In this document: positions 1 to 34,151 of the stretch, piece after piece
How positions within the stretch are numbered: the stretch's first letter is position 1
Layout of the letters: every line of letters starts with the position of its first letter
Source: Planctomycetota bacterium
Lineage (GTDB): Bacteria > Planctomycetota > UBA1135 > GCA-002686595
Direction: 5' to 3'
Assembly: GCA_029212845.1 (NCBI GenBank)
Contig: JARGPD010000032.1
Location: 1 to 34,151, forward strand
DNA length: 34,151 bases
Translations under genes and position numbers: made by a program
Notes under the pieces: generated by a model
The model's database searches: none
Told to the model about the DNA's origin: nothing
Seen by the model: only the letters and a program-made list of their open reading frames with translations

Positions 1-612
1 CTGTGCAGTCGGGGCTACGCCGTGCTGCAGATCAATTACCGCGGCTCGGCCGGCTTCGGGCGCGCCTACCTGGAGGCCAGCTTCGGCCAGTGGGGCCTGG
101 CCATGCAGGACGACATCACCGACGGCGTCGCCTGGGCGATCGAGTCGGGCCTGGCCGACCCTGGGCGCGTCGCGATCTACGGCGGCAGCTACGGCGGCTA
201 CGCGACCCTGTCGGGCATCACCAAGACCCCCGAGCTCTACCGCTGCGCCGTCGACTACGTGGGCGTGTCGAGCATCTTCTCCTGGCTCGAGGCCTTCCCT
301 CCTTATTGGAAGCCGATGCTCGAGATGGTCCACGAGATGGTCGGCCACCCCGAGCGCGACGCCGAGCGCCTGCGCGCGACCTCGCCCCTGTTCCACGTCG
401 ACAAGATCCGCTGCCCGCTGCTGGTCGCCCAGGGTGCCAACGACCCGCGCGTGAAGCTCGAGGAGTCCGACCAGCTCGTCGCCGCCCTCGCCGAGCGCGG
501 GGTCGAGGTCGAGTACCTCGTCAAGGACGACGAGGGCCACGGCTTCGCCAATGAGGAGAACCGCTTCGAGTTCTACCGGGCCATGGAGAGCTTCTTCGCC
601 AGGCACCTGTAG
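1..612 (+). CDS. S9 family (prolyl oligopeptidase-type) serine peptidase, C-terminal part
   Basis: The reading frame is open from the first base of the window, so the N-terminal propeller and the true start lie outside; 203 residues remain. They form the alpha/beta-hydrolase catalytic half of the S9 family, which cleaves short peptides, often after proline or as acylaminoacyl-peptidase. The nucleophile elbow GGSYGGY puts the catalytic Ser at residue 63 of the visible part, the Asp is in GANDPRV (residue 148) and the His in DEGHGF (residue 180). Spacing and order match the family, and the upstream NYRGSAGFG oxyanion-region motif is intact. The gene ends convergently to the minus-strand DUF4336 gene, with GC-rich hairpins between them. 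The exact S9 subfamily cannot be decided without the propeller. Confidence 0.93.
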   Translation: MCSRGYAVLQINYRGSAGFGRAYLEASFGQWGLAMQDDITDGVAWAIESGLADPGRVAIYGGSYGGYATLSGITKTPELYRCAVDYVGVSSIFSWLEAFPPYWKPMLEMVHEMVGHPERDAERLRATSPLFHVDKIRCPLLVAQGANDPRVKLEESDQLVAALAERGVEVEYLVKDDEGHGFANEENRFEFYRAMESFFARHL

Positions 613-705
613 GCCGGGCGCGAGGGGCGCGGCCGGCCTTGGTTTTCGCAGCTAGCCTGTCACCGAGCGCCGATCCGCACGTCCACAGGGGTGGAGGTCG
701 GGGGT

Positions 706-745
706 GGCCCACCCTGTGGGCCGGGGTCCCTGCGGGGCAAGCCCC
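706..745. terminator. Paired GC-rich hairpins between convergent genes
   Basis: Two adjacent inverted repeats lie between the convergent stops at 612 and 755. The first is GGCCCA (706-711) against TGGGCC (717-722) with a 5-base loop; the second is GGGGC (734-738) against GCCCC (741-745) with a 2-base AA gap (effectively a GGGG/CCCC stem with a CAAG loop). Neither is followed by a T-run on either strand, so an intrinsic terminator is possible but not classical. Position between converging genes is the main support. Confidence 0.4.
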
Positions 746-754
746 GGGGTCGGC

Positions 755-1480
755 TCAGCCGACCGCGAAGCCGTCGAGGAAGGCGTCCAGGTGCTCGCGC
801 AGCTCGGGCACGCCGTCGGCCTCGATCACCTCGCCATGGCCGACGAGCACGCGCTCGAAGTCCCAGCGCAGCATGCTCGCGATCGAGGCCCCGAAGGCGC
901 GCTGGTCCTTGATCGTCATGCGGAAGATGCGCGTGGTGCAGATGCCGCGCTTGCAGGCGTTCAGGCGCAAGAGGAGGCCAGCCAGGAAGGGGCGCGGGGC
1001 CGTCAGGTTGAAGACGCAGTCGGTCAGGATCAGGGTCTTCGAGGCCACGTGCAGGAAGTCGACCTCGCTCACCCGCGGGGCGCCGCGCAGGCCCTGGTGG
1101 TGGATCTCGCCCGACCAGGGCGCGACGTACTGGTCGGCCAGGGTCTGGCCGATGCGCCAGTCGGGGTGGGCCCGCTGCAGCGCCACCGGCGCGTAGGTGG
1201 TCTCGGCCGGGATGCGCTCGAGCCAGGGCTCGAGGTGCAGGTCGTGGGTCCGGCTGGGGATGATCAGGTGGCGCGGGCCGCCTTCGGGGTCGAGCGCGTC
1301 GAGCTCGGCCTCGAGGGCCTCGGACCAGGCGATCGGCGAGTGGATCCAGAGGCCGCCGCCGGACTCCGGCTGCAGGCGCACGACCACCATGCGGTGGCCG
1401 AGCTCCATGCCGAGCATGCTGGCGGGCGCGTTGGTCTCGAACAGGTCGGGCGCGAGCTGATTCAGGATGGTGTTCTGCAC
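755..1480 (-). CDS. DUF4336 domain-containing protein (metallo-beta-lactamase-like fold)
   Basis: The 241-residue product resembles the DUF4336 family. Near the start is a LAPDLFETNAP segment, then RMVVVRL and GLWIHSPIAW, the usual opening of this family, followed by HLIIPSRTHDLHLEPW and, later, KTLILTDCVFNLTAP. The family is distantly related to metallo-beta-lactamase-fold hydrolases, but no reaction is established. The open frame extends upstream to an ATG at 1573, but residues upstream of 1480 look like untranslated GC-rich sequence. I chose the GTG at 1480 because the family homology begins right after it; the first ATG inside the homology (1417) would cut off the conserved LAPDLF segment. 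No clear ribosome binding site decides the start. It is divergent from the M60 peptidase gene, and the 120-base gap must hold both promoters. Confidence 0.75.
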   Translation of the reverse strand: MQNTILNQLAPDLFETNAPASMLGMELGHRMVVVRLQPESGGGLWIHSPIAWSEALEAELDALDPEGGPRHLIIPSRTHDLHLEPWLERIPAETTYAPVALQRAHPDWRIGQTLADQYVAPWSGEIHHQGLRGAPRVSEVDFLHVASKTLILTDCVFNLTAPRPFLAGLLLRLNACKRGICTTRIFRMTIKDQRAFGASIASMLRWDFERVLVGHGEVIEADGVPELREHLDAFLDGFAVG

Positions 1481-1588
1481 CCGCGAAAGGTACTCGGGAT
1501 CGCAGCAGGGGACCCCGCCCCTCCGGCGGAATCCATGGGGATCTTCGGCCTCGACCCCGGGGGGACCGCACACCTTGTCGCGCCGCGC

Positions 1589-1594
1589 TAGGAT
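1589..1594 (+). promoter_or_regulatory. Candidate -10 box TAGGAT placing transcription start at or next to the ATG
   Basis: TAGGAT lies six bases upstream of the ATG at 1601, in the sequence GCGCTAGGATGCATCA. A -10 element in this place would start transcription at about the first base of the start codon, giving a leaderless message. No good -35 hexamer is seen 17 bases upstream, and no Shine-Dalgarno sequence precedes the ATG, both compatible with a leaderless start. The same arrangement recurs before 4013. Confidence 0.45.
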
Positions 1595-1600
1595 GCATCA

Positions 1601-3826
1601 ATGAGCCCCGTCCTCCGCCTCCTGCTCCCCATCCTGGCCGCCTTCCTGGTCCTCGACCCCGCCGCCCGCGCCCAGGACTCCAACGACCTCGACCAGCTCC
1701 TGGCCGGGGTCTTCTCCCTCGAGCCGCCCACGGGCGCCCTGCCCGGCGAGGTCCTGTGCACCTCCGACGAGTCCTTCACGATCGCCAGCGTCCAGGCTAG
1801 CGACGGGCGCCGCGGGGTCATCGCCGCAACGCGCCACGGCGCCGGCCGCGCGGTGGCCTTCGGGCACAACGCCTTCCTCGGCGACTGGGGCCTCGGCGCG
1901 GGCGGCGGCCAGACCTTCATCCAGAACGCCATCGCCTGGTCCGGCGGGGCCGAGCTCGAGGACATCAGCCTGCTCCTGCTCGGCCGCTCGGGCTCCTTGG
2001 TCGAGCGGCTCGGCGGCGAGCTCGACGGCGTCTCGTCGCACAGCACCCTGCCCGAGGCCCGCGAGCTGGAGCGCTTCGACGTCGTGCTGTGGCAGTCCGG
2101 CGACCTCGACCCGGCCTCCATCGACCGGCTCGAGGCCTTCGTCGCGGGCGGCGGCGGGCTGCTCTTCGGCGTCTGCCCCTGGGGCCGCCAGCAGCTCTTC
2201 GACCGCCAGGGCAAGTCGATCCGCACCGACCTGCCCCACAACCAGCTCGGCGGGCGGCTCGGCCTGGTCTTCGGGCTCGACACCGCCGGCGGCCAGGAGC
2301 TCGGCCTGTCCCCCGCTGCCAACCAGGGCGTGCATGCCGGGCGGGCCGTGGCCCAGGTGCTCGCCGCCCTGGCCGGCCGGAAGCTGGGCACCGACGCCAG
2401 CGACCCCGCTGCTGCCGCGCGCCAGACCTCGGCCCTCGTGCGCGCCCTGCCCCCCGGCGAAGAGGCCTTCGGACCGCGCATCGATGCGGCCCTCGCGGGC
2501 ACCGACCTCAGCGCGAACGTCCCGGGCCCCGGCCGCCGGATCGCGCGCTCGAACACGATCGGCCACCTCGGCATGCTCTTCTCGACGATCGCCTGGGGCC
2601 AGGCCGAGCCCGCCGACGTGCCCGCCGCACCAGGCCACGAGTTCTTCCCCGGCAGCGTGCCCGAGGACGCCGAGCGCAGCTCGCACCGCATCGTCGTCGA
2701 AGCCGACGCGATCGTGCCGAAGGCCTGGCGCTCCACCGGACTCTACGCCCCCGCCGGCGAGGTCATCACCGCCGCGACCGAGGGCCGCGGCTGGCAGCTG
2801 CGCATCGGCGCCCACAAGGACCTCCTCTGGCACAAGGACAAGTGGTCGCGCTGGCCCGAGATCACCATGCAGCAGCCGATCGAAGGCACGACCAAGCTCG
2901 CCAGCCCCTTCGGCGGCCTGATCTACCTGGTCCCGACCGACGAGGCCGCGCGGGCCACCACCGCCTTCGTCATCGACGGCGCCATCGAGGCGCCCTTCTT
3001 CGACCTGGACGACGAGGCCAGCCGCGCCGACTGGGAGCGCCGCCGAGGCGCCCCCGCACCCTGGGGCGAGCTCGCCTGCGACGGCGTGATCTTGACCCTA
3101 CCCTCCGGTGCCCTGCGCCACCTCGAGGACCCGACCGAGCTGATGACCTTTTGGAGCCGCGCCATGGCCCACTACCCCGACCTGCTCGGTGAGCCCCTGC
3201 ACGCCACCGGTCGCCCCGAGCGACTGGTCGAGGACCTGCAGATCTCCGCCGGCTGGATGCACTCGGGCTACCCGGTCATGACCCACGGCGCGGACGACAC
3301 CGACCACTCCGCCGCCGCCGACTTCGCCGGGCTGCAGGCCGAGGGCAACTGGGGCTACTTCCACGAGTTCGGCCACAACGCCCAGCGGCCCGCGTGGACC
3401 TTCCAGGGCACGACCGAGGTCACCTGCAACCTGTTCAGCCTCTACCTCGGCGAGCGCATGGCCGGCATCGAGCCCTGGGAGAACCCCTGGCTCGTGAACC
3501 AGCGCGGCAAGCTCGCGCCCTACCTCGCGGCCGGCGCCGACTTCGAGCAGTGGAAGCGCGAGCCCGGCCTCGCCCTGCTCACCTACGCGCTGGTCCAGCG
3601 CGAGTTCGGCTGGGAGCCGATCGCCCAGGCGATCGAGAGCTACCTCGGCGGTGGCCCCGCGCCGAAGAACGACGCCGAGGAGCGCGACCAGTGGATGCTG
3701 CGCCTCTCGCGGGCCACGGGCCGCGACCTCGGCCCCTACTTCCAGGCCTTTGGCATCCCGACCTCGGAATCCGCCCGCGCCGAGCTCGCCGACCTCGAAC
3801 CCTGGCTACCCGCAGAGCTGCGCTAG
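1601..3826 (+). CDS. Secreted M60-like (enhancin/ImpA-type) zinc metallopeptidase
   Basis: This 741-residue protein starts with a clear signal peptide (hydrophobic core LLLPILAAFLVL, ARA cleavage site near residue 24). Residues about 125-200 look like a glutamine-amidotransferase/ThuA-like alpha/beta domain (EDISLLLLGRSGS, then FDVVLWQSGDL and GGGLLFGVCPWG). The C-terminal half is an M60-type peptidase domain: HEFGH at residues 588-592 supplies two zinc ligands and the general base Glu589, and the third ligand is probably Glu606 in TTEVTCN, 14 residues after His592, within the HExxH-x(8-28)-E spacing of the family. M60 enzymes cleave glycoproteins such as mucins, so a role in extracellular degradation of glycosylated polymers is a reasonable inference. 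The gene appears monocistronic and is followed by a tRNA gene. Start ATG 1601 directly precedes the signal peptide. Confidence 0.88.
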   Translation: MSPVLRLLLPILAAFLVLDPAARAQDSNDLDQLLAGVFSLEPPTGALPGEVLCTSDESFTIASVQASDGRRGVIAATRHGAGRAVAFGHNAFLGDWGLGAGGGQTFIQNAIAWSGGAELEDISLLLLGRSGSLVERLGGELDGVSSHSTLPEARELERFDVVLWQSGDLDPASIDRLEAFVAGGGGLLFGVCPWGRQQLFDRQGKSIRTDLPHNQLGGRLGLVFGLDTAGGQELGLSPAANQGVHAGRAVAQVLAALAGRKLGTDASDPAAAARQTSALVRALPPGEEAFGPRIDAALAGTDLSANVPGPGRRIARSNTIGHLGMLFSTIAWGQAEPADVPAAPGHEFFPGSVPEDAERSSHRIVVEADAIVPKAWRSTGLYAPAGEVITAATEGRGWQLRIGAHKDLLWHKDKWSRWPEITMQQPIEGTTKLASPFGGLIYLVPTDEAARATTAFVIDGAIEAPFFDLDDEASRADWERRRGAPAPWGELACDGVILTLPSGALRHLEDPTELMTFWSRAMAHYPDLLGEPLHATGRPERLVEDLQISAGWMHSGYPVMTHGADDTDHSAAADFAGLQAEGNWGYFHEFGHNAQRPAWTFQGTTEVTCNLFSLYLGERMAGIEPWENPWLVNQRGKLAPYLAAGADFEQWKREPGLALLTYALVQREFGWEPIAQAIESYLGGGPAPKNDAEERDQWMLRLSRATGRDLGPYFQAFGIPTSESARAELADLEPWLPAELR

Positions 3827-3884
3827 CGGACCGGGTCCGCGGGAAGCTCGCACCCAACCGGCTGCTTGTGGGCGACCCGTCCGC

Positions 3885-3890
3885 TACACT
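3885..3890 (+). promoter_or_regulatory. Candidate -10 box for the tRNA gene
   Basis: TACACT sits ten bases upstream of the first base of the tRNA. It is a good -10 match in an otherwise GC-rich 74-base gap. A TTGTGG at 3866-3871 is the nearest -35-like hexamer, but its 13-base spacing is short, so I trust only the -10. Confidence 0.4.
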
Positions 3891-3900
3891 CCCCCACGGC

Positions 3901-3977
3901 GGGCCCTTAGCTCAGTCGGTTAGAGCAGGTGACTCATAATCGCTTGGTCGTTGGTTCGAGTCCAACAGGGCCCACCA
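3901..3977 (+). tRNA. tRNA-Ile2 (anticodon CAU, lysidine type); could be annotated as tRNA-Met
   Basis: The full cloverleaf is visible. Acceptor GGGCCCT (3901-3907) pairs with AGGGCCC (3967-3973), the discriminator is A3974 and CCA is encoded (3975-3977). The D arm has GCTC/GAGC, the anticodon stem is GGTGA/TCGCT with loop CTCATAA and anticodon CAT at 3935-3937, and the T arm has GTTCGAGTC. A CAU anticodon fits initiator Met, elongator Met or the minor Ile tRNA. The perfect 1-72 G-C pair and the absence of three stacked G-C pairs in the anticodon stem rule out the initiator. The anticodon-arm stretch GACTCATAATCGCTTGGTCG is, from memory, nearly that of E. coli tRNA-Ile2, which favours the isoleucine tRNA whose C34 is converted to lysidine by TilS so that it reads AUA. 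Confidence 0.85.
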
Positions 3978-3999
3978 CCCGCCCCCCGCGGGCGGCTGC

Positions 4000-4005
4000 T
4001 AGGAT
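4000..4005 (+). promoter_or_regulatory. Candidate extended -10 (TGC-TAGGAT) just before the ATG at 4013
   Basis: TGCTAGGAT occupies 3997-4005, with the hexamer ending seven bases before the ATG at 4013. This would put the transcription start at the start codon, as upstream of 1601. The upstream -35 position falls at the 3' end of the tRNA and has no consensus; an extended -10 can work without one. Read-through from the tRNA transcript is the alternative. Confidence 0.45.
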
Positions 4006-4012
4006 CGGCGCC

Positions 4013-4939
4013 ATGAGCGACACGACCAAGATCCTGCGGCTGGGCATGTGGGGCGCCGGGCGCCAGGCGCGCGCGGCCCATGCGGCGAGCCTGCGGCACT
4101 GTGACTTCGCGCGCATCAGCGCGCTCGCCGCCGCGCCGGACGGTGGCGCCGAAGCCCTCGCCGCCGAGCTCGGCGCAGCCCTGTGTGCGCCGGACGAGCT
4201 CGCGGCGCGCGACGACGTCGACGCGCTCCTGGTCATCACGCCGCCGCACACCCACGCCGAGCTCGTGCGCGCCGCCCTGCGCGCGGGCAAGCCGGTGCTC
4301 TGTGAGCTGCCCCTGGCCCCGGACCCCGCCACCGCGCGCGCCCTCTTGGAAGAGGCCGAGGCCGCGGGCGTGGTCCACGCCTCGACCCTGCCGCGGCCGC
4401 TGCTGTACGGCGGCGCGCGAGTCGCCGAGGTGATCGCGTCGGGGGCCCTCGGCCCGCTGCGCTCGGCCGACCTGACGATCCGCCTGCCCGCGGCGGCCGC
4501 CGCCGGGCGCGGCGACGGCTACCCGCTGCTGGCCAGCATGGCCGCCGCCTGCCTCGCGACCCTCTTCGGTCCGGGCCGCGCGGTCGGGCGCGACCGCACG
4601 CGCCACGAGCTCGACCAGCGATGCGGTGGCGGTCAGCTCGAGGTCGGCCTGGACCTGGCCCTCGCGGAGGCTTCGGCGCCCGAGCCTACCGGCCTGAGCC
4701 TGGTCGGCGAGCTGGGCACGCTGACCTGGAGCTGGTCGGTGCCGGGCCACATCGAGCTGTGCCGCGGGGGCGCCGCCGAGGACGCCAGCATGGCCTTCGA
4801 GCCCGACCTCGGGCGCGCCTTCCCGTTCACGCGCGACTTCGCCCGCGCGGTGCTGGACGGCACCCGCCCGTGCCCCGACTTCGCCGACGCGGCGGCCACC
4901 CTCGACCTGGTCGGCGGCCTTCTGGCCGCGCGCAGCTAG
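4013..4939 (+). CDS. Gfo/Idh/MocA family oxidoreductase-like protein
   Basis: The 308-residue product opens with a Rossmann dinucleotide-binding strand-turn (LGMWGAGRQARAA, GxG at residues 14-16), then DALLVITPPHTHAELVRAALRAGK, which is typical of the Gfo/Idh/MocA family of NAD(P)-dependent sugar or cyclitol dehydrogenases. The family motif EKP, whose lysine is catalytic, reads E-L-P here (residues 98-100), so the lysine is absent. The C-terminal domain is short compared with the usual total of 330-400 residues. Both facts suggest a non-canonical or non-catalytic member. The open frame runs upstream through the tRNA, so the ATG at 4013 is the only sensible start. It is followed after five bases by the small membrane protein at 4945, which suggests co-transcription. 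Confidence 0.8.
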   Translation: MSDTTKILRLGMWGAGRQARAAHAASLRHCDFARISALAAAPDGGAEALAAELGAALCAPDELAARDDVDALLVITPPHTHAELVRAALRAGKPVLCELPLAPDPATARALLEEAEAAGVVHASTLPRPLLYGGARVAEVIASGALGPLRSADLTIRLPAAAAAGRGDGYPLLASMAAACLATLFGPGRAVGRDRTRHELDQRCGGGQLEVGLDLALAEASAPEPTGLSLVGELGTLTWSWSVPGHIELCRGGAAEDASMAFEPDLGRAFPFTRDFARAVLDGTRPCPDFADAAATLDLVGGLLAARS

Positions 4940-4944
4940 CCGCC

Positions 4945-5424
4945 ATGGGCAGGCTCCTTCGCGGCTCGGCGATCGGCTGCAGCGTGCTCTTCCTGCTGCT
5001 GTTCGGAGCGCTGATCTACCTCGGCAACACGGGCCCCGACGTCGCGATCTACGTCGGCGCCGACGTGCCGAAGAGGTACCTCACCCAGCTCGAAGAGCTC
5101 GGCGTACTCGAGCCGGACGAGACGCTGCGCTACTTCTACTCGGACGGACTGCTCAACATCGAGGAGGGCTTCTACTTCGTCTCCGACCGCAACCTCGTCC
5201 TGTACATGGACGCCTGGGAAGAGCCCGAGACGATCATCCCGCTGACCAGCATCGTGCGCCTCGAGCCGAGCTTCGACGACAGCTACCTGACCGACAGCTC
5301 GGTCACCATCGAGACCGACTTCGGCCTCGTGGCGACCTTCCCCTTGTCCAGCGAAGGGCAGCGCGACCGCGACTTCGTCAGGGCGATCGAGGAGGGCATG
5401 GCGCCCGCCCTCGGCGACGGCTAG
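4945..5424 (+). CDS. Small membrane-anchored protein of unknown function
   Basis: This 159-residue protein has one N-terminal membrane helix (about residues 8-26, IGCSVLFLLLFGALIYL), which may act as an uncleaved anchor. The rest is soluble and beta-rich, with alternating hydrophobic strands such as LNIEEGFYFVSDRNLVLYM, TIIPLTSIVRLE and SVTIETDFGLVATF. That layout (a value, then how it is displayed, then a threshold-like strand) recalls bacterial PH-like domains, but I cannot show homology. It begins five bases after the preceding stop. Its TAG stop shares the palindrome CTAG (5421-5424) with the stop codon of the convergent YdeI gene, so the two genes overlap by four bases. Confidence 0.7.
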   Translation: MGRLLRGSAIGCSVLFLLLFGALIYLGNTGPDVAIYVGADVPKRYLTQLEELGVLEPDETLRYFYSDGLLNIEEGFYFVSDRNLVLYMDAWEEPETIIPLTSIVRLEPSFDDSYLTDSSVTIETDFGLVATFPLSSEGQRDRDFVRAIEEGMAPALGDG

Positions 5425-6017
5425 CAGTTGCGGTACTTGTCGTTCAGGCCGACGCCGGCCAGGATCAGCGGCACGACCTTCTCGAGGCGCGAGAGCTTGG
5501 TCGCCTCGCGCTTGGCCGACGCGATGTGCTCGGCGTAGTCGCGCTGACGCCCCGGGGTCAGGCCGTCGAATGCCGCACGCCCACCCTGGACCGCACCTAG
5601 GGCAGCCTCCAGCTCGGCCGGCAGCTCGACCTCCTTGGCGACCTTCTTGCGCGGCACACGCGGCGCTTCGCTGGCGACCATGGCGCGCTTGAGGTAGTCC
5701 TTCAGCGCGCGCTTCTTGACCTGCCGCGTGGACTCGAAGCGCCACTGGCGCATCGTCTCGCTCTTGCCGCCCTTGGCCTGCTGCAGCACGCCGGCTGGAT
5801 CCTCGAGCCCGGTGCAGTCGTGGAACCACAGGCCGAAGTAGTCCTTGAAGCCCGCCAGGCTGACGACGTTACGGCCGCCGTGGGTGTAGGTCGGCGCGCC
5901 CCACTTGAGCGTCTCTTCCATCCCGGTCGACAGGGCGACCTCGCGCAGCAGGGAGAGGCCCTCGGACCACTCGGACTTGGACTCGATGTACGCTTCGACG
6001 GTCTTGGCTTTCGGCAT
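5421..6017 (-). CDS. YdeI/DUF1801 family protein
   Basis: The 198-residue product matches the two-part YdeI layout. The N-terminal DUF1801 region includes METLKWGAPTYTHGGRNVVSLAGFK-like segments with GLWFHDCTGLEDP. The C-terminal YdeI/OmpD-associated region, about residues 130-195, has ELPAELEAALG, FDGLTPGRQRDYAEHI and the usual ending AKREATKLSRLEKVVPLI. Members are linked to protection against cationic antimicrobial peptides and bacteriocins in enterics, but the biochemical role is not established. The ATG at 6017 begins the homology; a TAGGCT at 6059-6054 on the minus strand is a possible -10. The stop overlaps the convergent gene's stop. Confidence 0.85.
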   Translation of the reverse strand: MPKAKTVEAYIESKSEWSEGLSLLREVALSTGMEETLKWGAPTYTHGGRNVVSLAGFKDYFGLWFHDCTGLEDPAGVLQQAKGGKSETMRQWRFESTRQVKKRALKDYLKRAMVASEAPRVPRKKVAKEVELPAELEAALGAVQGGRAAFDGLTPGRQRDYAEHIASAKREATKLSRLEKVVPLILAGVGLNDKYRNC

Positions 6018-6089
6018 GGCTCGGAGGGGGGGACGAGTGCAGGAGGAGTGCCCAGCCTAGCGGATGGGCACGGATCTGCCGAGGCGCGG

Positions 6090-6129
6090 GGCACAGGCAC
6101 GCCGTTGCGTGGCTGGCGCGGCCTGTGCC
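6090..6129 (-). terminator. Long-loop hairpin downstream of the alpha/beta hydrolase
   Basis: GGCACAGGC (6090-6098) pairs with GCCTGTGCC (6121-6129), a perfect 9-base-pair stem around a 22-base GC-rich loop. On the minus strand it lies 24 bases beyond the hydrolase stop and upstream of the YdeI start. It lacks a T-run, so factor-independent termination is uncertain. Confidence 0.4.
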
Positions 6130-6152
6130 GGCCCGGAGCCCGGACGCTGCCG

Positions 6153-7073
6153 CTAGGGCCAGGGGTCGCTGCCGAGGTGCCCTTCGAGGAAGCCGAGCAG
6201 CTCGCGCTCGTAGCGCGCCGGATCGGCGCGCTGCAGGTCGACATGGCCGGCGCCCTCGAAGAGCGCCATGGCCTTCGGCTGCGCGGCGGCCTCGAACAGG
6301 GCGCGGGTGGCGGCGGGCGGCGAGTAGGGGTCGGCGCCGCCGCCCAGCACCAGCACCGGGCAGCCGGCCGCGCCGATGCGCTCGACCGGCCGGAGCTCGT
6401 CGACCGAGACCCCGAGCCGCAGGGGCACCTGCACCGTCAAGAGCGGCGTGAGCAGGCGCGCCCAGCCGCCCATGTGGTGGTCGAAGCGGTCCGAGACCGC
6501 CTCCTCGATGCTGGCGAAGACCTGCTCGATGACGAGCGCGTCGATGCCCAGGGGACCGGCGAGCACCGCCGCCGCGCCGCCGAGGGACCAGCCGATCACG
6601 ACCACGGGCAGCCCGGGCTGGCGCGCCTTCGCGAAGGCCACCGCCGCGCGCGCGTCCTCGCGCTCGAGGTGGCCGAGGGTCACGCGCTCGCCGGGACTCT
6701 TGCCGTGGGCCTGCAGGTCGACGAGCACGCACGCGTAGCCCGCACCGGCGAGCAGCTCGGCCCGCCCCAGCATGGCGCGCCGGTCGCCCTCCTTGGGGTG
6801 CAAGAGCACGGCGACCCCGCAGGGCTCTTCGACGGGCAGGAACCAGCCGGACAGGGTCGCGCCCGAGGCGCTCTCCAGGGCGAGCTCTTCGACCGCGCGG
6901 TCGGGCTGCGACCAGGCCGGCGGCAGGCCGAAGGAGCGCGGGTTGGGCGCCACGAGTCGGCCGCCGGCCAGCCAGGAGAAGCCCAGGCCGGCGAACAAGC
7001 AGCCGCCAAGGCCGAGCGCCAGCCAGCGCCGCCGCCGCCCGGCGCGCACCTTGGGGGCTGGGCCCCTGCTCAC
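6153..7073 (-). CDS. Membrane-anchored alpha/beta hydrolase
   Basis: The product (306 residues from the GTG at 7073) has a basic N terminus followed by one hydrophobic helix (about residues 15-33, LALGLGGCLFAGLGFSWLA), a membrane anchor or signal. An alpha/beta-hydrolase domain follows: ATLSGWFLP and VLLHPKEGDRRAM at the oxyanion region, the nucleophile elbow GWSLGG with Ser163, Asp248 in GGGADPYSP and His277 in EGAGHVDLQ. The layout resembles secreted or cell-envelope esterases of the YqkD/BAAT-like type; the substrate is unknown. The frame stays open far upstream to 7619, but this overlaps the divergent reductase gene. I chose GTG 7073 because it has a GGGG stretch about six bases upstream and gives a normal positively charged N terminus; GTG 7079 is equally possible. 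Confidence 0.82.
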   Translation of the reverse strand: MSRGPAPKVRAGRRRRWLALGLGGCLFAGLGFSWLAGGRLVAPNPRSFGLPPAWSQPDRAVEELALESASGATLSGWFLPVEEPCGVAVLLHPKEGDRRAMLGRAELLAGAGYACVLVDLQAHGKSPGERVTLGHLEREDARAAVAFAKARQPGLPVVVIGWSLGGAAAVLAGPLGIDALVIEQVFASIEEAVSDRFDHHMGGWARLLTPLLTVQVPLRLGVSVDELRPVERIGAAGCPVLVLGGGADPYSPPAATRALFEAAAQPKAMALFEGAGHVDLQRADPARYERELLGFLEGHLGSDPWP

Positions 7074-7297
7074 CGCCACCCCAGCGCCAGGGCACGGCGA
7101 GGCACCCGACCGAGCGTGCCGAGCGTGGTGGCGCCTGCGGTCACCCGGCCTCCAGGGCCGGCCGCGGGCCCCTGGAACCGCTCTGCATCGGAGGTCGTCA
7201 TGATCGCTGAGTGGAGTCAGCATAGCAGTCGCTGGGGACGTCCAGGTGCGCCTGCCCGGGGCCACGAGCCTGCTCGCCCCCAGAACTCCGGGCCCAT

Positions 7298-7306
7298 TGC
7301 TATCAT
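7298..7306 (+). promoter_or_regulatory. Candidate extended -10 promoter of the biosynthetic operon
   Basis: TGC-TATCAT is an extended -10 element (TGN plus a hexamer differing from TATAAT at one position). It lies in the divergent gap between the hydrolase and the first gene of the operon, 53 bases before the ATG at 7360. There is no convincing -35. This is the most AT-rich spot in the gap. Confidence 0.5.
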
Positions 7307-7320
7307 CGAGCTTCGGCTCG
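7307..7320 (+). other. UUCG-tetraloop hairpin next to the operon promoter
   Basis: CGAGC (7307-7311), TTCG (7312-7315), GCTCG (7316-7320) forms a perfect five-pair stem with the very stable UUCG loop. It directly follows the candidate -10 box. If transcription starts near 7313 the hairpin would be cut, so either the start is a few bases earlier or the dyad acts in DNA as a binding site. A chance occurrence in GC-rich DNA is possible. Confidence 0.35.
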
Positions 7321-7359
7321 TCCCTTCGCATCCCGACTGGCCCGGACCCCCACCCTCGC

Positions 7360-8403
7360 ATGAAAGCGGTCTCCTTCTCGCAGCATGGTTCCCTCGATGT
7401 CCTCGAATACGGGGACGTGCCCGACCCGGTGCTTGGACCCGGCGAGGTGCTGCTGCGTATCGAGGCCGCGGCCTGCAACTTCAACGACATCTGGGCCCGG
7501 CAGGGCCTGCCGCGGGTGACCCTGCCGCTGCCGCACGTGTCGGGCACCGATGCCGCCGGGGTCGTCGTCGCGATCGGCGAGGGCGTCACCGGCGTGGCGG
7601 TCGGCGACCAGGTCATCACCTACCCCGTGCGCGCCTGCCGCAGGTGCAACGCCTGCCTCGCCGGCGAGGAGGTCTTCTGCAAGGGCCTCAAGATCTGGGG
7701 CTTCCAGACCGGGCCCTTCGACGGGTCCTTCGCCGAGTACGCCAAGGTGCAGGTCGAGCAGGTGCTGCCCAAGCCCGCGCACCTCACGTGGGAGGAGGCC
7801 GCCGCGACGACCACGTCCCTCCTGTCGGTCTGGCGCATGCTCGTCACCCGCGCCCAGGTCCAGCCCGGCGACCAGGTCCTGATCTGGGGCGCGAGCGGCG
7901 GCACCGGCTCCTTTGCGATCCAGCTGGCCAAGGAGATCGGCGCGGTCCCGATCGCGGTGACCTCGTCCGAGGCCAAGGCGGAGTGGTGCTCCAAGATGGG
8001 CGCGACCCACGTGCTGCGCAGCGACTGCCAGGACATCCAAGCCGAGGTCGCCCGGCTGACCGATCGCCGCGGCGTCGACGTCGTCTTCGACCACGTGGGC
8101 GAGCCGGTCTGGTACACCAGCGTCGAGTGCCTGCGCTGGGGCGGCAAGATCGTGATCTGTGGCGCCACCGAGGGCTTCGAGGCCAAGATCGATCTGCGCT
8201 ACCTGTGGAACAAGCAGCTGTCGTTCCTTGGCTCCCACATCGGGACGCGCAAGGAGTGGGTCCAGGCGATGAAGCTGGTCGAAGCGCGCCGCATCCACCC
8301 GCCGGTCACCGAGATCTTCGACCTGCCGGGCGCCATCGAAGCCCAGCGCCGCATGGAGAACCGTCAGCTGATGGGCAAGCTCGCGATCCGGATCGGGTCA
8401 TGA
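7360..8403 (+). CDS. Zinc-type MDR superfamily alcohol dehydrogenase/enoyl reductase
   Basis: This 347-residue product is a medium-chain dehydrogenase/reductase. The GroES-like N-terminal half has FNDIWARQGLP and the structural-zinc cysteine set Cys93, Cys96, Cys99 and Cys107. The Rossmann half has GASGGTG at 177-183, the nucleotide-binding loop of the quinone-reductase/crotonyl-CoA-reductase branch, followed by VDVVFDHVGEPVW. It should reduce an alpha,beta-unsaturated or carbonyl group with NAD(P)H; the substrate is unknown. The frame extends upstream to 7246, but homology starts at the ATG at 7360 (MKAVSFSQHG). It is first of ten tightly packed genes; its TGA overlaps the next ATG (ATGA). 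In a pathway with ketosynthases it could supply an enoyl- or acyl-reduction step. Confidence 0.88.
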   Translation: MKAVSFSQHGSLDVLEYGDVPDPVLGPGEVLLRIEAAACNFNDIWARQGLPRVTLPLPHVSGTDAAGVVVAIGEGVTGVAVGDQVITYPVRACRRCNACLAGEEVFCKGLKIWGFQTGPFDGSFAEYAKVQVEQVLPKPAHLTWEEAAATTTSLLSVWRMLVTRAQVQPGDQVLIWGASGGTGSFAIQLAKEIGAVPIAVTSSEAKAEWCSKMGATHVLRSDCQDIQAEVARLTDRRGVDVVFDHVGEPVWYTSVECLRWGGKIVICGATEGFEAKIDLRYLWNKQLSFLGSHIGTRKEWVQAMKLVEARRIHPPVTEIFDLPGAIEAQRRMENRQLMGKLAIRIGS

Positions 8404-9386
8404 CGAGCCACGTCCAGATCCTCGGAATCGGACACAGCACGCCGACCCAGGTGCTCACGAACGAAGCGCTGATCGCACGCTTTGGCCTGAAGGTCGATGC
8501 GGAGTGGATCGAGCAGCGCACCGGCATCCGGGATCGCCACTGGCTCCAGGACGGGGAGACGACCTCGGACCTCGCCGTTGCGGCGGCGGAGCTGGCCCTT
8601 GCCCAGGCCGGGGTCAGGAGCACCGAGGTCGAGCGCATCGTGCTCGCCACGATCTCGCCCGACCACCCGAGCCCGTCGACGGCGACGATCGTCGAGCGCA
8701 AGCTCGGCGCGCGCTGCGCGGCCTTCGACCTGTCGGCGGCCTGCGCCGGCTTCCTCTACGGCCTCGAGCTCGGCGCGATGTCCGTGCGTGCCGGCGCGCG
8801 CAACGTGCTCGTGATCGCCGCCGACGCACGCAGTCGCTTCATCGACAAGCACGACCCTCGCTCGGCCGTGCTCTTCGCCGACGGGGCCGCAGCGGTCCTG
8901 CTCGGGCCCGCCGATGCGCCTGGCCTGCTCGCGATCCACCTCGGCGCCGAGGGCCGCGAGCGCATGGGCGCACACATGCCCGCCGGTGGAGCAGCCATGC
9001 CGACCACCGCCGCCACCGTCGAAGCGGGCCTGCACTTCCTCGTCGTCGACGGCAAGCGCGAGATCTTCGACCTGTTCGTGGCCTACACCCGCGAGGCCTG
9101 TGACGCCGTGCTGTCCCAGGCCGGGATCACGATCGACGACGTCGACCTGTTCATCACCCACCAGGGCAACGCGCGCATGGTCGAGCTGACGGTCGGAGCC
9201 CTCGGTGTCGATCCGGCGCGCGCGATGAACAACATCGCCCACCACGGCAACACCTCGAGCGCGACGGTCCCGATCGCCCTCAGCGAGGCGATCGCATCCG
9301 GACGCCTCGCCAGCGGCCAGACCGCGCTCCTGACCTCGGTCGGCGCTGGCTACACCTTCGGCGCCGCCCTCTACCGCATGCCCTGA
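8400..9386 (+). CDS. FabH-like 3-oxoacyl-ACP synthase III, catalytically complete
   Basis: The 328-residue product is a KASIII (thiolase-fold) condensing enzyme. The catalytic triad is in place: Cys115 in FDLSAACAGF, His254 in ITHQGNARM and Asn284 in HHGNTSSA. The family segments EWIEQRTGIRDR and FADGAAAVLLGP are also present. KASIII enzymes use an acyl-CoA or acyl-ACP starter and extend it with malonyl-ACP, starting fatty-acid or polyketide chains. In this operon it precedes a ketoreductase, acyl ligase and ACP, which points to a specialised starter unit instead of housekeeping fabH. Start ATG 8400 overlaps the previous stop. A pseudo-KASIII that has lost these residues is encoded 2.6 kb downstream in the same operon, suggesting a pair. 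Confidence 0.93.
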   Translation: MTSHVQILGIGHSTPTQVLTNEALIARFGLKVDAEWIEQRTGIRDRHWLQDGETTSDLAVAAAELALAQAGVRSTEVERIVLATISPDHPSPSTATIVERKLGARCAAFDLSAACAGFLYGLELGAMSVRAGARNVLVIAADARSRFIDKHDPRSAVLFADGAAAVLLGPADAPGLLAIHLGAEGRERMGAHMPAGGAAMPTTAATVEAGLHFLVVDGKREIFDLFVAYTREACDAVLSQAGITIDDVDLFITHQGNARMVELTVGALGVDPARAMNNIAHHGNTSSATVPIALSEAIASGRLASGQTALLTSVGAGYTFGAALYRMP

Positions 9387-10180
9387 TGCCGACCACCACC
9401 CACCAACGCACCGCGCTCGTCACGGGCGCCTCGCGCGGCATCGGTCGCGCCATCGCCCTCGAGCTCGCCCGGGGCGGCCACAGGCTGGTGTTGCACGAGC
9501 ACGAGCCCGGGAGCGGCGCCGAGACCGATGCGCTCCTGCGCGCGGCGCACAGCGAGCCGCGCTGGATCCACGGCGACCTGGCCCGTCCAGTTGGCGCCGG
9601 CGACACGGACGAGCCCGGCGGCCTCGGCGACCTCGCCGGGCTCGAGATCGACGTCCTGGTGCACAACGCCTCAGCCTTCGCACCCTATGGCCGAGTCGAG
9701 GACGGCGCGCGCGAGGCCGATGCCGAGGTGCTCGGGGTCGCCCTCACGGCCGGCATCGGTCTAGCCCGCGCCGTGACACCCGGCATGCGCGCGCGCGGCT
9801 TCGGCCGCTTGGTCTTCATCGGCTCTGCCGCCGGTCGCCTCGGCGCCGCCGGGCAGGTTGCCTATGCGACCGCCAAGGCCGGCCTGCTCGGGCTGACCCG
9901 CAGCCTCGCGGTCGAGCTCGGCCGCGCCGGCATCACCTGCAACCTAGTCGAGCCCGGCCTCATCGACACCGAGCGCACCCGCGCGGCGCTCTCGGGCGCC
10001 CAGTTCCAAGCCCTCGCCGCATCCACGCCGGTCGGCCGCGCCGGGAACCCCGAGGAGCTCGCGCGGCTCGTGGCCTTCCTCGCCAGTGACGACGCGGGCT
10101 ATGTCACCGGCGCGGCGATCCCCGCGGATGGCGGCCTCGGCCTCGGGGTCGTGCCACGCAACCAAGAGCCGCCGTGCTGA
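9386..10180 (+). CDS. SDR family 3-oxoacyl-ACP reductase (FabG-like)
   Basis: This is a 264-residue classical short-chain dehydrogenase. The cofactor motif TGASRGIG is at residues 13-20, with VLVHNAS as the NNAG-equivalent (here H-N-A-S), catalytic Ser147 and YATAK with Tyr160 and Lys164. The C terminus carries GNPEELARLVAFLASDDAGYVTGAAIPADGG, typical of FabG. It likely reduces a beta-ketoacyl thioester made by the preceding ketosynthase. The stop of the FabH-like gene and this ATG share one base (TGATG). The reading frame ends inside the start of the ligase gene. Confidence 0.92.
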   Translation: MPTTTHQRTALVTGASRGIGRAIALELARGGHRLVLHEHEPGSGAETDALLRAAHSEPRWIHGDLARPVGAGDTDEPGGLGDLAGLEIDVLVHNASAFAPYGRVEDGAREADAEVLGVALTAGIGLARAVTPGMRARGFGRLVFIGSAAGRLGAAGQVAYATAKAGLLGLTRSLAVELGRAGITCNLVEPGLIDTERTRAALSGAQFQALAASTPVGRAGNPEELARLVAFLASDDAGYVTGAAIPADGGLGLGVVPRNQEPPC

Positions 10181-11724
10181 TCCAAGACCTGCTCGAGCGC
10201 AGCGTCCAGCTGTTCCCGCACCGCACCGCCGTCGACGACGGCGAGCGCCGCTGGAGCTTCACCCAGCTGCGCGACCAGGTCTGCAACCTCGCAGCTGCCC
10301 TCACCCGCGCGGGCGTCGAGGCCGAGGACCGGGTCGCGCTGCTCAGCCGCAACCGCGCCGAGTACGTCGCCCTGTACTTCGCTGCCGCTCGACTCGGCGC
10401 CGTGCTCGTACCGCTCAACTGGCGCCTGACCCCGCCCGAGCTGGCCACGATCCTCGGCGACGCCGGGCCCGAGCTCGTCCTGGCCGAAGCCGAGCTCGCA
10501 CCGCGGCTCGAAGGTTGCGCACATGTGGTCCTCGGGCAGCTGCTCGGGGAAGGGCCAGACGCACCGGCCGACCCTCGCGATGGGCGTGGACGTCGCGCGG
10601 CTTCCTGGCAGCCCAAAGAGCCCAGCTCCGACGCCGCGGTCGCCGTGCAGATGTACACGTCGGGCACCTCGGGCCGGCCGAAGGGTGCCATGTTGACCCA
10701 CCGCAACTGCCACAGCATGACCAGCGCGTGGCTGCTCGACATGCCCCTCGATGCCGGCGACCGCTTCCTCCAGGTCACGCCGCTCTTCCACGTCGGCGGC
10801 CTCCTGATGCTGCTGTCCTGCGTCGCGAGCGGCGCGACCCTGCGGCTCCTGCCGGAGTTCGATCCCGTGGCCGCCATCGACGTGCTCAGCGGCGAGCCGA
10901 CGACCCACACCTTGATGGTGCCGGCCATGCTCGAGTGGCTCCTGGCCGAGCCCTACCTCGTGGGCAAGCAGCTCGCGCACCTCCGGCTGGTCGTCTATGG
11001 TGCCGCGCCGATCCCGCCAGCGACCCTCGAGCGTGCGCGCGCGCGGCTCGCCTGCGACTTCCTCCAGGGCTACGGCCTGACCGAGAGCACCGGGGTCCTG
11101 TTGACCCTGACCCCGCGCGACCACCGCGAGGGCGATGCGGTGCGCCTGGCCTCGGCCGGCCGCGCTGCGCCCGGCTGCTTGGTGCGCGTGGTCGACCGGA
11201 ATGGCGAGGAAGTCGAGGCCAGTGAAGATGGCCAGCCCGGTGAGGCCGGCGAGATCGTTGCCCGCGGCGACAACCTCTCCCCCGGCTACTGGAACGACCC
11301 GGACGGAACCGCCGCCGCCTGGACCGACGGCTGGTTCCACACCGGGGACCTCGCGCGCATCGACACCGCGGGCTACATCACCATCGTCGATCGCATCAAG
11401 GACATGATCCTGGTCGGCGGCGAGAACGTCTACCCGCGCGAGGTCGAGCTCGTGCTGCTCGAGCACCCCGACGTGCGCGACGCTGCGGTCGTCGGCATCC
11501 CCCACGACGTCTGGGGCGAGGAGGTCCTTGCGCTAGTCGTGCTCGAGCCGGGAAGGACCCAGACCGACCGCAGCCTGACGAGTCACTGCCGCGGCGCTCT
11601 GGCCCGCTACAAGTGCCCCACCCGCTTCCAGTTCCCTGGCGAGCTGCCGCGCAACGCCGCCGGCAAGCTCATGAAGAACGAGCTGCGTGCTCCCCACTGG
11701 CAAGGACGGCCCCGCCTCGTATGA
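10174..11724 (+). CDS. AMP-forming acyl-CoA synthetase/acyl-ACP ligase
   Basis: The 516-residue adenylate-forming enzyme has the phosphate-binding loop MYTSGTSGRPKGAMLTH at residues 160-176, the YGLTES adenine motif from residue 300, TGD with Asp392, KDMILVGGENVYPREVE as the hinge, and the catalytic C-terminal lysine 498 in AGKLMK. It activates a carboxylate with ATP and transfers it to CoA or a carrier protein. The ACP gene directly downstream overlaps by four bases, which favours loading onto that ACP, though transfer to CoA cannot be excluded. It starts at GTG 10174, overlapping the SDR stop by seven bases. Acyl specificity cannot be read from the sequence. Confidence 0.92.
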   Translation: MLIQDLLERSVQLFPHRTAVDDGERRWSFTQLRDQVCNLAAALTRAGVEAEDRVALLSRNRAEYVALYFAAARLGAVLVPLNWRLTPPELATILGDAGPELVLAEAELAPRLEGCAHVVLGQLLGEGPDAPADPRDGRGRRAASWQPKEPSSDAAVAVQMYTSGTSGRPKGAMLTHRNCHSMTSAWLLDMPLDAGDRFLQVTPLFHVGGLLMLLSCVASGATLRLLPEFDPVAAIDVLSGEPTTHTLMVPAMLEWLLAEPYLVGKQLAHLRLVVYGAAPIPPATLERARARLACDFLQGYGLTESTGVLLTLTPRDHREGDAVRLASAGRAAPGCLVRVVDRNGEEVEASEDGQPGEAGEIVARGDNLSPGYWNDPDGTAAAWTDGWFHTGDLARIDTAGYITIVDRIKDMILVGGENVYPREVELVLLEHPDVRDAAVVGIPHDVWGEEVLALVVLEPGRTQTDRSLTSHCRGALARYKCPTRFQFPGELPRNAAGKLMKNELRAPHWQGRPRLV

Positions 11725-11972
11725 AGACGCCCCCGACGCTCCCCACGGTCCTCGCTCTGCTCGAAGAGGCGACCCTCGCCGAAGAGGGCACGATCGATCC
11801 CGAAGCGCCGCTGCTCGGCATGGAGGGCTGGGACTCGATGGGCATGGTCATGTTCATCGCGCTCGTCCAGGACCACCACGGCTTCGAGCTCTCGATCACC
11901 GACCTGCGCGACTGCGTGTGCGGCAACGAGCTCTTGGTGGTCATCGCCGAGCGCGCCCGGGAACCGTCATGA
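11721..11972 (+). CDS. Acyl carrier protein
   Basis: This 83-residue acidic protein has the 4'-phosphopantetheine site at Ser39 in GWDSMGMVMF, preceded by GTIDPEAPLLGMEG, the helix-I-to-II segment of an ACP. The usual GxDSL is D-S-M here. It is flanked by an acyl ligase and a KASIII-like gene, and both junctions are four-base ATGA overlaps. I infer that it is the private carrier for this pathway. A phosphopantetheinyl transferase is not in the window and would be supplied from elsewhere. The ATG at 11721 is decided by the coupling with the previous stop. Confidence 0.9.
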   Translation: MKTPPTLPTVLALLEEATLAEEGTIDPEAPLLGMEGWDSMGMVMFIALVQDHHGFELSITDLRDCVCGNELLVVIAERAREPS

Positions 11973-13003
11973 CCTCGGGCGTGCGGCTGATCGCGAGCGC
12001 GGCCTCTGGTCCCGTCGACCTGGTCGGCGCGGCCGCACGGGTCGACAACCAGGCGCTCTTCGACCGCGCGCCCGTGCTGGCGCGCCACTTCGACCTGGAC
12101 CAGCTCGAGGCGCGCTTCGGAGTGCGCTCCCGCCAGTGGACCCGCGGCGTCGGGCTGGACGAGTCCGACCTGGCCCTGGGCGCGGTCCGCAGCCTGCTCG
12201 CCAAGGCCGCGCGGCGCCCGGACGAGCTCGCGCTCCTGATCGCGGTCACGTCGACGCCGAGCCGCGCCACCAGCTCGCTCGCCGGGCGCGTCGCGCGCGG
12301 ACTGAGCCTAAGCTGCCCGAGCTTCGACCTGCGCGCCGGTGGCGCAGGAGCGCTCTTGGCCTGGCGCGCCGCCGAGCGCTGGCTGGCCGGCACCCATGGC
12401 CTCGCCGTCGTGGTCGCCGCCGAGTCGATCTCGCCCTGGCTCGAGCTCGATACCGCGGCACCCACGCCGATCCTCTTCGGCGATGGCGCTGCTGCGATCC
12501 TGCTCCAGGGCGCGGCCGCGCAGCCCGGCCTGCTGGCCTTCGAGGGGCGCACCGACGCCCCCGCCGGCCAGGCCTTCACGGTGCCGGCGCCCCTGCCTCC
12601 TGGGCCGGACTCGACCCCCACAGACTTCTGCTTCCAGGACGCCGACCGCACCTACGCCGGCGCGATGGGCGAGCTGCGCGCCGCGCTCTGCTCGCGCCTC
12701 AGGGCGGCCCACGAGCTCGCCGCTACCGAGCGCGGCCTGCCGGCATCGATCGACGCCTTCTTCCCGATGGCGCCGAGCCTCGCGAGCGCCAGCGCCCAGG
12801 CCGATGCCTTCGGAGTCCCCGCCGAGCACACGCACACCTGCCTCCTCGACTGGGGCTGCCCCGGCGCCGCCGCGCCGCTGATCGCCCTCGCGGCGACCGA
12901 CCTGACCCAGCCCAAGACGCTCGCCCTCGCCGCCGTCGGAGGTGGCGCCCACGGCGCCGCGCTGACCTGGCGCCACTCGCCCCCCACCCAGGACTGCCCG
13001 TGA
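11969..13003 (+). CDS. KASIII-fold protein lacking all three catalytic residues (pseudo-ketosynthase III)
   Basis: The 344-residue product follows the FabH pattern: LEARFGVRSRQWTRG where FabH has WIEQRTGIR, then SCPSFDLRAGGAGALLAW, FGDGAAAILLQG, IDAFFPMAPS and LDWGCPGAAAPLIAL. Aligning by eye with the FabH-like protein at 8400-9386 puts Gly125 at the cysteine position, Met267 at the histidine and Cys297 at the asparagine, so it cannot condense by the known mechanism. A regulatory or structural partner role is likely. PqsB, the inactive FabH-fold subunit of PqsBC in Pseudomonas aeruginosa, is a precedent. Its start ATG overlaps the ACP stop, and its own stop overlaps the next GTG. Confidence 0.85.
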   Translation: MTSGVRLIASAASGPVDLVGAAARVDNQALFDRAPVLARHFDLDQLEARFGVRSRQWTRGVGLDESDLALGAVRSLLAKAARRPDELALLIAVTSTPSRATSSLAGRVARGLSLSCPSFDLRAGGAGALLAWRAAERWLAGTHGLAVVVAAESISPWLELDTAAPTPILFGDGAAAILLQGAAAQPGLLAFEGRTDAPAGQAFTVPAPLPPGPDSTPTDFCFQDADRTYAGAMGELRAALCSRLRAAHELAATERGLPASIDAFFPMAPSLASASAQADAFGVPAEHTHTCLLDWGCPGAAAPLIALAATDLTQPKTLALAAVGGGAHGAALTWRHSPPTQDCP

Positions 13004-14733
13004 CCCTTCGACCCGTTGACGGCCTCTTCATCTCCTACTACGAAGACATCGACCGCTGGGGCAACGACCACGCGCCGAGCCGCTCCGGTCCGACCGGGTC
13101 GCCGGCATACCTGGCGGCCGAGGCGGGCTCCGGCAAGGACACCCTGACCCACCGCATGGGTCGCCAGAGCGTCGGCATCGACGGCATGAACCACGACATC
13201 GCGCGCTACCTGTCGCGGGCGCGCTATGGCACGTCGATCGAGTACCGCCGCTACGACGCCTTCTCGCCGACGCACCTGAGCGGCGCGTACTACGAGTCGC
13301 TCGCCAAGCGGCACGGCTATGACCTGCACCACATCAACCACGCCTCGCGGGTCGACCTCGAGCGTCTCGCGCCGCAGCTAGCGCCGCGCTTCGTGTTCCT
13401 CTCGACGACCTACATGACCGAGACCTCGATGGCCCTCGACGCCGCCCAGCACGTGCGCGCGAACTGGCCCGGCGTGCCGGTCATCATGGGCGGTCTGGTC
13501 CTGGTCGAGCTCGAGAAGAGCCTGCCCGACGCGGTCTTCCAGACCTTCCTCAAGGCCTGGGGTGCCGACGCCTACGTGATCACGCCGCTGGGCGAGGCGG
13601 CCTTCCTGCGCCTGCTCGAGAGCGACGGAACCGACATCCCCGGGCTCCGCCTGCCCAAGACCTGGGTCCTGCGCGACGGACGCTACGCCGTCGACGCGAC
13701 GATCGAAGAGCCCGGGCTCGACATCAACGAGAACCACGTGCGCTGGGAGCTGCTCGACCCTGAGCGCTTGTACCACACGGTGCACACGCGCACGGCGCGC
13801 AGCTGCGCCTTCACCTGCGCCTTCTGCAGCTACTTCTCGAACCAGGGTCCGCTCGTGCTGAGCGACCCAGCCACCCTCGACATGGAGCTGCAGCGCCTGA
13901 GCTCGGTCGGCAGCGTGAAGAGCCTGATCTTCACCGACGACACGCTCAACGTCCCGATGCCGCGCTTCCTCGAGCTGCTCGAGGTGCTCAAGCGCTACGA
14001 CTTCGAGTGGTACTCCTACTTCCGCGCGCAGTTCGCCGACGAGGACTGCGCCAAGTCGATGATCGACTCGGGCTGCAAGGCGGTCTTCCTGGGCATCGAG
14101 TCCCTCGACGACAAGGTGCTGAAGAACATGAAGAAGGCCGCGACCCAGAAGGCCTACACGCGCGGCATGCGGGCGCTCAAGGCGGCCGGCATCCACACCC
14201 ACGCCAACTTCATCGTCGGCTTCCCCGGCGACCGGCCCGAGAACACGAAGGCGGCCATCGACTGGGTCGACGGCGAGGGCGTCGAGTTCTTCACGTTCAG
14301 CCCGTGGTACTGCTCGCCCGCGACGCCGATCGGCAAGCAGGAGCAGAAGGACAAGTACGGCGTGCGGGGCAACTTCTGGCGCTGGGAGCACGACACGATG
14401 AACTCGAGCCAAGCCCTCGAGCACGAGATCTGGGCGATCGAGAACGCCAAGTCCTCGGTCTTCGTCTCGGAGCTCTCCGCCCAGTGCTTCTGGTCCGAGA
14501 TCCAGCTGTACGCCAACGGCTTCTCCGCCGCCGAGATCCAACAGCTGATGACCTCGTTCAACGGGCTCGCCGGCAGGAACAGCCACATGGGCGACGTCCA
14601 GGAGCTGCCCGCGTACCAGGAGACCCAGCGCATCCTGCACACCCGCGAGCTGCCGGTCCCCCCGGGCTGCGAGCTGTACCGCACCGAGGTCGAGTCGCGC
14701 GCCACGATCGACCGGGCGACCGCCAAGGCATGA
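13000..14733 (+). CDS. PhpK-like radical SAM enzyme, putatively cobalamin-dependent
   Basis: The 577-residue product has an N-terminal region of about 250 residues resembling a B12-binding domain (FVFLSTTYMTETSMALD, then VPVIMGGLVLVE, a GG-containing strand-turn), though the DxHxxG base-off motif is not seen. The radical SAM core follows, with the [4Fe-4S] motif CAFTCAFC (Cys269, Cys273, Cys276), then FTDDTLNVP, VFLGIESLDD and ANFIVGFPGD. The C-terminal part (FFTFSPWYC, RWEHDTMNSSQALE) resembles the PhpK family of P-methyltransferases. This predicts methylation or radical C-C chemistry on a lipid or polyketide intermediate, but substrate and reaction are unknown. The start is GTG 13000, overlapping the previous stop. 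The next ATG overlaps this stop. Confidence 0.83.
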   Translation: MTLRPVDGLFISYYEDIDRWGNDHAPSRSGPTGSPAYLAAEAGSGKDTLTHRMGRQSVGIDGMNHDIARYLSRARYGTSIEYRRYDAFSPTHLSGAYYESLAKRHGYDLHHINHASRVDLERLAPQLAPRFVFLSTTYMTETSMALDAAQHVRANWPGVPVIMGGLVLVELEKSLPDAVFQTFLKAWGADAYVITPLGEAAFLRLLESDGTDIPGLRLPKTWVLRDGRYAVDATIEEPGLDINENHVRWELLDPERLYHTVHTRTARSCAFTCAFCSYFSNQGPLVLSDPATLDMELQRLSSVGSVKSLIFTDDTLNVPMPRFLELLEVLKRYDFEWYSYFRAQFADEDCAKSMIDSGCKAVFLGIESLDDKVLKNMKKAATQKAYTRGMRALKAAGIHTHANFIVGFPGDRPENTKAAIDWVDGEGVEFFTFSPWYCSPATPIGKQEQKDKYGVRGNFWRWEHDTMNSSQALEHEIWAIENAKSSVFVSELSAQCFWSEIQLYANGFSAAEIQQLMTSFNGLAGRNSHMGDVQELPAYQETQRILHTRELPVPPGCELYRTEVESRATIDRATAKA

Positions 14734-15929
14734 AGCCCGAGGTCGAAGCGAGCATCCGCGCCGAGTGGCGGGCGGCGCGGGCGCGGCCGGGTGCCGCGGG
14801 CGGCGGCTTCCAGGTCGCCGGTGACGTCTACAACGACTCCGAGCTGGCCGAGCGCGAGCGCCACCTGGTCTTCGCCCGGGCGTGGCTGCCGATCTGCCGG
14901 GCCAGCCAGGTCGAGGCCCCCGGCAGCTACCGCACCGCCGACCTCGCGGGGACGCCGATCGCGGTCGTGCGCTCGCTGGGGTCGGGGCAGCTGCGGGCCT
15001 TCCTCAACGTCTGCCCGCACCGCGGCAACCAGCTGCTGCGCGCGGCAGAGGGCAGCCTCGCGGACCGCGACGGCGTCGTTGCCTGCGCCTACCACGGCGC
15101 GGCCTTCGACGCGGGCGGCCAGGACGAGGGCGATCGGCAGCGACCGTTCGGCGCGATGGTCCCGGGCTCGGGCGGCTTCCAAGGGAGCGAGCTCGGGTGC
15201 CTCGAGGCGCTCGCGGTGGAGAGCCACTGGGGCTGGGTCTGGGTCCGCCGCAGCGGCACGATGTCCCTGGCCGACTTCCTCGGCGAGGAGCTCGCCGACG
15301 AGCTGGCTGGTTGGGACCTCTTGCGCGCCGCGCTGCACCGCAGCCACAGCTTCGAGGGGGCCTTCGACTGGAAGGTCGGGGTCGAGGCCTTCCTCGAGTC
15401 GATGCACCTGCCGACGATCCACCGGCGCACGGCGGCGCCCCTGCTCGACCACATGGCCACGGCCCAGGCGCAGCTCGGCAGCCACTCGCGCATGAGCACG
15501 CCCTTCCGCATGCCCGGCGCCTATGGCCCCGACGGCCTGCTCGGCAGCGCCGCCGCCGAGGCTGGCGTCGGGCTCTTCCCCGGGCTCAACGAGGTCCAGC
15601 GCACGAGCAATTTCAGCTACCTGCTGTTCCCCAGCACCGTGCTGAACCTCCTGCCGACGCACTTCACCTTGTTCCGCATCCTGCCCCTCGGCCTCGAGCG
15701 CTGCCGCGTCGAGTACGAGCTGTACGCGGCTCCGACGAGCACGCCGGCCCAGGCGGCCTACGTCGACTCGCTCGACCCCGGCTACCTGCAGCTGCTCGAC
15801 GAAGACCTCGACAACCTGGCCTGGATCCAGCGCGGCGTGCGCCACGGGGACCGGCCGCTGCTCACGCTGACCTCCCAGGAGCGGCGCATCCTGCACTTCC
15901 GCGAGACCCTCGCCGCCTGGATGGCCTGA
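14730..15929 (+). CDS. Rieske-type non-heme iron oxygenase, alpha subunit-like
   Basis: The 399-residue product begins with a Rieske [2Fe-2S] domain: Cys95-Pro-His97 in VCPHRGN, and Cys119-x-x-His122 in CAYHG. It continues with a mononuclear iron domain where His226 and His231 (ESMHLPTIH) are two ligands, and the carboxylate is probably Asp361 in DEDLDNLAWIQ. The preceding FDWKVGVEAFLE carries Asp where NWK is common. The spacing between the two Rieske motifs is 21 residues, longer than the common 15-17. It resembles ring-hydroxylating oxygenase alpha subunits, with no separate reductase or ferredoxin gene in the window; these would come from elsewhere. It may hydroxylate or oxidise the acyl product. 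Confidence 0.9.
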   Translation: MKPEVEASIRAEWRAARARPGAAGGGFQVAGDVYNDSELAERERHLVFARAWLPICRASQVEAPGSYRTADLAGTPIAVVRSLGSGQLRAFLNVCPHRGNQLLRAAEGSLADRDGVVACAYHGAAFDAGGQDEGDRQRPFGAMVPGSGGFQGSELGCLEALAVESHWGWVWVRRSGTMSLADFLGEELADELAGWDLLRAALHRSHSFEGAFDWKVGVEAFLESMHLPTIHRRTAAPLLDHMATAQAQLGSHSRMSTPFRMPGAYGPDGLLGSAAAEAGVGLFPGLNEVQRTSNFSYLLFPSTVLNLLPTHFTLFRILPLGLERCRVEYELYAAPTSTPAQAAYVDSLDPGYLQLLDEDLDNLAWIQRGVRHGDRPLLTLTSQERRILHFRETLAAWMA

Positions 15930-15941
15930 CCCGCGGACCGG

Positions 15942-17357
15942 ATGTCCTTCGCCAGCTCCCCCTACCTGCTCTTCCTGGCCCTGGTCCTGGCCGCCTTCCC
16001 GTTCCTGCCCCGGCGCGGGCGCGTGTGGGGCATGCTGCTGGCGAGCTACCTGTTCTACTTCGGGCAGCAGCCGCTGCACATCCTGGCGCTCTTCCTGTCG
16101 ACCCTGCTCGACTTCGGCGTCGGCCTGGCCCTGGCTCGCTCGACCGAGCCACGCGCGAGGCTGCGCTGGCTGCTGCTGAGCCTCGTCGTCAACGTCGGCG
16201 CGCTGGTCGGCTTCAAGTACACCGGCTTCCTGGCGGAGACCTGGAACCTGACCGGCGAGCACCTCGGCCTGGCCCTGCCGGTGCCCGACTGGGCCCTGCC
16301 GCTTGGCATCTCCTTCTACACCTTCCAGACGATCGGCTACACGATCGACGTCTACCGGGGTCGCATCGAGGCCTGTCGCAGCCTGGCCGACTACGGCCTC
16401 TACGTGGCCTTCTTCCCGCAGCTCATCTCGGGTCCGATCGAGCGCGCCGAGCACCTGCTGCCCCAGCTGCGCAACATGCAGCCGCCGACATCAGGCAACC
16501 TGTCGGTCGGCCTGCGCCGCATGCTGTGGGGCCTGTTCAAGAAGGTCGTGCTCGCCGACCGCTTCCGGCCGCTGGTGCTCGGCAACCTAGCCGACCCCGG
16601 TGGCCTCGACAGCATGACGCTGGGTGCCAACAGCCTTGGCCTCTTGGCGCTCTTGTACCTGGACTTCAGCGCCTACACCGACCTCGCCCGCGGCAGCGCG
16701 CGCCTGTTCGGGGTCGAGCTGGTCCAGAACTTCGACCGCCCCTTCGCGGCGACGTCGCCGGCCGACTTCACCCGCCGCTGGCACATGTCCCTGATCCGCT
16801 GGATCGAGGTCTACCTTTACGCTCCGCTGCTGCGCGGCCGCCTGACCCACGCCAAGATCTGGGGCACCAACACGCTCCTGATCGGGCTGTTCGGCCTGTG
16901 GCACGGTCCCTTTGCCAGCTACCTGATCGGCGGCGTCTGCCTCGGCGCCTGCATCTCCGTGCAGCAGAGCCTGCGCCTCTGGGCGCACCAGCAGCGACGG
17001 CGCCCGAAGCCGCTCGGCCCCGCCGCTGCCCTCGCCGGTTGGGCCCTGACGATGGCGATCTGGTCCCTGTTCGTGGTCGCGCTCTTCGCGCCCGACTCGG
17101 GCCAGGCTGGCGCCTACTACGCCGCGCTCTTCACCCCGAGCCTGCCGAGCGCTGGGCAGCTGCCGGGCCTCGCGACTGCCTTCGCGCTGATGGCCCTAGC
17201 CCTTGGGGTGCACCTCGCCGCGGGCCGCATGGACCTCGACCGCGCCTGGTTCCGACTGCCGCGCGCCCTGCGCCCGGCCCTCTTGCTGCTCGGCGCCTGG
17301 GGCATCGCGCGCTTCGCCGCTCCGGCCTCCGAGGCCTTCATCTACTTCCGCTTCTGA
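15942..17357 (+). CDS. MBOAT family membrane-bound O-acyltransferase (AlgI-like)
   Basis: The 471-residue integral membrane protein has the MBOAT layout: many hydrophobic segments, GISFYTFQTIGYTIDVYRG, FFPQLISGPIERA, YLDFSAYTDLARGSARLFG, FTRRWHMSLIRWI and the invariant histidine 321 in GLWHGP. These are the signatures of the AlgI/DltB branch, which moves acyl groups across the membrane onto polymers or lipids. It starts 12 bases after the Rieske gene stop. Its stop codon shares one base with the ATG of the SGNH gene, which resembles AlgI plus AlgJ/AlgX-like pairing. The ATG at 15942 is preceded by a weak GGA-containing site. The acylated target is unknown, but its position at the operon end suggests the product or an envelope anchor. 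Confidence 0.93.
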   Translation: MSFASSPYLLFLALVLAAFPFLPRRGRVWGMLLASYLFYFGQQPLHILALFLSTLLDFGVGLALARSTEPRARLRWLLLSLVVNVGALVGFKYTGFLAETWNLTGEHLGLALPVPDWALPLGISFYTFQTIGYTIDVYRGRIEACRSLADYGLYVAFFPQLISGPIERAEHLLPQLRNMQPPTSGNLSVGLRRMLWGLFKKVVLADRFRPLVLGNLADPGGLDSMTLGANSLGLLALLYLDFSAYTDLARGSARLFGVELVQNFDRPFAATSPADFTRRWHMSLIRWIEVYLYAPLLRGRLTHAKIWGTNTLLIGLFGLWHGPFASYLIGGVCLGACISVQQSLRLWAHQQRRRPKPLGPAAALAGWALTMAIWSLFVVALFAPDSGQAGAYYAALFTPSLPSAGQLPGLATAFALMALALGVHLAAGRMDLDRAWFRLPRALRPALLLLGAWGIARFAAPASEAFIYFRF

Positions 17358-18430
17358 TGGCAGCCACCTCCACCCGTCGAGCCCGCATCGCGGTGCTCCT
17401 GGTCGTCGCTAGCCTCGTGGCCGGCGAGGTCCTGCTGCGTGCCACGGCCGACCTGCGCAGCCTGGCCCAGACGCCCGATCCCGAGCTCGGCTGGCTGCTG
17501 CGCCCGAACTTCGACGGGCGTCTCGAAGGAGCCCGCGTGCAGACCAACTCGGACGGCTTCCGCGGGCCCGAGTGGTCCGCGCCAGAAGACGGCGGCCAGC
17601 CCGAGCCCACCGGCGACGTGCCCCTGCGCATCGCCGTGCTGGGCGACTCGGTGGCCTTTGGATTCGGGGTCGAGCACGAAGAGCTCTTCGCGGTGCAGCT
17701 CGAAGCGCGGCTCGCCGCCAGCCTGGGCGAGGGGCGCGTCGAGGTGCGCAACTTCGCCCTGCCCGGCAAGTGCTGGACCCAGATGCGCGCGATCCACGAC
17801 CGCTACGTCGCGCCCTGGCAGCCCGACGTCGTGGTCGCCATGCTGAACGACGCGTCCCACCGTCCGCCCATGCCGATCGAGCCGCGCACCTGGAGCGACG
17901 CGCTGCTCGCGGAGTCGGCCCTGCATGCGGCCTGGGAGGCCAGCCTCGAGCTGGGGCCGAAGCTCGAGCTGTGGAGCGCGCCGCCCGTCCGCAGCCCGGC
18001 CTGGCGACGCAGCTACGACTGCCAGCGCTTCCCCTTCGCCCTGCGCAACCGCGAGCCGTTCGTCGCCATGACCGAGGACCTCGCCCGCCTGCGCGGCCAG
18101 CTCGCGGAGCGGGGCTCCCAGCTGCTGCTCGTGGCCCTGCCCCAACAGGCTCACTTCCGCGAGCACCCGGACAGGCGCCTCGGCCTGTTCTTCCAGAAGC
18201 ACGCTGGGCAGCTCCAGCTCGCGCTGATCGACCCCGCGGTGCGCTTCCGCGCATGGGCCAGGACCGCGAGCGCGAGCCCAGCTGCGCGTGCCGCCAACGC
18301 GGCCGGTCCGGAGCCTACGTTCGGCCGCGAGCTGTTCCTCGCCCACGACCCTGATCACTGGTCCCCCGCAGCCCACGCCCTGATGGCTGACGTCGTGTCC
18401 GAGACGCTGCTCACTCGGCAGGAGCCGTAA
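17357..18430 (+). CDS. Membrane-anchored SGNH/GDSL hydrolase
   Basis: The 357-residue product has an N-terminal basic stretch and hydrophobic segment (about residues 9-25) acting as anchor or signal. A block with DPELGWLLRPNFDGR and NSDGFRG precedes the SGNH domain, which has nucleophile Ser98 in VLGDSVAFGFG and the distal dyad Asp331/Asp333-His334 in HDPDHWSPAAH. The LNDAS at about residues 165-169 is in the block III region. SGNH proteins of this kind often act next to MBOAT acyltransferases, taking the acyl group or removing it outside the membrane. It overlaps the MBOAT stop by one base (TGATG). It is the last gene of the tightly packed block. Confidence 0.88.
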   Translation: MAATSTRRARIAVLLVVASLVAGEVLLRATADLRSLAQTPDPELGWLLRPNFDGRLEGARVQTNSDGFRGPEWSAPEDGGQPEPTGDVPLRIAVLGDSVAFGFGVEHEELFAVQLEARLAASLGEGRVEVRNFALPGKCWTQMRAIHDRYVAPWQPDVVVAMLNDASHRPPMPIEPRTWSDALLAESALHAAWEASLELGPKLELWSAPPVRSPAWRRSYDCQRFPFALRNREPFVAMTEDLARLRGQLAERGSQLLLVALPQQAHFREHPDRRLGLFFQKHAGQLQLALIDPAVRFRAWARTASASPAARAANAAGPEPTFGRELFLAHDPDHWSPAAHALMADVVSETLLTRQEP

Positions 18431-18440
18431 GCTGGCCGGC

Positions 18441-21206
18441 ATGTCCCTGCTCCTCGCTCCGCTCTTCGCGCTGGTCCTCCAGGGGCCGCTCAACGTCCAC
18501 CAGCCCGGTCCGAGTACGGGCTATGGACTGGCCGTGGCCGTCTCCGATGACGGTGCCGAGCTGCTGCAAGCGCGCGGGCCCGAGCTCTGGCGGCTGGACT
18601 TCGCGCGCATTCGCGCCGAGGTGCGCGCTCCCGCGGGCGACTCCGACACACCCTCCGACGCGCCCTCCGACGCCCCCTTCGAGGTCCACGACGCGCTGCT
18701 GCAGCGGGTCGCGCTCGACGTCCCGATCCGCGCTCTTCGCTCGTTGCCTGGTGGCGGCGTGCTCGTCGCCGGCGGCGACGGCGGGCTGCTCTTCGTCGGG
18801 CGCGACGGCGGCCAGCGATTGCTCGACGAGGCGCCGGACGGGCGCTGGTGCGTGGACCTGGACCTGACGCCCGAGCACCTAGTCGTGCTCTGGAGCGGCT
18901 GGGACGACAGCCTGCTGCGCAGCTACGACCTCGCCGGGCTCGACACCACGGCGCGCGAAGACCGAGCAGGAGCGCCGGCAGAGTCTCCCCGCGCGAGGAC
19001 CGGTGGCGCGGCCCTCGACACACCACTCACCCAGCTCGGCGAGGCCCGCTTGCGCTCGCGTTCCAGCGGCGGCGACCTGCGCCATCCCGCGAACGGCCTG
19101 GCGTGCCGCGTCCACGACGGCCAGGTCTATGTGGCCATGGGCGGCAGCGGCGTGGCCCGCGTGGCCTTGTCCGCGTCGGGCGAACTCGGCGCCGTCGAGC
19201 AGGGCCCGGTGTTCCACCCCGAGGCCGGCGCCGAGCGCGCCAGGCGCGAGCGCTTCCGTGCCAGGGACCTCGACATCGCGGGAGGCGTGCTCTATGTCGC
19301 CGCCGACGAAGCTGGCCTGGTCGTGCTGCCGCTCGATGCCCTCGAGCGCTGGACCGAGCAGACGCCCTACACGCGCCACGGGCAGGACCCGGGCCCTGCC
19401 CACCGGTCGAGCTCGCCCAGCTTCCTGCGCGGCCCCGGCTACCGCAGCCATGCCGTGCGCGTCGAGGCCGAGCTCGACGACCGGGGCCGCACCCTGGTCG
19501 CCGTCGGCGCCCTGCCCACGACCAGCGCCGAGGTCGAGTGGGGTCCCTACCGCAGCTACACGACGTTCACTTGGGACCTGCGTCCCGCGGCCATCGCTCC
19601 GGACCCTGCGATGAAGGGCAAGGGCGTGCACCTGCAGCTCTTCGAGCGACGCGCTGACGGTCAGCTGGTGCCTGGCAGCGACCACGGGTCGAGTCGTAGC
19701 GCGAGTCATGGTGCGAGCCCACGAAGCGGCGCGCGACTGCACCTCGCCCAGGTCCGCGAGATCACCGACCTGCCCCAGGTCTGGGCCGGACTCGCCATGC
19801 ACATCGAGCCGGGTGGGCGCGCCTGGTTCGTGGACCACGCCCTGACCATGCAGCATGTCGAGCGCGCCGACGGCGAACTGCAGCCGATCGTCCCGGTCCC
19901 CGTGGAGATGCTCGCCGACGACCGGCCGCTCTTCACCCTCTACACGACGGCCAGCTTCTCGCGCGTCGACCCGAGCGTGCTGTTCACCGCCGTCGACGGC
20001 TGGGAGACCCTGCCCCACCTGCGGCTCGTCGGCAGCTACCCGAACGTCGCCCTCGAGCCGATCCCCGGCAGCGAGTCCCTGCGCCTGCCGGTCTTCGTCC
20101 AGGGCTCGTGGATCGAGGCGCCGCCCAGCGGTGGTCCGGCCCCACCGGAGGAGTGGCTGGTGGCCGGCATGGACTCGCCGTGGATCCTGAACCGCGTGCG
20201 CCATACGGCCGAGGGCTTGGACATCGCGAGCTGGGAGCTGCCCTTCGACGTCGCCGGCGAGCAGCCCTGCGGCACCGACGGCGGCCGCGGTCGGTCGTAC
20301 GCGGCGGCGGCCATCGACCCGGCCAGCGACCTGATCGCCCTCTCGCGCTCGAGCGTCGACCATGGGGTCAGCCTCTACTCGCGCGCGGCCTTGGTCGCCG
20401 CGGCGCGCGCCCAAGAAGTCCAGCCGATGGCCGCGCGCCAGCTCACCGCCTGCCAGCCCCTCGGTCACCTCGACACCAACCCCGAGGTCACCTGCGACTA
20501 CGCGAAGTCGCTCGCCTTCCGCTCGGGCTTCTTCCCCTGGCGCTCGGGCGAGGACGAGTCCGTGCTCGCGATCGCCGCCGGCAGCTACCTCGACCCACGG
20601 TCGCCCCACTACCAGCTGCCGAAGCTCGCCCTCTTGCGCGTGGACCCTGCCGCGCACCTCACCACCGGTTCGCCGCCAAGCGCGGTCCCGGGCTCCACGA
20701 ACACGACCCTGCTCGTCGGCTCGGGCCGTCGGGGCCTCGCCTTCTCCTTCGCCATCGCCGAGCTCGAGGGGACGCAGTACGCCTTCGTCGGCGACTCGGT
20801 CGGTGGCCTCGCTGCCTTCGACCTGACCGGCGCCTTCGGCGGCGCCGAGGGCGAGCCCTTCACGGTCCTCGGCGAGGTCGCGCGCTGGGACCTGCCACGC
20901 TCCACCTTGGACGGCCTGGGCGCGCCCCTGACCGACGTGATCGCGCGGACCGAGGTCAAAGGAGCGCGCCGCGAGGCCAGCCTGCACCTGTACGTCGCCG
21001 CCAGCCGCTGGGGCGTCGCGCGCTTGGCGGTCACGTCCACCGGCGACCCGCGCGCCCCGCTCGCGATCGAGCTGGCCGAGCGCCTCGCGACCCCGATGCA
21101 GGCCTCGGGCCTGACCCTCACGTCCATGCCCGAGACGGGTGAGCCCGTGCTCGCCGTCTCGGACCACGACGGCACGACCGTGCGCCTGTACACCGAAGCC
21201 CCCTAG
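18441..21206 (+). CDS. Large secreted protein, probably beta-propeller-like, function unknown
   Basis: This 921-residue protein starts 10 bases after the SGNH stop with a short hydrophobic segment (LLLAPLFALVLQG), a possible signal peptide. Repeated short blocks (RALRSLPGGGVLVAGGDGGLLFV; RDLDIAGGVLYVAADEAGLVVLPL; LARLAV-like strands) resemble LVIVD/WD-like propeller blades in which a value is shown, followed by a threshold-like strand. I do not recognise a family and see no catalytic motif. The Pro-rich linker with DTPSDAPSDAP comes from a tandem 12-base repeat near 18650-18680. The spacing suggests it is transcribed with the operon, but its link to biosynthesis is inference. Confidence 0.7.
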   Translation: MSLLLAPLFALVLQGPLNVHQPGPSTGYGLAVAVSDDGAELLQARGPELWRLDFARIRAEVRAPAGDSDTPSDAPSDAPFEVHDALLQRVALDVPIRALRSLPGGGVLVAGGDGGLLFVGRDGGQRLLDEAPDGRWCVDLDLTPEHLVVLWSGWDDSLLRSYDLAGLDTTAREDRAGAPAESPRARTGGAALDTPLTQLGEARLRSRSSGGDLRHPANGLACRVHDGQVYVAMGGSGVARVALSASGELGAVEQGPVFHPEAGAERARRERFRARDLDIAGGVLYVAADEAGLVVLPLDALERWTEQTPYTRHGQDPGPAHRSSSPSFLRGPGYRSHAVRVEAELDDRGRTLVAVGALPTTSAEVEWGPYRSYTTFTWDLRPAAIAPDPAMKGKGVHLQLFERRADGQLVPGSDHGSSRSASHGASPRSGARLHLAQVREITDLPQVWAGLAMHIEPGGRAWFVDHALTMQHVERADGELQPIVPVPVEMLADDRPLFTLYTTASFSRVDPSVLFTAVDGWETLPHLRLVGSYPNVALEPIPGSESLRLPVFVQGSWIEAPPSGGPAPPEEWLVAGMDSPWILNRVRHTAEGLDIASWELPFDVAGEQPCGTDGGRGRSYAAAAIDPASDLIALSRSSVDHGVSLYSRAALVAAARAQEVQPMAARQLTACQPLGHLDTNPEVTCDYAKSLAFRSGFFPWRSGEDESVLAIAAGSYLDPRSPHYQLPKLALLRVDPAAHLTTGSPPSAVPGSTNTTLLVGSGRRGLAFSFAIAELEGTQYAFVGDSVGGLAAFDLTGAFGGAEGEPFTVLGEVARWDLPRSTLDGLGAPLTDVIARTEVKGARREASLHLYVAASRWGVARLAVTSTGDPRAPLAIELAERLATPMQASGLTLTSMPETGEPVLAVSDHDGTTVRLYTEAP

Positions 21207-21229
21207 GCCGCACAAGGGGCGGCACCCGC

Positions 21230-21252
21230 CCGATTCGCTCGCATCGAATCGG
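21230..21252 (+). terminator. Hairpin downstream of the propeller-like gene
   Basis: CCGATTCG (21230-21237) pairs perfectly with CGAATCGG (21245-21252) around a 7-base loop. The hairpin begins 24 bases after the stop at 21206, a good position for the end of the long transcript. There is no T-run, so it may work only as an end-protecting or Rho-assisted structure. Confidence 0.5.
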
Positions 21253-21296
21253 CTGCACCCGGCGACCGCTCAGCCTGGGAGCCAGGGCTAGCATGC

Positions 21297-21340
21297 CCGC
21301 CTACAGGCCCGCCCTGGGCCGCCTACAAGCCCGCCCTGGG
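21297..21340. repeat. Tandem pair of 22-base repeats
   Basis: Two adjacent 22-base units, 21297-21318 and 21319-21340, differ at one base (CTACAGG against CTACAAG). The second unit runs into GGCGGGC so that GCCCGCC (21329-21335) and GGCGGGC (21339-21345) form a 7-pair hairpin with a 3-base loop. The repeat lies in the 234-base gap before the gene at 21441. Possible uses are a terminator or a protein-binding pair; nothing in the sequence settles this. Confidence 0.6.
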
Positions 21341-21440
21341 CGGGCCCTCGGGAAGAATCCGCGATTGGCGGATAACGTGGGGCAGCGTGCGCGCCCCTTG
21401 GCGGTGGACCCATCCACCTCACAGCAACCACGCAGCAACC

Positions 21441-22199
21441 ATGCAACGACTCCTCGCCCTGCCCGCCCTGGCGCTCCTGACCCTGGCCATGCGCTCCTCC
21501 CTCGAGCCCGCTCCCACCGCAGCCTTCGCCGCCGGGCCGCCCGCGGTCTGCTTCCCGATCGACCTCGGCGACGACCAGGCGATCCCCGAGAGGTTCGGCG
21601 AGGGCTTCGGGCCCGACCAGCTGGTCAGCCGCATGCACGCCGCGCTCGAGGGCTCGGACCGTACCCTGGTCCACATGGAGACCCTGCGCTGTGCGACCTG
21701 GTCGATCCTGAACATGACCAAGGGCCAGGGTGTGACCAAGGAAGGGCTCGGCCACGCGGTGACCTCGCACCTGCGCTGGCGGCTCGTGCGCGCCCTCGCC
21801 GACGAGCGCGCCCGTCGCGAGGCTGGCCTGCCCGCACCCGAGGGGCAAGAGCGCGAGCTCGGCCTTGCGTGGTTCGACCTGGCCTACTTCCAAGGCGCCA
21901 TGGGCCAGGCCTTGCGCTTCGAGACCGCGGGCTGCGAGGACGCCATGTCCCAGGCCATGCAGCTCCTGCCCAAGGACGCGTCGGCCCAGTTCGGCTGCGC
22001 CCTAGCCCTGTGGGAGTCCGACCAGTACGGCGAGCTGGGCTTCTACCCGCGCCTGCGCAGGGCCCTCGACCTCGAGGCCGCCGGCCATGGGGACGCGCAG
22101 CTGCTGGAGAACATGCTCAACACCTGCGGTCACCTGATCGGGACCGAGGACCGCGCCGCCATGGACGCCAAGGTCAACGCCAGGCTTGCGGGCGAGTGA
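21441..22199 (+). CDS. Secreted or periplasmic protein of unknown function
   Basis: The 252-residue product starts with a hydrophobic segment (LLALPALALLTLAM) and a likely cleavage site around AAFAAG (residues 28-32). The rest is mostly helical and has regularly spaced hydrophobic segments, such as DQLVSRMHAALE, GWFDLAYFQGAMGQALRF-like and PRLRRALDLEAAG, giving a TPR-like feel, with several cysteines. I recognise no family. The frame is open upstream to 21387, but ATG 21441 is the start that gives a signal peptide. No ribosome binding site is obvious. It precedes the ECF sigma gene by about 110 bases. Confidence 0.6.
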   Translation: MQRLLALPALALLTLAMRSSLEPAPTAAFAAGPPAVCFPIDLGDDQAIPERFGEGFGPDQLVSRMHAALEGSDRTLVHMETLRCATWSILNMTKGQGVTKEGLGHAVTSHLRWRLVRALADERARREAGLPAPEGQERELGLAWFDLAYFQGAMGQALRFETAGCEDAMSQAMQLLPKDASAQFGCALALWESDQYGELGFYPRLRRALDLEAAGHGDAQLLENMLNTCGHLIGTEDRAAMDAKVNARLAGE

Positions 22200-22308
22200 C
22201 GCCAGCAGCGGGTCGGCGCCACGCGGCGTCGGCTCGAGCGAGGGCCCTGGGAGGGAGCCGCCTGGGGTGAGCAAGGTCGCCGAGGTTGGGGTCGTGCAGG
22301 ACGGCGGC

Positions 22309-23091
22309 ATGGGCCCCGCGTGGACCTCCCAGGTCCGCGCGGCCCAGTCCGGCGACCGCGAGGCCTTCCGCGAGCTCTACACCCGCTTCGCGCCGATGGT
22401 CCACGCCGTCGCGCTCGGCAGCGTCGACTGCCACGCCGCCGACGACGTCACCCAGGAGGTCTTCCTCGGCGCCTGGCGCTCCTTGGCCGACCTGCGCGAG
22501 CCCAGCCGCTTCGGCGGCTGGCTGGCCAGCATGGCCAGGCGCCGCGCCCTGCGGGTCGCGACGTCGAGCGCCCGCAAGCGCGAGCGCAGCAGCGGCACAG
22601 CGGCCGAGGTCGAGGCGACCGCCGGGTTTGGGATCGCCAAGATTGCGGCCGGCTCCGACCGCACTGGGCCCCATCCGCTTGGCAGCGCGACCGAACGAGC
22701 AACAGCCACCGACTCCCCAACCATCGATGAGGTCCTCACCCACCTTGCGGCACTCCCAGAAGCCCTGCGCATGCCCCTGACCCTGCGACTCGTGGAGGGC
22801 CTGTCCGGCATCGAGATCGCGACCCTGCTCGACCGGCCTCCCGGCTCCGTGCGCGTCAGCCTGCACCGTGGCATGCAGAAGCTGCGCGAGCGCCTGGGGG
22901 TCGCGCCCTCCACGAGCCCCCCCGGACCTGGGAACGAGTCCTCGCCGACCAGCAGCACCAAGCCGGGGGGCCACACCACGCCGCCGGACAGCACCGCGCC
23001 GAACCACAGCGCTCCGTCGGCGGACAGCACGCCGCGACCCGAGCGATCCAAGCCCTCGGACCAACCTGGCCCGAACCGAAGCCAAGCATGA
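22309..23091 (+). CDS. ECF-type RNA polymerase sigma factor with Pro/Ser/Thr-rich tail
   Basis: The 260-residue product has a sigma-70 region 2 (EAFRELYTRFAPMVHAVAL, CHAADDVTQEVFLGAWRSL, FGGWLASMARRRAL) and a region 4 helix-turn-helix (LPEALRMPLTLRLVEGLSGIEIATLL, GSVRVSLHRGMQKLRERL). The linker between them is about 45 residues. A low-complexity tail of about 60 residues rich in Pro, Ser and Thr follows region 4, which is unusual for ECF factors and may be a regulatory or anti-sigma contact segment. I chose ATG 22309 because AGGA lies seven bases upstream and region 2 begins just after; GTG 22267 with GGGAGGG at 22249-22255 is an alternative. The stop overlaps the FecR-like gene by four bases (ATGA). 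Confidence 0.88.
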   Translation: MGPAWTSQVRAAQSGDREAFRELYTRFAPMVHAVALGSVDCHAADDVTQEVFLGAWRSLADLREPSRFGGWLASMARRRALRVATSSARKRERSSGTAAEVEATAGFGIAKIAAGSDRTGPHPLGSATERATATDSPTIDEVLTHLAALPEALRMPLTLRLVEGLSGIEIATLLDRPPGSVRVSLHRGMQKLRERLGVAPSTSPPGPGNESSPTSSTKPGGHTTPPDSTAPNHSAPSADSTPRPERSKPSDQPGPNRSQA

Positions 23092-24248
23092 AGACCCCCG
23101 ACGACTCCATCTGGGACCCCGCCACCCCGCCGAGCGAAAAGACACCCGACCTGGTCGAGCTCGAAGCCCTGCTGGCCCCCGCCCGCTGGAGCGGTGAGCT
23201 GCCCGAGCTGCCCCACCACGCACCGGCCAGCGCCCCTCCACCACGCCCCACCCCGACCACGACGCGACGCCCCTCCGCCCGCCCGAGCCGCACCCCGCTG
23301 GTCAGCCCAGCCGCCTGGGCCTGCCTGGCCGCCGCCGCGGCCGTGATCGCGGTCATGGTCTGGTGGCCCTCGCCCCTTGGGCCCGGCTCGGGCGCGAAGA
23401 AGCCCCAGCAGCTCGCGCGCCTCGGCTCGCCCTACACCCTCCAGCACGTCGCCGGCCAGCTGCTCGTCGGCCCCAGCGACTCGAGCACGGGCGGCACCAA
23501 GCCCCCAGGCGCACCAGCCAGCCCCGGCCTCCAGCCTTGGCCTGCGTCGGGCAAGTCCACGGCCGCATCCCTCGCCGTCGGCGAGCGCATCACCACCGGC
23601 CCAGGCGGCCGCGCCGTGCTGCACATCGACGGGCTCGGCACGCTCGAGCTCGAGGCCGACACCGCGCTTGCGATCCTCGATCCCGCCGTCGACGGCGCCA
23701 GCGATGACTTCGATGCCCCCGCCGCGTCCCTGCTCTCCCTCGAGCGCGGCGCCGTCGAGGCCGTGATCCTCGCCAGCCCCGGCGCCTTCCAGGTCTTCAC
23801 GCCCGCGGGCCTGTCGGTCGATCTCGGCTGCATCTACCGCGCCGAGGTCACCGAGTCCGGCACCACGCGCCTCTCGGTCAGCACCGGCCGCGTCGCCTTC
23901 GAGGGCGCAGGCCGCCGCGTCTTCGTGCCCGCCGGTTCCGCCATCGAGGCCGAGCCCGGCGGCGCGCCGTCCACACCCCTGCGCACCGACGCCTCGGCAC
24001 GGCTACGCACCCTCGTCGCCCAGGCCGACCGCGACGGCGACCTCGATCCGGATGCAACCGCGTCCCTGCTCAACGCCGCCACGCCCTCCGACGCAATCAC
24101 GCTGCTGCACCTCTTGCACCTCCCCAGCGCCGGCCCCGAGCTGTTCGAGCACCTGCGCGCGCTCGAGCCCCTGCCCCGGGACACGACCCGCGAAGCCGCC
24201 CTCGCCGGCGACCCCGCAGCGATCGAGTCCTGGTCCTGGCGGCTGTAG
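23088..24248 (+). CDS. FecR-domain membrane protein, probable partner of the ECF sigma factor
   Basis: This 386-residue protein has a Pro-rich cytoplasmic N terminus of 70 residues, one transmembrane helix (about residues 71-93) and an outer region with a FecR-like domain (VGERITTGPGGRAVLHIDGLGTLELEADTALAIL, then LLSLERGAVEAVI, FQVFTPAGLSVDLG and LSVSTGRVAFEG). FecR proteins pass signals from the envelope to ECF factors. It is coupled to the sigma gene by a four-base overlap, so it is the likely anti-sigma or sensor. The usual zinc anti-sigma motif HxxxCxxC is absent from the N terminus, so how it would hold the sigma factor is unclear. The C-terminal part (about residues 300-386) is not recognised. 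Confidence 0.83.
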   Translation: MKTPDDSIWDPATPPSEKTPDLVELEALLAPARWSGELPELPHHAPASAPPPRPTPTTTRRPSARPSRTPLVSPAAWACLAAAAAVIAVMVWWPSPLGPGSGAKKPQQLARLGSPYTLQHVAGQLLVGPSDSSTGGTKPPGAPASPGLQPWPASGKSTAASLAVGERITTGPGGRAVLHIDGLGTLELEADTALAILDPAVDGASDDFDAPAASLLSLERGAVEAVILASPGAFQVFTPAGLSVDLGCIYRAEVTESGTTRLSVSTGRVAFEGAGRRVFVPAGSAIEAEPGGAPSTPLRTDASARLRTLVAQADRDGDLDPDATASLLNAATPSDAITLLHLLHLPSAGPELFEHLRALEPLPRDTTREAALAGDPAAIESWSWRL

Positions 24249-24537
24249 GAAGTCTGCGCCGAGAGGTGCGCCGCCTTAACGCCCGAAGGCAGAACGGGGC
24301 CCCGCTGAACCGAGCGGCCTGGCGGCAAGGCATGGACGTATCGGGGGCGGCGAGCTCGCCGAAATCCACGACCTTGGGATCCCCGAGGTGAACCCGATGG
24401 CGGCAACCCGATCGCGATCATGAGCGGGCCCTGACGACCTTGCGGGAGCAGGTCGCGAGCCCTGGAAGCCGGCTTTGCAGCTGCCCGACCACAGAAGTCC
24501 GCCAGGGAAGTCATTTACGAAACGGCGCGCTTGGCCG
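24249..24537. other. Intergenic stretch without a supported gene
   Basis: Nothing here looks like a coding region on either strand. It contains a 10-base palindrome CGGGGCCCCG (24295-24304), a weak GCCTT/AAGGC hairpin (24273-24290), two AACCCGAT copies (24391-24398, 24405-24412), the palindrome GATCGCGATC (24410-24419) and a short AT-rich stretch TCATTTACGAAA near 24511-24522. The last might be part of the promoter of the gene at 24538. None of these is strong. Confidence 0.5.
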
Positions 24538-27384
24538 ATGATCGAGGGGCACGCTTCGCTCGCTCGCCCGGCCTCCAGCTCGCCTTGCAACCCAAGGCCA
24601 CCACGATCCCTTGACTCGAAACTCGCCGTCCTCTGCCTGCTCGCCGCCGCAACCCCGCTCGCCCACGGACAGGTCTTCGCCCCGGCCGAGAGCGTCCACC
24701 AGGACTCCGGTCACCTCACGAGCCTCACCGCCGTGGACTTCGACCTGGACGGCGACCAGGACCTCTTCGTACATCGCGATTCCACCTTCGAGCCCTTGGC
24801 CTGGGTCGAGAACGACGGGACTGGCAGCTTCACCGAGATCCACGAGCTCGAGGCATTGCCAGTCAATCCCACCCTGGCGAGGTACGTCGACGTCACGGAA
24901 GATGGCTGCCCCGACCTAGTTCTGGGGGCCAAAGATTCTGGCGGGACGCCTGGCAGGGTGCTGCTCTTCGAAGGCCTCGGTGGCGGCGAATTCGCCGACA
25001 GCCAAGTCCTTGGGGAGTCCAATGGTTTCGAGCCGGCCTGGATCGAGCTCGCCGATGTGAACGGTGACGGCGACGTCGACCTGCTCACCAGCTGGCAGAC
25101 GGGCACCCAACAGGGCAGCTCCGTCACCTGGTCCGAGGGGCTCGGTGCCGGCCAGTTCCTTCCCACGCTCAACCCGATCATCCCGCTCAGCGTGGGGCCG
25201 GCCCACACCTACACCAAGGTCCAGGCCGTGGACCTCAACGGCGACGGCGACCTGGACCTGGTCATCACCGACCGCGCTACCAACCAGATGATCCAGGTCA
25301 ACAACCTGGGGGCTGGTGTCTTCTCGCCTGGGTTCGTCTTCCTGACGCTGCCCCTCGTGCTCGACGAGATCCCCAGCGACTTGGATGACTACGACAACGA
25401 CGGAGACGTCGACCTGGTGATCGGCAACGGCACCAAGTTTCAGATCTACGACAACGATGGCACGGGTCAGTTCGCGCCGCCGCACTTGGCCCCGATCTTC
25501 GACGAGGCCTCGGCCCTGGACCTGGCGGATCTCGATGGCGACGGCGACCTCGACCTGCTGTACGGGGCCCAGGCATTCTCACCGTTCTCCAAGGACACCG
25601 CCGGGTGGATCGAGACGCTCGGGCCGGGATCCTTCGCGCCCTATCAGCTGCTCGACAACGGACACCAAGGCATCAAGACCGTCGAGGCCGCCGACTTCGA
25701 TGGCGACGGCAGCATGGACGTGCTGCTGGCCTCCCACTTCGATGGCCTCGTCAGGACCCACGAGAGTGGCGGCGCGGGCGCGTTCTCCTTGGCCAGCCAG
25801 GTCTGGGGCGAGCCCGAGAACGTCAACACCCTGGCCCACGGTGACATCGACCAGGACGGCTACCCCGAGGTCCTGCTAGGGTCGTGGTCCATCGGACCGC
25901 TGCACCTGTTCCACAACCAGGGCGACGGCGCGTACTCGACCTCCAGGGCATTGAGCGAGGTCCCGAACCAGGTGAACTCCATCGCGGTCGCCGACCTCAA
26001 CGGGGACTCCATCCAGGACATCGTGTGCGCGGGCCTCGTCTCGGGCGAGATCAGCTGGTACGAGGGGCTTGCGTCCGGGGACTTCGGTCCCCACCAGTCG
26101 CTGTTCACGAAGCCGTCCACCACGGCCAGCGTCGTGCTGACAGACGATGTGGACGGGGACGGGGACGAGGACATCTACTTCGGGCTTGCCGAGGGGAATG
26201 ACCTCCAGTGGATCGAGAACCTCGGCGGTGGCAGCTTCGCTCCGGCGGTGCGCGTCAGGAAGACCGCCGACCCGGTCACCGGCCTGACCCTGGCCGACCT
26301 CGACGGCGATGGCGACCGCGATCTGATCATCGCCGTGAACGGCCAGAGCACCGGGAGCGTGCAACGCTGCGACAACCTGGGCGTTGGGCAGTTCAGCCAG
26401 CTGACCTCGCTCTGGTCGGGTCTTGCCAACGACGTGATCGCGACCGTGTCCGACGTCGACGTCGACGGCGACCTGGACGTGCTGCTCGCCGTGGGTGCCA
26501 GTAAGGAGGTGCGCTGGTGCCAGAACCTGGGCGGTGGTTCGCTCGCGCCGGCGTTCGTGACCTTCACCGTCAGCGGTACCGAGTCCCCCCGCGAGATCGC
26601 CCTCGCCCCGATCAACAACGACGCCCTGCCGGATCTGGTGCTCAGGATCGGCTCGACCGTCCAAGTGTTCCATGGCCACGGAAACGGAAGCTTCAACAGC
26701 GCTCCGATGGCGAGCATCCAAGGTGCGTCCAAGTCGATGCTGGTGAACGACCACGACCTGGATGGCAAGGCCGACATCACCTTCCTCTCCCAGTCGGGCG
26801 ACGTCTTGGTGAGTCGAAACATCAGCTTCTTGGACTGCAACCAGAACGGGGTCCACGATCCGGTGGACCTGTCCAGTGGCACGAGCTCTGACTGCAACGG
26901 CAACGGAGTGCCCGACGAGTGCGACTTGCTGGCTCCCTTCGCCGACGTGGATGGCGATGGCCTGCTCGACGAGTGCTTCCCGCCCGCGCTCGAGGCCAGC
27001 CGCTATGAGGTCTCGCTCGCTTGGGGCGGGCTCCAGCAGTTCACCCTGAGGGCGCCGACAGCGAACGAAGGCTACCTGCTGCTCGGCAGCCTCTCCGGCG
27101 AGTCACCCGGCCAGCCCCTCGGCAGCCTGGTGCTGCCCCTGAACCCGGACGCCTACTTCCTCTTCACCCTGACGCACCCCAACAGCTACCCGCTCGGGTC
27201 GACCTTCGGCGTGCTCAGCCCAGCGGCGGTCGGGGGTGAGGCCACGGCCTCGGTCGACGTCGCCACGGCATCGTTCCCCACCCTGGTCGGCCTCACGGCC
27301 CACCACGCCTTCGTCGCCTTCGACGTGCTCAGCGGCCAGGTGAACTTCGTCAGCAACACGGTGCCACTGGTCTTCCAGCCTTAG
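24538..27384 (+). CDS. Secreted FG-GAP/VCBS repeat protein with planctomycete-type acidic hinge and C-terminal module
   Basis: The product (about 948 residues) has a signal peptide (KLAVLCLLAAATPLAHGQ, residues about 28-45). About a dozen FG-GAP/VCBS-type blades follow, each with a Ca2+-binding loop of the kind DLDGDGDLDLLYG, DVNGDGDVDLL, DYDNDGDVDLVIG or DVDGDGDEDIYFG. Then comes an acidic hinge DCNQNGVHDPVDL...DCNGNGVPDECD, and finally a C-terminal module of about 125 residues (SLAWGGLQQFTLRAPTANEG to the end) that I think I recognise from secreted proteins of this lineage. FG-GAP proteins form calcium-bound propellers outside the cell. The ATG at 24538 is the closest in-frame start before the signal peptide, but gives a long n-region; the ATG at 24475 is the other option. 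Confidence 0.85.
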   Translation: MIEGHASLARPASSSPCNPRPPRSLDSKLAVLCLLAAATPLAHGQVFAPAESVHQDSGHLTSLTAVDFDLDGDQDLFVHRDSTFEPLAWVENDGTGSFTEIHELEALPVNPTLARYVDVTEDGCPDLVLGAKDSGGTPGRVLLFEGLGGGEFADSQVLGESNGFEPAWIELADVNGDGDVDLLTSWQTGTQQGSSVTWSEGLGAGQFLPTLNPIIPLSVGPAHTYTKVQAVDLNGDGDLDLVITDRATNQMIQVNNLGAGVFSPGFVFLTLPLVLDEIPSDLDDYDNDGDVDLVIGNGTKFQIYDNDGTGQFAPPHLAPIFDEASALDLADLDGDGDLDLLYGAQAFSPFSKDTAGWIETLGPGSFAPYQLLDNGHQGIKTVEAADFDGDGSMDVLLASHFDGLVRTHESGGAGAFSLASQVWGEPENVNTLAHGDIDQDGYPEVLLGSWSIGPLHLFHNQGDGAYSTSRALSEVPNQVNSIAVADLNGDSIQDIVCAGLVSGEISWYEGLASGDFGPHQSLFTKPSTTASVVLTDDVDGDGDEDIYFGLAEGNDLQWIENLGGGSFAPAVRVRKTADPVTGLTLADLDGDGDRDLIIAVNGQSTGSVQRCDNLGVGQFSQLTSLWSGLANDVIATVSDVDVDGDLDVLLAVGASKEVRWCQNLGGGSLAPAFVTFTVSGTESPREIALAPINNDALPDLVLRIGSTVQVFHGHGNGSFNSAPMASIQGASKSMLVNDHDLDGKADITFLSQSGDVLVSRNISFLDCNQNGVHDPVDLSSGTSSDCNGNGVPDECDLLAPFADVDGDGLLDECFPPALEASRYEVSLAWGGLQQFTLRAPTANEGYLLLGSLSGESPGQPLGSLVLPLNPDAYFLFTLTHPNSYPLGSTFGVLSPAAVGGEATASVDVATASFPTLVGLTAHHAFVAFDVLSGQVNFVSNTVPLVFQP

Positions 27385-27431
27385 GTCGCAGGACTAGCCC
27401 ATGTTCGCAGGGCTGGCCTGGGCTAGGCGCG

Positions 27432-27474
27432 CGCGGGCCGCGGTGGTGACGAGCTGCCGCGGCCCGCGTTCTTG
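27432..27474 (+). terminator. Strong hairpin terminator after the FG-GAP gene
   Basis: CGCGGGCCGCGG (27432-27443) pairs perfectly with CCGCGGCCCGCG (27457-27468) around a 13-base loop. The sequence TTCTT follows at once (27469-27473). With 12 G-C pairs and a short T-rich end 47 bases after the stop at 27384, this is the best intrinsic terminator candidate in the window. Confidence 0.7.
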
Positions 27475-27565
27475 GGACTGGCGGGCGACGGAGTCGTGCG
27501 GCTTGCGCGACTGACGAGCCGCCCCTGCTAGCGTGGCACCCCGCCCTCAACAGCCCACGGCCGTC

Positions 27566-27892
27566 TCACCCGGCTGCGACCTCGACGCCGGCGCGGATCG
27601 GCTCGACCAGCTCCGGGTCCATGAAGCCGTGCTCGTCGGGGATCTTGAGCACGTGCACAGGCCGCCGCCCAAGCTCGTCACGAAACGCCGCCTGCAACTG
27701 GGACTTGTGCTCGGACTCCATCACGAAGATGCGCTCGGCCCAGGCCACGTCCTTGGCCGTCAGCCGGCGCACCGCACTCGAGCTCAGTCCCGCCGAGCGC
27801 ACATCGAAGCGCGGGTCACGGGCGTAGACCTTCTCGGCGGTCGGGCTGCGCCACTGGTTGCGGCGACAGACGAAGAGCAGCTTCTCGGGCAT
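27566..27892 (-). CDS. Small low-molecular-weight protein tyrosine phosphatase-like protein
   Basis: The 108-residue product begins LLFVCRRNQWRSPTAEKVY, a CX5R(S) P-loop with Cys9 and Arg15. It continues with VRSAGLSSSAVRRL, AERIFVMES and HVLKIPDEHGFMDPELVE, where the Asp in MDPEL is in the general-acid region. This is the short single-domain LMW-PTP relative (about 105-110 residues) found in many bacteria, shorter than classical LMW-PTPs of about 150 residues. The substrate is unknown. AAGGAG lies five bases upstream of the ATG on the minus strand (27903-27898), one of the clearest Shine-Dalgarno sites in the window. It follows the PKS gene in the same direction, but a strong hairpin separates them. 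Confidence 0.88.
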   Translation of the reverse strand: MPEKLLFVCRRNQWRSPTAEKVYARDPRFDVRSAGLSSSAVRRLTAKDVAWAERIFVMESEHKSQLQAAFRDELGRRPVHVLKIPDEHGFMDPELVEPIRAGVEVAAG

Positions 27893-27934
27893 GGGCGCTC
27901 CTTAGCCCCGAGCAGCCCAGCGGCGCGGCCATAG

Positions 27935-27970
27935 CGAAGGCCGCAGTGGTGCGAACCACTGCGGCCTTCG
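27935..27970 (-). terminator. 16-base-pair hairpin with GNRA loop after the PKS gene
   Basis: CGAAGGCCGCAGTGGT (27935-27950) pairs perfectly with ACCACTGCGGCCTTCG (27955-27970) around the loop GCGA, a GNRA tetraloop on the plus strand (TCGC on the minus strand). It begins 24 bases beyond the PKS stop and about 42 bases before the phosphatase start. No T-run follows on the minus strand, but a stem of this length is unlikely by chance, so it is probably the end of the PKS transcript. Confidence 0.7.
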
Positions 27971-27994
27971 AAGAGCTCGGCTTGGGCGTGTGCC

Positions 27995-34151
<6,157 letters not shown>

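Follow-up and report, generated by a model that had tools for sequence, protein, structure and literature searches.

The gene at positions 11969 to 13003 of the 34,151-nucleotide stretch of planctomycete DNA analysed here (the window) encodes a protein that has the KASIII (FabH-type) fold without the catalytic Cys, His and Asn. On balance, this pseudo-KASIII (pKS) is probably a non-catalytic KASIII paralog that acts as partner subunit of an intact FabH, in the manner of PqsB and PqsC, and the acyl product would go to a Dlt-like transfer. We base this reading on the loss of the triad throughout the pKS family, the co-occurrence of pKS with FabH, their kept adjacency, purifying selection, the fold and the precedent of PqsBC. 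The features of the window discussed below are as follows.

7360-8403, plus strand: Zn-type enoyl/acryloyl-CoA-type reductase (MDR family)
8400-9386, plus strand: FabH (KASIII) with intact Cys-His-Asn, proposed catalytic partner
9386-10180, plus strand: FabG-like SDR ketoreductase
10174-11724, plus strand: acyl-CoA/acyl-ACP ligase (AMP-binding)
11721-11972, plus strand: dedicated acyl carrier protein (ACP) with a GWDSM motif and few acidic residues in helix II
11969-13003, plus strand: pKS, KASIII fold without catalytic Cys/His/Asn (Gly125, Met267, Cys297)
12332-12346, plus strand: codons of R122-A-G-G125-A, the pKS family signature, in which Gly125 stands in place of the catalytic Cys (positions calculated from the residue numbers)
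12767-12769, plus strand: codon of Met267, at the catalytic His position of pKS
12857-12859, plus strand: codon of Cys297, at the catalytic Asn position of pKS
13000-14733, plus strand: B12-binding radical SAM enzyme, best match PhpK family
14730-15929, plus strand: Rieske ring-hydroxylating-type oxygenase
15942-17357, plus strand: DltB-like MBOAT O-acyltransferase
17357-18430, plus strand: SGNH/GDSL-like protein, possible DltD/AlgX-type partner of the MBOAT

Catalytic positions and fold of the pseudo-KASIII

The pKS gene encodes 344 residues, and its third codon positions showed the high GC content expected of a real gene. A 4-bp overlap joins its start to the stop of the ACP gene, in agreement with the preliminary description, which had placed pKS directly after that gene, and the pKS stop overlaps the GTG start (13000) of the radical SAM gene. 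As pKS overlaps both neighbours, it sits within a tightly packed operon.

The residues Gly125, Met267 and Cys297 had been assigned by hand to the catalytic positions. A phmmer alignment to solved FabHs matched them to Cys112, His244 and Asn274 (E. coli numbering), respectively, and a multiple alignment with E. coli FabH agreed, so that all three replacements were confirmed to the exact residue. In the E. coli FabH sequence used for the multiple alignment, Trp32, Phe87, Cys112, His244 and Asn274 fell at the expected positions. No Cys-His-Asn triad appeared elsewhere in pKS in these alignments. The triad by which active FabH/KASIII enzymes are recognised is therefore replaced in pKS by Gly, Met and Cys. 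All 21 other KASIII-type proteins aligned as a control (relatives, same order) kept Cys, His and Asn, indicating that the triple loss is specific to pKS. The profile models linked the protein to FabH with low scores: 35.7 bits with the Pfam ACP_syn_III model, above the cut-off, and 81.5 bits with the NCBIfam FabH model, compared with a cut-off of 249 and a score of 317 bits for the FabH at 8400-9386.

An AlphaFold2 model of pKS, built from a 7-sequence alignment, had a mean pLDDT of 84.4 and a pTM of 0.88. Among the matches listed by Foldseek, the PDB entries matching the model were of FabH type throughout, led by Vibrio FabH2, E. coli FabH and BioZ and followed by chains of PqsBC entries. The Pfam match, the pTM and the Foldseek matches place pKS in the KASIII fold, which is thus predicted to be intact, as had been claimed from the sequence alone.

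Conservation and origin of the pKS family

Orthologs of pKS were found in 9 of the 154 genomes of the class, the window's genome included, covering eight genera of one family. A protein search of the 154 genomes retrieved seven relatives with pKS, all of them from the window's family, and a profile search added one more. In a phylum sample of 392 genomes, family members were found only in G004 and the window's genome; a third match, in G309, was more distant and kept the triad. A scan of genome contigs with the single pKS protein gave no match, while a motif-based profile scan covering about 85,000 species turned up six loci, of which five were titled Planctomycetota or Planctomycetaceae and one was titled uncultured bacterium; this profile scan rested on one motif, and relatives without that motif could escape it. 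The genomes compared were drafts, and those bearing a record title were metagenome assemblies.

The catalytic Cys position was Gly in all eight tabulated pKS proteins, within an R-A/G-G-G-A motif. The catalytic His position was Tyr in six, Met in the window and Ser in L016, and the catalytic Asn position was Cys in six, Ala in L012 and Val in L016. Arg122, Gly124, Gly125, Pro210-Pro211, Tyr229 and a GGG motif near the end were invariant in the 7-sequence alignment. The presence of Cys in six of the eight proteins and the conservation of Arg122, Tyr229 and GGG could mean that pKS catalyses a reaction from another active site, perhaps as an acyl transferase or hydrolase that relies on Arg122 or on the Cys at the former Asn position. 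We consider such an enzyme improbable: the change of this Cys to Ala in L012 and to Val in L016 means that it is not an essential nucleophile family-wide, and the Arg at Cys-3 occurs in the triad-bearing relative from G309 as well and is thus probably ancestral. Cys297 as a new nucleophile was rejected, as it is not conserved in the pKS family.

The pKS proteins were of full length (335-363 aa), and the full-length copies from eight genomes shared roughly 30-40% identity with the window copy. For the sole close pair, dN/dS (Nei-Gojobori) was 0.26 for pKS and 0.09 for FabH; distant pairs were near saturation and were left out. Judged from these sequences, pKS is under purifying selection, and it evolves about 2.4 times faster than the partner FabH. 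The pKS of G053 was split over two frames (L018:5864-6786, minus strand) in a draft metagenome, by assembly error or by a real break. The faster evolution and this frameshifted copy are what would be expected if pKS were a relict on its way to being lost and tolerated without function. Such a relict is very hard to reconcile with full-length copies in eight genomes that share invariant motifs, with the dN/dS of the close pair, and with the overlaps with both neighbours in the window. The preliminary description, according to which the gene is not decaying, was thus borne out by orthologs in nine genomes, the motifs and the dN/dS.

In a maximum-likelihood tree, the pKS proteins and the cluster FabHs each formed a group of their own, both with a support of 100/99. 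Closest to the pKS group was the KASIII of G309, from another planctomycete family, which keeps Cys, His and Asn and already has Arg at Cys-3 and GGG. Since pKS is sister to the G309 KASIII and apart from the cluster FabHs, it descends from a separate KASIII lineage, and an origin of pKS as a duplicate of the cluster FabH was rejected by the tree. The sister pairs L013 and L014, L015 and L042, and L012 and L017 recurred among the pKS proteins and among the FabHs, as would fit joint inheritance; long branches within the pKS group make its inner placements unsure. The expectation that pKS forms its own clade, always with a FabH partner, was upheld.

Proposed partner FabH, gene cluster and putative interface residues

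In the FabH at 8400-9386, the catalytic Cys, His and Asn are all present, as previously described. A longer open reading frame (5820-9386) was rejected as the FabH gene, since the enoyl-reductase gene at 7360-8403 overlaps the FabH start at 8400. Cluster FabHs were present in 10 of the 154 genomes, with the Asn kept in all ten, and all nine pKS genomes carried an intact one (hypergeometric P of about 1e-13, relatedness ignored). In the tenth FabH genome, G044 (a 65% complete draft), FabH was followed by a radical SAM gene, with no pKS on that contig; in G047, pKS and FabH were on separate contigs. Another possible KASIII pair in a relative was seen at L063 (G055:C155, about 9765-11069), where two tandem KASIII genes both have Cys-His-Asn and Arg at Cys-3.

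The core common to the loci comprised the enoyl reductase, FabH, acyl-AMP ligase, ACP, pKS and one or two PhpK-like radical SAM enzymes. Genes for FabG, Rieske, MBOAT and SGNH proteins were present in many loci, and several loci end at contig edges. Gene order was shuffled between genomes, and pKS adjoined FabH or ACP at every locus: the neighbour was FabH in L013, L014 and L017, and ACP in the window, L012, L015, L016, L018 and L042. Where FabH and pKS adjoin, they are read in different frames. The radical SAM protein at 13000-14733 scored 341 bits with TIGR04479 (PhpK P-methyltransferases), below the cut-off of 600, and is thus related to this family and not a member. L013, L014, L015 and L016 carried a tandem pair of PhpK-like B12 radical SAM genes, and the window has one such gene. 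In G053, a gene with an eCIS_core domain (L018:3718-5592, minus strand) was located between pKS and the radical SAM gene. At the end of the window, 27995-34117 on the minus strand, open towards the contig end, encodes a large type I PKS-like protein with fatty-acyl-AMP ligase, ACP, KS, AT and ACP parts. This protein runs beyond the window's GTG start in the contig, with a short stretch of unread bases upstream, and its C-terminal end holds two tandem repeats of about 150-160 residues (about 27995-28954) that had no significant Pfam match.

The position of E. coli Phe87, which we take to reach into the acyl pocket of the partner subunit and close it, was Ser in all ten cluster FabHs and Thr, Ser or Gly in all eight pKS proteins; nearly all ordinary FabHs tested had Leu, Met or Phe. 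With small residues at this position, a wider or longer acyl pocket across the interface is plausible. The position of E. coli Lys214, presumably part of the ACP-docking patch, was Asp or Glu in all ten cluster FabHs and Arg or Lys in ordinary FabHs, and the Arg249 position was variable. The cluster ACPs had a common GWDSM/L-G motif and were without most acidic helix-II residues of E. coli AcpP. In pKS, the equivalent of Trp32 was lost from every protein and that of Arg249 from nearly all; both residues are assumed here to contact CoA or ACP in FabH. At the level of sequence, the Lys214 change, the loss of acidic ACP residues and the loss of Trp32 together suggest a dedicated, non-standard carrier interaction. 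Mirror-tree distances of pKS and FabH gave r = 0.16 without the close pair (seven genomes), and those of pKS and the ligase gave 0.34, so that this comparison does not mark out FabH in particular.

These residues also bear on whether pKS could be a stand-alone, homodimeric scaffold that binds ACP or acyl groups and protects the ACP-bound chain or presents it to the radical SAM and Rieske enzymes. Such a scaffold would fit the full-length KASIII fold, the six loci with pKS directly downstream of ACP and the several loci in which pKS adjoins the radical SAM gene. The missing Trp32 and Arg249 equivalents and the three loci in which pKS is beside FabH and not beside ACP make it rather unlikely.

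Proposed role and comparison with known systems

For pKS as the partner subunit, we infer a physical heterodimer, a role in the pocket, ACP binding, an order of steps and a product. FabH would carry out the Claisen condensation with its own Cys-His-Asn, and pKS would complete the dimer, line the distal end of the acyl pocket from across the interface and help to present the dedicated ACP. FabG and the enoyl reductase would reduce the acyl chain, and the B12 radical SAM and Rieske enzymes would modify it. The DltB-like MBOAT/SGNH pair would then pass it from ACP to an acceptor outside the cytoplasm. Against the partner-subunit reading, a FabH with a full triad could act as an ordinary homodimer, and the separate origin of pKS, its faster rate, the low r and G044 without pKS on its contig also count. 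The preliminary description had called a heterodimeric condensing enzyme or an ACP-binding scaffold plausible; this is partly supported, as pKS forms its own clade, is constantly paired with FabH, adjoins FabH or ACP, is under purifying selection and has an intact fold. The separate origin of pKS is a new element, as is the resemblance of the cluster to a Dlt-type acyl-transfer system and not to a quinolone pathway.

In the DltABCD system, D-alanine is transferred from a carrier protein to an extracytoplasmic acceptor. The cluster resembles this system in having an AMP-forming ligase, a carrier protein, a DltB-like MBOAT and an SGNH protein, but its ligase is FadD-like and it includes acyl-building genes, and D-alanine specificity is not implied. 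The cluster MBOATs scored 113-121 bits with the DltB model, all below the cut-off of 375, and DltB was their only NCBIfam match. The remaining cluster genes would build and decorate the acyl group, and the cluster may direct a planctomycete lipid modification that is as yet undescribed.

Among proteins of solved structure, BioZ (3-oxopimeloyl-ACP synthase) was one of the closest to the partner FabH, with about 210 bits. A BioZ-like glutaryl specificity of the window FabH was not supported, as the position of Arg147, which presumably binds the glutaryl carboxylate in BioZ, is Phe. Arg147 of BioZ is named in PMC8024396.

Type II PKS KS/CLF pairs also combine an active condensing enzyme with an inactive paralog, and are encoded together with a dedicated ACP. 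KS and CLF are of FabF type, whereas the window FabH and pKS are both of FabH type.

By analogy, PqsBC is the closest precedent for the FabH/pKS pair: both are of FabH type and encoded together, with one member lacking the triad and the other having the nucleophile. PqsB is without all three catalytic residues and forms a FabH-like heterodimer with PqsC, which mimics the FabH homodimer, has a cavity reaching into PqsB and was termed a unique arrangement (PMC4807248). PqsC lacks the Asn and has a Cys-His dyad, whereas all ten cluster FabHs keep the full triad; the pair may thus work like PqsBC but is not counted as a member of that type. Unlike PqsB, pKS is of full length with a distinct Arg-Gly-Gly signature, its heterodimer is a proposed one, and its cluster includes ACP, B12 radical SAM, Rieske and MBOAT genes. 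No pseudo-KASIII or planctomycete cluster of this kind was found described in the open-access papers searched. We tentatively propose, as a possibility that falls somewhat short of probable, a second, independently evolved FabH:pseudo-FabH heterodimer, with an inactive subunit from another KASIII lineage, an ACP and FabH without the usual charge-based docking, and a product attached outside the cell by a Dlt-like module. If true, finding an inactive and an active FabH conserved together in a phylum far from Pseudomonas, the inactive one having its own origin, would suggest that the arrangement known from PqsBC can arise repeatedly, and it would provide a second system for asking what a dead FabH-like subunit does.
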